DNA of 64,000 bases from Prescottella subtropica (GTDB lineage: Bacteria > Actinomycetota > Actinomycetes > Mycobacteriales > Mycobacteriaceae), in the NCBI RefSeq assembly GCF_005434945.1, contig NZ_SKCH01000009.1:62001-126000 (forward strand), given 5' to 3'. This document shows positions 1 to 64,000 of this stretch, piece by piece. Within the stretch, counting starts at the first letter, position 1; the number at the start of each line of letters is the position of its first letter. The notes under the pieces were generated by a model. It was given only the letters and a program-made list of their open reading frames with translations, ran no database searches and was not told the DNA's origin. Both the position numbers and the translations under genes were made by a program.

Positions 1-60
1 CGTCACAGCTCGTCGGACACTGTGCGAGTCGTCCGAACATCTCCCGTTCACACCACCTGT

Positions 61-76
61 TCGATCACGTGTTCGA
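61..76. promoter_or_regulatory. LexA-binding SOS box 1 upstream of lexA
   Basis: TCGATCACGTGTTCGA differs at one position from the mycobacterial-type SOS consensus TCGAACN4GTTCGA. It lies about 145 bp upstream of the lexA start. It may also serve a divergent gene beyond the left edge; in M. tuberculosis the divergent gene here (Rv2719c) is SOS-controlled. The match is seen; binding is inferred. Confidence 0.7.
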
Positions 77-92
77 TAGAACACATATTCGA
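77..92. promoter_or_regulatory. LexA-binding SOS box 2 (weaker)
   Basis: TAGAACACATATTCGA follows box 1 with no gap and has two mismatches to TCGAACN4GTTCGA, so it is probably weaker. Abutting boxes could allow side-by-side LexA dimers. Confidence 0.5.
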
Positions 93-140
93 TTTCTACC
101 ACGCGACGGCGGCGAAGTCACCGGTTTCCGCCGCCGCGTG

Positions 141-156
141 TCGAACAGATGTTTGA
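141..156. promoter_or_regulatory. LexA-binding SOS box 3 upstream of lexA
   Basis: TCGAACAGATGTTTGA has one mismatch to TCGAACN4GTTCGA and keeps the A/T pair flanking the centre seen in mycobacterial boxes. It lies 64 bp upstream of the lexA ATG, the best position for autorepression. Confidence 0.75.
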
Positions 157-220
157 AGTGGTGGCGTGATCGGGATAGATTCGGGGCAACGCATGCGGGC
201 ACACCAGGGAGGCGAACCGA

Positions 221-946
221 ATGAAGGACGAGACCACGAGTTCCGCCGGACGTGCCGTCGGCAGTGCCGACGACGACACGGGCCGTGAACCGGTTCTCGA
301 CGCCGCGCAGCTCACCGACCGGCAGCGCCGTGTCCTCGAGGTCATCCGCGCCTCGGTCGCCGACCGCGGTTACCCCCCGAGCATCCGCGAGATCGGTGAT
401 GCGGTGGGTCTGACGTCGACGTCGTCGGTCGCCCACCAGTTACGCACCCTCGAACGCAAGGGTTTCCTGCGTCGCGACCCCAACCGGCCGCGGGCGGTGG
501 ACGTGCGCGGGCTCGACAACGTGGTCCAGGCCGCCGTTCCGTCCGGAGCCACCGCGGCCGGCGACCTTCCCGATCCCACGTTCGTCCCGGTCCTCGGCCG
601 CATCGCCGCCGGTGGTCCGATCCTGGCCGAGGAGGCCGTCGAGGACGTGTTCCCGCTGCCCCGCGAACTCGTGGGCCAGGGGTCGCTGTTCCTGCTCAAG
701 GTCGTCGGGGAGTCGATGATCGACGCCGCGATCTGCGACGGCGACTGGGTGGTGGTCCGGCAGCAGAACGTCGCCGACAACGGCGACGTCGTGGCCGCGA
801 TGATCGACGGTGAGGCCACCGTGAAGACGTTCAAGCGCACCGGCAAGGACGTGTGGCTCATGCCGCACAATCGGCTGTTCGAGCCGATCCCCGGCAACGA
901 CGCGGCAATCCTCGGCAAGGTCGTCACCGTGATGCGCAAACTCTGA
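221..946 (+). CDS. lexA: SOS repressor LexA
   Basis: LexA represses DNA-damage genes and cleaves itself when stimulated by RecA filaments. The 241-residue protein has an N-terminal winged helix (about 31-95) and a C-terminal S24 peptidase domain. The scissile Ala130-Gly131 lies in GRIAAGGPI, the nucleophile is Ser165 ([10 protein letters not shown]) and the general base is Lys202 (ATVKTF), so all catalytic parts are present. The 30-residue leader before the helix-turn-helix is usual for actinobacterial LexA. The ATG is preceded by a GGGAGG ribosome binding site. Three SOS boxes upstream imply autorepression. The gene is convergent with the acyl-CoA dehydrogenase across a strong hairpin. Confidence 0.97.
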
Positions 947-958
947 TCCGACGACCGT

Positions 959-995
959 AGGGCGGGTCCGCAGCACGATGCTGCGGACCCGCCCT
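959..995. terminator. Bidirectional hairpin terminator, lexA / acyl-CoA dehydrogenase
   Basis: A perfect 17-bp inverted repeat (959-975 and 979-995) with a CGA loop sits between the convergent lexA and acyl-CoA dehydrogenase stops. No long T-run follows, as is usual for actinobacterial terminators. Confidence 0.8.
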
Positions 996-1010
996 GCGGT
1001 GTTTCGTGTG

Positions 1011-2156
1011 TCAGCTCAGATTCAGGCTGCGCCCGATGATCTCCTTCATGATCTCGGTGGTGCCGCCGTAGATCCGCTGGACCCGGGAATCGAGGTACGC
1101 CTTGGCGATCGGGTACTCGCGCATGTAGCCGTAGCCACCGTGCAGCTGCAGGCACCGGTCGACGAGTTCGACCTGCTTCTCCGTCGTCCACCACTTGGCC
1201 ATCGCGGCCTCCTGGACGGTCAGCTTGCCCTCGTTGAGCAGTTCGATCGACCGGTCGACGAACACGCGCGCGATCTGGGTCTCGGTGGCGAGTTCGGCAA
1301 GCACGAAGCGGCTGTTCTGGAAGCTGCCGATCGACTTGCCGAACGCCTTACGGTCCCGGCAGTACCGGATCGTCTGCTCGAGCACCGACTCCATCGCCGC
1401 GACCGCGACCACCGCGATCGACAACCGCTCCTGCGGCAGGTTCTGCATCAGGTAGATGAAGCCCAGACCCTCCTCGCCGAGCAGGTTCTCGGCGGGCACC
1501 CGGACGTCGGTGAACGACAGTTCGGCGGTGTCCTGCGCCGCGAGGCCGATCTTGTCGAGGTTGCGGCCCCGCTCGAAGCCCTCCATGCCGCGCTCGACGA
1601 CGAGCAGTGAGAACCCCTGCGCGCCCTTGTCCGGATCGGTGCAGGCCACGACGATCACCAGGTCGGCGTTGATGCCGTTGGTGATGAACGTCTTGGAGCC
1701 GTTGAGGATCCAGTGGTCCCCGTCGCGGACTGCGCGGGTCTTGATGCCCTGCAGGTCCGATCCGGTGCCGGGCTCGGTCATCGCGATCGCGGTGATGATC
1801 TCACCGGAGCAGAAGCCGGGCAGCCAGCGCTGCTTCTGTTCCTCGGTGGCGAGGTCGATCAGGTACGGGGCCACGACGTCGTTGTGCAGCATGAAGCCGG
1901 GACCGCCGAAACCGCCGCGGGTGGTCTCCTCGGTGACGATCGTGTTGTACCGGAAGTCCCGGACTCCCCCGCCGCCGTACTCCTCGGGCACCGCCATACC
2001 GAGGAAACCCTGCGCGCCGGCCTTCTTCCAGACCTCGCGGTCGACGATGTGCTGCTCCTCCCACAGGTCGTGGAAGGGGGCGACCTCCTGGTCGAGGAAC
2101 TTGCGGTAGGACTCCCGGAAGAGGTCGTGCTCGGGTTCGAACAGGGTGCGCTCCAC
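1011..2156 (-). CDS. Acyl-CoA dehydrogenase (FadE20-like)
   Basis: This FAD enzyme makes the trans-2,3 double bond in acyl-CoAs during beta-oxidation and passes electrons to ETF. The 381-residue product has the full ACAD fold. AMTEPGTGSDLQG is the first family signature in the FAD/substrate region, and QLHGGYGYMREYPIAK with the following RIYGGTTEIMKE is the C-terminal flavin signature. The GTG start at 2156 has GAGGAG five bases upstream. Position next to lexA matches M. tuberculosis fadE20 (Rv2724c). Substrate chain length cannot be read from sequence. It is transcribed towards lexA and ends at the shared hairpin. Confidence 0.93.
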   Translation of the reverse strand: MERTLFEPEHDLFRESYRKFLDQEVAPFHDLWEEQHIVDREVWKKAGAQGFLGMAVPEEYGGGGVRDFRYNTIVTEETTRGGFGGPGFMLHNDVVAPYLIDLATEEQKQRWLPGFCSGEIITAIAMTEPGTGSDLQGIKTRAVRDGDHWILNGSKTFITNGINADLVIVVACTDPDKGAQGFSLLVVERGMEGFERGRNLDKIGLAAQDTAELSFTDVRVPAENLLGEEGLGFIYLMQNLPQERLSIAVVAVAAMESVLEQTIRYCRDRKAFGKSIGSFQNSRFVLAELATETQIARVFVDRSIELLNEGKLTVQEAAMAKWWTTEKQVELVDRCLQLHGGYGYMREYPIAKAYLDSRVQRIYGGTTEIMKEIIGRSLNLS

Positions 2157-2279
2157 TGAGTCTCCTCACGTCGACATGCACCCGCGAACGGCGGGCGCAT
2201 CGTTGCCCCGACGGTAGGACGACACTCGGCCGCGATCCATGACCGAGACGATCATGATTCGTGACCGATGTGAGTCACG

Positions 2280-3599
2280 TCACGGATGCCGGATGAGGCT
2301 GCGCCGCAGCGCGTCGAGTCGACGCATCACCGGGTAGGCGATCAGGATGCCGACCGACCCCCACGCGATGCCGCCGAGTTCGACCGATCCGATCGACAGC
2401 GTCAGGTCGCCGATCCCGGCGATGAGGGCGGCCGCGACGACAGTGAGGTTGACCGGGTCGGTGAAGTCGACCTTCGCATCCAGCCAGATCCGCACACCGA
2501 GGACACCGATCAGGCCGTACAGCACGAGCGTGGCACCGCCGATGACGCCGTCGGGCACCGTGAACACGAGGGCACCGAACTTCGGGGAGAACGACAGCAC
2601 GACGGCGGTCACCGCGGCCACCCAGTAGGCGGCCGTCGAGTACACGCGGGTCGCGGCCATGACACCGATGTTCTCGGCGTACGTGGTGGTGCCCGAGCCG
2701 CCGCCGGCACCGGCGAGGGTGGTGGCCAGACCGTCGGCGAACAGGGCGTGCCCGGCCAGGTCGTCGAGCGGCTTGCCGGTCATCGCGGACACCGCCTTGA
2801 CGTGCCCGACGTTCTCGGCGACGAGGACGATCACGACGGGCAACGCGAGCAGGATCACCGACAGGTCGAACGTGGGCGACCGCAGATGCGGGACCCCGAA
2901 CCACGCGGCCTCCCGCAGGGCGTCGACGCGGTCGTCGGCGAGGCCGCCGACCGCCGCCGCGAACACCCAGCCGACGACGACGCCGATGAGGATGCCGAGC
3001 CGTCCGACGATGCCCGGGCCGAGGACCGTCGCGAGGAGGATCCCGAGGAGGGTGACCGCCGCGATCAACGGTTGCGCCTGGAACGATCCGGCCGCGGCGG
3101 GGGCGAGGTTGAGCCCGATCAGCGCCACCACCGCACCGGTGACGACCGGCGGCATCACCGCGTCGATGACGCGGGAACCGAGCGTCTTGACGACGAGGCC
3201 GACCAGCATGAGCACGACGCCCGCGGCGACGACGCCACCGAGCTGCGCGGCCGGACCGGCACCCGCGGACGCGGTCAGCGGGGCGATGAACGCGAACGAC
3301 GACCCCAGGTAGCTGGGGATACGGCCGCGGGTGAGGAGCAGGAACAGCACGGTGCCGATGCCGGAGAACAGCAGCGTCGTGGTCACCGGGAAGCCGGTGA
3401 TGGTCGGCACCAGCAGTGTGGAGCCGAACATCGCGATCACGTGCTGCATGCCGATACCGACGGTCCGCGGCCACGACAGCCGCTCGTGCGGGGCCACCAC
3501 CGCGCCGTCCGCGATCTGCCGGCCGTCGCCGTGCACGGTCCACGAGAACAGCCGGGTCAGCTGTCCGTCCGACGATTGCGTTGTTTCCTGCTGGGTCAC
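2280..3599 (-). CDS. Uracil/xanthine permease family transporter (NCS2)
   Basis: A 439-residue polytopic membrane protein of the nucleobase:cation symporter-2 family, which imports uracil, xanthine or uric acid. The protein opens with a cytoplasmic segment, then GMQHVIAMFGSTLLVP, the family's TM1 signature. The TM8 region carries the acidic VLVAENVGHVKAV motif (UraA/PucJ QENVG type), and GGSGTTTYAENIGVMAATRVYS is the second signature. About 12-14 hydrophobic segments are visible. I chose GTG 3599 (VTQQETTQ); the frame is open further upstream but reads as Arg/Pro-rich non-coding sequence. NCS2 is firm; uracil versus purine specificity is not. Confidence 0.9.
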   Translation of the reverse strand: MTQQETTQSSDGQLTRLFSWTVHGDGRQIADGAVVAPHERLSWPRTVGIGMQHVIAMFGSTLLVPTITGFPVTTTLLFSGIGTVLFLLLTRGRIPSYLGSSFAFIAPLTASAGAGPAAQLGGVVAAGVVLMLVGLVVKTLGSRVIDAVMPPVVTGAVVALIGLNLAPAAAGSFQAQPLIAAVTLLGILLATVLGPGIVGRLGILIGVVVGWVFAAAVGGLADDRVDALREAAWFGVPHLRSPTFDLSVILLALPVVIVLVAENVGHVKAVSAMTGKPLDDLAGHALFADGLATTLAGAGGGSGTTTYAENIGVMAATRVYSTAAYWVAAVTAVVLSFSPKFGALVFTVPDGVIGGATLVLYGLIGVLGVRIWLDAKVDFTDPVNLTVVAAALIAGIGDLTLSIGSVELGGIAWGSVGILIAYPVMRRLDALRRSLIRHP

Positions 3600-3915
3600 G
3601 ACACGACATCGTAGGGGCAACGGCCGCCGGCCCGGCACGCGAACCCCTGATCTGGCGGGAGGTCGTGGATGCAGGCTGAGCGAAGGTCGCCGCCACACCG
3701 ATCCGACGTCGATCGGGCCGGCTCACGAACCTGCACAACTCGGTCCCGAGCAAGCTCATGGCGACCACCGTGCAATCTGTGCTTCGGCAGGACACCCTCG
3801 CCACTTACGCACTACCTCGATACGCGCGCCATCCAGAACCAAAATCTGTTCTACAGTGCCTTGATCTGCTCGAAAAACGAAGAATGCTGCACGCTCCGAA
3901 TGCTATCGTCGCTCC
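3600..3915. other. 316-bp intergenic region before the RloA-type gene
   Basis: No credible gene is visible. The first half is GC-rich like the host genome and should hold the leftward permease promoter. From about 3830 the sequence becomes clearly richer in A and T (AACCAAAATCTGTTCT near 3837; CGAAAAACGAAGAATGC near 3870). This stretch probably holds the promoter of the downstream defence-type gene and may mark the left edge of an acquired segment. No repeats or attachment site were recognised. Confidence 0.5.
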
Positions 3916-5247
3916 ATGATCCTGCTCAGCTTCACCGTGCGCAACCACAAGAGCATCAGGGACGAGATCACAGTCGATCTCATACGTTCGTCGCTGCGGA
4001 CCCTCCGGCCACGGGGCGACGACTGGGGCGCTGTGGCATACACGGTTGCGGGGATCTTCGGCGGCAATGCGACCGGCAAGTCCGCTGTGCTGGATGCGCT
4101 TCGCTACACGTTTACGGCGATCAGGCTGTCCGCCACAGCCTGGCAGGCATCGAAGTCGATGTACCGTGCACCGTTCATGCTCGACGGGACCGCGCGCACC
4201 TCATCGAGCACCTATGAGCTGGACTTTGTCCACGAGGGACATCGTCATTCCTACGGCTTCGAAGTCGACCATGACGGGATCAAGCGCGAGTGGCTGCGCG
4301 ATGTGCCCGGCTCACGATGGCGCACGCTGCTGGACCGCGACCGCGACGCAGGCACACTGAAGTTCCACCAGAGTCTGCGCACGAAGATCGAGGTGACCGG
4401 ACGTGAGCTCGTACTCAGTCGGGCGCTATTGCTGCAGGACTCGCCCTTGAGTCCTGTGGCTCGTGAACTGGCCTCCGCTTTCGACTGCGTTCTGGTGAAG
4501 GACTCCCACCGCGAGGCACGCCTGTCGAGCATCGCGGACTCGCTGGCGGAAGGAAGCATTACCTTCACCGATCTCGAAGCGCTGCTCCAGGTTGCCGACA
4601 TCGGTGTCGTGAAGGTTAGCATCGAGGAGACCAATATCCCCGAGCACATCCGCCGCGCATTCCGCAGACTCCGGCAGGAGTTGCGCGAGGATGCGGACAG
4701 TCCAAGCGACACTGCCGCCGACGACGAAGATCTCGGCGATCTGGACGATGACCAACTCGCCCAGGTGGTGAGACATCTGGTCTTCACACACCGCGGCACG
4801 GCCGACGAACGCCCCGAGTTCTCCATCCAGGACGAGAGCGACGGGACGATCGCTTGGCTCGCCATCGGGGTGCCGGCGTTGGAGGCGCTGCGCGCGGGGG
4901 GGCTGCTACTTGTCGACGAGATCGACGCGAGCCTGCATCCCCACTTGCTCGAGGTTCTGTTGGGAGCCTTCGCGGATCCCCTGGTCAACACTCGGCAGGC
5001 GCAGCTCGTCTTCACGAGCCACGAGTCCTACGTCCTCTCGCCGCTGAGCGAAGTGAAGCTGGATCCCGAACAAGTCTGGTTCACGGACAAGACCTACGAG
5101 GGCGTCACCGAGCTGACCTGCCTCGCCGACTTCCCGAAGCACCCCGACGCGAACGTGGCGCGGCGCTATCTCACCGGACGGTACGGCGGTACGCCGCGGC
5201 TCTCACCGAGCACGCTGGCTGCACTCGTCGGCTCCGAGGAGCGCTGA
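3916..5247 (+). CDS. AAA ATPase of RloA/AbiLi type (AAA_15/AAA_21)
   Basis: A 443-residue ABC/OLD-like ATPase of the kind paired with RloB proteins in phage-defence or abortive-infection modules. Visible parts: the N-terminal LLSFTVRNHKSIRDE strand typical of AAA_15/AAA_21 proteins; Walker A GGNATGKSAVLDAL (about 53-66); a central acidic segment (DTAADDEDLGDLDDDQ, about 272-287); a signature-like region before Walker B GGLLLVDEIDASLHPH (about 328-343); and a switch His in VFTSHES. The next gene, after 2 bp, is a damaged RloB-type partner. Codon use and the upstream A/T-rich stretch differ from the neighbours, and M. tuberculosis has no equivalent here. Family is firm; a defence role is inferred. 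Confidence 0.85.
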   Translation: MILLSFTVRNHKSIRDEITVDLIRSSLRTLRPRGDDWGAVAYTVAGIFGGNATGKSAVLDALRYTFTAIRLSATAWQASKSMYRAPFMLDGTARTSSSTYELDFVHEGHRHSYGFEVDHDGIKREWLRDVPGSRWRTLLDRDRDAGTLKFHQSLRTKIEVTGRELVLSRALLLQDSPLSPVARELASAFDCVLVKDSHREARLSSIADSLAEGSITFTDLEALLQVADIGVVKVSIEETNIPEHIRRAFRRLRQELREDADSPSDTAADDEDLGDLDDDQLAQVVRHLVFTHRGTADERPEFSIQDESDGTIAWLAIGVPALEALRAGGLLLVDEIDASLHPHLLEVLLGAFADPLVNTRQAQLVFTSHESYVLSPLSEVKLDPEQVWFTDKTYEGVTELTCLADFPKHPDANVARRYLTGRYGGTPRLSPSTLAALVGSEER

Positions 5248-5249
5248 GG

Positions 5250-5736
5250 GTGGCGACACGCAAGAGCGGGCGCAACAGCTGTCGTGAAATCAGTCCCTGT
5301 GGGCAAGGATCCGACGAAGGTCGTCCAGAAGTGCATTGAGATCCGAGACAAAGCTGCGAGCGACGAGAAGGAGTACGGCGACTGCGTCTGCCTGGTCGAT
5401 GTCGACCAGCACAAGGCGTTGCCGGCCGCCTGCCAGCTCGCGGCCCGCGAGTCGATCCTGCTACTCGTCTCGAACCTCGAGTTCGAGGCATGGCTTCGGT
5501 GGCACGTCGAAGACAAGCGCTCTGCACTGAGCACCTCGCAACTCGACGAGCTCACCGCGAGGCTGGGATTGATCACGAAGAAAATGCTCGCACCGAGCTT
5601 CCCGTTCCACGCCGTACACGGAGCATGCGAGATCGCGCGCCGAGCAGACCCGGGTCTGGAGGCCGGGAGGATAGGCCCTGATCCTTCGTCGGCGATGCCA
5701 CTCCTCGTGGATCTCATGCTGAGACGGCGAGGGTAG
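5250..5736 (+). pseudogene. RloB-like protein, N-terminus deleted and frameshifted
   Basis: RloB-family proteins carry a TOPRIM-like nuclease fold and accompany RloA-type ATPases. The frame from 5284 reads VGKDPTKVVQKC, CVCLVDVDQHKALPAA and LVSNLEFEAWLRWHVED, which match the RloB core (dP..vV, vfDvDeH, SNpcFElWl.lH). The expected opening segment with the catalytic Glu (…EGexTE.eYF…) is missing. A well-placed GTG at 5250 (GAGGAG 7 bases upstream) encodes VATRKSGRNSCRE, a plausible RloB start, but in another frame that stops at 5339. The simplest reading is an internal deletion near 5285. A GTG at 5284 could give a 150-residue remnant. Confidence 0.7.
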
Positions 5737-5744
5737 CGGCACAG

Positions 5745-6875
5745 CTAATGGCGCCGGGAGCGGCGTCGAACCGACCAGTAGGTGGCGGCTGCGGCGAGGG
5801 CACCACCGATCGCGAGAGTGGGCAGCGTCCACGGTGAGCCGGCCGTGCCGCCCGGCGCGGCGGGGACGTCCGTCGCGTTCGCCGACAGTGCCACCGAACC
5901 CGCCGGAGCCGAGCCCGCCGACGACGATTCCGGCGCACCGGCATGCGCGAGGTCGACGGCCCCCGCGAGTATCCGCAGCGGCGGCAGCGGGCCGCCGGCG
6001 GCCTCCGAGCCGGAGATCAGGTCGCCGTCCGGGGTGAACGCGAGCGCCTCCCCCTGCGGTTCGTTCGGGAGCGGCACCCGGATCGGGGTGGTGGTCGTGA
6101 TCGCACGGGCCAGGTCGCCGTCGGGCGCCGAGTACAGGTAGGCGTCGGTGTAGGTGCGCAGTGCGGCAACCGTGCCGTCGGCGGCGACCGCACCCCCGGT
6201 GATCAGCGTCGATCCCCCGATGGGGACCGGGCCGCCCGGTGTGCTCGTCGGACCGAGCCGCACCTGCCCGATCCGTTCGAGCGGGGTCGGCCCCGGCGAG
6301 GCGAGCGCGTCGAGTCCGGCGCCGCCGACCGGACGGTAGATGCCGCCGGCCACGAGCACCTCCTTGGTGACGATCAGCGGGACACCGTCGCGCCCGATCA
6401 GTAGCGTCTCGGCGTCGTGCGGGCCGTCCGGGTAGGTGAGCCGGTGCAATCGTCCGGCACCGGACGCCGGATCCAGGTCGATCAGTGCGACCGTGGACCG
6501 GGCCTTCAGGTTGTCGCCGGTGTCCGACAGCCACAGCCGCCCGTCCGGTCCGACACCCATGTCCTCGATGTCGTACGGGTCGACCGGGACCGGCAGGGAC
6601 CCGGTCACCCGGCAGGTGCCGTCGAGGACGGTGACGGCGTCGTCGGTGCCGCTGTCCCCGATCGCGTACATCACGCCCCCGGCCGTCCCGTCACTGCCGA
6701 TGGCGAGTCCGGACAGTTCCTCGAGTGCCGGATCGGTAGGGGTGCACAGGGTTTCGAATGCGGCGCCGTCGGCGAGGACCCCGGACCCGGTGGACTGTGC
6801 GACGGCGGGGGCACCGGTCAGGATGCCGCCGAGCAGCAGTCCACCGGTGAGTACCGATCCGATCGTGGCGCGGAC
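5745..6875 (-). CDS. Secreted beta-propeller-like protein with C-terminal anchor (Rv2721c-like position)
   Basis: The protein has a signal peptide (TIGSVLTGGLLLGGILTG then APAVAQ), a long extracellular domain rich in Gly/Asp with propeller-like strands (LSGLAIGSDG, YDIEDMGVGPDGRLWLSDTGDN, GEALAFTPDGDLISGSEA), a Ser/Ala-rich linker and a C-terminal membrane helix (LPTLAIGGALAAAATYW) followed by RRRSRRH. Function is unknown; the cell surface is the likely site. The start is unclear: the codon at 6875, just after the hflX stop, is GTC, and no in-frame ATG/GTG/TTG lies near the signal peptide. The closest upstream GTG is at 7013 inside hflX. The gene ends 8 bp from the rloB remnant, tail to tail. 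Confidence 0.75.
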   Translation of the reverse strand, partial: VRATIGSVLTGGLLLGGILTGAPAVAQSTGSGVLADGAAFETLCTPTDPALEELSGLAIGSDGTAGGVMYAIGDSGTDDAVTVLDGTCRVTGSLPVPVDPYDIEDMGVGPDGRLWLSDTGDNLKARSTVALIDLDPASGAGRLHRLTYPDGPHDAETLLIGRDGVPLIVTKEVLVAGGIYRPVGGAGLDALASPGPTPLERIGQVRLGPTSTPGGPVPIGGSTLITGGAVAADGTVAALRTYTDAYLYSAPDGDLARAITTTTPIRVPLPNEPQGEALAFTPDGDLISGSEAAGGPLPPLRILAGAVDLAHAGAPESSSAGSAPAGSVALSANATDVPAAPGGTAGSPWTLPTLAIGGALAAAATYWSVRRRSRRH

Positions 6876-6876
6876 G

Positions 6877-8352
6877 CTACCGGTGCCCGGCGTACTCGGC
6901 CAGAGCCGACGCGAGCGATTCGGGGACCCGCACCCGCATCCGGGTGCCGTGCTCCTCGTGTTCGGAGTCGAGGATCTGTCCGTCCGCGTGGATGCGGGCG
7001 ACGAGGTCGCCACGGGTGTACGGGACGAGGACGTCGACCTCGATCTCGGGGCGTCGCACGATCTCCCCCAGGTGTTCCCGCAGTGCATCGATACCCTCCC
7101 CGGTCCGGGCGGACACGAACACCGCACCGGGAAGAAGCCCGCGCAGTTGGGTCAGGACCACCGGGTCCGCCGCATCGATCTTGTTTACCACGATCAACTC
7201 GGGCGGTGCGGGTGAATCGTTCTCCCGCAGCACCTCGGTGATCACCTCGCGGACCGCCTTGATCTGGTCGGTCGGCAGTGGATCGGAGCCGTCGACGACG
7301 TGCAGCAGCAGGTCGGCGTCGGTGACCTCCTCGAGGGTCGAGCGGAACGCCTCGACCAGCTGGGTCGGCAGGTGCCGCACGAATCCGACGGTGTCGGTGA
7401 GCACGTATTCGCGGCCGTCCTCGAACGACGACTGCCGGGTCGTCGGATCCAACGTGGCGAACAGCGCGTTCTGCACGAGCACCCCGGACCCGGTGAGGGC
7501 GTTGAGGAGGCTGGACTTGCCGGCGTTGGTGTAGCCGACGATCGCGACCGACGGGATCTCGGTGCGCAGCCGATGACTGCGTTTGGTGTCACGGGCCGCT
7601 TTCATACCCTTGATCTCGCGCCGCAGTTTCGCCATCCGTTCCCGGATACGACGGCGGTCCGTCTCGATCTTCGTTTCACCCGGTCCGCGCAGACCGACAC
7701 CGCCGTTGCTGCCGGCGCGGCCACCGGCCTGCCGGGACATGGACTCGCCCCAGCCGCGCAGCCGCGGCAGCATGTACTCCATCTGCGCGAGCGCGACCTG
7801 CGCCTTGCCCTCCCGGGATGTGGCGTGCTGGGCGAAGATGTCGAGGATCAGGGCAGTGCGGTCGATGACCTTGACCTTGACGACCTTCTCCAGTGCGGTC
7901 AGCTGGGCGGGGGTCAGTTCACCGTCGCAGATGACGGTGTCGGCGCCGGTCGCCAGGACGACCTGCCGAAGTTCCTCGGCCTTGCCGGACCCGATGTAGG
8001 TGGAGGCGTCGGGCTTGTCGCGTCGCTGTACCAGACCCTCGAGGACCTCGGAGCCGGCGGTCTCGGCGAGCGCGGCGAGTTCGGCCATACTGGCATCGGC
8101 CTGCGCGGCGGTGCCCGACGTCCACACCCCGACCAGCACGACCCGCTCGAGGCGCAGCTGCCGGTATTCGACCTCGGTGACGTCGGTGAGTTCGGTGGAC
8201 AGTCCCTGGACGCGGCGCAGCGCGGTGCGTTCGTCGAGTTGCATCTCGCCGACCGACGGGACGTGGCCGCCGAAGTGGTCGACCTCGTGCACCGCCGTGT
8301 CGTCACCCGCGGTGGAGTCGGTGTGCTGCTGTGATTTCGTCGATTTCGTCAT
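6877..8352 (-). CDS. hflX: Ribosome-associated GTPase HflX
   Basis: HflX is a GTPase that splits stalled 70S ribosomes during heat or antibiotic stress. The product has an N-terminal nucleotide-binding domain with the family signature DKPDASTYIGSGKAEEL, a helical linker with GPGETKIETDRRRIRERM, and a G domain with G1 GYTNAGKSSLLNAL, G3 DTVGF and G4 NKID. I chose ATG 8352 (MTKSTKSQQ); a start 10 codons upstream is possible but adds residues unlike the family. It lies in the dapF-hflX order seen in mycobacteria (Rv2726c-Rv2725c). The N-terminus is longer than in E. coli, as usual in actinobacteria. Confidence 0.96.
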   Translation of the reverse strand: MTKSTKSQQHTDSTAGDDTAVHEVDHFGGHVPSVGEMQLDERTALRRVQGLSTELTDVTEVEYRQLRLERVVLVGVWTSGTAAQADASMAELAALAETAGSEVLEGLVQRRDKPDASTYIGSGKAEELRQVVLATGADTVICDGELTPAQLTALEKVVKVKVIDRTALILDIFAQHATSREGKAQVALAQMEYMLPRLRGWGESMSRQAGGRAGSNGGVGLRGPGETKIETDRRRIRERMAKLRREIKGMKAARDTKRSHRLRTEIPSVAIVGYTNAGKSSLLNALTGSGVLVQNALFATLDPTTRQSSFEDGREYVLTDTVGFVRHLPTQLVEAFRSTLEEVTDADLLLHVVDGSDPLPTDQIKAVREVITEVLRENDSPAPPELIVVNKIDAADPVVLTQLRGLLPGAVFVSARTGEGIDALREHLGEIVRRPEIEVDVLVPYTRGDLVARIHADGQILDSEHEEHGTRMRVRVPESLASALAEYAGHR

Positions 8353-8433
8353 ACACGTCCATGGTCCCACGAACCCGGACACGGACGCATTCGGTTATCC
8401 CCTGCACGGCGCGGATCCCACCCCGCCCGGGCT

Positions 8434-9312
8434 TCAGCCCAGTTCGGTCCACCAGCGGTCGTCGATCCGGCCGGACGCGACGAGCACCGACGGCCCGCGC
8501 AGTGCGGCACGTCCGGCGTCGACGGTGACCTGGACGCGCCCGCCCGGAACCCGCACCTCGACGGTGCCGTCGGTGGTGCCGCTGCCGCGCAGGGCGGCGA
8601 CGGCGGCGGCGACGGTACCGGTGCCGCACGAGCGGGTCTCGCCGACACCGCGTTCGTGGACGCGCATGTGCACCGCACCGCCGTCGAGGGCGGTGAGGAT
8701 CTCGATGTTGACGCCGGCCGGGAAGAAGACCGGGTCGAAGTCGGGTGCGGAAGTCAGGTCCAGCGCGGCGAGCGCGGCCGGGGTCAGATCGGCGGCGACG
8801 CACGCGAGGTGCGGGTTGCCGACGTCGATGCCGAGACCGGTCAGTTCCCGGCCGCCGACGGTCGCGGTCGAGCCGCCGAGTTCACGGATCGGCCCCATGT
8901 CGACGGTGACGTCGCCGTGGACGTGGTCGGCGGCGTGCACGACGACGGGGCGGGCCCCGGCGCGGCTGCCGACGACGAACTCGTCGCGCGATTCGAGTCC
9001 GGTGGCGCGCAGGTAGTGGGCGAACACCCGCACCCCGTTGCCGCACATCTCCGCGACGGAGCCGTCGGCGTTGCGGTAGTCCATGAACCAGTCGTCGGGG
9101 CCGACGCCGGCGGGCAGTTCGCGCAGCACCCCGGTGTCGGCGAGCGCCCCGGCGCGGGCGACGCGCAGCAACCCGTCGCCGCCGAGTCCGCGGCGGCGGT
9201 CGCACAGTGCGGCGATCCGGTGCTGGGGAAGCGCAAGGTCGGCGTCCGGATCCGGGAGGATGACGAAGTCGTTCTCGGTGCCGTGTCCCTTGCTGAACTC
9301 CATGCCCGTCAT
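8434..9312 (-). CDS. dapF: Diaminopimelate epimerase
   Basis: DapF converts LL- to meso-diaminopimelate, the peptidoglycan cross-linker and lysine precursor, by a two-cysteine acid/base mechanism without a cofactor. The 292-residue protein has both catalytic cysteines in context: [13 protein letters not shown] in the first half and [13 protein letters not shown] in the second. The N-terminal [10 protein letters not shown] is typical. ATG 9312 is used; a second in-frame ATG at 9303 (MEFSKGHG) fits family alignments equally well. dapA and dapB of the same pathway are also in this window. The gene lies downstream of miaA and an rRNA methyltransferase on the same strand. Confidence 0.96.
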
Positions 9313-9331
9313 GTTACCGATCGCGTCCTGC

Positions 9332-10216
9332 TCATCGGCGCTGCCGAGCGGTCAGCGAGGCACCTCGGCGCTGCCGGGCGATCTCGTAGAGGCACACTGC
9401 GCCTGCGGACGGTGCGCCGAGCGAGCTGGCGGCGCCGCCGATCGGGATGCTCACCGTCACGTCGCAGGCTGCACGCCAGGACGCGCTCATGCCGCGGGTC
9501 TCGTTGCCGATCACCAGAATCGTGCCTCCACCGAAGTCGTGCTCGAAGATCGGCGCCTCGCTGCCCTCGTCCGTCCCGACGATCATCAGATCACGGCCGT
9601 CGCGGCGCGTACGTTCCCGCATCGCCAGCACCTCGTCGGCGTCGGTCGCCGTGTACACCGGCAACGCGAACAGCGAGCCGGTCGAGGCGCGCACGCACTG
9701 CGGGTCGAACGGGTCGGCGGCGTGCCCGGTCACGACCACCGCGTCGGCACCGAACGCGTCGGCGGAACGGATCAGCGTGCCCAGGTTTCCGGGCGAGGTC
9801 GGCCGGTCGAACACCACCAGCAGCGGCGCACCGGACGTCGAGGCGAGCGCGCCGACGCCCCGCTGACGGGTCTTCGCGACGGCAATGAGTTCCGGTGCGA
9901 GGTCGGCCTTCTCCCCCAGTTCGGCCATCAGTTCACCACTGACGCCGACCTTCTCGCCGGACCAGCCGTCGAGGACCCCGCGGGCCCAGCCCGACAGGGC
10001 ACTGCCGTCGACCCGGTAGAGCACCGTCTCGATCGGCCAGTCGTGCTCGAGCGCCAGGGTCAGCGGCCGCACACCCTGGATCAGGAAACGGCCCGACTTG
10101 GTGCGCTTGGCCCTCGTCGTCAGGTACGACTGCCACTGCTGGAACCGGGCGTTGCGCACCGTCACCCGCGGGTCCCGGTGCCCGGCCTGGGCCGTCCGCT
10201 GTGTCTTCTTCGTCAC
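9332..10216 (-). CDS. TrmH/SpoU-family RNA 2'-O-methyltransferase
   Basis: A 294-residue SPOUT enzyme predicted to methylate ribose in rRNA or tRNA using SAM. An N-terminal substrate-binding part (about 20-100) precedes the knotted domain. Motif 1 is [19 protein letters not shown], motif 2 [10 protein letters not shown] and motif 3 [20 protein letters not shown]. The usual Asn of motif 3 (SLN) is Gly here. The GTG start at 10216 overlaps the miaA stop (GTGA), so the two are translationally coupled. The RNA substrate is not determinable. The downstream neighbour is dapF. Confidence 0.88.
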
Positions 10217-11154
10217 GCTCTCTCCACTGTCGTCATGGCCAGATCCACCAGATTGCGGCTCGCGCCGTCGAGCCAGTGCACCCGCGGGTCGCGACGGAAC
10301 CAGGACCGCTGCCGGCGCACGTACCGGCGGGTGCCGATGAACGTGCGTTCGATCGCCTCGGCGCGGTCGTAGTCGCCGTCGATCAGGGCGAGCACCTGCG
10401 CGTAGCCGATCGCACGCTGCGCGGTGACGCCGTCGCGGAGACCGACGTCCACCAGGGCGCGTACCTCGTCGACGAGTCCCCGCTCGAACATCAGCTCGGT
10501 GCGCAACCGGATCCGCGCATCCAGCTCCTCGGTGTCCCGTTCGACGCCGAGAATCACCGTGCCCCAGCGGGGTTCGCCGATCGTCGGCGCGGACGCCGCG
10601 AACGGGCGTCCGGTGATCTGCACGACCTCGAGCGCCCGGACGATGCGGCGGCCGTCGGTCGGCAGGATCGACGCCGCCGCGTCCGGATCGACCCGGCCCA
10701 GTTCGGTGTGCAGGGCCGCGACACCACGGTCGGCGAGCGCCGCCTCCCAGTGCGCCCGCACCGCGGGATCGGTGGCCGGGAACGACCACTGATCGAGCAG
10801 CGACTGCACGTACATCATCGAGCCGCCGACGATGATCGGAACGGCACCGCGGGCCCGGATCGCCTCGACGTCAGCCGTCGCCGACTCCTGGTAGCGGGCG
10901 ACGGTCGCGGTCTCGGTGACGTCGAGGACGTCGAGCTGGTGGTGCGGAATGCCGCGGCGTTCGGGGACCGTGAGCTTCGCGGTGCCGACGTCCATGCCGC
11001 GGTACAGCTGCATCGCGTCGATGTTGACGATCTCGCCGCCGAGCCGCTCCGCGAGATCGAGCCCGAGATCGGATTTCCCGGTGGCGGTGGGGCCGACGAC
11101 CGCGATCGGGGTGGGACCAGCAGTCGGGGTGGACACAGGGGGTGTCGTGGTCAC
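10213..11154 (-). CDS. miaA: tRNA dimethylallyltransferase
   Basis: MiaA adds a dimethylallyl group to N6 of A37 in tRNAs reading UNN codons; MiaB then methylthiolates the product. The 313-residue enzyme has the P-loop [14 protein letters not shown], the substrate motifs [17 protein letters not shown] and [15 protein letters not shown], and [16 protein letters not shown] near the C-terminus. GTG 11154 overlaps the stop of the upstream gene by 4 bp, and its own stop overlaps the methyltransferase start in the same way, so three genes form a tightly coupled string. miaB lies about 3 kb away on the same strand. Confidence 0.96.
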
Positions 11155-11891
11155 GGGCGCCACATCCCGACGTGGTAGCCGACGCCGTACGGCGCGCCCG
11201 CGTACAGCGATTCGGCGGCGGCCGGACCGGACGGGCCGAACACCGCGGCCAACGCCTGCCAGACGGCCCGGCCGGTGAGTCCGATCCCGGCGCACACGTC
11301 GGCATCGAGACCGGTGAGGGCCGCCGCATCACCGGCGGCCAGGGCGTCGTCGAGCGCCGCCTGCACCCCGCCGGACCGAGGGTCGAACGCGCCGGGCGCC
11401 TTGTCGGTGAGGGTGTTCGCCCCGTCCGCGACCACGAGCAGCCCGTGCGGCGCCGGATCCGCGTCGAGTTCGGCCCGCAGCGCCGCCCCGATCCGCGCGC
11501 ACTCCCCGGCCGGGGTGCCCGCGTCGAGCAGCCGGACCCGGATCCGCGTCGCGGGGGCGGCCTGACCGCGCAGCCACCCGGCGATCAAGGCGGCCAGCGG
11601 CAACTCCGGATCGACCGGACCGTTCGCGTCGGGTGCCAGACGGACCCGCTCGTCGACGCCGTATCCGGCGAACGTGCCGCGCGTGTCCGGGCCGATCCCG
11701 GCGACATGCGTGTCGACGGCGTCGACGGCGCTGTTCCGGACCCCGAGGACCGTCCAGTCGGCGGCGGCCCCCAACCGTCCGGCCACCGCGAGCGCTGCCG
11801 TGCGCATCGCATCGGTCTCGGAGGCTGCGGCCCCGGCCAGCCCGGGGACCAGCAGGGGCGGTGAGGGCACGAATGCGGCGGCAGTCAACAC
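11151..11891 (-). CDS. Conserved protein of the class III extradiol dioxygenase-like fold (Rv2728c-like)
   Basis: A 246-residue Ala-rich protein found upstream of miaA across mycolic-acid bacteria. The fold resembles the B subunit of class III extradiol dioxygenases: [13 protein letters not shown] near the N-terminus, [21 protein letters not shown] in the middle, and [15 protein letters not shown] at the end. The His/Glu iron ligands of true dioxygenases are not clearly conserved, so enzymatic activity should not be assumed. GTG 11891 gives [11 protein letters not shown], the usual start; a GTG ten codons upstream is possible. The gene overlaps miaA by 4 bp. Confidence 0.75.
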
Positions 11892-12071
11892 ACTGCGCAA
11901 CGGTAGTCGACACGAGGTGACGCGTTCGCAGCGTCGTACCTGTTTCAATAGGGGCCGAACAGTTACTGCCTGCTCCCGCGGGTTCCGAACGATCGTTCGG
12001 TACGACGCGGACCGTGAGCGGCGGTGACAGGGTGATCAGGCAGCCGTGACGCGCGGCAGAGACGAGGAACG

Positions 12072-13406
12072 ATGACCGAGAGCAACGCACCCCAGCCGGG
12101 AACCCCGAAGCCGGGCATCCCCAAGCCGGGAGTCCCCAAGCCCGGTCCCGCTCCGAGCCATGCGGCACCGGCGGCACCGGCCGCCCCGGCCAGCGATCCG
12201 AGCCGATTCGGCCGAGTCGACGACGACGGCACCGCGTGGGTGACGACCGCCGACGGGGATCGGCAGATCGGCTCGTGGCAGGCCGGTGACGCCGCCGAGG
12301 GCCTCGCGCATTTCGGTCGCCGCTACGACGATCTCGCCACCGAGGTCGCGCTCCTCGAGTCCCGGCTCGCGTCCGGGACCGGTGACGTGAAGAAGACCCG
12401 GGCCGCCGCCGAGGCGCTCGCGGAATCACTGCCGACCGCCGCCGTCATCGGTGACCTCGACGCGCTCGCCACCCGCCTGTCGGCGATCGTGGCCGGATCC
12501 GAGAAGGCCGCGGAGAAGGCGAAGCACCGCAAGGAGCAGATCCGCCGCACCCACATCGCCCGTAAGGAGGCGCTGGCCGCCGAGGCCGAGCAGCTCTCGT
12601 CCGAGTCCACGCAGTGGAAGGCGGCCGGGGACCGGCTGCGGGAGATGCTCGACGAGTGGAAAACGATCCACGGTGTCGACCGCAAGACCGACGACGCGCT
12701 GTGGCGCCGCTTCTCCAAGGCGCGGGAGACGTTCAACCGGCGCCGCGGCACACACTTCGCCGACCTCGACCGCGAACGCGCGACCGCCAAGTCCCGCAAG
12801 GAGGAACTCGTCGTCGCGGCGCAGGCCCTGTCGACGTCCACCGAGTGGAGTGCGACGGCCGCCCAGTTCCGCGATCTGCTCGCCGAATGGAAGGCCGCCG
12901 GCCGCGCCCCGCGGGACGCGGACGACACGCTGTGGCGGCAGTTCAAGGAGGCGCAGGACGTGTTCTTCGCGGCCCGCAACGCCGCCGCGTCCGAGCGGGA
13001 CGCCGAGTTCGCGGAGAACGCGCTCGCCAAGGAGGAGTTGCTGACGACCGCCGACGGCATCGACCCGGCGCAGGACCTCGACGCGGCGCGCGCGGCCCTG
13101 CGTGCACTGCAGGAGAAGTGGGACGAGATCGGCAAGGTTCCGCGGGAGCGCATGCACGACCTCGAGGGCAAGCTCCGGGCGATCGAGAAGCGGGTCCGCG
13201 AGGCCGCCGACTCCGAGTGGCGGCGCACCGACCCGGAGGCGCTGGCGCGGGCCGCCCAGTTCCGGGAGCGGGTCGCCCAGTTCGAGGAGCAGGCCGCGAA
13301 GGCGACGGCCGCCGGCAAGACGAAGGACGCCGAGAAGGCACTCGCCCAGGCCCGGCAGTGGCGTGAGTGGGCCGACGCGGCCGAGGGTGCCGTCGGCGAG
13401 CTCTGA
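12072..13406 (+). CDS. DUF349 domain protein
   Basis: A 444-residue protein: an N-terminal low-complexity Pro/Lys/Gly/Ala region (residues 1-40, repeated PKPGxPKPG), then three consecutive DUF349 helical repeats, each with the W.. .(R/K)…D..LW.RF…F…R pattern ([39 protein letters not shown]), and a coiled-coil C-terminus. Function is unknown; the family is widespread in high-GC Gram-positives. Position matches Rv2731, next to miaB. It is divergent from the Rv2728c-like gene and ends at a strong hairpin. Confidence is in the family, not a role. Confidence 0.85.
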
Positions 13407-13429
13407 CCCGGGACGGTCACCGAGAACAA

Positions 13430-13463
13430 CTGTGGGGCGGCACCTTCCGGTGCCGCCCCACAG
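13430..13463. terminator. Bidirectional hairpin terminator
   Basis: A perfect 15-bp stem (13430-13444 and 13449-13463) with a TTCC tetraloop lies between the convergent DUF349 gene and the Rv2732c-like membrane gene. Confidence 0.85.
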
Positions 13464-13478
13464 TGGTCTCGCGTCCCG

Positions 13479-14066
13479 TCAGACCGTCCAGTCACCCTGA
13501 TCGGGGTCGCTACCGGACGCCTGCCGACGCTCCTCCTCCGCGGCGAGCTGCATCGCCGTCCGGGTCCACACGACCTTGATCCAGTGGAATGTCAGGACGA
13601 TGACGGCGAGCCATCCGAGGATCAGGCCGATACCCGGTCCCGCGCCGGTCTCGGCGGCCGGGACCGTCTGCCGCGACCAGATCGCCAGCATGCCGAACAC
13701 CACCGACACGGCGGTACCTGCCAGTGCGATCCACGCGAGCACCCAGCGCCGGGTGACGAGCGCGAGGATCGAGAAGATGCCACCGAACACGAGCGCGAAC
13801 CACACGAACAGCCGCGACGGCAGCTTGATGTGCTCGTCGACGGCGTCCGGCGCGAAGACCAGGACGTCCCACCCGTTCGCCGCGCCGGTGTGCGGCAACG
13901 TGAACGACAGCAGCAGCACCAGCACGCACACCGCGACGACCACGGCACGCATACCGGGGTCGATCTCGCCGGCGATCTTCTTCTCCGCGGCCTCGAAGTC
14001 CTTCTGGTACTCCTCGATCGGGTCGGGGGTCGGCCCGTCCGGTCGCTGCGGATCACCGGAACTCAT
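13479..14066 (-). CDS. Four-helix membrane protein (Rv2732c-like)
   Basis: A 195-residue protein with a soluble Pro/Asp-rich N-terminus ([17 protein letters not shown]) and about four transmembrane helices ([68 protein letters not shown]), ending in a charged tail. No enzymatic motif is seen. ATG 14066 overlaps the miaB stop (ATGA), implying translational coupling; a second ATG three codons upstream exists. In M. tuberculosis the homologue Rv2732c also follows miaB (Rv2733c). Function unknown. Confidence 0.8.
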
Positions 14067-15592
14067 ACGTTGCATCCCATCTGTGCGGGCAGCGGCGCCG
14101 GGGCGCCCACCTGGGGCAGCCCGAGGCCGACGCCGATCGGCGGGGTCTTCGGTGTGACCCCGCGTTCGAACGAGTCACCGGCACGGGTGCGCCGGTGGGT
14201 GAGAATCGAGCCGTCGGCCACCAGATGATGCGGGGCGGCGCCGGTGACCACCGCGGTGATCACGTCGCCGGGGCGCAGATCGCCGTCGAGGTTCCCCTCC
14301 GGCCGGAAGTGGACGAGACGGCCGTCGCGGGCGCGGCCGCTCATGCGTGCGGTCTCGGCGTTCTTGCGGCCGTCACCGCTGGTCACCAGCAGCTCCACCT
14401 CGGTGCCGACGAGTTCCCGGTTCGCCTCGAGAGTGATCTCCTCCTGCAGCGCGATGAGCCGGTCGTAGCGTTCCTGCACGACGGCCTTCGGCAGCTGCCC
14501 CTCCATCTCGGCGGCCGGGGTGCCGGGACGCTTGGAGTACTGGAACGTGAACGCGCTGGTGAACCGGGCCTGCCGGACCACGTCGAGGGTGGCCTGGAAG
14601 TCCTCTTCGGTCTCCCCGGGGAAGCCGACGATGATGTCGGTGGTGATCGCAGCGTGCGGCATCACGGCGCGGACCTTCTCGATGATGCCGAGGAACTTGG
14701 CGCTGCGGTACGAGCGGCGCATCGCCTTGAGCACGCGGTCGGAGCCCGACTGCAACGGCATGTGCAACTGCGGGCACACGTTCGGGGTGGTGGCCATCGC
14801 CTCGATGACGTCGTCGGTGAACTCGGCCGGGTGCGGGGACGTGAACCGGACCCGCTCGAGGCCGTCGATCTGCCCGCACGCCGTCAGGAGTTTCGCGAAG
14901 GCGCCGCGGTCCCGTTCGATACCGGGGTCGGCGAAGGAGACGCCGTACGAGTTGACGTTCTGCCCCAGCAGCGTCACCTCCAGCACACCCTCGTTCACCA
15001 GCGCCTGCACCTCGGCGAGGATGTCGCCGGGCCGCCGGTCGACCTCCTTGCCGCGCAGCGCCGGCACGATACAGAACGTGCACGTGTTGTTGCAGCCCAC
15101 CGAGATCGACACCCAGCCCGCGTACGCGGACTCCCGCTTGGCGGGCAGCGTCGACGGGAACGACTCGAGCGATTCGAGGATCTCCACCTCGGCCTTCTCG
15201 TTGTGCCGGGCCCGGTCGAGCAGCGCCGGCAGCGACCCGATGTTGTGGGTGCCGAACACGACGTCGACCCACGGCGCCTTCTTCACGACGGTGTCGCGGT
15301 CCTTCTGCGCCAAGCAGCCGCCGACCGCAATCTGCATGCCGGGACGTTCGGCCTTCACCGGGGCGAGGTGGCTGAGGTTGCCGTACAGCTTGTTGTCGGC
15401 GTTCTCGCGGACCGCGCAGGTGTTGAAGACCACCAGGTCCGCCTGCGCTCCCGTCGCCGCCCTGGTGTAGCCCGCGTCCTCGAGCAGGCCCGAGAGCCGC
15501 TCCGAGTCGTGCACGTTCATCTGACAGCCGTACGTGCGCACTTCGTAGGTGCGCACCGTGTCCTGAGCCCTGGCCTGGTCGATCGTCTCCAC
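14063..15592 (-). CDS. miaB: tRNA-2-methylthio-N6-dimethylallyladenosine synthase
   Basis: MiaB is a radical-SAM enzyme that methylthiolates i6A37 made by MiaA. The 509-residue product has the N-terminal UPF0004 domain with three cluster cysteines ([24 protein letters not shown]), the radical-SAM CxxxCxxC motif in [16 protein letters not shown], and a C-terminal TRAM domain followed by an extension of about 45 residues rich in Pro/Gly, as in mycobacteria. It is translationally coupled to the following membrane protein by an ATGA overlap. It is divergent from gluABCD. Confidence 0.96.
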
Positions 15593-15733
15593 GGCATCAA
15601 GGGTACGGCCTCACCCGAAACCGCTCGTCGCGGCCACAATGTCCGATCTGAGAAGAAGGTTCGATCTTGATCGCTTCAGCAGTCTTGCCACCGACCGGCG
15701 AGTATGCTCACGATGCCTATAAAGTTATCGGCT

Positions 15734-16507
15734 ATGACACAGCCTGAGACAGCCGGAACGGCTGCGGGAGCCCGGTCGATGATCTCGATGACAGGGGTGA
15801 ACAAGCACTACGGTGATCTGCATGTTCTGAAGGACATCGACCTCGAGATCCCCACCGGGCAGGTCGTCGTCATGCTCGGCCCGTCGGGGTCCGGCAAGTC
15901 GACGCTGTGCCGCACGATCAACCGGCTCGAGCCGATCGATCGGGGCACCATCACGATCGACGGCACCGCCGTCCCCGCCGAGGGTCGTGCTCTCGCCCGC
16001 CTGCGGTCCGAGGTCGGCATGGTGTTCCAGAGCTTCAACCTGTTCGCGCACAAGACGGTGCTCGAGAACGTGATGCTGGCACCCATGAAGGTGCGCGGCC
16101 TCGACAAGGCCACCGCGAAGAAGAACGCCCTCGCCCTGCTCGAGCGGGTCGGGATCCAGGCGCAGGCCGACAAGTACCCGGCACAGATGTCCGGTGGCCA
16201 GCAGCAGCGTGTGGCGATCGCCCGATCGCTCGCGATGGAACCGAAGGTGATGCTGTTCGACGAGCCGACGTCGGCCCTCGACCCCGAGATGGTCAACGAG
16301 GTCCTCGACGTCATGGTGGGCCTCGCCAAGGAGGGCATGACGATGATCGTCGTGACCCACGAGATGGGGTTCGCCCGCAAGGCCGCGGACCGGATCATCT
16401 TCATGGCCGACGGCCGGATCCTCGAGGACGCCGACCCGGAGACCTTCTTCACCGCCCCGAAGTCCGATCGTGCCAAGGACTTCCTCGGCAAGATCCTCGG
16501 GCACTGA
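15734..16507 (+). CDS. gluA: Glutamate ABC transporter, ATP-binding protein
   Basis: GluA powers glutamate import through GluC/GluD. The product has Walker [13 protein letters not shown], signature [16 protein letters not shown], Walker [16 protein letters not shown] and the switch His in [13 protein letters not shown], all typical of polar amino-acid importers. ATG 15734 (MTQPETAG) is listed; ATG 15779 ([12 protein letters not shown]) has a better ribosome binding site (GGGAG, 8 bases upstream) and matches the corynebacterial GluA start, so it may be the true one. First gene of gluABCD, divergent from miaB and near recX-recA as in Corynebacterium. Confidence 0.92.
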
Positions 16508-16516
16508 GCGAGGACC

Positions 16517-17365
16517 ATGATGAAACGTATTCGATTCACCCCGGCCCGGCTGCTCGGGACTGTCGCGGCACTGGCCGTCGTCGCCCTGACCGCCACCGGT
16601 TGCGGCAGCAGCGAGCCACGGGACGTGCTCGCCGACGCCGCCGCCGGGCACCTGACGATCGGCACCAAGTTCGACCAGCCCGGCCTGGCGCTGCGCGAAC
16701 CCGACAAGACGATGACCGGTTTCGACGTCGCGGTCGCGCGATACATCGCGAACTACCTGGGTGTGCCCGACAGCGGCATCACGTGGCGCGAGGCACCGTC
16801 GTCGCAGCGTGAGACGCTCATCAAGAACGGTGAGGTCGACTACGTGGTCGGCACCTACTCGATCACCGACAACCGCAAGAAGGTCGTCGACTTCGCCGGC
16901 CCCTACTACATTGCCGGCCAGTCGCTGCTGGTACGCGCCGACGACGACTCGATCACCGGTCCCGAATCGCTCGAGAACGGCAAACGGCTGTGCTCGGTGT
17001 CCGGTTCGACGCCCGCACAGAAGATCAAGAAGTCGTACCCGAACGTGCAGTTGCAGCAGTTCGACAGCTACTCGTCGTGCGTCGAGGCCCTGCACCGCGG
17101 CAAGGTCGACGCCCTCACCACCGACGACATCATCCTGGCCGGGTACGCGTCGCAGTACCCGGGCGAGTTCAAGCTCGCCGGCGAGCCGTTCACCGTCGAA
17201 CCGTACGGCGTCGGCCTGCCCAAGGGCGACGCCGCGGCCCGCAGCAAGATCAACGACGCGATCGAGGACATGATCGCGACCGGCGCGTGGGAACGCGCCC
17301 TCGAGCAGGCCATGGGCGAATCCGGGTTCACACTGCCCGCACCGCCGACGGTCGACCGGTACTGA
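16517..17365 (+). CDS. gluB: Glutamate-binding lipoprotein
   Basis: The substrate-binding component of the importer, tethered outside the membrane. The signal sequence is basic (MMKRIRF) with a hydrophobic core and lipobox LTATGC giving lipidated Cys29. The mature part is an SBP_bac_3 domain: LTIGTKFDQPGLALREPD, MTGFDVAVARYIA, and VDYVVGTYSITDNRKKVVDFAGPY, the family signature. It starts 9 bp after gluA, has the length (282) of GluB proteins and precedes two permease genes. Glutamate specificity is inferred from synteny with the corynebacterial cluster. Confidence 0.92.
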   Translation: MMKRIRFTPARLLGTVAALAVVALTATGCGSSEPRDVLADAAAGHLTIGTKFDQPGLALREPDKTMTGFDVAVARYIANYLGVPDSGITWREAPSSQRETLIKNGEVDYVVGTYSITDNRKKVVDFAGPYYIAGQSLLVRADDDSITGPESLENGKRLCSVSGSTPAQKIKKSYPNVQLQQFDSYSSCVEALHRGKVDALTTDDIILAGYASQYPGEFKLAGEPFTVEPYGVGLPKGDAAARSKINDAIEDMIATGAWERALEQAMGESGFTLPAPPTVDRY

Positions 17366-17375
17366 GGGGGGTGAC

Positions 17376-18059
17376 ATGGGACTGATCGACACTTACGGAG
17401 ACCAACTCGTCAGCGCGTTCTGGACGACGATCCAGCTGACGTTCTGGTCGGCGCTCGGCGCCGTGATCTGGGGCACCCTGCTCGCAGCGATGCGGGTCTC
17501 CCCCGTACCGATCCTGCGCATCTTCTCGACGTGGTACGTCAACATCTTCCGCAACACCCCGCTGACGCTGATCATCGTGTTCTGTTCGGTGGGCCTCTAC
17601 CAGAACCTGGGCGTGCACTTCGCGCCCGAGAGCTCACCGCACTTCATCGACCAGAACAACTTCCGGCTCGCGGTCCTCGGATTCGTCGTCTACACGTCCG
17701 GTTTCGTGTGTGACGCGCTGCGCTCGGGTATCAACACGGTGCCCCTCGGTCAGGCGGAGGCGGCCCGCTCCCTCGGCCTGACGTTCACGCAGTCCATCCG
17801 GATGATCGTGCTGCCGCAGGCGTTCCGCGCAGTCATCGCACCGCTCGGCAGCGTGCTGATCGCGTTGACGAAGAACACGACCATCGCGTCGGCGATCGGT
17901 GTGGCCGAGGCGTCGCTGCTGATGAAGACCATGATCGAGAACGAGGCGGACAAGCTGTTCCTGGTGTTCGGCATCTTCGCGCTCGGCTTCATGGTCCTGA
18001 CCATGCCGATCGGATTCCTGTTCGGCTATCTCGGCAAGCGTTTGGCGGTGAAGCGATGA
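17376..18059 (+). CDS. gluC: Glutamate ABC transporter, permease GluC
   Basis: A 227-residue HisM-type permease with about five membrane helices. [21 protein letters not shown] opens the permease domain; the ATPase-docking EAA loop is [25 protein letters not shown]. It pairs with GluD to form the channel. It starts 10 bp after gluB, and its stop overlaps the gluD start (ATGA). Length and order match corynebacterial GluC. Confidence 0.92.
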
Positions 18060-18982
18060 CTCAGCAGTCGAGCGTTCTCTTCGACATCCCCGGGCCCCGC
18101 GCCCGCGTCCGCAACCGGTTGATCGCCGTCGGTTTCGGTGTCGTCCTCGTCGGTCTCGCGCTGTACGTGCTGAACGTGCTGGCCGACAACGGTCAGCTCG
18201 AGGCCGACAAGTGGTCACCGTTCCTCGACCACTTCACGTGGACGACGTACCTGCTGCCGGGCCTCAAGGGCACCCTGCTGGCAGCGGCCCTGTCGATCGT
18301 GTTCGCACTGATCCTCGGCGCGGTCCTCGGCATCGGCCGACTGTCGGACCACCGGTGGGTGCGCCTGGTCAGCGGCGCGATCGTCGAGTTCTTCCGCGCC
18401 ATCCCGGTGCTGATCCTGATGATCTTCGCGTACCAGGCGTTCGCCCAGTACGGCGTGTTCCCGTCCGGACAGTTGGCGCTGGCTGCGGTCGTGGTGGGTC
18501 TGACCCTGTACAACGGCTCGGTGATCGCGGAGATCCTGCGGGCCGGCATCCTGTCGCTGCCCAAGGGGCAGACGGAGGCCGCGTCCGCGCTGGGTATGCG
18601 CAAGAGCCAGATGATGCGGCTGATCCTGCTGCCGCAGGCGATCACCACGATGCTGCCGGCCCTGGTGTCGCAGATGGTGGTGGCGCTCAAGGACTCGGCC
18701 CTCGGCTACCAGATCGGCTACATCGAACTGATCCGCAGCGGCCAGCAGTCGGCGTCGTACTACCGCAACTTCTTCGCGGCCCTCGTCGTCGTCGGCCTCA
18801 TCATGGTGCTCATCAACTTCGCGCTCACCTCGTTCGCGACGTGGCTGGAGAAGCGCCTGCGGACCGGCGGTAAGAAGGGCGTCGCACGCACCGTCCTGTC
18901 CCTCGACGCGGACGTCCTCGACGGCGCTCCCGGCGTCGACGACTTCGGCGCCGACCAGGCGCAGTCACGGCCACGCAGCTGA
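18056..18982 (+). CDS. gluD: Glutamate ABC transporter, permease GluD
   Basis: The second permease, 308 residues. It has an N-terminal cytoplasmic segment, one extra membrane helix ([22 protein letters not shown]) and a HisM-type domain whose EAA loop reads [25 protein letters not shown] polar tail rich in Asp and Gly follows the last helix. It overlaps gluC by 4 bp and closes the operon at a long hairpin shared with recX. Extra length over GluC is normal for this subunit. Confidence 0.92.
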
Positions 18983-18991
18983 CGCGGTGAC

Positions 18992-19041
18992 ACGCCGACG
19001 GGCTCGTGACGGATTCGATTCCGTCACGAGCCCGTCGGCGT
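18992..19041. terminator. Bidirectional hairpin terminator, gluD / recX
   Basis: A perfect 22-bp inverted repeat (18992-19013 and 19020-19041) with a TTCGAT loop lies between the convergent gluD and recX stops. It is the longest perfect stem noticed in the window. Confidence 0.85.
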
Positions 19042-19066
19042 TTCCACCCGGTTCCGGGGTGCCCGC

Positions 19067-19708
19067 TCAGAGATTCCCGAGTTCGTCCTTGACGACCGCG
19101 AACGACATTCCCGCCGGATAGCCGCGGCGGGCGAGCATGCCGACGAGACGGCGCATCAACCGTTCCCGATCGTCGCGGTCGGCGATGTCGTCGGCGGTGG
19201 TGCGGAGCAGTTTCCGGCGCACCAGGTCGGCGGCGCGCTCGCGTTCGTCGTCGGCACTGATCGCCGACAGCGCCTCCTGCGAGGTGGCGTCGTCGACACC
19301 CTTGCGTCGCAGTTCGGTGGCCAGGGCCCGCCGGCCACGCCCGGAGTAGGTGTGCCGCGAATGCACCCACTGCTCGGCGAACGCGGCGTCGTCGACGAGA
19401 CCGACCTCGGTGAGCCGGCCCAGGACGGCGTCGATCACCGCCTGCGGGTATCCCTTCGTCACGAGTTTCTGCTCGAGTTCGGCGCGGCTGCGGGCCCGGT
19501 CGGTGAGCAGTCGCAGGCACACGTCCTTCGCGCGGGCCGCCAGGGTTTCCGGGGAGCCCGTCAGCTCGAACGGCTGCCCGTCCTCCCCGAGCGGCCGGCC
19601 CGCACTGTCCCGGCGCCGGGGGGCGGCGCGGCGCCGGCCGGTGGTGACGTCGTCGCTGCCGTACCGGTCGTAGTGGCTGTTGTCGTCGTAGCTGGTGTCG
19701 TCGCTCAT
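19067..19708 (-). CDS. recX: RecA regulator RecX
   Basis: RecX binds RecA filaments and limits strand exchange. The 213-residue protein has a polar, Asp/Arg-rich N-terminus and three-helix repeats: KDVCLRLLTDRARSRAELEQKLVTKGY, LTEVGLVDDAAFAEQWVHSR and RRALATELRRKGVDDATSQEAL. It lies 66 bp downstream of recA, so it is probably transcribed with it from the SOS-controlled promoter. The N-terminal 45 residues are longer than in E. coli, normal for mycolic-acid bacteria. Confidence 0.94.
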   Translation of the reverse strand: MSDDTSYDDNSHYDRYGSDDVTTGRRRAAPRRRDSAGRPLGEDGQPFELTGSPETLAARAKDVCLRLLTDRARSRAELEQKLVTKGYPQAVIDAVLGRLTEVGLVDDAAFAEQWVHSRHTYSGRGRRALATELRRKGVDDATSQEALSAISADDERERAADLVRRKLLRTTADDIADRDDRERLMRRLVGMLARRGYPAGMSFAVVKDELGNL

Positions 19709-19774
19709 GGTTGGTCGACTGCGTCCGGCCCGGACCCGGGGTGGGGTCCGGGCCGGACGCGAGGGTCGTCGGAC

Positions 19775-20812
19775 CTAGAAGTCAGCCTGCTCGGGGACCT
19801 CGTCGGTGAGGACCGCGCCGATACCGAGCTTCTCCTTGATCTTCTTCTCGATCTCGTCGCGGATGTCGACGTTCTCGAGGAGGAACTTGCGGGCGTTCTC
19901 CTTGCCCTGGCCGAGCTGGTCGCCCTCGTACGTGTACCAGGAACCGGACTTGCGGATGAACCCGTGCTCGACACCCATGTCGATCAGCGAGCCCTCCTTG
20001 CTGATGCCCTGGCCGTACAGGATGTCGAACTCGGCCTGCTTGAACGGCGGCGACACCTTGTTCTTGACGACCTTGACGCGGGTGCGGTTGCCGACCGCGT
20101 CGGAGCCGTCCTTGAGGGTCTCGATGCGGCGCACGTCGAGGCGCACCGACGAGTAGAACTTGAGTGCCTTACCGCCGGTGGTGGTCTCCGGCGAGCCGAA
20201 CATCACACCGATCTTCTCGCGCAGCTGGTTGATGAAGATCGCGGTGGTGCCCGAGTTGTTGAGCGCACCGGTCATCTTGCGCAGCGCCTGGCTCATCAGC
20301 CGGGCCTGCAGACCGACGTGGCTGTCGCCCATCTCGCCCTCGATCTCGGCGCGCGGCACGAGCGCAGCCACCGAGTCGATGACGATGATGTCGAGTGCGC
20401 CGGACCGGATCAACATGTCCGCGATCTCGAGGGCCTGCTCACCGGTGTCCGGCTGCGACACCAGCAGGGCGTCGGTGTCGACACCGAGCTTGCGGGCGTA
20501 CTCCGGGTCGAGGGCGTGCTCGGCGTCGATGAACGCCGCGACACCGCCGTTGGCCTGTGCGTTGGCGACCGCGTGCAGCGCGACCGTCGTCTTACCCGAG
20601 GATTCCGGGCCGTAGATTTCGACGACGCGGCCGCGGGGCAGGCCGCCGATACCGAGGGCGACGTCCAGCGCGATGGATCCGGTGGGGATCACGGCGATGG
20701 GCTGACGGGCCTCCTCCCCGAGACGCATCACCGATCCCTTGCCGAAGCTCTTGTCGATCTGAGCGAGGGCGAGTTCGAGTGCCTTGTCGCGATCGTGTGC
20801 CTGTGGTGCCAT
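19775..20812 (-). CDS. recA: Recombinase RecA
   Basis: RecA forms filaments on single-stranded DNA, drives strand exchange and triggers LexA self-cleavage. The 345-residue product has Walker A GPESSGKT (68-75), Walker [15 protein letters not shown], the L1/L2 loop regions ([35 protein letters not shown]) and the MAW-type tail. ATG 20812 ([16 protein letters not shown]) is the conserved start. There is no intein, unlike M. tuberculosis RecA. An SOS box lies about 120 bp upstream. recX follows. Confidence 0.98.
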
Positions 20813-20930
20813 CGTGGTCCCCTTAGTTGAAGTCTCGGTCGAAGTCTCGTCCAGCGATCTGTGGTTCAGGGTAGAGCCCGGTACCGACAAGTTCGCCGAC
20901 CCGGACGCCAGCCGGCACCCACCAGCATAA

Positions 20931-20946
20931 TCGAACACATTTTCGA
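20931..20946. promoter_or_regulatory. LexA-binding SOS box upstream of recA
   Basis: TCGAACACATTTTCGA has one mismatch to TCGAACN4GTTCGA. It sits between the recA start (20812) and the stop of the NAT-like gene (20948), a position for LexA control of recA-recX. The match is seen; control is inferred. Confidence 0.8.
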
Positions 20947-20947
20947 G

Positions 20948-21787
20948 TCAACGGTGCGAGCGTTCCCGTAACCGGGTCAGCACCTCGGCGAGCGTCGCGT
21001 CCTCGCCCGGCACGAGCACGACCCCCAACTCCTGCACTGCGTCGACCACGTCGGCGACCGACAGCGTCACGTGTTCGGTCCCACGGCCGCGGGCGCGGAC
21101 CGTCCGGGCACCCTCGGTGACGGTCACGTGCGCATCCGGCAGGTGCCGCATCACCCTCAGGTGCTGTGTGAACGGCGAATACGGATCCCGGGACGTGACG
21201 ACATGCCCGGTCCGCACGTCCGCCGGGTGCACGGGCGCCTCGTCGACGTAGTGTTCGACCTTCCCTCCACGGGTCAGCGCCCACACCGTCGTCCCGTCGT
21301 CCACGCTCTTCTGCAGGACGAACTCGCGGTCTCCGTCGACCTGGACGGCGCCGTGCTCGAGCGCGATGGGCCGGGTGATGCTGAACCCGAAACCCGGATC
21401 GCACAGCCACCGCCGTCCGTCGATTTCCACTGTGACGGTCATGCGGGTACGGGTGTTGGTGAGTTCGTGGACGCGACCGAGATTGCGCCGGATCGTGAAG
21501 CCGAAGTGTTCGAGGGCCGCGGCGAAGAGTTGGCTGTGTTCGAAGCAGTACCCGCCGCGACGCCGTCGGACGAGCTGGTCCTGGACGGCGTCCGGCGCCA
21601 CCCCGGGATGCGCGCCGAGCAGAACGTCGACGTTCGCGAACGGGAAGGTGTGCACGTGCGCAGAATGCAGGACCCCGAGCAGGTCGAGGGTGGGTTCGCC
21701 GGGTACGACGCCGACCGCATCGAGGTAGTCGGGGACGTCGAACAGGTCGGTCCGCCAGGATGCACCCACCAACGGTTCGTCGAGCAT
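20948..21787 (-). CDS. Arylamine N-acetyltransferase homologue lacking the catalytic histidine
   Basis: NATs move acetyl groups from acetyl-CoA to aromatic amines with a Cys-His-Asp triad. This 279-residue homologue keeps the nucleophile region RRGGYCFEHSQLF (Cys81) and the Asp in WLCDPGFG (Asp130). At the position 15 residues before the Asp, where NATs have TH(R/x), it reads TRM with Arg115 (CGC; His would be CAC). Activity is therefore doubtful unless another His substitutes. Start ATG 21787 (MLDEPLVGASW). It lies between DUF3046 and recA on the same strand. It could be a diverged NAT, an amide-forming relative, or inactive. Confidence 0.75.
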   Translation of the reverse strand: MLDEPLVGASWRTDLFDVPDYLDAVGVVPGEPTLDLLGVLHSAHVHTFPFANVDVLLGAHPGVAPDAVQDQLVRRRRGGYCFEHSQLFAAALEHFGFTIRRNLGRVHELTNTRTRMTVTVEIDGRRWLCDPGFGFSITRPIALEHGAVQVDGDREFVLQKSVDDGTTVWALTRGGKVEHYVDEAPVHPADVRTGHVVTSRDPYSPFTQHLRVMRHLPDAHVTVTEGARTVRARGRGTEHVTLSVADVVDAVQELGVVLVPGEDATLAEVLTRLRERSHR

Positions 21788-21797
21788 CGGCACGCTC

Positions 21798-21992
21798 CTA
21801 GCGCCGCTGGGCGGGGACGTCGAACTCGTCGCACAGGGCGCGCCACACGACACGCGGGTCGATACCGGCCTCGATCGCGCCCGCCGCGGTCCGGCCGTCG
21901 AGACTGCCGACGACGTGGTCGACGAGGAGGGAGTCGCCGCGGAGGCGTCCGAACTCGTCGTGGACGAGCTCGCGGAATTCGGTCAATCGCAC
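21798..21992 (-). CDS. DUF3046 protein
   Basis: A 64-residue protein (MRLTEFRELVHDEFG … DPRVVWRALCDEFDVP) matching the small DUF3046 family, found beside recA in mycobacteria (Rv2738c). It is rich in acidic and basic residues and probably helical. Function is unknown. It lies 10 bp upstream of the NAT-like gene and 26 bp downstream of the glycosyltransferase, so it is probably in one transcript with both. Confidence 0.85.
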   Translation of the reverse strand: MRLTEFRELVHDEFGRLRGDSLLVDHVVGSLDGRTAAGAIEAGIDPRVVWRALCDEFDVPAQRR

Positions 21993-22018
21993 ACTGTCAC
22001 GGTAGCGGAGGCCGGCGG

Positions 22019-23167
22019 TCAGGCCACGGCGGCGCGGCAGACCGCGACCGGGTCGGCGACGTCGGCGACACCGGCGGCCGCGCGCCGTGCCGCGGCCGCG
22101 AACGACGGATCGTCCAGGACTCGTCGCACACCGTCACGGAGGGCGCCGACGGTCAGCGGCCGCAGCAGCAGGCCGCTGCCCTGTCGGGCCACCCGGTTGG
22201 CAACTTCCCACTGGTCACCGCCGCCGGGCACGGTCACCAGCGGCACCCCGGTGAGCAGGCCCTTGGCGAGGACGCCGTGCCCGGCACCGCAGATCAGTGC
22301 GGACGCGTCGGCCAGCATCGCGTCCTGGCGGCCGAAGCCGGCGCGCACCCAGTCGGGCAGGTCCATGTCGGGGGCCTCGAACACGGTCACGAGCAGTCGG
22401 ACACCGAGCCCGTCGAGGGCGTCGATCGCGGTGGCGAGCATGCCCCCGGCACCGGTGGACGCGGTGGACGGCGCGAGCACGATCAGCGGACCGTCCCCGG
22501 GCGGCGGTTCCAGAACGTCGTCGGCGGGTTCCCACACGAGCGGGCCGACGACGTGCGCGTTCGACGGCCAGTCCGGGCGCGGCACCTCGAGCGCCGGCAG
22601 GGTCGCGACCATCCGCGCGGCCGGACCTGGATCGTCGAACGGCAACCCGACACTCACGCGCGCCTCGCCGCGCTGCACGGTCCCTTTCCTGAGCGCCGGG
22701 GCGGTCATCGCCCGCAGCACCGCATCCCGGACCCGGCCGCGCAACCCGGTTCCGGCGGCGAGCCCGGACCCGATGGGCGGCAAGCCTTTCGACGGCAGAT
22801 ACAGCGGGTGCGGGGACAACTCCACCCACGGGATCCCGAGCCGTTCCGCCGCCATGCCCCCGCCGACGGTGATGACATCCGAGACCACCAGATCCGGGGC
22901 GGCGTCACGCAGGTCGGGCAGCAGGGCCGTCGACACGTGCGCGGCCCGGGCGTGCAGTTTCGCACCGGAATCGGCGTCGTCGTCGAACTCACGGGGAGCG
23001 AGTCCCCCGAGTTTACGGGCGGCAATGCCCTGCTCCCGGGCCACATCGAGCCAGCGTCCGGCCGAGAAGAACACCGGAACATCGCCCGCCGCAACAAGTT
23101 TCCGGCACAACGCCAGAGCAGGAACGGCATGCCCGGCCTCCGGCCCGGCGACGACAGCTACACGCAT
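22019..23167 (-). CDS. GT1-type (UGT/MGT) glycosyltransferase
   Basis: A 382-residue GT-B enzyme that should move a sugar from a nucleotide donor to a lipid or small molecule. The N-terminal Rossmann domain starts MRVAVVAGPEAGHAVPALALC; the C-terminal donor domain has the family block ALICGAGHGVLAKGLLTGVPLVTVPGGGDQ, with GGGDQWEVANRVAR as the sugar-nucleotide contact. ATG 23167 is chosen; sequence upstream in frame is Arg-rich and not family-like. Position matches Rv2739c in the recA neighbourhood. Donor and acceptor unknown. Confidence 0.85.
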   Translation of the reverse strand: MRVAVVAGPEAGHAVPALALCRKLVAAGDVPVFFSAGRWLDVAREQGIAARKLGGLAPREFDDDADSGAKLHARAAHVSTALLPDLRDAAPDLVVSDVITVGGGMAAERLGIPWVELSPHPLYLPSKGLPPIGSGLAAGTGLRGRVRDAVLRAMTAPALRKGTVQRGEARVSVGLPFDDPGPAARMVATLPALEVPRPDWPSNAHVVGPLVWEPADDVLEPPPGDGPLIVLAPSTASTGAGGMLATAIDALDGLGVRLLVTVFEAPDMDLPDWVRAGFGRQDAMLADASALICGAGHGVLAKGLLTGVPLVTVPGGGDQWEVANRVARQGSGLLLRPLTVGALRDGVRRVLDDPSFAAAARRAAAGVADVADPVAVCRAAVA

Positions 23168-23248
23168 GCGCCCAGCGTGCCACACGTCACAGCGCCGCCC
23201 GCGCGCGAGCGACCCCCGGAAGACGATCGTCCCCACATCCGACCCGGC

Positions 23249-23300
23249 GCGGGCGGTTACTGCGAATCCTTACTCGACGTTCCGTGCAGCAACCGCCCGC
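23249..23300. repeat. Dispersed palindromic repeat, copy A
   Basis: Arms GCGGGCGGTTACTGC (23249-23263) and GCAGCAACCGCCCGC (23286-23300) pair with one mismatch; the loop holds CTCGACGTTCCG. Copies B (23942-23992) and C (41457-41507) share the arms and nearly the same total length. This copy encodes the last residues and stop codon of the adjacent membrane protein gene. Confidence 0.8.
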
Positions 23301-23782
23301 AGCGGGGCGGAGCGCTTCCAGAGGCCCGCCAGCACAAGCCCGTTCGCCACGACCATCACGACGTAGGGGCCGACGTACACCACCGTCTCCAGCGGGGTGA
23401 GCGTCACCGTCCAACTGTTCGGGTCGAGACGTTCGGACGGCGCGATCGACTCGACGAGCGCGCCGACGACGAATGCGGCTGCCACGATCGTCGTGACCGC
23501 ACTCCCGAAGGAGAGCAGCCCGCGGCCGCGTCGGAACTTCCGGGGCACCACACGGGCGCCGACCAGTGTGATCACCATCGGCGGGACGAACAGCACCAAC
23601 CCGACGACGCCGTTCAGGATCCACATCGCCAGTACCGGGGCGATCCACCAGTTGCGGCCGCCCTCGACGATCGTGGCGAGCAGCGTCACGACGAGCAACA
23701 CCACCGGCAGTACCGCCACCCATACTGCCCGGGCCACGTTCGGCCTCCGGATCACGGCGCCTGCCACCGAGTCGACCGTCAT
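23270..23782 (-). CDS. Membrane protein of unknown function
   Basis: A 170-residue protein with about four hydrophobic helices (WVAVLPVVLLVVTLLATIV, MWILNGVVGLVLFVPPMVITLVG, VTTIVAAAFVVGALVES, VYVGPYVVMVVANGLVLAGL) separated by short basic loops (RVVPRKFRRGRG). No domain recognised. ATG 23782 (MTVDSVAG) is used; an in-frame start at 23791 is possible. The C-terminal residues RAVAARNVE and the TAA stop lie inside palindrome copy A, so the tail may be secondary. It is monocistronic between the glpD region and the glycosyltransferase. Confidence 0.65.
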   Translation of the reverse strand: MTVDSVAGAVIRRPNVARAVWVAVLPVVLLVVTLLATIVEGGRNWWIAPVLAMWILNGVVGLVLFVPPMVITLVGARVVPRKFRRGRGLLSFGSAVTTIVAAAFVVGALVESIAPSERLDPNSWTVTLTPLETVVYVGPYVVMVVANGLVLAGLWKRSAPLRAVAARNVE

Positions 23783-23941
23783 ACGACACACCGTAGCCGG
23801 GGCACCCCACTCACCCTGCTGCGGCGACGCCTACCGCGCCCTGTCAGCGAGTCGCCGCTGGACATGATCCTGTCCACCGCGGTCAGCAGCCGACTGCCCC
23901 GGTTCCTGCTGGCCGGCCCCCGCTACGCCCCTTCGCCCGAC

Positions 23942-23992
23942 GCGGGAGATTACTGCGAACTCTTCTCGACGTTCCGCACAGCAACCGCCCGC
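23942..23992. repeat. Dispersed palindromic repeat, copy B (degenerate)
   Basis: Left arm GCGGGAGATTACTGC and right arm ACAGCAACCGCCCGC match copies A and C, but several pairs in the stem are lost. The loop CTCGACGTTCCGC is almost identical to copy A. It lies immediately downstream of the glpD stop (24001). Confidence 0.75.
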
Positions 23993-24000
23993 AGCGGAGG

Positions 24001-25509
24001 TCAGCCGCCCAGGGCCCGCTCCGCTGCCGCGACGGCCCGGTCCCGGTCGTCGGCGACGAGGCCGATGCGGGTGCGGCGGTCGAGGAGGTCGTCGACGTCG
24101 AGGGCGCCTTCGTGGCTGACGGCGAACGCGAGTTCGGCGTGGGTGACGTCGATGCCGTCGGCGATGGGCGTCGGATCTCCTGCTGCGGCAACGAGACTCG
24201 CTTCGCTGCCGTACCGCGCGACCAGGGACGCCGGCAGATTCCGTGACGGCACCGCCTCCGCACCGACCGCGGGCAGACGCGTCGTCACACACGGTCCGGC
24301 GGACAGGCCGGACGCAGCGACGGCACTGTCCACGGCGTCCTGCGCCATCTTCCGGTAGGTGGTGAGCTTGCCGCCGACGACACTGATCACCCCGGTCGAC
24401 GAGTGCAGCACCGCATGGTTGCGGGACAGGTCGGCGGTCGCGCCGTCCCCCGAATCGAGCAGTGGACGCAGTCCGGCGAACGCGCCGAGCACGTCGGTGC
24501 GGGCGATCGGGGTGGCCAGGGCGGTGTTGACGGTGTCCAGGAGGAACCCGATCTCGTGTTCGGACGGGGTCGGCACGTCCGGGACCGGCCCGTCGACGGC
24601 CTCGTCGGTGAGCCCCAGGTAGACGCGTCCGAGCTGCGCGGGCAGCGCGAACACGAACCGGTTCGTCTCCCCCGGGATCGGCACGGTCAGCGCGGCCGTC
24701 GGATTGCCGAGCAGTGCCGCCGGCAGCACCAGGTGCGTGCCGCGGCTGGGCTTGAGCCGGATGTCCGGGTCGACCCGGCCGGCCCACACCCCGGCCGCGT
24801 TGACGACGGCGCGCGGCCGGACCGTCAGCTCCTCGCCGGTCAGTTCGTCCCGCAGCCGGGCCGTGTCGCCGGTGACGTCGTAGGCGCCGACGCGGGTGAG
24901 GATCGATGCGCCGTGCGCCGCGGCCGTGCGGGCCAGGGCCACCACGAGACGGGCGTCGTCGACGAGTTGCCCGTCGTATGCGAGGAGCCCGCCGCGCAGG
25001 CCGTCGCGGCGCACGGTCGGCGCGAGCCGCACCGCCTGCCCGGCGTCGATCCGCCGGGACCGCGGCAGCACCGACGACGGGGTCCGCGCCGTCGCCCGTA
25101 GCGCGTCACCGGCCAGGAAACCGACCCGGACCAGCGTCTTCTCGAAGAGACTCACCGACGGCAGCAGCGGCACCAGCTGCGGCAGCGCCCGCACCAGATG
25201 CGGGGCGGTGCGGGTCATGAGGATGCCGCGTTCGACGGCGCTCTCCCGCGCGATCCCGACGTTCCCGGACGCCAGGTAGCGCAGCCCGCCGTGCGCGAGT
25301 TTGGAACTCCACCGGCTGGTGCCGAACGCCAGATCACGGCTGTCGACCAGGACGGTCCGCAGGCCGCGGGACGCCGCGTCGAGCGCGGTGCCGACCCCGG
25401 TGATGCCGCCGCCGATCACGAGGACGTCGACGTCGTTCCGGTCCCCGAGGTCCGACAGTTCACGCCGTCGCCGGTCGGCGTTCAGCGCGGAGCGCGAATG
25501 ATCCTGCAC
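24001..25509 (-). CDS. glpD: Glycerol-3-phosphate dehydrogenase (FAD)
   Basis: GlpD oxidises sn-glycerol-3-phosphate to dihydroxyacetone phosphate at the membrane, feeding electrons to quinones. The 502-residue protein has the dinucleotide fold VDVLVIGGGITGVGTALDAASRG, the family signature FGTSRWSSKLAHGGLRYLASG and the C-terminal domain with GGKLTTYRKMAQ. It sits in the glpD-tetR-oxidase-DAG kinase cluster that matches Rv2249c-Rv2252 (M. tuberculosis glpD1 locus). The TetR gene upstream on the same strand may be cotranscribed (30-bp gap). Palindrome copy B follows the stop. Confidence 0.94.
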   Translation of the reverse strand: MQDHSRSALNADRRRRELSDLGDRNDVDVLVIGGGITGVGTALDAASRGLRTVLVDSRDLAFGTSRWSSKLAHGGLRYLASGNVGIARESAVERGILMTRTAPHLVRALPQLVPLLPSVSLFEKTLVRVGFLAGDALRATARTPSSVLPRSRRIDAGQAVRLAPTVRRDGLRGGLLAYDGQLVDDARLVVALARTAAAHGASILTRVGAYDVTGDTARLRDELTGEELTVRPRAVVNAAGVWAGRVDPDIRLKPSRGTHLVLPAALLGNPTAALTVPIPGETNRFVFALPAQLGRVYLGLTDEAVDGPVPDVPTPSEHEIGFLLDTVNTALATPIARTDVLGAFAGLRPLLDSGDGATADLSRNHAVLHSSTGVISVVGGKLTTYRKMAQDAVDSAVAASGLSAGPCVTTRLPAVGAEAVPSRNLPASLVARYGSEASLVAAAGDPTPIADGIDVTHAELAFAVSHEGALDVDDLLDRRTRIGLVADDRDRAVAAAERALGG

Positions 25510-25539
25510 GATGTCCTCCTGGATCGATCCGATGCGGCT

Positions 25540-26163
25540 TCAGCGGGGCGCGAGATACGCGTCGACGGCGACGGTGAGTTCGGCGGCGAGCGGACCCGCG
25601 GGCAGCACGTCCGCGATCATGCTGGCGGACTGGACGGCGGACTGCGCGATGAGCAGCACCATCGCCGCCAGGTGTACCGGATCGCCCGCCCGGATCGACC
25701 CGTCGTCCTGCCCGGCGGCGACGGTCCGCGACAGCAACCCGACGATCGCCCGCTGGCTGGTGCCGATCCGTTCCACGATGTACGTCATGAGCACGTCCGG
25801 GTCCGAGCGCAGGATCTTCGCGAACAGTGGATGCGTCCGCATACCGACGGCCACCTCGACCACGCCGCGCACCAGACGCGTCCGCGCCGGATCGTCCCCG
25901 GTCATGAGTGGGACGACCACGGCGATCTCCCGGGTGAGCAGATCCGCGACGACCGCCCGGGTGTCCGGCCAGCGCCGGTAGACGGTGGGCCGGCTGACCC
26001 CGGCACGGCGGGCGATCTCGGCGAGCGTGGTGCGGCGCAACCCGAAGTCGAGGACGCACGAGCGGGCGGCGTCGAGGATCTGATCGTCGACGGTCGGCCC
26101 GGGAATCGTCTCGGGACACGCCGACGATTCGACCGATTCGGAAACTTCGTTACAACTAGACAT
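25540..26163 (-). CDS. TetR-family regulator
   Basis: A 207-residue TetR repressor: N-terminal helix-turn-helix (ILDAARSCVLDFGLRRTTLAEIARRAGVSRPTVYRRW, about 28-64) and a ligand/dimer domain of the Rv2250c type (TYIVERIGTSQRAIVGLL). The ATG at 26163 is only 20 bp from the divergent oxidase ATG and falls inside a palindrome, so the true start may be downstream (for example the Val-Asp-Asp before helix 1). It probably represses itself and the glpD / oxidase genes. The effector is unknown; a lipid or glycerol-related ligand is a guess from neighbours. Confidence 0.85.
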   Translation of the reverse strand: MSSCNEVSESVESSACPETIPGPTVDDQILDAARSCVLDFGLRRTTLAEIARRAGVSRPTVYRRWPDTRAVVADLLTREIAVVVPLMTGDDPARTRLVRGVVEVAVGMRTHPLFAKILRSDPDVLMTYIVERIGTSQRAIVGLLSRTVAAGQDDGSIRAGDPVHLAAMVLLIAQSAVQSASMIADVLPAGPLAAELTVAVDAYLAPR

Positions 26164-26173
26164 TTCATGTAAC
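26149..26173. promoter_or_regulatory. Palindromic operator between tetR and oxidase
   Basis: GTTACA (26149-26154) and TGTAAC (26168-26173) form an inverted repeat with a 13-bp spacer in the shared start region. A related TGTAAT half-site follows at 26176. The size and position fit a TetR dimer site. Binding is inferred. Confidence 0.55.
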
Positions 26174-26183
26174 ACTGTAATGC

Positions 26184-27812
26184 ATGTCGGATGCCTTCGT
26201 CCCCGAGTTCCCCACCACCGCGGCCCCCACGATGGAGTGGGACGCCTGGGGTGTCGCCGAGTCCCGCCGCACCCTGTCCGAGCAGGTCACCACCCTGTTG
26301 CAGCAGGCGCTCGGGGTGTCCGCGGAGCAGTCGCCGCAGCCCGCCGAGGCCGACACGGTCCTGCGTCCGAGCGCGCTCGCACCGGCCCTCGCCGACACGC
26401 TCGCCGGCCTGCTCGGCACCGACCACGTCCGCACCGACGACGCCACCCGGCTGCGGCACGCCGGCGGCAAGAGCACCCCGGACCTGCTGCGCCGCAAAGC
26501 CGCCGACGCGCAGGACGCCCCCGACGCGGTCCTGCTGCCCGGCACCCACGACGAGGTCCTCGCACTGCTGCGGTTCTGCGCCGCCGAACAGCTCGCGGTG
26601 GTCCCCTTCGGCGGCGGCACGTCCGTCGTCGGCGGTGTCGACCCGGACCGTGGCCGCTTCGGGGCCGTCGTCGTCCTCGACCTGCGCCGGTTGAACGCGC
26701 TGGTCGACCTCGACACGGTGTCCGGTGTCGCGACACTGCAGGCCGGTACGACGGGGCCGCAGGCCGAGCAACTCCTCGGCGCGCACGGATTCTCCCTCGG
26801 ACACTTCCCGCAGAGCTTCCAGTTCGCGACCATCGGCGGTTTCGCGGCGACCCGCTCGTCGGGGCAGGCGTCCGCCGGGTACGGCCGTTTCGACGACATG
26901 GTCGAGTCGCTGCGGATCGCGACCCCGTCGGGCACCCTCGACCTCGGTCGCGGACCGGCATCCGCGGCGGGCCCGGACCTGCGGGAGTTGTTCGTCGGCT
27001 CCGAAGGCACGCTCGGCATCGTCACCGAGGTGACGGTGCGGGTGCATCCGGTTCCCGCCCGCACCGGCTACCGGGCGTGGTCGTTCCCCGACTTCGCGAC
27101 CGGCGCCGACGCCCTGCGGGCCGTCGCCCAGTCCGGGTCGGCGCCGACGGTGATGCGCCTGTCCGACGAGGCCGAGACCGGCATCAACCTGGCCCTCGCC
27201 GGCGACATCGGCGGCGACAGTCCCACGTCCGGCTGCCTGGCGATCACCACCGTCGAGGGCACCGACGCGCACGTCGAGTCCCGGTCCGCGGAGGTGAACG
27301 CGATCCTCGCCGCCGCCGGCGGCACCTCGCTCGGGGAGGGGCCCGCGCAGAAGTGGGAGCACGGCCGCTTCGATGCCCCCTACCTGCGCGACGCCCTGCT
27401 CGATGCGGGCGCGATCGCCGAAACCCTCGAAACCGCCACCCGCTGGTCGAATCTCGCGCACCTACGCACCGCCGTCACCGCCGCGTTGACGGAATCACTT
27501 GCCGCGCAGGGTACCCCGGCGCTGGTGATGTGCCACATCTCGCACACCTACCGGACCGGGGCGTCGCTGTACTTCACGGTCGTGTGCGCGCAGGCCGCCG
27601 ACCCGCTCACCCAGTGGGCGACGGCGAAGAAGGCTGCGGGCGACGCGATCGTCGCCGCGGGCGGCACCATCACCCACCACCACGCCGTCGGCCGCGACCA
27701 CCGGCCGTGGATGGGCGCCGAGATCGGCGACCTCGGCGCGAAGGTGCTCCGCGCGGTCAAGAACGAACTCGACCCCGCCGGGATCCTCAACCCCGGCAAG
27801 CTGATCCCTTGA
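26184..27812 (+). CDS. FAD-binding oxidase, alkyl-DHAP synthase-like (Rv2251-like)
   Basis: A 542-residue VAO/PCMH flavoprotein resembling alkyldihydroxyacetonephosphate synthases. FAD-binding blocks are VVPFGGGTSVVGGV and FATIGGFAATRSSGQASAGYG; ELFVGSEGTLGIVTEVTVRVHP is the end of the domain. The C-terminal FAD-oxidase domain ends KNELDPAGILNPGKLIP. ATG 26184 overlaps the tetR operator; ATG 26232 (MEWDAWG), which fits homologues, may be the true start. The third base of the last sense codon and the stop codon come from the inserted TnpB element. Before that insertion the stop probably overlapped the diacylglycerol kinase start. Substrate unknown; a role in ether or glycerolipid metabolism is inferred from the cluster. 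Confidence 0.85.
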   Translation: MSDAFVPEFPTTAAPTMEWDAWGVAESRRTLSEQVTTLLQQALGVSAEQSPQPAEADTVLRPSALAPALADTLAGLLGTDHVRTDDATRLRHAGGKSTPDLLRRKAADAQDAPDAVLLPGTHDEVLALLRFCAAEQLAVVPFGGGTSVVGGVDPDRGRFGAVVVLDLRRLNALVDLDTVSGVATLQAGTTGPQAEQLLGAHGFSLGHFPQSFQFATIGGFAATRSSGQASAGYGRFDDMVESLRIATPSGTLDLGRGPASAAGPDLRELFVGSEGTLGIVTEVTVRVHPVPARTGYRAWSFPDFATGADALRAVAQSGSAPTVMRLSDEAETGINLALAGDIGGDSPTSGCLAITTVEGTDAHVESRSAEVNAILAAAGGTSLGEGPAQKWEHGRFDAPYLRDALLDAGAIAETLETATRWSNLAHLRTAVTAALTESLAAQGTPALVMCHISHTYRTGASLYFTVVCAQAADPLTQWATAKKAAGDAIVAAGGTITHHHAVGRDHRPWMGAEIGDLGAKVLRAVKNELDPAGILNPGKLIP

Positions 27813-27960
27813 CTACTCCCCGCCCGGAAGGACGGGGATTCTCGGACTCACATCCGGGAGTTCCTGTTTCACCACGGATTGCCGATGGGCGAACCCATGC
27901 GGTCTGACATCCGCTCCGCAGGCGTTTCGTGTCTCCGCCAGCCCGGCGGCGACGAGGATG
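27793..27960 (-). ncRNA. Putative omegaRNA (reRNA) of the TnpB element
   Basis: TnpB elements make a guide RNA from the right end of the transposon, overlapping the 3' end of tnpB. On the minus strand the element ends with a hairpin (ATCCCCGTCC then GGGCGGGGAG) and TCAA at 27809, the typical scaffold end. The adjacent 16 or so host bases (27808 downwards, GGGATCAGCTTGCCGG) would be the guide. The 5' boundary is not visible, so 27960 is arbitrary. Confidence 0.5.
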
Positions 27961-29116
27961 TTCTGTGCGGCGTTGTGGTCCCGGTCGTGCCGGGTGCCGC
28001 AGTTCGGGCACGTCCACTGTCGTGTCCCGAGGGGCAATACGGCGAGCCGATGCCCGCACGCACTGCACGTCTTGGAGCTGGGGTGCCAGCGGTCGATCAC
28101 CACGAACCGGCGGCCGGCCCGCGCGGTCTTGTACTCGAGCATCGACCGGAACTCACCCCAGCCGGATTCGCTGATCGACTTCGCCAACGACCGGTTACGG
28201 ACCATCCCGGACACGTTCAGGTCCTCAACAGCGATCGTGTCGAACCGCTGCACCAGCGCCGTGCTGGTCTTGTGCAGGAAGTCGCGGCGAGCATCCCGCA
28301 CCCGGGAATGCTTGCGTGCGACCTTCCGGCGTTGCCTGTTCCGGTTGTTCGAGCCTTTCCGCATCCGCGCCAGGCGCCGCTGGTGCCGTCGCAGACCGCG
28401 TTCGTGGCGGGCCATGTGCTTCGGGTTGGCGATCTTCTCCCCGGTCGACAGCACTGCAAAGTCCTTGACGCCGAGATCCACACCGACCGACATGCCCGTC
28501 GCGGGAAGTGGTTCCGGGTCGGTGTGGTCGACGGCGAACGTCACGAACCAGCGGCCGTCCGGCTCGCAGGAGACGATCACCATCGTCGGGTCGAGCGTCG
28601 CGAGGTCGATGCCGGGCCAGGACCACGCGACCCGCAGCGGCGCGGTGGTCTTGGCGAGCCAGAATCCGCCAGCCTTGATGCGGAACGCGGAGCGCGTGTA
28701 ATGCGCGGACTGACGAGAACGCCGACTCTTGAACCGCGGGTACCGGGCCGTGCCCGTGAAGAACGACCCGAACGCGGTGTGCTGATGCCGCAGGGCCTGC
28801 TGCAACGGCACCGACGACACCTCCGACAGAAACGCGAGGTCGTCGGTCTTCTTCCACTGCGACAGCGCCGCATCGGTCTCCTTGTAGGACGTCGACTTCT
28901 GCTCTGTCGTGTACCGGTGTCGCCGGTCCGCGAGGGTCTTGTTCCACACGACCCGCACACACCCGAACGTGCGGCGCAGCAGCGCCGCCTGTTCGGGGTC
29001 CGGGTAGGCCCGGACCTTGTATGCGGTCCTCACCCCACCATCACAACAGAAGGGTCCGACATGTTCGACGCCATTCCTCCCCGCCGTGAACGACGGGGCA
29101 TCCTGGCGAGGGTTCG
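27809..29116 (-). mobile_element. IS200/IS605-superfamily element carrying only tnpB (IS1341-like)
   Basis: The element separates two genes adjacent in mycobacteria (Rv2251-Rv2252 order). Its ends are placed at 27809 and 29116: removing that span joins ATCCC to GTGACC, giving the oxidase a CCG Pro codon and a TGA that overlaps the kinase GTG start by 4 bp. Subterminal hairpins occur at both ends: CCCCGCC…GACGGGG at 27817-27837 and CCCCGCCGT/ACGACGGGG around 29079-29099. No terminal inverted repeats and no tnpA are present. The flank at the left end of the element (minus strand) is TCAC. Boundaries are inferred to within a few bases. Confidence 0.75.
27813..29033 (-). CDS. tnpB: TnpB RNA-guided endonuclease
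   Basis: A 406-residue TnpB of the OrfB/IS605 family, the ancestor type of Cas12. RuvC residues are intact: Asp186 (VGVDLGVKDFAV), Glu270 (IAVEDLNV) and the third Asp in HDRDHNAAQNI (350/352). A zinc ribbon between them has Cys323, Cys326, Cys342 and Cys345. The N-terminal helix-turn-helix part (MRTAYKVRAYPDPEQ…) is typical. GTG 29033 is the start. The last codons (PRIPVLPGGE) are also the 3' hairpin of the guide RNA. No partner transposase is nearby, so movement needs one in trans. The frame is uninterrupted. Confidence 0.93.
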   Translation of the reverse strand: MRTAYKVRAYPDPEQAALLRRTFGCVRVVWNKTLADRRHRYTTEQKSTSYKETDAALSQWKKTDDLAFLSEVSSVPLQQALRHQHTAFGSFFTGTARYPRFKSRRSRQSAHYTRSAFRIKAGGFWLAKTTAPLRVAWSWPGIDLATLDPTMVIVSCEPDGRWFVTFAVDHTDPEPLPATGMSVGVDLGVKDFAVLSTGEKIANPKHMARHERGLRRHQRRLARMRKGSNNRNRQRRKVARKHSRVRDARRDFLHKTSTALVQRFDTIAVEDLNVSGMVRNRSLAKSISESGWGEFRSMLEYKTARAGRRFVVIDRWHPSSKTCSACGHRLAVLPLGTRQWTCPNCGTRHDRDHNAAQNILVAAGLAETRNACGADVRPHGFAHRQSVVKQELPDVSPRIPVLPGGE

Positions 29117-30010
29117 GTGACCCGCTCCTCGGTCACGGTCCTGACCAATCCCGCCGCCGGCAGCGGGCACGCCCCCGCGGCCGCCGCCGCGGCGGTGGCC
29201 CGGCTGCGGGAACGGGGTGTCACGGTCACCGAGATCGCAGGCACCGACGCCGACGACGCCCTCGCCCTGGCCCGCCGGGCCGTCGCCGACGGCACCGACG
29301 TCCTCGTCGCCGCCGGAGGGGACGGCCTGGTCAACATCGCGTGGCAGGCGCTGGCCCAGACCGGGACACCCCTCGGGATCGTGCCCGGCGGCACCGGCAA
29401 CGACCACGCCCGGCTGTTCCACATTCCCGTCGACGACCCGGTCGCCGCCGCCGACATCGTCGCCGCCGGCGAGATCGCGACCGTCGACCTCGCCCGCGCC
29501 GGGGACCACTGGTTCGGCACCGTCCTGTCGAGCGGCTTCGACGCCCTCGTCACCGACCGCGCCAACCGGATGCGGTGGCCGCACGGCCCGATGCGCTACA
29601 ACCTCGCGATGATCGTCGAACTCGCGCAGCTGACCCCGATCCCCTACCGACTCGTCCTCGACGACCGGACCGTCGACCTCGACGCGACGATGGTGTCCGT
29701 CGGCAACGGCACCTCGTACGGCGGCGGCATGCTCATCACCCCGAACGCGAAACTCGACGACGGCCTCCTCGATGTCACCGTCGTCGCCGCCGGCAACCGG
29801 CTGAAACTGGTGCGCCTGTTCCCCACCGTCTACAAGGGCACCCACATCCGGCTCGACGAAGTGCAGACGTTCCGCACCCGCACCCTGCGGTTGGAGACCG
29901 GTGTACCGGTGACGTCGTACGCGGACGGCGAGTTCGTCGGACAACTCCCGATCGACATCGAGGCCGTGCCCGGTGCCGGACGCGTCGCCGTCGGGGCACC
30001 ACTCACCTGA
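29117..30010 (+). CDS. Diacylglycerol/lipid kinase (Rv2252-like)
   Basis: A 297-residue DAGK-catalytic-domain protein predicted to phosphorylate diacylglycerol or related lipids; the mycobacterial homologue Rv2252 takes part in phospholipid and PIM synthesis. Motifs: TVLTNPAAGSG (nucleotide loop), VAAGGDGLVNIAW, GIVPGGTGNDHARLF and, in the C-terminal lobe, SVGNGTSYGGGMLITPNAKLDDGLLDV. GTG 29117 is the first base after the TnpB element, so the native upstream context (overlap with the oxidase gene) has been lost and transcription now has to cross or start in the element. Confidence 0.9.
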   Translation: MTRSSVTVLTNPAAGSGHAPAAAAAAVARLRERGVTVTEIAGTDADDALALARRAVADGTDVLVAAGGDGLVNIAWQALAQTGTPLGIVPGGTGNDHARLFHIPVDDPVAAADIVAAGEIATVDLARAGDHWFGTVLSSGFDALVTDRANRMRWPHGPMRYNLAMIVELAQLTPIPYRLVLDDRTVDLDATMVSVGNGTSYGGGMLITPNAKLDDGLLDVTVVAAGNRLKLVRLFPTVYKGTHIRLDEVQTFRTRTLRLETGVPVTSYADGEFVGQLPIDIEAVPGAGRVAVGAPLT

Positions 30011-30026
30011 CGCGGCTCGGCCGGCC

Positions 30027-30074
30027 GCATCACGAGGCGGCTCAGCCACTGCATCACGAGGCTGCTCAGCCGCC
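30027..30074. repeat. 24-bp tandem duplication at the 3' end of the PIG-L gene
   Basis: Two adjacent 24-bp units (30027-30050 and 30051-30074) differ at three positions. The second covers the stop codon (30066-30068) of the PIG-L gene. It lies between that stop and the convergent kinase stop. Confidence 0.8.
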
Positions 30075-30791
30075 GAACACGAAGAGTTCGAAGCCGACAG
30101 CCCGTTCGGCGTCGAATCCGGGTTTCGGTCCGGTCGCCATCTCGATCTGCCGGGCCGCCTGGTCCACGACCGGGTCGGTGCCGAGCGCCGCGAGGTAGGC
30201 GTGGTGCTCGCACAGGGACTGCACCGCGCGTTCGACGGTCGCGGTGACGTCGACGGCGTGCGTGACACCGAGCATCGCGTTGACCGCCGCCCAGCGCACG
30301 CCCGTCCACGGCGACTCGACCAGTTCCGGGAAGATCCACTCGTTCGCGGCGTCCGAGACGGCGTCGAGGACCGCCGACCCGACCGCCCGATGGTCGGCAC
30401 TGTTGAGGAACCCCGGCCCCCACGTCTCCCGATGGTTCATCGTCACCACCATCTCCGGACGGTGCTGCCGGATCACCCGGGCCAGATCCATCCGCAACTG
30501 CGTCCCGTACTCGATGCGGCCGTCCGGGTAGCCGAGGAACTCGACCTGCGTCACGCCGACGACGGCGGCCGACCGGCGTTCCTCCTCCTCGCGCAGCGGC
30601 CCGCACTCGCGGGGATGCAGGCCGGCGATCCCGGCCTCACCGCTGGTCACCAGCACGTACCGGACGTCCTTGCCCTGATCGGTCCACCGCGCCACGGCGG
30701 CCGCGGCCCCGTATTCGATGTCGTCGGGATGCGCGACGATCACCAGTGCGTGCTGCCAGTCCTCGGGAATCGGCTCCATGTCCGTCAGCAT
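30066..30791 (-). CDS. PIG-L family zinc deacetylase
   Basis: A 241-residue GlcNAc-PI deacetylase-like enzyme (LmbE/MshB/Mca family) that removes acyl groups from N-acyl sugars or conjugates using zinc. The metal motif AHPDDIEYG is near the N-terminus (first His and Asp ligands); NSADHRAVG supplies the third ligand. FLGYPDGRIEYG is the family's middle block. MshB and Mca have longer sequences, so this is a separate subgroup of unknown substrate. ATG 30791; an in-frame ATG at 30779 is also possible. Convergent with the lipid kinase, with a tandem duplication at the stop codon. Confidence 0.85.
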   Translation of the reverse strand: MLTDMEPIPEDWQHALVIVAHPDDIEYGAAAAVARWTDQGKDVRYVLVTSGEAGIAGLHPRECGPLREEEERRSAAVVGVTQVEFLGYPDGRIEYGTQLRMDLARVIRQHRPEMVVTMNHRETWGPGFLNSADHRAVGSAVLDAVSDAANEWIFPELVESPWTGVRWAAVNAMLGVTHAVDVTATVERAVQSLCEHHAYLAALGTDPVVDQAARQIEMATGPKPGFDAERAVGFELFVFGG

Positions 30792-30832
30792 GCCCGGGTC
30801 GGGCGCCGGGCGCAGCCCTTACCGGAAACGGG

Positions 30833-31006
30833 TCAGAACCGGGTGCGGTCGGTGCCGTCGGCCCGATCCTTGCCCTTGAACAGGACGTACAGGCCGAAGA
30901 CGACCGCGCTGATCGCCAGGATCCAGAACAGCCCCTTCACGAGGACCCCGAGCAGCGCGAACGCGATCCACACCAGCGCGACAATACCGATAATCTTCCA
31001 GAACAC
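30833..31006 (-). CDS. Small membrane protein, two helices
   Basis: A 57-residue protein: VFWKIIGIVALVWIAFALLG then VKGLFWILAISAVVFGLYVLF, ending in a polar Lys/Asp/Arg tail. GTG 31006 is chosen because AGGAGG lies 6 bases upstream. No domain known; this kind of short hydrophobic protein is common in mycolic-acid bacteria. Its 5' side is the 239-bp gap before bioY. Confidence 0.65.
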   Translation of the reverse strand: MFWKIIGIVALVWIAFALLGVLVKGLFWILAISAVVFGLYVLFKGKDRADGTDRTRF

Positions 31007-31245
31007 GACGATCCTCCTGATGTGCTTCTCGCTGCCGATCCTACCGACCGCGACCACTCGATCGTGGCATGCACAGACCCGGAAATCACCAGCTCAGCGG
31101 CAAGATCAGGGAAAGATGGGGGTTCACCCTGAGATCTCCGACACCGCTCCGGCAGGACTGCCCGCCGGCCGGCCCCGCAACCTGGCATAGGCTCGCGACG
31201 TTGGATCGGTCCCGTTCGTGAACACCCGAGGAGCAGTCGATAGCC

Positions 31246-31857
31246 GTGTCGCCGACATCCCAGACGGGCACTCCCCGCAACACCGCCCGCGATCTCGCAC
31301 AGATCGCGGTCTTCGCCGCGCTCATCGTCGCACTGGGCCTGCCCGGCACCATCGCCCTCGGCGGTTCCGCCGTCCCCATCACGCTGCAGAGCCTCGGCGT
31401 CATGCTCGCCGGCGCGCTGCTCGGGCCGCGCAAGGGCACCCTGTCGGTCCTCACCGTCATCGTCCTCGGACTCGCACTGCCCGTCCTCGCGGGCGGACGC
31501 ACCACCCTCGTCTCGCTGTCGAGTCCCACCGCCGGGTTCCTCATCGGCTGGCTGCCCGCGGTCGCCGTCGTCGGCTGGCTCAGCTACCGGATGCTGCCGA
31601 AGTACCACACGCTCGCCGGTGTCGCGATCAACGTGCTCGGCGGTGTCGTCGTGCTGTACGCGTTCGGGATCGCCGGCATGCTGGCACGCACCGACATGAC
31701 CCTCCCGGCCGCGTTCGCCGCCAACATCACGTTCCTGCCCGGTGACATCGCCAAGGCCGTCGTCGCCGCGGTCGTCGCCGCCCAGGTGCACCGCGCGTAC
31801 CCCGCGCTCGCGGCGTCCCGCCGGTCCCCGGCGCCCGTGGCCGCCGACGCCGCCTGA
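31246..31857 (+). CDS. bioY: Biotin transporter BioY (ECF S component)
   Basis: BioY is the high-affinity biotin-binding membrane subunit of an ECF importer. The 203-residue protein has six hydrophobic helices; typical blocks are VPITLQSLGVMLAGALLGPRKG, the BioY signature, and AFAANITFLPGDIAKAVVAA. The GTG start is preceded by GAGGAG at about 11 bases. It heads the bioY-bioM-bioN operon (10-bp gap to bioM), a complete set. A GTTCGTGAAC near-palindrome at 31215 in the leader could be a regulator site, but this is weak. Confidence 0.93.
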   Translation: MSPTSQTGTPRNTARDLAQIAVFAALIVALGLPGTIALGGSAVPITLQSLGVMLAGALLGPRKGTLSVLTVIVLGLALPVLAGGRTTLVSLSSPTAGFLIGWLPAVAVVGWLSYRMLPKYHTLAGVAINVLGGVVVLYAFGIAGMLARTDMTLPAAFAANITFLPGDIAKAVVAAVVAAQVHRAYPALAASRRSPAPVAADAA

Positions 31858-31867
31858 CCGCCCCGAC

Positions 31868-32548
31868 ATGAGCGAGATCCGGTTCGACGCCGTCCACCAC
31901 TCGTACGGCGAGCGCACCGTGCTCGCCGGGATCGACCTGGCCCTCACCGAACAGCGCATCGGGATCATCGGCGCGAACGGCAGCGGCAAATCCACCCTGT
32001 CCCGGATGATCAACGGCCTGGTCGCCCCCACGGCGGGCACCGTCACCGTCGACGGTCTCGACACCGCCCGCAAGGGCCGTCAGGTGCGTCGCACGGTCGG
32101 TTTCGTGTTCACCGACCCCGACCACCAGATCGTCATGCCGACCGTGTCCGAGGACATCGCGTTCTCGCTGCGCCGCAGCGGCCTGAGCAAGACCGAACGC
32201 GCCGAGAAGGTCACACAGGTCCTCGCCGACTTCGGGCTGTCCGGGCACGCCGACCACCCCACCCACCTGCTGTCCGGCGGGCAGAAGCAGTTGCTGGCCC
32301 TCGCCGCCGTCATGGTCACAGAACCGGACGTCATCGTCGCCGACGAACCCACCACGCTGCTCGACCTGCGCAACGCCCGCCTGATGCGCCGCACCCTCGC
32401 CGGGCTGCGGCAGCAACTCGTCGTCGTCACCCACCATCTGGATCTGCTCGACGACTTCGACCGGGTGATCGTGATCGACTCCGGCCTGGTCGCCGCCGAC
32501 GGCCCACCCGCCGAGTCGATCGCGCACTACCGCGAGCTCGTCGAATGA
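31868..32548 (+). CDS. bioM: Biotin transporter ATPase BioM
   Basis: The energising ATPase of the biotin ECF transporter. The 226-residue product has Walker A GANGSGKSTLSRM, signature LLSGGQKQLLALAAVMV, Walker B VIVADEPTTLLDL and switch His in VVTHHLDLL. ATG 31868 (MSEIRFDAVHHSYGER) is the family start; upstream frame is non-coding. Only one ECF ATPase is present, as in bioMNY clusters where a single ATPase dimerises. ATGA overlap with bioN. Confidence 0.93.
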   Translation: MSEIRFDAVHHSYGERTVLAGIDLALTEQRIGIIGANGSGKSTLSRMINGLVAPTAGTVTVDGLDTARKGRQVRRTVGFVFTDPDHQIVMPTVSEDIAFSLRRSGLSKTERAEKVTQVLADFGLSGHADHPTHLLSGGQKQLLALAAVMVTEPDVIVADEPTTLLDLRNARLMRRTLAGLRQQLVVVTHHLDLLDDFDRVIVIDSGLVAADGPPAESIAHYRELVE

Positions 32549-33150
32549 CCACGCTCGGCCTGTACACCCCCGGACCCTCCCTGCTGCACCGGCTGCCGCC
32601 GGGCCCGAAACTGGCCGCGATGATCGCGGCGATCGCGGCCGTGACGATCCTGGTCCGCCAGCCGTGGCAGCTGCTGCCCGTCGTCGCGGTGGCCGCCGGC
32701 CTGTACGCCGTCGCCCGCATCCCCGCACGCGTCGCACTGGCCCAACTGCGGCCGCTGCTGTGGATGCTGCTGTTCATCGGCGCCTTCCAGGTGATCTTCA
32801 CCGGCTGGGCGCGGGCCGTCGTGGTGTGCGGCACGATCCTGCTCGCCGTCGCCCTCGCCGCCCTGGTCACCCTCACCACCCGGGTCTCGGACATGCTCGA
32901 CACCATCAGCCGCACGCTGCGGCCGCTGCGCCGGGTGGGCGTGAACCCGGACCGGGCCGGCCTCGTCCTGGCGATGACACTGCGCTGCATTCCCCTGCTC
33001 ACCGGGATCGTCACGCAGGTGTCCGACGCCCGCAAGGCCCGCGGACTGGGCTTCTCGCTGCGCGCGTTCGCGGTGCCCGTCGTGGTGTCGGCGCTGATGA
33101 CCGCGGAAGCCATGGGCGACGCCCTCGCCGCCCGCGGCGTCGACGACTGA
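32545..33150 (+). CDS. bioN: Biotin transporter coupling protein BioN (ECF T component)
   Basis: The T component links BioM ATPases to BioY. The 201-residue protein has about five membrane helices and the CbiQ-type coupling motif in its cytoplasmic part (ARKARGLGFSLRAFAVPV, matching the Ala-Arg-Gly motif of the family). It overlaps bioM by 4 bp and ends the operon. The final AARGVDD and stop lie in the first copy of a 24-bp tandem duplication. Confidence 0.9.
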   Translation: MTTLGLYTPGPSLLHRLPPGPKLAAMIAAIAAVTILVRQPWQLLPVVAVAAGLYAVARIPARVALAQLRPLLWMLLFIGAFQVIFTGWARAVVVCGTILLAVALAALVTLTTRVSDMLDTISRTLRPLRRVGVNPDRAGLVLAMTLRCIPLLTGIVTQVSDARKARGLGFSLRAFAVPVVVSALMTAEAMGDALAARGVDD

Positions 33151-33174
33151 GCCGCCCGCGGCGTCGGTACGACG
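33127..33174. repeat. 24-bp tandem duplication spanning the bioN stop
   Basis: Units 33127-33150 and 33151-33174 are identical over their first 16 bases. The first ends exactly at the bioN stop codon. Confidence 0.75.
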
Positions 33175-33177
33175 ACG

Positions 33178-33218
33178 GAGCCGGCCGGTCGGGGACGTTC
33201 TCCCCGACCGGCCGGCTC
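33178..33218. terminator. Bidirectional hairpin terminator, bioN / pspA
   Basis: A perfect 18-bp stem (33178-33195 and 33201-33218) with a CGTTC loop lies between the convergent bioN and pspA stops. Confidence 0.85.
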
Positions 33219-33234
33219 TCGTGGTACTCGTCTG

Positions 33235-34053
33235 CTACTGCGCGGACGTCTCACCGTTCGGCGAGGCGACCGACGGCTTCGGTGCCGCCGCCGGGGTGCC
33301 GGTGGCCGTGCCACCGGACGGCAACGCGTCGCCCTTCATCGAGGCGCGGATCTGTTCGAGACGGCTGTGGCCGGCCATCTGGACGCTCGCCTGCTGGACC
33401 TCCATCATGCGACCCTGCACCGAGTTCTGGGCCAGCTCCGCGGCGCCGAGCGCATTGGCGTACCGCTGCTCGATCTTCTCGCGGACCGCGTCCAGGCTCG
33501 GGGTGTTACCCGGCGCCTGCAGCGTCTGGTCCATCGAACGCAGCGAGTCGGACACCCGCTCCTGCATCTTGGCCTGCTCGAGCTGGCTGAGGAGCTTGGT
33601 GCGCTCGGCGACCTTGGCCTGCAGGGTCATCGCGTTCTGCTCGACGGCCTTCTTCGCCTGTGCCGCCGCCTGCAGCGCCTGATCGTGCAGCACCTTGAGA
33701 TCCTCGACCGACTGCTCGGCCGTCACCAGCTGGGCCGCGAACGCCTCGGCCGCGTTGGTGTACTGGATCGCCTTCTCGTTGTCCCCCGCGGTGGCGGCCT
33801 GGTCGGCGAGCGTGACGGCCTGCCGCGCGTTCGCGTTGAGCTTCTCCACCTCGTCGAGCTGACGGCTCAGCTTCATCTCGAGCTGACGCTGATTGCCGAT
33901 GACCGACGCAGCCTGCTGAGACAGGGCCTGATGCTGACGCTGCGCGTCCTCGATCGCCTGCTGAATCTGAACCTTGGGGTCGGCCTTCTCATCGATCTTG
34001 GAATTGAAGAGCGCCATCAGGTACTTCCATCCCTTGACGAAAGGATTAGCCAT
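33235..34053 (-). CDS. pspA: Phage-shock protein A / 35-kDa antigen homologue
   Basis: PspA (IM30 family) coats and stabilises stressed membranes. The 272-residue protein is almost entirely predicted coiled coil (residues about 25-215), with the N-terminal amphipathic stretch [26 protein letters not shown] that binds membrane, and a Pro/Ala-rich tail. It matches the M. tuberculosis 35-kDa antigen Rv2744c. It lies downstream of clgR on the same strand, the order of the mycobacterial clgR-pspA envelope-stress operon, but the two membrane partners (Rv2743c, Rv2742c) are absent here. Confidence 0.93.
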
Positions 34054-34223
34054 GGGGTGATCCTGCCTCCATCTGCTGCGCCGCGCATCGCGCGACCCGA
34101 TGCGCGACCGTCACGCATCGAACTCGGGTACTGGCCCTACCTGCTCGTCCGATCACGAATCACCGTCGGGATGCCGTGATCGTCACCGTCGAATCTATCT
34201 GTTTCCGGGTAGCCGCGGCACGC

Positions 34224-34592
34224 CTATGCGGCTGCCAACGCCCGCGCGGCGGGTGCCGGGATGACGACCCGGGTGTCCTGCGCGATCCGGCCGCTCACCG
34301 CGGTGTCGACCACGGGGCCGCGGTCGGCGGTACCACGCGCACCCACCACCCGGGTCCGCCCGACCGCGAGGGACTCGCTCACGTCGACCAGCACCTCGGA
34401 CAGCGGAACCGCCAGCGCATCACAGATCGCGGCGAGTAGTTCGCTCGACGCTTCCTTGCGGCCACGCTCGATCTCGGACAGGTAGCCGAGGCTCACGCGC
34501 GCGCTGTTCGACACCTCACGCAGGGTTCGGCTCTGCGAAACGCGGGTGCGTCGAAGACTGTCACCGATTGCCTCACGCAATAGCAGCGCCAT
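34224..34592 (-). CDS. clgR: ClgR-type XRE transcriptional activator
   Basis: ClgR activates clp protease and stress genes and, in mycobacteria, pspA. The 122-residue product begins [17 protein letters not shown] and carries an XRE helix-turn-helix ([39 protein letters not shown], about 22-62). The C-terminal half is Val/Arg-rich with an Ala-rich end (PAARALAAA), which resembles a Clp-dependent degron as seen in actinobacterial ClgR. It lies between cinA and pspA as in M. tuberculosis (Rv2745c). Confidence 0.9.
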
Positions 34593-34665
34593 CTCGCTCC
34601 TCCTTCATCCGATACCCCACTCGTCAATTCAAACGCACGAGCGCAAGCGATTGGTTCCCGAAACC

Positions 34666-35154
34666 CTATCGCGCCGCGCGCATCAGCAATCCAGACACCG
34701 CCGCACGAACACTCCCGATCCGGATCCCCCACCGATCTCCCGGCAGGTCGAGCTCGGTCACCTCGGTGCCGTCGGGTCCCGCGATCCCCAGGAACACGGT
34801 GCCCGGACGGTGGCCGTCCTGCGGGTCCGGGCCCGCCACCCCGGTCAGTCCGACGCCCCAGTCGGCGCCGCAACGCTCGGCGGCACCCTCGGCGAGCTGG
34901 GCCGCGGTGCGGCGTGCCACCGGACCGTCGTGCGCCAGTACGCCGGCGTCGACACCGGCGAGTGTCTCCTTGAGGTCGGTCGCGTAGACGATCAGCCCGC
35001 CCCGCAGGACGGTGCTCGCCCCGGGCACCCCGGCGATCGTCGCGGCGAGCAGGCCTGCGGTGAGGGATTCGGCGGTCGCGACCGTCTCGCCGCGTCGACG
35101 CAGGACTGCGACGACGTCGTGCGCCGGGATCGACGCGGTGAGCGGATCGCTCAC
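34666..35154 (-). CDS. cinA: CinA C-terminal domain protein (nicotinamide-nucleotide amidase type)
   Basis: A 162-residue stand-alone CinA C-terminal domain; bacterial members hydrolyse NMN to nicotinate mononucleotide in pyridine-nucleotide salvage. Motifs: ETVATAESLTAGLLAATIAGVPGAS, GGLIVYATDLKETLAGV and GVGLTGVAGPDPQDGHRPGTV. The N-terminal MoaB-like domain of full CinA is absent, as in many actinobacteria. GTG 35154 overlaps the pgsA stop (GTGA). Activity is inferred from the family. Confidence 0.87.
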   Translation of the reverse strand: MSDPLTASIPAHDVVAVLRRRGETVATAESLTAGLLAATIAGVPGASTVLRGGLIVYATDLKETLAGVDAGVLAHDGPVARRTAAQLAEGAAERCGADWGVGLTGVAGPDPQDGHRPGTVFLGIAGPDGTEVTELDLPGDRWGIRIGSVRAAVSGLLMRAAR

Positions 35155-35786
35155 GCGCCCGCACGCCGGACGCCGGCCCGCAACCGCACCGCCTGCAGCA
35201 CGTAGTCCAGTCCGGTCGCCACGGTGAGCACGACCGCCAGACCCATCAACACGGCCGTGAACGGCGCGAACCCGTCCGGCAGCGGCGCCAGGTAGAACCC
35301 GATCGCCACCGACTGCACGAGCGTCTTGAGTTTGCCGCCGCGGCCCGCCGGGATCACCCCGTGCCGCAGGACGGCGAACCGCATGAGCGTGATCCCGAGT
35401 TCGCGGGCAGCGATGACGCCCGTCACCCACCACGACAGATCCCCGAGCATCGACAGACCCACCAGGGCGGCGCCGATGAGCGCCTTGTCCGCGATCGGGT
35501 CCGCCATCTTCCCGAAGTCGGTGACGAGACCGTACTTGCGGGCCAGCTGGCCGTCGATCCGATCGGTGACGGCCGCGACCGCGAAGATCGACGTCGCCAC
35601 GATCCGCCACCCGGCCGAATGTCCGTCGTCGGCGAACAGGGCGACCAGGAACACCGGCACCAGCACGATGCGCAGCACCGTGAGCACGTTCGCGATGTTC
35701 AGCAGCGGGACCGGGGTGTGGCCGGCGATACCGTCGGTGGGCTGCGCGTCGGTGGCGGCGGCCACGTCACGGCGTGGCGCGGTCAC
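35151..35786 (-). CDS. pgsA: CDP-diacylglycerol-glycerol-3-phosphate 3-phosphatidyltransferase
   Basis: This integral membrane enzyme makes phosphatidylglycerol phosphate, the first step to phosphatidylglycerol and cardiolipin. The CDP-alcohol phosphatidyltransferase signature is complete: D-G-x2-A-R-x8-G-x3-D-x3-D in DGQLARKYGLVTDFGKMADP and the following IADK. About five membrane helices. The start is uncertain: GTG 35786 (VTAPRRDVAAATD) is listed, GTG 35765 is an alternative and neither has a clear ribosome binding site. Position matches pgsA3 (Rv2746c); cinA overlaps its end. Confidence 0.9.
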   Translation of the reverse strand: MTAPRRDVAAATDAQPTDGIAGHTPVPLLNIANVLTVLRIVLVPVFLVALFADDGHSAGWRIVATSIFAVAAVTDRIDGQLARKYGLVTDFGKMADPIADKALIGAALVGLSMLGDLSWWVTGVIAARELGITLMRFAVLRHGVIPAGRGGKLKTLVQSVAIGFYLAPLPDGFAPFTAVLMGLAVVLTVATGLDYVLQAVRLRAGVRRAGA

Positions 35787-35909
35787 GGCCGCACCGATCG
35801 GACGGGACGCCCCGGCACACCCGGAACGGACGGGACCTGGTGTGGGGCGATGGATCGGGGCGGCACACTGCCCACAATATCGGTTGAGCCGGTGACTACT
35901 GTGCACCAC

Positions 35910-36443
35910 ATGACATCTGAAACTCCGGCGGCTGGCACGAACGAGGCTGAAGGGATGACGGTGCGCCGCGCGCGTACCTCGGATGTGCCGGAGATCAAGC
36001 GTCTGATCGACATCTACGCGGGCAAGATCCTGCTCGAGAAGAATCTCGTGACACTGTACGAGTCGGTGCAGGAGTTCTGGGTGGTCGAGCAGGCCGGCGC
36101 CGTCATCGGCTGCGGTGCGCTGCACGTGTTGTGGTCGGACCTGGGCGAGATCCGGACGATCGCCGTCGACCCGCAGGTCAAGGGTCGTGGCGCCGGGCAC
36201 CTGGTGGTCGCCAAGCTCGTCGACGTCGCCCACGATCTCGAACTCGAGCGACTGTTCGTCCTCACCTTCGAGGTGAACTTCTTCGCCAAGCACGGTTTCG
36301 CGGAGATCGAGGGCACCCCCGTCACCGCCGAGGTGTACGCGGAGATGTGCCGCTCGTACGACACGGGTGTCGCCGAGTTCCTCGATCTGAGCTATGTGAA
36401 GCCGAATACGCTGGGCAACACGCGCATGCTGCTCACGCTCTGA
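35910..36443 (+). CDS. argA: Amino-acid N-acetyltransferase (ArgA-type, Rv2747-like)
   Basis: A single-domain GNAT that acetylates glutamate for arginine synthesis in mycobacteria (Rv2747). The 177-residue product has the GNAT acetyl-CoA loop VDPQVKGRGAGHLVVAKLV, and the long near-identical stretch IYAGKILLEKNLVTLYESVQEFWV and GVAEFLDLSYVKPNTLGN, which is specific to this subgroup. ATG 35910 (MTSETPAAG); starts at 35892 and 35955 are possible. It is divergent from pgsA and followed by a YciI gene. Confidence 0.9.
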   Translation: MTSETPAAGTNEAEGMTVRRARTSDVPEIKRLIDIYAGKILLEKNLVTLYESVQEFWVVEQAGAVIGCGALHVLWSDLGEIRTIAVDPQVKGRGAGHLVVAKLVDVAHDLELERLFVLTFEVNFFAKHGFAEIEGTPVTAEVYAEMCRSYDTGVAEFLDLSYVKPNTLGNTRMLLTL

Positions 36444-36474
36444 TCTCACCCACCCCTATCGGAATCGAGAAATC

Positions 36475-36759
36475 ATGCCGCTGTTCGCCGTCCAGTACAC
36501 GTACGCACCGGAGAAGTCCGCGCTGCGCGACGATCACCGCACCGACCACCGGGCGTGGCTGGCCGACCTGGTACGCCGCGGTGTCGTGCGTTCCTCCGGA
36601 CCGTTCGCCGACGGCAGCGGCGCCCTCATGACCGTCGAGGCCGGCACGGCCGACGAGGTGCGCGAGATGTTCGACCAGGATCCGTTCGCGCACCTCGACC
36701 TCGTCGAGGACCGGACGATCCGCGAATGGATCCCGGTCTTCGGCGTCTTCGTCGACTAG
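36475..36759 (+). CDS. YciI family protein
   Basis: A 94-residue ferredoxin-like protein with the YciI His-Asp pair: RDDHRTDHRAWLADL and GPFADGSGALMTVEAG. Such proteins resemble muconolactone isomerase-type folds, and most have no known role. The C-terminus EDRTIREWIPVFG is conserved in the family. It lies 31 bp after the acetyltransferase and its stop overlaps the terC stop on the other strand by 4 bp. Confidence 0.85.
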   Translation: MPLFAVQYTYAPEKSALRDDHRTDHRAWLADLVRRGVVRSSGPFADGSGALMTVEAGTADEVREMFDQDPFAHLDLVEDRTIREWIPVFGVFVD

Positions 36760-37757
36760 TTCGACACCGGCGTGTCGTCGGACGTCCGGTTGCGGGTCTT
36801 GATCAGGCTCGCAACCGCCGTGACGGCGAGGACGCCGAGGATGACCGACAGCGACGTGACGGTCGAGATCTCCGGCACCGACACGGGCTGTCCGCCGCCC
36901 ACGAACGGCAGCGTGTTCTCGTGCAGTGCGTGCAGCACCAGTTTGACGCCGATGAACGCCAGGACGATCGACAGACCGTACGACAGGTACACGAGTCGTT
37001 CGAGCAGGCCGCCGATGAGGAAGAACAGCTGCCGCAGGCCCATGAGCGCGAACGCGTTGGCGGTGAACACCAGGTACGGCTCCTGTGTGAGGCCGTAGAT
37101 CGCGGGGATCGAGTCGAGCGCGAACAGCACGTCGGTGAAACCGATGACGACCAGCGCCAGGAGCAGTGGGGTGACCATCCGCTTGCCGTCGATCCGGGTG
37201 ATCAGCTTGTCGCCGTCGTACTTCTCGGTGGCCGGCAGGAACCGCTTCACGACGCGGACCAGCTTGTTCTCCCGGTCCTGCTCGCTGTCGGCGCCGTGGT
37301 CGGCGGCGTCCTTGACCAGTTTGACGGCGGTGAAGACGAGGAACGCGCCGAACAGGTAGAACACCCAGCTGTAGGTGTTGATCGCGGCCGCGCCGACGGC
37401 GATGAACGCGCCGCGCATGACCAGTGCCATGACGATGCCGATGAGCAGCACCTTCTGCTGGTATTCGCGGGGCACCGCGAACGTCGACATGATGATCACG
37501 AAGACGAACAGGTTGTCGACCGACAACGCTTTCTCGGTGACGTATCCGGCGAAGTATTCACCGCCGAACGTGGTACCCCAGATCGCCGTGACGACGATGC
37601 CGAACACGATCGCGATACCGATGTAGACCGCGGACCAGAACGCCGATTCCCGGAACGTCGGGGCGTGCGGGGTGCGCACGTGGGCGAAGAAGTCGAAGAC
37701 GAACAGTCCCAGGATCACCGCGCAGGTGATGATCCAGACGAGGGGTGAAACATGCAC
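36756..37757 (-). CDS. TerC family membrane protein (Alx/TerC)
   Basis: A 333-residue integral membrane protein with about nine helices, linked in other bacteria to manganese export or metal loading of secreted proteins. TerC marks: VTEKALSVDNLFVFVIIMS, RGAFIAVGAA, GFTDVLFALDSIPAIYGLTQEPYLV. Acidic residues in the first and third blocks are the likely metal ligands. GTG 37757 is the start; the ribosome binding site GGAGG is inside the 3' arm of a perfect hairpin (37767-37798), suggesting structure-based control. M. tuberculosis has a TerC gene near lexA (Rv2723); here it is elsewhere. Confidence 0.9.
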   Translation of the reverse strand: MHVSPLVWIITCAVILGLFVFDFFAHVRTPHAPTFRESAFWSAVYIGIAIVFGIVVTAIWGTTFGGEYFAGYVTEKALSVDNLFVFVIIMSTFAVPREYQQKVLLIGIVMALVMRGAFIAVGAAAINTYSWVFYLFGAFLVFTAVKLVKDAADHGADSEQDRENKLVRVVKRFLPATEKYDGDKLITRIDGKRMVTPLLLALVVIGFTDVLFALDSIPAIYGLTQEPYLVFTANAFALMGLRQLFFLIGGLLERLVYLSYGLSIVLAFIGVKLVLHALHENTLPFVGGGQPVSVPEISTVTSLSVILGVLAVTAVASLIKTRNRTSDDTPVSN

Positions 37758-37798
37758 GGGTGCCGAACCTCCGGTAGGTATGCGTGACTACCGGAGGT
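37758..37798 (-). promoter_or_regulatory. Hairpin in terC leader sequestering the ribosome binding site
   Basis: In the mRNA (minus strand), ACCTCCGGTAG (37798-37788) pairs perfectly with CTACCGGAGGT (37777-37767) around a 10-base loop. The 3' arm contains GGAGG, 10 bases before the GTG start. Such a structure can act as a riboswitch platform, RNA thermometer or translational block. It does not resemble the yybP-ykoY manganese riboswitch that often precedes terC genes. Pairing is seen; regulation is inferred. Confidence 0.6.
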
Positions 37799-37964
37799 CT
37801 CTCCCACCGTGTCCCCCGGCAGTGCCGGGCGGAACGATCGACAGAACCGGAACGACAACGGTGTCGCTCGTGTTGACGAGTCTGTCGCGGAAACGGGGAT
37901 ACTCCCCTCCACAGTGGCTCCATTCAACCACAGCCGCGCCGGACCGCCCGAACGATCGGACCGA

Positions 37965-40709
37965 TCACTCCGATGCCGGCGCCGCCGCGGGGTCGCCGCC
38001 CCGGATGGTCCACAGCAGCCCGTCGAGTTCGTCGGGCTTGACGAGCACCTCGCGGGCCTTCGAGCCCTCGCTCGGGCCGACGATCTCACGGGTCTCCATG
38101 AGATCCATCAGCCGACCCGCCTTCGCGAACCCGACCCGCAACTTGCGCTGCAGCATCGACGTCGACCCGAACTGGCTGGACACCACCAGTTCGACGGCCT
38201 GCAACAGCACGTCCATGTCGTCGCCGATATCGGGGTCGACGTCCTTCTTCTCCCCCGCCTTCGCTGCCGTCACACCCTCCGTGTAGTCGGGTTCGGCCTG
38301 GTTCTTGGCGAAGTCGACGACCGCGGAAATTTCCTCGTCGGTGATGAACGCGCCCTGCATACGGACCGGTTTACCCGCCCCCATCGGCAGGAACAGTCCG
38401 TCGCCCATGCCGATGAGCTTCTCGGCGCCCGGCTGGTCCAGGATGACCCGCGAGTCGGTCAGCGAGGAGGTGGCGAACGCCAGCCGGGACGGCACGTTGG
38501 TCTTGATCAGGCCGGTGACGACGTCGACGGACGGCCGCTGCGTCGCGAGCACCAGGTGGATACCGGCGGCACGCGCCTTCTGCGTGATCCGGACGATCGC
38601 CTCCTCGACGTCCCGGGGGGCGGTCATCATCAGGTCGGCGAGCTCGTCGACGATCGCGAGAATGTACGGGTACGGCTTGTAGACGCGCTCGCTGCCCAGC
38701 GGCGCTTGGATCTCACCGGACTTGACCTTCTTGTTGAAGTCGTCGATGTGCCGGACCCGACTGACCTGCATGTCCTGGTAGCGCTGCTCCATCTCCTCGA
38801 CGAGCCACGCGAGCGCCGCCGCGGCCTTCTTCGGCTGAGTGATGATCGGGGTGATCAGGTGCGGGATGCCCTCGTACGGGGTCAGCTCGACCATCTTCGG
38901 GTCGATCAGGATCATCCGGACCTCGTCCGGGGTGGCTCGCTGCAGCAGCGACACCAGCATCGAGTTGACGAAACTCGACTTGCCGGAGCCGGTGGAGCCG
39001 GCGACCAGCAGGTGCGGCATCTTCGCCAGGTTGGCGCTGACGAAGTCGCCCTCGATGTCCTTGCCGAGACCGATGAGCAGCGGGTGATGATCCTTGCGGG
39101 TCGACGGGGCCGCAAGCACGTCCGCCAGGCGCACCATCTCCCGATCCGAGTTGGGGACCTCGATACCGACCGCCGACTTGCCGGGGATCGGCGCGAGCAG
39201 GCGCACGTTGTCGGTCGCCACCGCATACGCGATGTTCCGGTGCAACGCGGTGATCTTCTCGACCTTCACGCCGGGACCGAGTTCGACCTCGTAGCGGGTC
39301 ACCGTCGGGCCGCGCGTGTAGCCGGTGACAGCCGCGTCGATCTTGAACTGCTGCAGGACCTCGGTGATCGCCTCGATCATCGCGTCGTTCGCGGCACTGC
39401 CCAGCTTGGGGGGATCGCCCTCGATCAGCAGCGATATCGGCGGCAGCGCGTAGTCGCCCTCCACGACCCGGTCCGGGACGAACACGTCCTCGTCCTTCGC
39501 GACGGGGGCCGGGGCCGGGGGCGTGACCCGGGCCCGCGGTGCCGGTGCCGGCTTCGGCACGGGTGCGGGCTTCGGGGCCGGTTCGGGGACCGGTTCCGGT
39601 TCCGGCGGCGAGACCGGAGCGCCGTCGGGGTCGCCCGGATCCCACAGCCCGAGGACCTCGGTGGCCGTGTCCGCGTGGACCTCGTCGGTCGGATAGTTCT
39701 GCGCCGGGGTGCGCCGGGCCGGACTGCGCCGGGGGCGCCGTGCCGGCTCCCGACCCCGGTCGACGGGATAACCGTCGGCGTCGAACAGGGCCGGATCGTC
39801 GGTGTCGTCGTAGCTGTCGTACTCGTCGTCGAAATCCGGGTCGTCGGCGTGGTCGTACGCGTCGTCGTGGTACGACGTGCCGAACCACGACCGCAGCCGG
39901 TCCGGAACCTCACGGACGGTGGTCCCGGTGAGCAGCAGGACGCCGAAGAACATCGCCAGCAGCAGCAGCGGCGCCGACAGCCACGGGGTGACCCCGTCGG
40001 TGAGCGGACCGGCGACGACGTAGCCGACGATCCCGGCCGCGTCCGGCCATCCCTCCGACGTCGACGGCGCTCCGGCCGCGATGTGCCACATGCCGACCGC
40101 CGGCAGGCCGACGAGCAGGGAACCGAGGATCAGCCGGGACCGGATGTCGGGTTTCGGCTCGGTCCGCATGAGACCGACCGCGACGCCGACGCCGACGATC
40201 GGCAGGATCGCGGCGACCGCACCGACCACGGCGCGCACGCAGGTTTCGATGAACCCGCCGACCGGGCCGCCCGCCGAGAACCACATGCCGACGGCGATGA
40301 CGACGCTGACGGCGATCAGTCCGAGCGCGATGCCGTCCCGGCGGTGACCGGACTCGATGTCGGCGGCCTTGCCGACGGTGCGGGTGGTGGCGCCGACACC
40401 CTTCGCGACCATCGACCATCCGGCGCCGATACCGCGGCCGACGGACGCGAGCGTGCCGGCGCCGCGCTGCGGTGCCGGACGGCGTCCGGCCGGCTTGCGC
40501 GCCGCGGTCGTCTTGCGGGGTGCGGTCTTCTTGGGTGCAGCCTTGCGGGGTGCGGGCTTGCGCGTCCCGGCCGATGCTCGGGGCTTGGATGCTCCCGACG
40601 ACCCTCCCGAACCGGAGGCGGAACCGCGGGATGCGGCGGTCGAGCGGGCACGGGTCCGCGACGTGGATGCTGTGGAACTCGTTCCGCGGGCGCTCGCCTT
40701 TCCTGCCAT
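37965..40709 (-). CDS. ftsK: DNA translocase FtsK
   Basis: FtsK pumps chromosome termini through the closing septum. The 914-residue protein has an N-terminal Lys/Ser/Pro/Ala-rich region (1-80), four membrane helices (about 120-265), a disordered acidic and then Pro/Ala linker (about 270-430), and the motor with Walker [14 protein letters not shown] and Walker [14 protein letters not shown]. The C-terminal winged-helix gamma domain ([23 protein letters not shown]) recognises polar sequences. ATG 40709 (MAGKASARG). The order relative to pgsA and dapA is that of M. tuberculosis (Rv2748c). Confidence 0.97.
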
Positions 40710-40804
40710 ACCGGTCAGGTTAGTCCCTGGCATCCCATCGGGACCATCCGCAACACCCGCCACACAGTTCCACCTGCGGCGACACGACTCGGCGTGCGGG
40801 TCGC

Positions 40805-41428
40805 TCAGATGCCCCGATCGAGGCGGGTCACGGCCGCCACATCGTCGGCGGCGCCGTCGAACTCGATGCGCGCCTGCTCGCGTCCGAAGGCGTGCATCAG
40901 GAGTTCGGACGGCTCCCCGCGCAACGTCACCGCACGGGCGCCGCCCGAGTGGACCGTCGTCCTCGCCCTGCCGGGACGTTCGAGAACCACCGTGACCGGC
41001 GCCTTGCGGTAGCTGCGGCGGCCGATACCGGATGCGAGCGTCCACAACTTGTCCTGCATGCCGGACGGCAGGTCGCGCACCGACCAGTCGGCGGCGGCGC
41101 GTCGCACGTCCTCGTGGTGGACGAACATCTCGGCGAGGTTCACCTGTTCGTCGAGCAGTCGGAACGGCGACCAGAGCGGCGGGCCGGAGTCGACGTCGCC
41201 CAGCAGTGCGTCCCAGTCCTGCGCGGCGATCGACTGCTGCACGCGGGCGGTGTGCCCGGACAGCGCCGGGATCATGATGCCGGGGGTGGCGTCGAGGCGG
41301 CGTTCCCGCAGCACGAGGTGTGCCGCGAGATCCCGGACCGTCCAGTCGCCGCACAGCGTCGGCGCGCCGGGTCCGACGGTGCGCATCGTCTCGACCAGGG
41401 CGTGGCGTTCGTCACGGGTGTAGGGCAC
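40805..41428 (-). CDS. Maleylpyruvate isomerase-like (DinB/MDMPI fold) protein
   Basis: A 207-residue protein of the actinobacterial MDMPI-like family (TIGR03085 type). The first half is a DinB-like four-helix bundle: [21 protein letters not shown] carries the metal-binding His typical of the family, and [17 protein letters not shown] a second His pair. The C-terminal half holds an SCP2-like domain. Possible roles include mycothiol-dependent chemistry, but the substrate is unknown. GTG 41428. It lies between ftsK and the palindrome C / rnj region. Confidence 0.8.
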
Positions 41429-41456
41429 GCCCCACCGTAGCCCCGGAAACGCCGAC

Positions 41457-41507
41457 GAGGGCGGTTACTGCGCGGGCCTCTCGGCCGATGTCGCAGCAAC
41501 CGCCCTC
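41457..41507. repeat. Dispersed palindromic repeat, copy C
   Basis: Arms GAGGGCGGTTACTGCG (41457-41472) and CGCAGCAACCGCCCTC (41492-41507) pair with one mismatch; the loop contains GGCCTCTCGGCC, itself a small hairpin in place of the CTCGACGTTCCG seen in copies A and B. It lies downstream of the rnj stop. Confidence 0.8.
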
Positions 41508-41535
41508 GGCGGAGGCTAGGGGTCGACTACCGGGG

Positions 41536-44426
<2,891 letters not shown>

Positions 44427-44475
44427 TCACGGTTGCGGATCTGCACACGACGGCACCCCGTCCGTGTCGACCTGC

Positions 44476-45228
44476 TCATCCGACCGTGTCGAACATGCTG
44501 CGGGCCACCTCGGAACCGTCCGGCAGCATCGAAATCTCGAAGTCTCCGAACACATTCGGCGCTGTCTCCTGCAGCCGGCGGAGGCACTCGACGGCCACCC
44601 GGCGGATCTCGACGTCGGCGTGTTCGGTGGCGCGCATGTCGACGAAATGCCGCCACGCGCGGTAGTTCCCGGTGACGACGACACGGGTTTCGGTGGCGTT
44701 GGGCAGCACCGACCGGGCGGCCTGCCGCGCCTGTTTGTTGCGGATCGGCCCGCTGGGCACGTCGGCGAGTTCGTCCTCGAGCGCGGTGAGCAGTTCGGCG
44801 TATGCGGCGAGGCTGGCGTCGGTGGCCTTCGCGAACAGCGCCTCGAGCCGGGCGTCACCGGCGATCGCGGGCGGGATGACGACGTTCGCGTCGTTCTCCC
44901 GGACGAACCGCTGCGACAGCTGCGAGTAGGAGAAGTGCCGGTGCCGGATCAGTTCGTGGGTACAGGACCGTGAGATACCGGTGATGTAGAAGCTGACGCT
45001 GCCGTGCTCGAACACCGACAGATGCCCCACCTCGAGGAGGTGTCGCAGGTAGCCGGCGTTGGTGGCCGTCCGCGGATTCGGTTTGGTCCAGCTCTGGTAG
45101 CAGGCGCGTCCGGCGAACTCGGCGAGCGCCTCACCGCCGTCGGCGTCGGTGTCCCACGGGATGTCGGCGAGGGGCACGAACTCCGTCTTGGCGACGAGTT
45201 GCACCGTCAGGGGTACCGCGTTCTGCAT
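44476..45228 (-). CDS. thyX: Flavin-dependent thymidylate synthase
   Basis: ThyX makes dTMP from dUMP with FAD and methylene-tetrahydrofolate. The ThyX motif RHRxxSYSQxSxR is exact in [13 protein letters not shown]. The C-terminal block [22 protein letters not shown] holds the FAD/dUMP contacts. Length (250) is normal. ATG 45228 ([17 protein letters not shown]); the frame runs open far upstream but reads as non-coding. First gene of the thyX-dapA-rnj block; divergent from a methyltransferase. Confidence 0.96.
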
Positions 45229-45315
45229 CGCACGTCCTCTCCGAATCCGGCGTCGCGCCGATGCCCGCACGATAGCCCGCCGCACCGACATCGGCGGGTG
45301 GCCCACACTGGGGAC

Positions 45316-46074
45316 ATGGATCGCACGTTCGAGGATCTGGTCGCCGAGGCGGCGGCCGCACCGGTGGACGGCTGGGACTTCTCGTGGCTCGACGGCCGCG
45401 CCACCGAGCAGCGTCCGTCGTGGGGATACCAGCGCCTGCTCGGGCAGCGGCTGGCGCGGGCGACGGCCGCCCTGGACATCGACACCGGCGGCGGCGAGGT
45501 GCTCGCCGGGGCCGGCGCCCTGCCGCCGACGACGGCCGCGACCGAGTCGTGGCCGCCCAACCTCGCGAAGGCCACCGCGCTGCTGCATCCGTTGGGGGCG
45601 GTCGTCGTGGCCACACCGGATGCGCCGCCGCTGCCGTTCGCGGACGGCGCGTTCGATCTCGTCGTCAGCCGTCATCCCACGACGGTGTGGTGGGACGAGA
45701 TCGCCCGGCTCCTCACCCCGGGTGGCACGTATCTGGCGCAGCACGTGGGTCCGGCAAGCGTGTTCGAGTTGACCGAGTTCTTCCTCGGCCCGCAACCGGA
45801 GGCGCGGCGGCTCCGGCGTCCGGACGACGACGTCGCCGCGGCGCGGGCGGCCGGCCTCGAGGTGGCGGACGTGCGATGCGAGCGGCTCGAGATGGAGTTC
45901 TTCGACGTCGGCGCGATCGTCTATTTCCTGCGGAAGGTGATCTGGATCGTGCCGGGATTCACGGTCGACGACCGCCGCGCACAGCTACGGGACCTCGATG
46001 CACGCATCCGCGCGGACGGGTCGTTCGTCGCGCATTCGTCGCGGTTCCTCATCGAGGCACACAAACCCGAATGA
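45316..46074 (+). CDS. SAM-dependent methyltransferase
   Basis: A 252-residue class I methyltransferase. The SAM region is degenerate: [16 protein letters not shown] stands for motif I and [42 protein letters not shown] contains motifs II-III. The start ATG 45316 ([16 protein letters not shown]) lies 87 bp from the divergent thyX ATG. The substrate is unknown; the family is common in actinobacteria as a free-standing enzyme. The downstream HicB-like gene is separated by 59 bp. Confidence 0.82.
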
Positions 46075-46133
46075 CGCCACTTCGTGACATCACATCCGTT
46101 GAAGTGACGCCGACAAGACGGCACACTGACGTC

Positions 46134-46622
46134 ATGGATCTCATCGAATACACGTCCCGGCTGCGTGACGACGTCACCGCCGCGGCCACCCTCGGCGACG
46201 ACGAGACGAAGCGGATCGCGCAGGCCCTCGCGAGCGCAGTGGAACGGTCGGCGCAGCTCATGCTGGTCTCGGCGCTGTCGGAGTTCGCCCGCGAGGCGTC
46301 CGACGAGCTCGGCGACCGCACCCTGCACGTGCGCCTCGACGGCACCGCCGTCACCGTCGAGGCGGCCCGCCGGCGCCCCGACACCGGCACCCGCGAGCCG
46401 TACCGCACCCTCGAGGATGTCACCGGCGACATCAGCCGGGTGACGCTGCGGCTGGTCGACCAGATCAAGTCCCGCGCGGAGGAGGCCGCCCTGCAGGACG
46501 GTGTGTCGCTCAATTCGTGGGTGTCGCAAGCGGTTCAGGAGGCGCTGCGCGACAACCTCCGCCGTGCCCGCCCCGACGACCGTCCCTGCGAGAGGCCCCG
46601 GGAGAGGCCCGACGAGAACTGA
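46134..46622 (+). CDS. HicB-like / ribbon-helix-helix protein
   Basis: A 162-residue protein. The N-terminal half is Glu/Ala-rich and helical (YTSRLRDDVTAAATLGDDETKRIAQALASAVE), and the C-terminal part ends in a HicB-type ribbon-helix-helix segment (LVDQIKSRAEEAALQDGVSLNSWVSQAVQEALRD), followed by an Arg/Pro/Glu tail. Such antitoxin-like proteins bind DNA as dimers. No HicA toxin is adjacent. CACTTC (46078) and GAAGTG (46101) form an inverted repeat in its leader that might be an autoregulatory site. Role unknown. Confidence 0.75.
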   Translation: MDLIEYTSRLRDDVTAAATLGDDETKRIAQALASAVERSAQLMLVSALSEFAREASDELGDRTLHVRLDGTAVTVEAARRRPDTGTREPYRTLEDVTGDISRVTLRLVDQIKSRAEEAALQDGVSLNSWVSQAVQEALRDNLRRARPDDRPCERPRERPDEN

Positions 46623-46698
46623 CGGTCACCTCCCCTGCCGGACACTGCCGGAATGGTCTAATGGCGTCTCATCGTTCACAGGTCTCGAGGAGTGGGGA

Positions 46699-47133
46699 AT
46701 GGCCGTTTCCGGCGCAAAGGAGTTCGAGGTCGGGGTTGCACCGGCGGAGGTGATGGCGGCACTCGTGGCCGTCGAACGCCTTCCCGAGTGGTCGTCGGCG
46801 CACAAGAAGGTCGTCGTCGAGAGCACGCATCCGGACGGTCGTCCGCTGCGGGTGCGGATGACGGTGTCGATCCTCGGCATCAACGACGAGCAGGTCGTCG
46901 ACTACGCGTGGGACGGCGACGCCAGCATGTCGTGGTCGCTCGTCGAGAGCACCCAGCAGAACAGTCAGGACGGCGCCTACACGCTCGCCCCGAAGGGGGA
47001 CGGCACGCTGGTGACGTTCGAGTTGACGGTCGACCCGAAGATCCCGCTGCCCGGCTTCCTGCTGAAGAAGGCCCGGAACATGGCGCTGGACACGGCCAGC
47101 AAGGGTCTCGCCGAGTTCGTCGACGGAAAGTGA
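46699..47133 (+). CDS. SRPBCC (polyketide cyclase/START-like) protein
   Basis: A 144-residue protein with the SRPBCC/Polyketide_cyc fold: a hydrophobic-ligand cavity built from an antiparallel sheet and a long C-terminal helix. Sequence marks: VGVAPAEVMAALVAVERLPEWSSAHKKVVV at the start and TLVTFELTVDPKIPLPGFLLKKARNMALDT at the end. Homologues in mycobacteria are annotated as cyclase/dehydrase; most have no assigned ligand. A GAGGAG ribosome binding site precedes ATG 46699. Its stop overlaps the DUF3105 gene start. Confidence 0.85.
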   Translation: MAVSGAKEFEVGVAPAEVMAALVAVERLPEWSSAHKKVVVESTHPDGRPLRVRMTVSILGINDEQVVDYAWDGDASMSWSLVESTQQNSQDGAYTLAPKGDGTLVTFELTVDPKIPLPGFLLKKARNMALDTASKGLAEFVDGK

Positions 47134-47795
47134 CGACGGGCGTGAGATTCGTCCGGCTCGCGGGGGCGGTCGCGGTCGCGGCCGCCGCCGCGGGTTGTTC
47201 CACCGCCGTCGACGGCGCCGCCACGGCCGACGGGTTCACACCGGCCGCGTCGAATCCGGATCCGTCGGTCTCGATCGAGGGCATCACGGTCGTCGACTAC
47301 CCGGTGGGTGACCATGTGGGTGCCGAGCAGCGGGTCGCCTACGATCGCACTCCCCCGTTCGGTGGTCCGCACGATTCGGTGTGGGCGACGTGCACGGGCA
47401 CCGTGTACGACGTCCCGATCCGCAACGAGAACGCGGTGCACTCGCTCGAGCACGGCGCCGTGTGGATCGCGTACGACCCGGCGCGGGTGTCCGGCACGGA
47501 CCGTGACCGGCTCGTCGCCCGGGTCGAGGGACAGCCCTACATGCTGCTGTCGCCGTACCCGGGGCTGCCGGCGCCGGTGTCGCTGCAGTCGTGGGGACAT
47601 CAGCTCACGGTCGACGACACCGCCGACGAACGGATCGACGAGTTCATCGGGGCACTGCGGCTGAACCCGGACACCTACCCGGAGCCGGGCGCGACGTGCT
47701 CCACGATCCCCGGCATGTTCGATCCGTCGAATCCGCCGCCACTGCAACCGGATCCGCCGGACCCGGCATCACCGAACACGGTGCCGATGAACTAG
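47130..47795 (+). CDS. DUF3105 lipoprotein
   Basis: A 221-residue secreted protein. The signal peptide leads to a lipobox AAAGC with Cys23 (counting from GTG 47130), followed by the DUF3105 domain: VAYDRTPPFGGPHDSVWATCTGTVYD, NENAVHSLEHGAVWIAYDP and PVSLQSWGHQL. The conserved His residues (HSLEHG) are typical of the family. GTG 47130 overlaps the upstream stop (GTGA); GTG 47142 is an alternative. The C-terminus is Pro/Asp-rich. Function unknown. A hairpin follows. Confidence 0.83.
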   Translation: MTTGVRFVRLAGAVAVAAAAAGCSTAVDGAATADGFTPAASNPDPSVSIEGITVVDYPVGDHVGAEQRVAYDRTPPFGGPHDSVWATCTGTVYDVPIRNENAVHSLEHGAVWIAYDPARVSGTDRDRLVARVEGQPYMLLSPYPGLPAPVSLQSWGHQLTVDDTADERIDEFIGALRLNPDTYPEPGATCSTIPGMFDPSNPPPLQPDPPDPASPNTVPMN

Positions 47796-47807
47796 CTGCC
47801 ACCAGCC

Positions 47808-47830
47808 GCTTTCCCTGTGAACGGGAAAGC
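47808..47830 (+). terminator. Hairpin after the DUF3105 gene
   Basis: GCTTTCCC (47808-47815) and GGGAAAGC (47823-47830) form a perfect 8-bp stem with a 7-base loop, just after the stop at 47795. Confidence 0.65.
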
Positions 47831-47880
47831 CCTGTCGCAGATCACATTCGAAGAGCAACGTGATTCCCGTCACTGCAAAT

Positions 47881-47904
47881 CGGCGCCGAGGGATATCGGC
47901 GCCG
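47881..47904. promoter_or_regulatory. Palindrome upstream of the MFS gene
   Basis: CGGCGCCGA (47881-47889) and TCGGCGCCG (47896-47904) form a perfect 9-bp inverted repeat with a 6-base spacer, ending 22 bases before the ATG. It may be an operator or a leader hairpin; no regulator gene is adjacent. Confidence 0.4.
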
Positions 47905-47926
47905 CCGATGTCGATGGGAGACCGTG

Positions 47927-49447
47927 ATGGCAGCATTCGACGGCACGACCGATGGGATCGTCGCCCCGGACGAGCGGGGGTGGTCGCCGCGCCTGATCTT
48001 CTCGCTGGTGTCGATCGTCCTCGTCCTCGAACTGCTCAGCGTCAGTTACATGATGATCTCGATGGCGTTGCCCGCCATCACCGCCGACTTCGACACCGCG
48101 CAGGGCGCATGGCTGCTCACCGCGTTCCTCCTGCTGGGCGCGGTCGCGGCACCACTCGTGGGAAAACTCGCGGACATGTACGGCAAACGCCGGCTTCTGC
48201 TGGTCTGCATCGTGATCTCCATCCTCGGCTCGCTGATGTCCGCCGTCGCCACCAGTTACGCCGTCATGATCGCGGGTCGCGCGCTGGCGGGCCTGCTCGT
48301 CCCGTGCCTGTTCCTGAGCTATTCGCTCATCCGTGACGTCTTCCCCCCGAAGACCGTCCCGCTCGCGGTCAGCATCGCCACCGCCGGCATGGGCCTGATC
48401 ACGGTCGCCGCACCGTTCCTCGCCGGTTGGCTCATCGACGGGTTCGGGTGGCGCAGCATCTTCTGGTTCTCCAGCGCGATCCTGGTCGTCCTCGCGTTCA
48501 TGCTCGTCGCCAGTACTCCCGAGACCACGGTGCGCCTGCGATCGCGGGTGGACTTCCTGGGCGCGGCCCTGCTGGGCTCCGGTATCGCCGGTGTGCTCGT
48601 CGCCATCAGCTTCGGACCCACGTGGGGGTGGGCCGAACCCGCGACACTGCTCTACCTCGTCGGCGGTATCGCCCTCGTCGCCGCCTGGTATGCGACCGCG
48701 AAGCGGATATCCGATCCCCTCATCCGGCTCGACGTCCTGCGCCGCCGTCCGATCTTCCTCACCGTGACGGCCGCGGGCAGTGTCTACGGTGTCGGCGCCC
48801 TGTACTCGATCATGCTGCCCCTGATGGCCATGACGTCCGCCGATCTCGGTCTCGGCTACGGCTTCGGTCTCAGCGCGGAGGGATACGCCGTGTTCCAGGT
48901 GCCGATCGGCGTGATGACGATGGTGGGCGGTATCGCTGTCGGAATACTGTGCGGTCGCGGAGTCCCCACTCGCACCCTGCTCGCCGCCAGCATGGTCGTC
49001 GCGGGCACCGGTGCCGCGCTGACGGCGCTCGAGCACGACAGCAAGCCCTGGATTCTCCTGTTCGCCGGGATCGTCGGGCTCGGGATCGGCCTCGGCTACG
49101 CGGCGATCCCCAACATCCTCATCGTCGCCTCCCCGCCCGAACTGCAGGCGTCGACGGCGAGTATCGCGGGTGTCGTCCAGAGCCTGATCTCCGGCGTCAT
49201 GCCGGTGATCGCGTTCGCCGTGATGAACAATTCGTTCGTCGCAGCACTGTCCCCCGACACGACCGGGGGCGCGGCGGCCTACACCGACGGCGGCTTCGTC
49301 GCCGCCTTCGTCATCACGGCCGTCACCGCCGTGCTGGGCGTGGTGGCGGCGCTGGCGCTGCCGCGGCGCATCGAGCAACTCGACGTCGACATCGCACCGT
49401 CCGCGGCCGCGACGGTTCCCGCACGTTCCGTACCGGCGGCGGGCTGA
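47927..49447 (+). CDS. MFS transporter (DHA2-type drug exporter)
   Basis: A 506-residue major-facilitator protein. The N-terminal soluble segment leads into helices with the DHA motif A GKLADMYGKRRLLLVCI and motif C-like AIPNILIVASPPELQASTAS in the second half. Fourteen-helix topology (DHA2) fits the length. ATG 47927, with GGGAG close upstream; GTG 47924 is also in frame. The EthD-domain gene follows after 24 bp and is probably cotranscribed. Substrate unknown; likely efflux of hydrophobic compounds. A perfect palindrome lies in the leader. Confidence 0.87.
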   Translation: MAAFDGTTDGIVAPDERGWSPRLIFSLVSIVLVLELLSVSYMMISMALPAITADFDTAQGAWLLTAFLLLGAVAAPLVGKLADMYGKRRLLLVCIVISILGSLMSAVATSYAVMIAGRALAGLLVPCLFLSYSLIRDVFPPKTVPLAVSIATAGMGLITVAAPFLAGWLIDGFGWRSIFWFSSAILVVLAFMLVASTPETTVRLRSRVDFLGAALLGSGIAGVLVAISFGPTWGWAEPATLLYLVGGIALVAAWYATAKRISDPLIRLDVLRRRPIFLTVTAAGSVYGVGALYSIMLPLMAMTSADLGLGYGFGLSAEGYAVFQVPIGVMTMVGGIAVGILCGRGVPTRTLLAASMVVAGTGAALTALEHDSKPWILLFAGIVGLGIGLGYAAIPNILIVASPPELQASTASIAGVVQSLISGVMPVIAFAVMNNSFVAALSPDTTGGAAAYTDGGFVAAFVITAVTAVLGVVAALALPRRIEQLDVDIAPSAAATVPARSVPAAG

Positions 49448-49471
49448 GTGCCGGTCCCCGAGGAGGACACC

Positions 49472-49813
49472 ATGATCACAGCCGTTGCGTTGCTCGCCCG
49501 TCGACCGGATCTGTCGCACGAGCAGTTCGTCGACTACTACGAGAACAATCATGCGAAGCTGATCCGCAGTCTGCTGCCGCAGATCCGGGGGTACCGCCGC
49601 AACTATCTCGACCACGGCTCCCGGATCGGTGCGGCCGACGCTCCCGGCTTCGACGTGATCAGCGAGTTCGTGTTCGACGATCGCGCTGCCTACGACGACA
49701 TGCCGGCCACCCACGCCCGGCCCGAGGTGAAGGCCGTCATCGAGGCCGACGAGGAGAACTTCCTCGACCGTGCACGGACCCGCATGTACCTCGTCGACAC
49801 GCGTCAGAGCTGA
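49472..49813 (+). CDS. EthD domain protein
   Basis: A 113-residue dimeric alpha/beta-barrel-type protein of the EthD family (MITAVALLARRPDLSHEQFVDYYENNHAKL … RNYLDHG). These small proteins accompany oxygenases or polyketide genes, but here the neighbour is an MFS exporter. ATG 49472 has the strong ribosome binding site GAGGAGG. An in-frame start 8 codons upstream is less likely. Function unknown. Confidence 0.85.
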   Translation: MITAVALLARRPDLSHEQFVDYYENNHAKLIRSLLPQIRGYRRNYLDHGSRIGAADAPGFDVISEFVFDDRAAYDDMPATHARPEVKAVIEADEENFLDRARTRMYLVDTRQS

Positions 49814-49837
49814 CCCGGGTCCTCAGCGATCCCCGGC

Positions 49838-49869
49838 GACCGTGGCGCCCCCGTTCGGGCGTCACGGTC
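49838..49869. terminator. Bidirectional hairpin terminator
   Basis: GACCGTGGCGCCC (49838-49850) pairs with GGGCGTCACGGTC (49857-49869) with one G-T pair, between the convergent EthD and flavodoxin-like genes. Confidence 0.75.
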
Positions 49870-49878
49870 GTCCGGCGT

Positions 49879-50334
49879 TCAACCCGCCATCAACTGCGCG
49901 GCGACGGTCGCGCCCAGTTCCCAGCACGCCTCCAGCACCGTCTTGTCGGGTTTGTTCGACGCGACGACGTACTCGGCGACCTTCTCCCACCCGAGTCCGG
50001 CGGTGATCCGATCCACCGCGTTCTCGGCGCCTTCGGTGCCCTCGTTCCCGTGGAGATAGAGGCCGAACGGGCGGCCCCGCGTCGAGTCGAGGATCTGGTA
50101 GTAGCTGCCGTCGAAGGCGTGTTTGAGGGCGCCCGAGATGTAACCGAGGTTGACCGGCGAGCCGAGCAGGTAGCCGTCGGCCTCGAGGAAGTCGCTCGCC
50201 GACACCGAGAGCGCCGCCCGACGCACGACGTCGACGCCCTCGATCTCGGGGTCGGTGGCACCGCTGACGACGGCCTCGAACATGGCCTGGCAGTGCGGCG
50301 ACGGTGTGTGGTGGACGATCAGTAGGCGCGGCAC
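49879..50334 (-). CDS. Flavodoxin-fold NAD(P)H:FMN oxidoreductase-like protein
   Basis: A 151-residue protein with a flavodoxin-like fold: RLLIVHHTPSPHCQAMFEAVVSGA is the FMN phosphate loop, and DGYLLGSPVNLGYISGALKHAFD the second FMN block. It probably binds FMN and could reduce quinones or act as electron carrier. GTG 50334. It is 13 bp downstream of the membrane protein gene and in the same direction as dapB, so possibly cotranscribed. Confidence 0.83.
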   Translation of the reverse strand: MPRLLIVHHTPSPHCQAMFEAVVSGATDPEIEGVDVVRRAALSVSASDFLEADGYLLGSPVNLGYISGALKHAFDGSYYQILDSTRGRPFGLYLHGNEGTEGAENAVDRITAGLGWEKVAEYVVASNKPDKTVLEACWELGATVAAQLMAG

Positions 50335-50347
50335 GGCAACTCCCCCG

Positions 50348-52511
<2,164 letters not shown>

Positions 52512-52567
52512 GCCGCACCTCACTCGGTTGCGATTGCAGACGCTCCCCCGACGGTACTACCTCGCAG

Positions 52568-53908
52568 CTATCTCACAATGCCCCGCACCGATGCCGGCAG
52601 ATCCCGTTTCCGCCGGTACGGGCCGACGACAGCGGCCGCGAACGGGCGTTGCAGGAGGAGCCGGGCAACCTCCCGGACCTGTTCGGTGGTGACCTCGTCG
52701 ATCCGGGCGAGGGTCTCGGTGACCGACTGGTGGTTGCCGTAGTTCAGTTCGCTGCGGCCGATCCGGGTCATCCGGGACCCGGAATCCTCGAGTCCGAGGA
52801 CGAGCGAACCGCGCAGCGCCCCCTTCGCGCGGGCACATTCGGCGTCGGTGATGCCGTCGGACGCGACGTTCGCGAGGACCTCACGGATCAGGGTCGCGAC
52901 CTCGCCGAGGTTCTCCGGCTGGCAGCCGGCGTACACCGAGAACGCGCCCGTGTCGGCGAACGTGTCGACGCCCGAGTAGACGGAGTACGCGAGTCCGCGT
53001 TCCTCCCGGATCTCTTGGAACAGACGCGAACTCAGCCCGCCGCCGACAGCGGCGTTGAGGACGGACAGCGGCCACCGGTGCCCCTCGTGCCGGCCGAACG
53101 CCCGCACGCCGAGTGCCAGGTGGACCTGTTCGCCGTCCCGCTTGGTCAGGCTCAGCGTCGGCGCGGTCCGCAACCGGATCGCCCCCTCCCGCCGCGGCGC
53201 CGGCTCGAGATCGCGGTGCAGGTGACCGTCGAACGCGCGGCGCACGAGCTCCACGGTGTGCTCGTGCTCGACGTTGCCGGCCACCGCGACGACCATCCGG
53301 TCCGGGGTGTAGCGGCGGACGTGGAACGAGTGCAGCTGGGTGCGGCTCATCGCCTCGATCGAGTCGATGCTGCCGATCACCGGCCGGCCCACCGGATGAT
53401 CCCCGAACAGCGCGGTCAGGAACGCGTCACCGAGCAGGTCCTCGGGGTCGTCGTCGCGCATCGAGATCTCCTCGAGCACCACCTGCCGTTCGACGTCGAC
53501 GTCCGCCGAGCGGCAGCGGCCGCGCAGCACCACGTCGGACACCAGATCGACTGCGAGCGGCAGGTCCTCGTCGAGGACGTGCGCGTAGAAGCACGTGTGC
53601 TCCTTGGACGTGAACGCGTTGAGTTCACCGCCGACCCCGTCCATCACCTGCGCGATGTCGAGCGCGGTCCGGGTCGGCGTGGACTTGAACAGCAGATGTT
53701 CGAGGAAGTGCGCGGCACCGGCGACGGTGGGCTGCTCGTCGCGGGAGCCGACACCCACCCAGATGCCGACCGACGCCGACCGGACGCCGGGCACGTGTTC
53801 GGTGACCACGCGCAGGCCACCGGGAAGGGTGGTGCGCTGGACACCGGTCTGGGGACGATTGTCGAGTGCGGCGGCCCGGCCGGGTCGTCCGCGAAGGGAA
53901 GAAGCCAT
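52568..53908 (-). CDS. pepR: M16 zinc metallopeptidase
   Basis: An M16B peptidase (mitochondrial processing peptidase-like, PepR of M. tuberculosis Rv2782c). The zinc motif HxxEH is HFLEHLLF. The family's second part follows with VGGGLSSRLFQEIREERGLAYSVYS. The 446-residue length is complete for one M16 monomer. Substrates in the cell are unknown; small peptides are likely. ATG 53908 (MASSLRG). It lies downstream of pnp as in mycobacteria, separated by a hairpin. Confidence 0.92.
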   Translation of the reverse strand: MASSLRGRPGRAAALDNRPQTGVQRTTLPGGLRVVTEHVPGVRSASVGIWVGVGSRDEQPTVAGAAHFLEHLLFKSTPTRTALDIAQVMDGVGGELNAFTSKEHTCFYAHVLDEDLPLAVDLVSDVVLRGRCRSADVDVERQVVLEEISMRDDDPEDLLGDAFLTALFGDHPVGRPVIGSIDSIEAMSRTQLHSFHVRRYTPDRMVVAVAGNVEHEHTVELVRRAFDGHLHRDLEPAPRREGAIRLRTAPTLSLTKRDGEQVHLALGVRAFGRHEGHRWPLSVLNAAVGGGLSSRLFQEIREERGLAYSVYSGVDTFADTGAFSVYAGCQPENLGEVATLIREVLANVASDGITDAECARAKGALRGSLVLGLEDSGSRMTRIGRSELNYGNHQSVTETLARIDEVTTEQVREVARLLLQRPFAAAVVGPYRRKRDLPASVRGIVR

Positions 53909-53966
53909 GTGGCGGTTCGTTTTTCCTTGCGTTGAGCGTCGATCCACGATACACCGGCAGCACACG

Positions 53967-54001
53967 TCCGGCCCCGCACGGACGAACCGTGCGGGGCCGG
54001 A
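53967..54001. terminator. Hairpin terminator after pnp
   Basis: A perfect 15-bp stem (53967-53981 and 53987-54001) with an ACGAA loop lies just downstream of the pnp stop and before the pepR start. In the minus direction it would end pnp transcription. Confidence 0.8.
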
Positions 54002-54021
54002 GCGGTACTGCTGTGCGAGTG

Positions 54022-56277
54022 CTACTCGGCGGCCGGCTCCGAGGCGGCGGCGGCGTCGTTCTCGGCAGAATCTTCCACGGGGATCAGGGAGATCTTGCCG
54101 CGGTTGTCGATGTCCGCGATCTCGACGCGGATCTTGGAGCCGACGTTGACGACGTCCTCGACCTTCGCGATCCGCTTGCCGTTGCCCAGCTTGCTGATGT
54201 GCACCAGTCCGTCACGGCCCGGGAGCAGCGAGACGAACGCACCGAAGGCGGTGGTCTTGACGACCGTGCCCAGGAAACGCTCGCCCACCTTGGGCAGCTG
54301 CGGGTTGGCGATGGCGTTGATCTTGTCGATCGCGGCCTGCGCGGACGGGCCGTCCGCGGCACCGACGTACACCGTGCCGTCATCCTCGATGGAGATGTTG
54401 GCGCCGGTTTCCTCGGTGATCGAGTTGATCATCTTGCCCTTGGGACCGATGACCTCACCGATCTTGTCGACCGGCACCTTGATGGTCGTGATGCGCGGCG
54501 CGTACGGGCTCATCTCGTCCGGGGTGTCGATGGCCTCGGCCATGACCTCGAGGATGGTGCTGCGGGCCTCGTGCGCCTGGCTCAGCGCGCCGGCCAGAAC
54601 CTGCGACGGGATGCCGTCGAGCTTGGTGTCCAACTGCAGGGCCGTCACGAAGTTCTTGGTACCGGCAACCTTGAAGTCCATGTCACCGAACGCGTCCTCG
54701 GCACCGAGGATGTCGGTGAGCGCGACGTAGCGGGTCTCGCCGTCGACCTCGTCGGAGACGAGGCCCATCGCGATACCGGCGACCGGAGCCTTCAGCGGCA
54801 CACCGGCGTTGAGCAGCGACAGCGTCGAGGCGCACACCGAGCCCATCGAGGTGGAACCGTTGGAGCTCAGCGCCTCCGAGACCTGACGGATGGCGTACGG
54901 GAACTCTTCCTGGCTCGGCAGCACCGGCACCAGGGCCCGCTCGGCGAGGGCGCCGTGACCGATCTCGCGACGCTTCGGCGAACCGACACGACCCGTCTCA
55001 CCGGTCGAGTACGGCGGGAAGTTGTAGTGGTGCATGTAGCGCTTGCTGGTCTCGGGGCCCAGCGAGTCGATCTGCTGCGCCATCTTGACCATGTCGAGGG
55101 TGGTGACGCCCATGATCTGGGTCTCGCCACGCTCGAACAGGGCGCTACCGTGCGCCCGCGGAACCAGGGCGACCTCGGCGGACAGCGACCGGATGTCGGT
55201 GATGCCGCGGCCGTCGATACGGAACTGGTCGCGCAGGATGCGCTGGCGCACCAGCTTCTTCGTCAGCGACCGGAATGCGGCGCCGATCTCCTTCTCGCGA
55301 CCCTCGAAGGTCGGGGCGACCTGCTCGAGAACGGCGACCTTGACCTCGTCGGTCTTGTCGTCGCGCTCCTGCTTGCCGGCGATGGACAGTGCGGCCGTGA
55401 GCTTCTCGGTGGCAGCGGCCTCCACGGCGGCGTACACGTCGGTCTGGTATGCCGGGAACAGCGGGTACTCGCCGGTCGGCTTGGCAGCCTTGGTGGCGAG
55501 GGCCTGCTGCGCGGCGCACAGGCTCGCGATGAACGGCTTGGCAGCCTCGAGGCCCTCGGCCACGATCGCCTCGGTCGGCGCCTGCGCGCCACCGTCGATC
55601 AGGCTGATGACGTTCTCGGTGGCCTCGGCCTCGACCATCATGATCGCGACGTCACCGGACTCGACGACACGACCGGCGACGACCATGTCGAAGACGGCAT
55701 TCTCGAGCTGCTCGACGGTCGGGAACGCGACCCACTGGCCGGCCTTGTTCTCGTCCGACGTGATGAGGGCGACACGCACGCCACCGACCGGGCCGGAGAA
55801 CGGCAGGCCCGCGATCTGGGTGGATGCGGACGCGGCGTTGATCGCGACGACGTCGTACAGGTCCTTGGGGTCGAGGCTCAGGACCGTGACGACGACCTGG
55901 ATCTCGTTGCGCAGGCCGTCGACGAACGACGGGCGCAGCGGCCGGTCGATGAGACGGCAGGTGAGGATCGCGTCGGTGGAGGGGCGGCCCTCGCGACGGA
56001 AGAACGAGCCGGGGATGCGGCCCGCGGCGTACATGCGCTCCTCGACGTCCACCGTCAGCGGGAAGAAGTCGAAGTGTTCCTTGGGCTGCTTGCTGGCCGA
56101 GGTGGCCGACAGCAGCATGGTCTCGTCGTCGAGGTAGGCGACGACGGCGCCGGCGGCCTGCTGCGCGAGGCGGCCGGTCTCGAAACGGATGGTGCGGGTG
56201 CCGTAGGACCCGTTGTCGATGACGGCGGTGGCTTCGAACACGCCCTCTTCGACCTCGATTGCGGAGTTGTCTGTCAT
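54022..56277 (-). CDS. pnp: Polynucleotide phosphorylase (PNPase)
   Basis: PNPase degrades RNA phosphorolytically and can add tails. The 751-residue protein has two RNase PH cores, the actinobacterial insert, a KH domain ([18 protein letters not shown]) and a C-terminal S1 domain ([36 protein letters not shown]). ATG 56277 ([12 protein letters not shown]). It lies downstream of rpsO with a 279-bp leader that holds a long hairpin, the classic location of autoregulation (known in E. coli). Homologue of M. tuberculosis gpsI. Confidence 0.97.
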
Positions 56278-56467
56278 TACTTTTCTTCTCTTCCCTCTCG
56301 TCTTTTGCCGTATCCGCATCGGCACCGTGACCCTCCTGGTCACGGCTGCGCTCCCTTCACAGGGCGGAGGCGGCCGTCGATCGAAGCCTGCCGGATTGCA
56401 TCCGGAGGGCCACTACCGAAGACCGACGCCACTACTGCAGGGCGGTCGGCGGGGTGGTGCATACACA

Positions 56468-56521
56468 GATAGCCAACGAGGCTCAGTCTAAGCAGTAACT
56501 CAGCAAGCCTCGCTGGCTATC
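56468..56521 (-). promoter_or_regulatory. rpsO-pnp intergenic hairpin
   Basis: GATAGCCAACGAGGC (56468-56482) and GCCTCGCTGGCTATC (56507-56521) form a 15-bp stem with one mismatch and a 24-base loop. It lies 36 bases after the rpsO stop and about 190 bases before the pnp ATG. It could be an rpsO terminator or the RNase III-type processing stem that allows PNPase to repress itself. Confidence 0.65.
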
Positions 56522-56556
56522 GGTGAGGTCGGCGAGGAACTCGCCGGATACCCGTC

Positions 56557-56826
56557 TTATCGGCGCAGGCCGAGACGCTCGATGAGCGAGCGGTAACGGG
56601 CGATGTCGACCTTCTGGACGTACTTGAGCAGACGACGACGACGTCCGACCAGCAGCAGCAGGCCGCGGCGGGAGTGGTGGTCGTGCTTGTGCATCTTCAG
56701 GTGCTCGGTGAGATCGACGATGCGCTTGGTGAGCATGGCCACCTGCGCCTCCGGCGAACCGGTGTCGGTCTCGTGCAGTCCGTACTCGCCGAGGATCTGC
56801 TTCTTCTGCTCGGTGGTCAATGCCAC
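56557..56826 (-). CDS. rpsO: 30S ribosomal protein S15
   Basis: S15 binds the central 16S rRNA domain and helps bridge subunits. The 89-residue protein has the family signature [39 protein letters not shown] 56826 gives [16 protein letters not shown], the standard start. It is 130 bp downstream of ribF and precedes pnp, as in mycobacteria (Rv2785c). Confidence 0.98.
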
Positions 56827-56956
56827 TGGTGCACTCCTGTAACTGACGTCCGCGTGACGGAAATCGGGGACCGGCTCGCACCGGACTCCGACGGGCGCGG
56901 CCGCCGCGAACCGCAGCACACGCCAGCGGTCGATCCTACCAGGTGCGACACCCCGG

Positions 56957-57937
56957 TCAGTCCGCGGTGGATCCGGCCGCCTCGTCGAGCAGTTTGCGCG
57001 CCTTGTCGGCGTCCCGCCGCATCTCCTCGACGAGCGCATCGACGGAATCGAACTTCTCCATGCCGCGCACCCGGTCGACGAAATCGACCGCGACGTGCTG
57101 CCCGTACAGGTCGGCGTCGTGGTCGAGGACGAACGCCTCGACGGTGCGGGTGCGACCGGAGAACGTCGGGTTGGTGCCGACGGACACCGCAGCCTTGTAG
57201 CGGCGGCCCGGTTCGAGCGAGCCCTCGACCCGGTCGGGGCCGAGGATCGTGAACCAGGCGGCGTACACGCCGTCCGCCGGGATCGCGGAGTACATCGGCG
57301 ACGACAGGTTCGCGGTCGGGAATCCGAGACCGCGGCCGCGACCGTCACCGTGGACGACGACACCCTCGACGCGGTGCGGGCGGCCCAGCGCCTCGGCGGC
57401 CGCGGCGACGTCACCTGCGTCGACGCACGAGCGGATGTAGGTGGACGAGAACGTCACCGCATGCTCGGCGAGCAGGTTGACGCCGTCGACCGCGAACCCG
57501 AACCGGCCACCGGTCTCCCGGAGCAGATCCACGTTGCCGGCGGCCTTGCGGCCGAACGTGAAGTTCTCCCCCACCACGACCTGGGCGACGTGCAGCCGTT
57601 CGACGAGGATCTCGTGGACGTAGCCCTCCGGGGACAGCTTCATGAACTCCGAGGTGAACGGCATGACGCAGAAGACGTCGACGCCGAGTTCCTCGGCCAA
57701 CTCGGCGCGCCGCGGCAGCGTCGTCAGCTGCGCCGGATGCGTGCCGGGACGCACCACCTCCGCCGGATGCGGATCGAATGTCATGAGGACACAGGGAATC
57801 CCACGTTCGCGTGCCGCATCGACGGCACGCGTGACCAACTGCGCGTGCCCTCGGTGTACACCGTCGAAAACACCGATCGTCAGGACGCAACGCCCCCAGT
57901 CCGCCGGCACATCGTCCAGACCTCGCCATCTCTGCAC
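56957..57937 (-). CDS. ribF: Bifunctional riboflavin kinase / FAD synthetase
   Basis: RibF phosphorylates riboflavin to FMN and then makes FAD. The N-terminal nucleotidyltransferase domain has [17 protein letters not shown] and [19 protein letters not shown]; the C-terminal kinase has [14 protein letters not shown] and [24 protein letters not shown]. The 326-residue length is normal. GTG 57937 ([15 protein letters not shown]) is preferred to an upstream ATG. It is divergent from sirR and lies upstream of rpsO on the same strand. Confidence 0.95.
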
Positions 57938-58032
57938 ACGTGGCAGCCTAACGGCCGATCCGAACACCGGTCACGTCCGGGGACGGCCGCGCCGATGTGT
58001 GTCGCGGGTGACGGTTGCCTAAGCTCGCACTT

Positions 58033-58782
58033 GTGGCCACACAGAAGTCAGACGCGAACACTCCCGGCGCCGCCCCGCACCCGGAGACCCTGTCCTCGGT
58101 GGCGCAGGACTACCTCAAGGTGATCTGGACCGCGCAGGAATGGTCCGGGGAGCGGGTGTCGACCAAGCTGCTGTCCGAGCGGATCGGGGTGTCGGCGTCG
58201 ACGGTGTCCGAGGCGATCCGCAAACTTTCCGATCAGGGACTGGTCGATCACGCCCGCTACGGGGCGATCGCCCTCACCGACGCCGGACGGGCCGCGGCCG
58301 TGTCGATGGTGCGCCGGCACCGGCTGATCGAGACGTTCCTCGTCGACGAACTCGGCTACGGCTGGGACGAGGTGCACGACGAGGCGGAGGTGCTCGAGCA
58401 TGCCGTCTCCGAACGGATGATCGACCGGATGGACGCGAAACTCGGTTATCCCGAACGGGATCCGCACGGCGACCCGATCCCGGCCGCAGACGGCTCGGTG
58501 CCCACCCCGCCGGCCCGCCAGCTCAGCGATTTCGAGGACGGCGAGGCCGGCCGGGTCGCCCGCATCTCCGACGCCGATCCGGCGATGCTGCGCTACTTCG
58601 ACTCGGTCGGCATCGCCCTCGACACCGACATCGCGGTCGTCGAACGCCGGGATTTCGCGGGTACCGTCGCGGTCCGACTCGGAACCGATTCCGCCACCGT
58701 CGATCTCGGCGATCCCGCGGCACGCGCCATCTGGCTCGTGCAGGCTCGTGGTCCGCACACCCCCACCGACGAGACGAGGTAG
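58033..58782 (+). CDS. sirR: DtxR-family metal-dependent repressor (SirR/MntR-like)
   Basis: A 249-residue DtxR-type regulator with three parts: N-terminal winged helix (SSVAQDYLKVIWTAQEWSGERVSTKLLSERIGVSASTVSEAIRKL), dimer/metal domain (HRLIETFLVDELGYGWDEVHDEAEVLEHAVSERMIDRMD with His/Glu/Asp ligands) and a C-terminal FeoA/SH3-like domain. It probably responds to Mn or Fe. GTG 58033 gives VATQKSDANTPG; a TTG six codons upstream is possible. It sits where M. tuberculosis sirR (Rv2788) does, next to ribF. A secreted protein gene follows after 2 bp. Confidence 0.92.
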   Translation: MATQKSDANTPGAAPHPETLSSVAQDYLKVIWTAQEWSGERVSTKLLSERIGVSASTVSEAIRKLSDQGLVDHARYGAIALTDAGRAAAVSMVRRHRLIETFLVDELGYGWDEVHDEAEVLEHAVSERMIDRMDAKLGYPERDPHGDPIPAADGSVPTPPARQLSDFEDGEAGRVARISDADPAMLRYFDSVGIALDTDIAVVERRDFAGTVAVRLGTDSATVDLGDPAARAIWLVQARGPHTPTDETR

Positions 58783-58784
58783 CC

Positions 58785-59198
58785 GTGAACACCGTGGTTC
58801 GACGCATCATCGGAGGGGCCGCCGCGGTGTGCGCCGCGGCCGCCCTCACCGTCACCGTGTCCCCGCTCGCCTCCGCCGACGAGTGGCCGACGCCGCCGTC
58901 CGAGCCGAGCGCGACCGGACCGTTCGACGTCTCCGACTTCCTCACCCCGACCGACCTCGACTACTGGAATCCGTTCGTGAGCCGGAACCGACTCACGTCC
59001 CCGTACGGGACCAGTACCCGTATCTCGTGCTTCGCGTTCCACGGGGTGCTGTTGAGCTGCTGGCAGGCCGACCGGGACGGCAACCCGCACAAGCTGATCG
59101 AGCTGCCTCTCGACTTCCCGGGTTCGCTCGGGTCGGGTCTGCCCGGCGGCGGGCCCGGCCACTTCGTGTACCCGGGTTTCGTCCCCGGTATCGGCTGA
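58785..59198 (+). CDS. Secreted protein of unknown function
   Basis: A 137-residue protein with a signal peptide (RRIIGGAAAVCAAAALTVTVSPLASA, cut after ASA) and a mature part of about 110 residues with Pro/Ser, then TPTDLDYWNPFVSRNRLTSPYGTSTRISC and a second Cys in LLSCWQADRDGNPHKL, probably a disulfide. The C-terminus is Gly/Pro-rich (GSGLPGGGPGHFVYPG). GTG 58785 starts 2 bp after the sirR stop, so likely cotranscribed and perhaps metal-regulated. No domain recognised. Confidence 0.75.
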   Translation: MNTVVRRIIGGAAAVCAAAALTVTVSPLASADEWPTPPSEPSATGPFDVSDFLTPTDLDYWNPFVSRNRLTSPYGTSTRISCFAFHGVLLSCWQADRDGNPHKLIELPLDFPGSLGSGLPGGGPGHFVYPGFVPGIG

Positions 59199-59201
59199 CC
59201 G

Positions 59202-60128
59202 TCACTGCAGCGTCGCGGGCCGCACCACCATCACCGAGCTCGCCCGCTTGCCGCGTTCCTGGACGAGGGCGATCGTGTGCCCGTTGGGGGCGATCGCGGC
59301 GTACACGCCCGACATCCCGATCGGTTCGAGCCAGCGTCCCTGGCTGAGCGATTCGGCTTCGGCGGCGCTGATCTGCCGGTGCGGGAACGCGGTCTGCGCG
59401 GCCGCATCGATGTCGAGGCTGACGGCCGGTTCGTCGGCGAGCTGCGCGAGGGTGCGGGCGTGATCGAGCGTGAACGGTCCGACGGCGGTGCGGCGCAGCG
59501 CCGTCAGATGTCCACCGACGCCGAGTGCGCCACCGAGATCCCGAGCCAGCGCCCGGATGTAGGTGCCCGACGAGCAGTCCACGTCCACGTCGAGATCCAC
59601 GAAGGTCCCCATGCCGCCCGCGGTGTCACGGCGGGCGAGGACATCGAACCGGGACACGGTGACCGGGCGGGCGGCGAGCTCGAAGTCGGCGCCCTCCCGA
59701 ACCAGCTTGTGGGCGCGCTGCCCGTCCACCTTGATCGCGCTGACCCGGGTCGGCACCTGCATGATGCCGCCGGTGAGCCGCGCGATCTGCGCGGCGATCG
59801 CCGCGTCGTCGACACCGGACGCGTCCGCCGTCGACACCGTCTCACCCTCGGCGTCGTCGGTGGTGGTGGCCTGCCCGAGCCGGATCGTGGCGCTGTACGA
59901 CTTGGTGGTCAACGCCAGCAGGCCCAACAGTTTGGTGGCCCGCTCCACCCCGAGGATCAGCACACCCGTGGCCATCGGGTCGAGGGTGCCGGCATGCCCC
60001 ACCTTGCGGGTGTTCAGCAGCTTCCGGCAGCGGGAGACGACGTCGTGGCTGGTCATCCCGGGATCCTTGTCGACGATCAGCAGACCGGCACCGACGAGAC
60101 CGGACGATGTTTTCTCAGACTTGGGCAC
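59202..60128 (-). CDS. truB: tRNA pseudouridine-55 synthase
   Basis: TruB makes pseudouridine 55 in the T loop of tRNAs. The 308-residue product has the catalytic Asp in KVGHAGTLDPMATGVL, the KPxGxTSHD-like VDKDPGMTSHDVVSRCRKLL and the RNA-binding block SSGTYIRALARDLGGALGVGGHL. GTG 60128 (VPKSEKTSSG). The C-terminal PUA-like region is short, as in actinobacteria. It follows pptT on the same strand (48-bp gap) as in M. tuberculosis (Rv2793c-Rv2794c). Confidence 0.95.
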   Translation of the reverse strand: MPKSEKTSSGLVGAGLLIVDKDPGMTSHDVVSRCRKLLNTRKVGHAGTLDPMATGVLILGVERATKLLGLLALTTKSYSATIRLGQATTTDDAEGETVSTADASGVDDAAIAAQIARLTGGIMQVPTRVSAIKVDGQRAHKLVREGADFELAARPVTVSRFDVLARRDTAGGMGTFVDLDVDVDCSSGTYIRALARDLGGALGVGGHLTALRRTAVGPFTLDHARTLAQLADEPAVSLDIDAAAQTAFPHRQISAAEAESLSQGRWLEPIGMSGVYAAIAPNGHTIALVQERGKRASSVMVVRPATLQ

Positions 60129-60176
60129 GTGATCCGATTCTGCCAGCCGCAGCACCGGGCATCTCGTTCGCGTAGC

Positions 60177-60848
60177 TCAGTGCACCGAGATCGCCGTCAC
60201 GACGAGCCCGCCGGCGACGAGCCAGCGGCCGTCGAAACTCGCGAGCGGGGCGCCGCCGTCGGTGACGGTGCCGGGCACGAGCAGCCTGGAACGAAAGGAT
60301 CCGGACGTGCCGTCCGACGTCGTGGTGCCCTCGGTGAACGTGATGTGCGCGTCCTCGAATCCGAGCCAACGACCGGTGAGCGGGAACCACGCCTTGTAGG
60401 TGGCCTCCTTGGCGCAGAACAGCAGCCGGTCCCAGTGCACGGGCGCGGAACTCCTCGTCGCCAGCCGTTCGCGTTCCGCCGGCAGGCTGACCGCATCCAG
60501 GACACCGTCGGGCAGCGGCCCGTTCGGTTCGGCGTCGATCCCCACCGACCGCACCGCCAGCGCATAGCCGAGGACCGCGGCCCGGTAGCCGTCGCAGTGG
60601 GTGAGACTGCCGACGACCCCCTTCGGCCAGACGGGGGAACCGTTCTCGCCGCGCAGGACCGGTCCCGGCTCCACCCCGAGTTGCGTCATCGCCTGTCGGG
60701 CGCAGTGCCTGGCGGACGTGAATTCGCGGCGCCGCTTCTCGACGGCGCGGGCGATCAGCGACGCCTCCTGCGGGTGCGGCTGCAGGCCCGGCGGGTCCTC
60801 GAACAGTTCCGCGGACGCGACACCGGTGGGCAGAATCCGTTCGATCAT
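60177..60848 (-). CDS. pptT: 4'-phosphopantetheinyl transferase
   Basis: PptT moves phosphopantetheine from CoA to carrier proteins of polyketide, fatty-acid and siderophore assembly lines; it is essential in M. tuberculosis. The 223-residue EntD/Sfp-type protein has SVGIDAEPN (Asp105, Glu107, metal) and FCAKEATYKAWFP (Lys147, Glu148, Lys152), and the N-terminal VEKRRREFTSARHCAR that binds CoA. ATG 60848 overlaps the pptH stop (ATGA), so the transferase and the opposing hydrolase are made together. Matches Rv2794c. Confidence 0.95.
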   Translation of the reverse strand: MIERILPTGVASAELFEDPPGLQPHPQEASLIARAVEKRRREFTSARHCARQAMTQLGVEPGPVLRGENGSPVWPKGVVGSLTHCDGYRAAVLGYALAVRSVGIDAEPNGPLPDGVLDAVSLPAERERLATRSSAPVHWDRLLFCAKEATYKAWFPLTGRWLGFEDAHITFTEGTTTSDGTSGSFRSRLLVPGTVTDGGAPLASFDGRWLVAGGLVVTAISVH

Positions 60849-61768
60849 CGTCTCGCCCGCATCTTCTCGTATTCGGCTTCCTGCTCGGCGGTGATCGTGA
60901 AGTGCCCACCGAACTTGTTCAGGGTGCCCGGCGGGTACGTCGGGGCCGGCAGGATCTGCCGCAGCAACTTCTCCGGCAGGCCACGCCGCTGCCACTCGCG
61001 TGGATACCCGAGCGAGACCTCCTCGAAGCGGACGCCGTCGTACCAGGTGGTGCGCGGAATGTGCAGGTGCCCGTACACGCAGCACGCCGCGTTGTAGCGG
61101 GTGTGCCAGTCGGCGGTCTCGACGGTGCCGCACCACAGCGCGAACTCCGGGTAGTACAGCACCTCCGTCGGCTGGCGGACCAGCGGGAAGTGGTTGATCA
61201 GGATCGTCGGTGTCGACAGGTCCAGCGCCTCGAGTCGGGCCCGGGTGTACTCGAGTCGGGCGCGGCACCACGCGTCGCGGGTCGCGTACGGCTCCGACGA
61301 CAGCAGGAACTCGTCGGTGGCGACCACGTTGCGGTCCCGGGCGATCCGCAGGCCGTCCTCCTTGCCGGTGGCACCGGCGGGCAGGAACGAGTAGTCGTAC
61401 AGCAGGAACATCGGGACGAGGGTCGCGGGCCCGCCCTCCCCCTCCCACACGGGGTACGGGTCCTCGGGGGTGAGCACACCGATCTCCCGGCACAGCGCGA
61501 CGAGGTAGTCGTAGAGGGCGCGGCCGTGCATCTGCACGGGATCCTTGGCGGTGGTCCACAGTTCGTGGTTGCCCGGCACCCAGATCACCTGCGCGAACCG
61601 GCTCTTCAGCAGGGTGAGCGCCCAGCGGATGTCGTCGGTCTTCTCCGAGACGTCCCCGGCGACGATCAGCCAGTCGTCGGGTGACTCGGGGAAGATGTCC
61701 TCGATGATCGGCCGGTTCCCCCGATGCCCGACGTGCGTGTCACTGACCGCCCACAGCTTGGCTGCCAC
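60845..61768 (-). CDS. pptH: Metallophosphoesterase, phosphopantetheinyl hydrolase PptH-like
   Basis: The M. tuberculosis homologue Rv2795c (PptH) removes phosphopantetheine from carrier proteins, reversing PptT. The 307-residue protein has the calcineurin-type metal sites: SDTHVGH (Asp10, His12), AGDVSE (Asp39), PGNHELW (Asn67, His68), INHFPL and VYGHLH. ATG 61768. Its stop overlaps the pptT start. Family and position are firm; hydrolase activity is inferred from the mycobacterial homologue. Confidence 0.9.
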   Translation of the reverse strand: MAAKLWAVSDTHVGHRGNRPIIEDIFPESPDDWLIVAGDVSEKTDDIRWALTLLKSRFAQVIWVPGNHELWTTAKDPVQMHGRALYDYLVALCREIGVLTPEDPYPVWEGEGGPATLVPMFLLYDYSFLPAGATGKEDGLRIARDRNVVATDEFLLSSEPYATRDAWCRARLEYTRARLEALDLSTPTILINHFPLVRQPTEVLYYPEFALWCGTVETADWHTRYNAACCVYGHLHIPRTTWYDGVRFEEVSLGYPREWQRRGLPEKLLRQILPAPTYPPGTLNKFGGHFTITAEQEAEYEKMRARR

Positions 61769-61772
61769 ACCC

Positions 61773-63137
61773 TCACTCCTTCTCGTTCCCGGTCTGCAGG
61801 TCCGCGCCGGCGACCGCCCACCGGCCGGATGCCGTGCGCCACAGCACCGCGGCCGTCCGCAACACCATGAACACGGTAAGCCCCGTCCAGATTCCGGCGA
61901 GCCCCCAGTCCCACGCGAGCGAGCACCAGATCAGCGGCAGGAATCCGATCAGGGCGCAGCCGAGGGTCGCGGTCCGCAGGAACGCGGCGTCGCCGGCGCC
62001 GAGCAGGACGCCGTCGAGCGCGAACACGATCCCGGCGACCGGCATGATCCCGACGAAGAACCACCACGCGATCGACGTCTGGTCGAGGACCGCGGCATCG
62101 TCGGTGAACAGGGCCGGCACCAGCGCGTGCCCGGCCGCGAACGCGAGCGCCAACACCGTCGCGAACACCACCGACCAGCGGGTCAGCCGCCACGCCAGCC
62201 GCTGCGCGCCGCGGACCTGCCCGCGGCCGAGGGCCGCGCCGACGAGGGTCTGGGCGGCGATCGCGAGCGAGTCGAGGGTCAGAGCGACGAAGTTCCACAG
62301 TTGCAGCACCACCTGGTGCGCCGCGACGGACGCCGCACCGAACCGGGACGCGACCGCGGCCGCCGACAGGAAGCACGCCTGGAACGCGAGGCTGCGCAGG
62401 ATCAGGTCCCGGCCGAGGACCAGCTGCGCACGCATGACGGCCGGCCGGGGCCGCAGCGGCACCCCCGAACGCGCCAGCGCGGCGACGAACAGCAGCGCCG
62501 ACGTCGTCTGCCCGGCCACGTTCGCGACGGCCGACCCGACGAGTTCCCAGCGCGGCGCCCCGATGATCCCGTGCACCAGCAGCACGCACAGGACGGCGGA
62601 CACGACCTGTCCGACGAGCACGAACCGCAGCGGCCGCATCGTGTTCTGGATGCCGCGCATCCACCCGTTGCCGGCCATCGCGACGAGGATCAGCGGCGCC
62701 CCGAACACCGCGATCCGCAGCCAGCGTTCCGCCTCGGCGGCGATGTCCCCGGATCCGGCGATCACGGTGGTGATCGGGCCGGCGAGCAGCTGCACCAGCG
62801 CGACGAGGACGGCGCCGATCCCGAACGCCAGCCACGTCGCCTGCACCCCCTCGGCGACGGCGTCCCGCTCCCGGCCGGCCCCGAACAGTCGGGACGCCCG
62901 GGCGGTGGTGCCGTACGACAGGAACGTCAACTGGGTGCTGACCTGCGCGAGGATCAGGCCACCGACGGCGAGACCGGCGAGTGCGAGAGCACCGAGATGC
63001 CCGACGATCGCGATGTCCAGCAGCAGGTAGAGGGGTTCGGCGGCCAGCACGCCGAGCGCCGGCAGCGCGAGCCCGAGAATACGACGCGGCCCGGTGTCGT
63101 CGGATACGGCCGGCTGCGTGGTGGCGGTGTCCGTCAC
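61773..63137 (-). CDS. MATE family exporter (DinF-like)
   Basis: A 454-residue multidrug/oxidant exporter of the MATE family with 12 predicted helices. MATE-type starts: LALPALGVLAAEPLYLLLDIAIVGHLGALALAGLAVGG and, in the second lobe, RFGAASVAAHQVVLQLWNFV. The homologue in M. tuberculosis is dinF (Rv2836c), adjacent to nrnA as here. GTG 63137 starts one base after the nrnA stop; an in-frame GTG at 63155, inside nrnA, is possible. It lies 4 bp from the pptH start, so a long operon nrnA-dinF-pptH-pptT-truB is likely. Confidence 0.9.
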   Translation of the reverse strand: MTDTATTQPAVSDDTGPRRILGLALPALGVLAAEPLYLLLDIAIVGHLGALALAGLAVGGLILAQVSTQLTFLSYGTTARASRLFGAGRERDAVAEGVQATWLAFGIGAVLVALVQLLAGPITTVIAGSGDIAAEAERWLRIAVFGAPLILVAMAGNGWMRGIQNTMRPLRFVLVGQVVSAVLCVLLVHGIIGAPRWELVGSAVANVAGQTTSALLFVAALARSGVPLRPRPAVMRAQLVLGRDLILRSLAFQACFLSAAAVASRFGAASVAAHQVVLQLWNFVALTLDSLAIAAQTLVGAALGRGQVRGAQRLAWRLTRWSVVFATVLALAFAAGHALVPALFTDDAAVLDQTSIAWWFFVGIMPVAGIVFALDGVLLGAGDAAFLRTATLGCALIGFLPLIWCSLAWDWGLAGIWTGLTVFMVLRTAAVLWRTASGRWAVAGADLQTGNEKE

Positions 63138-63138
63138 G

Positions 63139-64000
63139 TCAGCCGAGCGCGTCACGCAACGCGGCGACGACGGTGTCGACCGGTCCGTCCGCGGTGTAGC
63201 CCGCCGCGAACCGGTGCCCGCCGCCCCCGAGCCCGGAGGCGACGGCGGCCACGTCGACGGACGCCTTGGAACGCAGCGACACCGACCACGACTGCGGCGC
63301 GGTCTCCTTGAACACCGCGGCCACCTCGGCCTCGGCGGTGGTGCGGACGATGTCGATGACGCTCTCGATCTCCTCGGCCCCGAGGCCTGCGGAGTCGGTG
63401 CAGCGGATCACCGCGTGCACGAGGCCGCGGCCGTCGGCGGCGTCCGGCACGAGGACTGCAGTACTCAGGACCGCGCCGAGCATCGGCAGCCACCCGAACG
63501 GATGGGTGTCGAGGAGCCGACGGCTGATCGCGCCGCCGTCGATGCCGGTGGCGAGCAGCCGCTCGGCGAGGGTGTGGGTGCCGGCCTGCCCCCACCGGAA
63601 CGATCCGGTGTCGGTGACGAGCCCGGCGTACAGGCAGTGCGCCAGATCGGCGTCGATCGGCACCCCCCACACGTCGAACAGTTGCGCGAGGACCGCGGTG
63701 GTCGATTCGGCCGCGTCGTCGACGAGGTTGAACATCCCGAACCGGGTGTTGGAGCGGTGGTGGTCGATCACCAACGACCGGCGGGCACCCGCCAACCGGG
63801 ACGCGAGCGACCCGAGCCGGCCGGCGCTGCCGCAGTCGACGGCCACCAGCAGATCCACCTCGTCGGCGACGTCGTCGACCGGGCACAGCAGGTCGACACC
63901 CGGCAGGTCCCGCATCGACACGGGCAGCTCCGACGGCGACGCGAACGCCACCTGGACGGGAATGCCCTGGCGCTTCAGCACCGCTGCGAGGGCGAGTCCG
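63139..64000 (-). CDS. DHH-family phosphoesterase NrnA-like (partial, 5' end beyond the window)
   Basis: A DHH/DHHA1 phosphodiesterase; homologues degrade oligoribonucleotides, pAp or c-di-AMP (M. tuberculosis Rv2837c). At least 285 residues are visible. The DHH motif is LVIDHHRSN, another metal Asp is in LLVAVDCGSAG, and LVTDTGSFRW is typical. The DHHA1 block is GLGGGGHRFAAGYTADG. The N-terminal DxD segment lies outside the window (the visible frame starts GLALAAVLKRQG), so the start is not seen. It precedes the MATE gene; rbfA would be expected upstream. Confidence 0.93.
   Translation of the reverse strand, partial: GLALAAVLKRQGIPVQVAFASPSELPVSMRDLPGVDLLCPVDDVADEVDLLVAVDCGSAGRLGSLASRLAGARRSLVIDHHRSNTRFGMFNLVDDAAESTTAVLAQLFDVWGVPIDADLAHCLYAGLVTDTGSFRWGQAGTHTLAERLLATGIDGGAISRRLLDTHPFGWLPMLGAVLSTAVLVPDAADGRGLVHAVIRCTDSAGLGAEEIESVIDIVRTTAEAEVAAVFKETAPQSWSVSLRSKASVDVAAVASGLGGGGHRFAAGYTADGPVDTVVAALRDALG

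Follow-up and report, generated by a model that had tools for sequence, protein, structure and literature searches.

How can a transposable element enter the overlap of two genes and leave both of them whole? The question is raised by a 1308-bp element of Prescottella subtropica, which lies in the 64,000-nucleotide stretch of contig NZ_SKCH01000009.1 analysed here (the window) and now splits the stop/start overlap of a FAD-linked oxidase gene and a diacylglycerol kinase gene. A first-pass annotation had read it as a TnpB-only element whose removal rebuilds the overlap; the observation (coordinates, ends, overlap and motifs) is confirmed and the interpretation is supported by the comparisons below. 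What had not been seen is that, as judged from the sequences, both genes are kept whole by the element's own ends, and that this recurs across the group. We consider it probable that the locus carries a TnpB-only Y1-type insertion whose ends mimic an operon junction, with retention or homing provided by TnpB.

The element and its empty site

Deletion of the element (Table 1) joins CTGATCCC to GTGACC and restores the 4-bp stop/start overlap. The other genomes of the genus are empty here: in 13/13 the two flanks meet without interruption at precisely this base, a count that leaves out two paralogous matches (L087 in genome G012 and L088 in genome G013). Comparison of the occupied site with these 13 empty sites reveals no target duplication. 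All 13 read CC followed by ATGA, where the window has GTGA, and ATCCC is kept before ATGA in 10 of them. The junction of the empty site was as predicted, and the remainder of the predicted sequence differs by ATG for GTG (13/13) and by one codon fewer shortly inside the kinase gene. Neither different junctions nor shifted ends, the two outcomes named beforehand as contrary to the annotation, occurred.

The predicted guide adjoins the terminal TCAA at the expected position and its empty target exists, with a 20/20 match in one congener (L072, genome G011) and 1–3 mismatches to the 20-nt guide in the other 12; all 13 carry TCAT and not TCAC. A small guide RNA from the window strain would end in GGGATCAGCTTGCCGG. 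The further copies for which the annotation had suggested a search in the strain's own genome did not appear: there is one element only, a second TnpB hit being partial and 42% identical, and a search of the genome DNA with the right-end scaffold gave no other convincing match.

Table 1. Features of the element and of its flanks (positions in the window)
Feature	Position	Strand	Evidence
Whole TnpB-only element	27809..29116	-	Empty in 13/13 other genus genomes at these limits; same ends in close relatives
tnpB, 406 aa, IS200/IS605-type RNA-guided endonuclease	27813..29033	-	Pfam, NCBIfam and ISDra2 TnpB structure-sequence matches; RuvC and zinc motifs
Right-end terminal TCAA (gene strand TTGA, supplying the oxidase stop)	27809..27812	-	Sequence; TCAA right end in relatives
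Right-end hairpin CCCCGTCCTTCCGGGCGGGG	27818..27837	-	Sequence; covarying helix
Guide-like GAAT, 5' of right-end hairpin on minus strand	27838-27841	-	Sequence
Second stem of predicted guide-RNA scaffold	27841..27860	-	Covariation over 12 chosen sequences
Predicted 20-nt guide GGGATCAGCTTGCCGGGGTT, within oxidase gene 3' end	27789..27808	-	Adjoins TCAA; 20/20 match in L072 empty site
TCAC flank, target/TAM (gene strand GTGA, kinase start codon + A)	29117..29120	-	Sequence; TCAC in 40/50 copies
Left-end hairpin CCCCGTCGTTCACGGCGGGG	29079..29098	-	Sequence; IS608-like layout in relatives
Guide-like GATG, 5' of left-end hairpin on minus strand	29099-29102	-	Sequence
Shine-Dalgarno-like GAGG in left end, 5 nt 5' of kinase GTG	29108..29111	+	Sequence; recurs in relatives
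FAD-linked oxidase; last codon base and stop now element-derived	26184..27812	+	Pfam; sequence; empty relatives
Diacylglycerol kinase; start codon retained in flank	29117..30010	+	Pfam, NCBIfam; empty relatives

TnpB is full length and retains its RuvC and zinc-finger motifs, as annotated. TldR proteins, which are nuclease-dead TnpB regulators, have mutated RuvC residues. Domestication of the protein as a TldR-like regulator is extremely unlikely: the element is present in single copy and the genome holds no Y1 transposase, which speaks for such a role, but the guide matches the element's own insertion site, that site is empty in 13/13 congeners, and we rejected this candidate on the intact RuvC motifs, which are accompanied by intact zinc motifs.

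Ends and family placement

The right end reads GAAT-hairpin-AGTAG-TCAA and the left end TCAC-N14-GATG-hairpin, TCAC being the flank; in the closest relatives both ends lie at the same bases, and the TCAA after the hairpin and the TCAC at the left flank are as first annotated. The relatives share a common layout, with a TCAC or TCAT target, 14 nt, a guide and a hairpin at the left end and a hairpin followed by TCAA at the right end. In keeping with an OMEGA TnpB, the right-end scaffold comprises two covarying helices with 92.7% of cells paired (12 chosen sequences). In an Rfam search the right end drew only matches below threshold (HgcC, sot0042), and an antisense-tnpB family was also returned.

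The element is of the IS1341 type (TnpB-only) within the IS200/IS605 family, with IS608-like Y1 transposon ends. IS1341-group elements consist of a single tnpB between hairpin-bearing left and right ends, without a transposase gene, in the description of PMC9956272. The present element holds tnpB alone, at full length and with no internal transposase, has subterminal hairpins with guide tetranucleotides and lacks a target duplication; insertion 3' of a fixed tetranucleotide is also found, part of this pattern being fixed by the left-end search rule. It differs from the group as described there by a target that is the complement of RTGA, a Shine-Dalgarno (SD)-like left end and a right-end stop at gene boundaries. 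In the account of Helicobacter pylori IS608 in PMC5934647, the cleavage site CR TCAA goes with the guide GR GAAT and the tetranucleotide 5' of the insertion stays in the left flank, both of which hold here. IS608, however, has a tnpA of its own and combines TTAC with AAAG, whereas the present elements use TCAY with GAWG/GAAA and have no tnpA. The Deinococcus radiodurans ISDra2 TnpB is a homologue that, according to PMC8612924, takes its guide from the right flank and its motif from the left flank; it differs in its TTGAT motif and in the presence of a partner TnpA. Y1 genes (PF01797) are absent from the strain's own genome and occur in 16 of 19 genomes searched; inspection by eye at 12 loci revealed no matching element ends around them, and an autonomous TnpA partner was not found.

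How the ends could reproduce an operon junction

A Y1 TnpA acting in trans would insert the element 3' of TCAY, on the strand opposite to the two overlapping genes. Since the TYA core of the target and the TCA of the right end are stop-codon reverse complements in the same register, the length of the upstream gene does not change and it still ends in a stop; at the oxidase end CCR TGA has become CCT TGA. TCAY in turn is complementary to the 4-bp start/stop overlap RTGA, and for that reason the start codon of the downstream gene is preserved. In gene-strand orientation, TTGA of the right end provides an in-frame stop, and an SD-like sequence of the left end lies just 5' of the start codon in the flank, where it would serve translation of the downstream gene. 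The element would mimic an operon junction at little cost to the host. By analogy with characterised TnpBs, the flank, which at this locus is the conserved 3' end of the upstream gene, would supply TnpB with its guide, and cleavage of empty alleles would favour retention or homing.

Stop capture recurs among relatives

We assembled 199 related loci from Actinobacteria and their phages, plasmid hits contributing one site (Thermobispora, L120). A right end was located in 175 and none in 23, one locus having been lost before that step; removal of 41 duplicates left 134 distinct sites, and six that were distant or had a doubtful right end (L047, L053, L058, L059, L068, L214) were dropped to give 128.

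An antisense gene ends exactly at the element's stop in 52 of these 128 insertions, compared with 69 of 2702 background TCAC sites (2.6%). The stop idea first arose on 54 hand-listed sites; the discovery set (n = 53) was compiled automatically, used a shorter flank than the hand list did, and yields 19/53, and the replication set yields 33/75. An independent gene caller gives 41/128 versus 95/4639 in the background: of the 52 stop sites it places 12, the phage site among them, in intergenic DNA, and it adds one (L181). The background chance that an antisense gene ends at a motif of this kind is about 2.0–2.7%. Against the preferred reading, the right end borders a called gene with a different frame or orientation at 25 of the 128 sites. 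The host genes are diverse, with 46 clusters for the 52 upstream and 55 for the 62 downstream genes, and on these numbers we rejected one host gene inherited many times as the cause of the counts.

The codon registers of the antisense genes are distributed 52:6:3, versus 109:849:248 in the background. Y1 elements enter single-stranded DNA at the lagging strand, as reported in PMC8612924, and insertion could accordingly be biased by greater exposure of single-stranded target at translation starts and gene junctions. We regard such a preference as very improbable, since exposure alone would not pick an exact codon register.

Start codons and Shine-Dalgarno sequences at the left end

Left ends were located at 108 sites, 50 by an SD-blind rule, 32 by a pyrimidine-motif rule and 26 by eye, with L215 dropped. 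The SD-blind rule requires T[CT]A[CT], then 14 nt, a guide of the form GA-- and a hairpin, and takes no account of the SD letters; the pyrimidine motif resembles the SD complement, and SD counts in the 58 non-blind ends may be biased upward, for which reason the SD-blind 50 are given apart. Their left flanks are TCAC (40), TCAT (7), TTAC (2) and TTAT (1), and guide pairing holds in 49/50, a figure partly forced by the search rule and informative only at the fourth base.

A start codon adjoins 62 of the 108 left ends, compared with 294 of 3758 background sites (7.8%), and both start and stop are found at 34/108 versus 51/3758. The start idea arose on the SD-blind 50, which hold 24 starts by the first test and 21 by the later one, along with 17 stops; the other 58 hold 41 starts. 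Six additional sites scored positive for a start and were left uncounted, as an in-frame coding signal continues past their right end. Against the preferred reading, 33 of the 108 sites have neither start nor stop, and in-frame coding signal crosses the junction in 11.

An SD of at least 4 nt is present in 85/108 left ends (38/50 SD-blind) versus 89/294 native RTGA starts, and one of at least 5 nt in 63/108, with a spacing there of 4–6 nt. The letters vary with the left-end group (GGAGG or AAGGAG) at similar spacing. The SD shuffles and p-values disregard shared ancestry of the elements. On the opposing side, 23/108 left ends, phage copies included, lack an SD, and that of the copy in the window is GAGG only.

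These counts bear on pure survivorship, in which the element hits any TCAY and only harmless landings persist; the stop would be a by-product of the Y1 end code, and letters resembling GGAGG would serve a transposition structure of the left end and not translation. We judge this fairly unlikely. The stop register does result from the common TYA cores, as it does for IS608 in the account of PMC5934647, and the stop need not be an adaptation, given that it follows from the Y1 end code; many left ends have their GGAGG within a near-palindrome (CCTCCGGAGG); and in the SD-blind set the SD is not significantly associated with start sites (18/21 versus 20/29, p = 0.20, shared ancestry ignored). However, the stop excess persists when only non-disrupting sites are compared (41:62 versus 95:1085, odds ratio 7.6), left ends have an SD more often, and a longer one, than native RTGA starts do, and the SD letters differ between left-end groups at similar spacing.

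Phage copies and retention by TnpB

Comparison of empty and occupied sites supports the operon-junction reading at three further loci, in phage tape-measure, zur-like and rmlB-like genes. The eight empty phages were hand-picked, non-randomly, among 60 records spread over a total of 346. In Cheoctovirus (Mycobacterium) phages the TnpB elements are about 78% identical in nucleotide sequence along almost their entire length and have the same ends; the tape-measure stop is captured at one of three sites read, and TTTAC is used there. They differ in being phage-borne and in having a left end without SD.

The element is carried by 43 phage records, which, together with the close guide matches in the empty sites and the TnpB gene drive that PMC11870625 reports for plasmids, would fit retention by TnpB as the main cause: guides on conserved gene 3' ends would find empty alleles more often, and camouflage would be secondary. 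As the main cause this is unlikely, since it leaves unexplained both the left-end SD and the sites with a start only, where the guide comes from DNA that is non-coding or unrelated, and since TnpB activity is here only predicted. Such retention is compatible with the operon-junction reading rather than opposed to it.

Extended to the lineage, the operon-junction reading leads to a broader proposal, to which we give an even chance: that the target, and with it the TAM, of a Y1/TnpB lineage shifted from TTAC to TCAY, the complement of RTGA, that its ends came to act as stop and ribosome-binding site and leave operons unbroken, and that TnpB drives its spread through conserved gene boundaries. 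For the persistence of TnpB elements in gene-dense genomes, this would mean that their ends can make operon insertions nearly silent for translation. The camouflage view predicts where such elements sit, supplies a reason for the TAM of the TCAY group, and makes selection on transposon ends for host translation a testable question.

Exact limits of the element and its TnpB

The flanks of the TnpB-only element, once joined, match contiguously in 13 other genomes of the genus. The first-pass annotation had proposed a junction at which removal of the element rebuilds a 4-bp gene overlap, and alignment of the flanks bears this out, as 13 of 13 congeners are empty at exactly that base. All 13 have ATGA where the window has GTGA; the overlap is therefore older than the insertion, and comparison of the occupied site with the empty ones reveals no target duplication. 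The predicted ends also fall at the same bases in the closest relatives of the element. Relative to the 13 congeners, the kinase gene contains an additional codon a few bases past the junction (29117-29135). Two further matches, L087 (genome G012) and L088 (genome G013), belong to a second, paralogous oxidase and read CCGTGA versus CCATGA in the other 13.

Coordinates of the element, its gene and its neighbours in the window
Feature	Position	Strand or location
TnpB-only element, 1308 bp	27809-29116	between oxidase and kinase genes
tnpB, 406 aa	29033-27813	minus
FAD-linked oxidase	26184-27812	upstream neighbour
Diacylglycerol kinase	29117-30010	downstream neighbour

The window TnpB matches ISDra2 TnpB chains (8bf8, E=6.9e-67) and, as first read from the sequence, retains RuvC and zinc-finger motifs. 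The element occurs once in its own genome, in which no Y1 transposase (PF01797) was found. Contig C15 of the same genome carries a second, distant and partial TnpB (L002; 42% over residues 27-366). The antisense strand of tnpB (28252-28846, plus strand) matches Rfam RF02743 (Sernc389, 'Saccharopolyspora sRNA 389', antisense) with 176.8 bits, a family that may represent nothing more than antisense tnpB DNA. At the right end (27795-27965, minus strand), Rfam matches to HgcC and to sot0042, whose name there is sense overlapping transcript, are both below threshold.

Relatives in genomes, phages and plasmids

Within the genus, the element is present in 2 of 14 genomes, its own included (E<=1e-100). 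The second carrier, G011, holds a 96% identical copy at a different site; this copy (L003) does not abut a start codon, no longer has its Shine-Dalgarno (SD) sequence (GAGTATTCG versus GAGGGTTCG in the window) and has a 57-residue Y1 match about 2.3 kb away. Counting its own genome, we detected the element in 12 of 401 genomes of a family sample (E<=1e-120) and 20 of 394 of a class sample. The family of genome G599 gave 57 of 341 genomes (E<=1e-135), and a scan of genome contigs yielded 68 loci. It is carried by 43 phage records, 42 of them Mycobacterium phages, each matching 80% or more of the element with 60-80% identity (78% among the matches listed), and five inspected copies (L115-L119, Cheoctovirus) represent three insertion sites, one at the tape-measure stop. 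Of 46 plasmid records, 6 cover at least 80% of the element.

The right end supplies a stop codon

Reverse-complemented, the target core TYA and the right-end TCA each read as a stop codon, and the two share one register, so that a gene running toward the right end with its own stop in the target retains its length; the window oxidase now ends CCT TGA. We searched 128 distinct sites for an antisense coding ORF, 100 codons or longer, ending exactly at the element stop, and found one at 19 of 53 sites in a first set and 33 of 75 in a set fetched later, against 69 of 2702 TCAC sites in flanking DNA. The 52 upstream genes form 46 clusters. The other two antisense registers gave 6 and 3 sites (background for all motifs in the three registers: 109, 849 and 248). 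An independent gene caller returned 41/128 captures versus 95/4639 in the background, and at 25 of the 128 sites a called gene directly adjoins the right-end side but differs in frame or orientation. Excluding gene-disrupting sites left 41:62 versus 95:1085 (odds ratio 7.6, p=1.7e-16), a p-value that, like those for SD and start sites below, ignores the shared ancestry of the elements.

Against an adaptive reading, the stop is a free consequence of the Y1 end code. For IS608, cleavage sites CL and CR are described as TTAC and TCAA and guides GL and GR as AAAG and GAAT, two guide bases pairing with target T's (PMC5934647). Here the right end consists of a hairpin and then TCAA; in the window element, as in its closest relatives, GAAT stands before the hairpin. 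Using a rule blind to SD letters (T[CT]A[CT], 14 nt, a GA-- guide, a hairpin), we located left ends in 50 copies, flanked by TCAC (40), TCAT (7), TTAC (2) or TTAT (1). The IS608 pairing scheme (guide 1-site 2, guide 2-site 1, guide 4-site 4) fits 49 of these, a fit mostly forced by the search rule; at the informative fourth base, G-ending guides accompany 39/40 TCAC flanks and A-ending guides 6/8 TCAT/TTAT flanks. Near the right end, two helices of the scaffold show covariation in 12 sequences of our choosing (92.7% of cells paired, 20 double-changed), versus at most 5 double-changed cells for slid helices.

The left end often adjoins start codons and carries a Shine-Dalgarno-like sequence

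As TCAY complements RTGA, the flank motif can serve as a start codon. Left ends were located at 108 of the 128 sites, and a coding ORF starts next to 62 of them (background 294/3758). Stops are captured at 47/108 (100/3758), both signals at 34/108 (51/3758) and at least one at 75/108 (343/3758); among the SD-blind 50, starts number 21 and stops 17, and 27 sites have at least one of the two. The 62 downstream proteins form 55 clusters, some with N-termini that, from their sequences, we take to resemble RmlA, RmlB and Zur.

On the gene strand, 85/108 left ends have an SD of at least 4 nt and 63/108 one of at least 5 nt, the latter 4-6 nt from the start (5 nt in 42), versus about 15% and 3% of letter-shuffled ends and, for the RTGA starts native to the same DNA, 89/294 and 45/294; the SD-blind 50 give 38 and 28. 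Two types occur, GGAGG and, in several TCAT groups, AAGGAG. The window left end reads GAGG, GTTCG, then GTG, and its predicted SD is a weak member of the set.

Against this pattern, neither start nor stop is present at 33/108 sites, an in-frame coding signal runs through the junction at 11/108, and 23/108 left ends, phage copies included, lack an SD. The SD is associated with start sites across all 108 (56/62 versus 29/46, p=8e-4), of which 58 were placed in ways possibly favouring SD, but not significantly in the SD-blind 50 (18/21 versus 20/29, p=0.20). A subgroup (L174, L187, L192, L197), with left ends such as TCAT followed by CGAAGTTGCGGCGTGG, has no SD, yet its flanks begin ATGAC, which is start-codon-like.

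Occupied and empty sites elsewhere

Among 346 records containing the Cheoctovirus flank, we picked eight empty phages, in all of which the tape-measure gene ends CCGGGAGG then GTAA, directly followed by the next gene's ATG. Occupied Job42 reads CCGGGAGG, TTGA, the element and GTAAATG, and its annotated tape-measure gene ends with the element's four bases. At a zur-like gene, CAGGGAGGCTGC precedes ATGAGCACG in the empty genome G902, so that the native GGAGG remains with the upstream gene, whereas the occupied G904 has CCAAGGAGTTTCG, from the element, before ATGAGCACG. At an rmlB-like gene, the exact GTG marks an empty site in five same-genus genomes (L270-L274).

Proposed mechanism

TnpB-only elements and the ends of IS608 have been described before, as have the nuclease activity of TnpB and a TnpB plasmid gene drive (PMC9956272, PMC5934647, PMC8612924, PMC11870625). 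Literature searches at the level of titles and abstract openings, where an earlier mention may escape, turned up no account of stop or SD mimicry in such ends. The junctions, registers and counts given above are direct observations.

Most likely, a Y1 TnpA supplied in trans inserted the element 3' of TCAY. Of 19 genomes searched, 16 contain Y1 genes, the element's own genome not being one of them; no helper TnpA emerged from this search, and inspection by eye of 12 of these genes revealed no matching ends around them. Insertions at gene boundaries would survive best because the stop and the ribosome site travel with the element, the left-end SD presumably allowing translation of the downstream gene from the element. 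The empty site L072 in G011 matches the predicted 20-nt guide at 20/20 positions next to TCAT, and the other 12 congeners have 1-3 mismatches. Guided by its flank, TnpB would, through putative cleavage, punish loss of the element and invade empty alleles.
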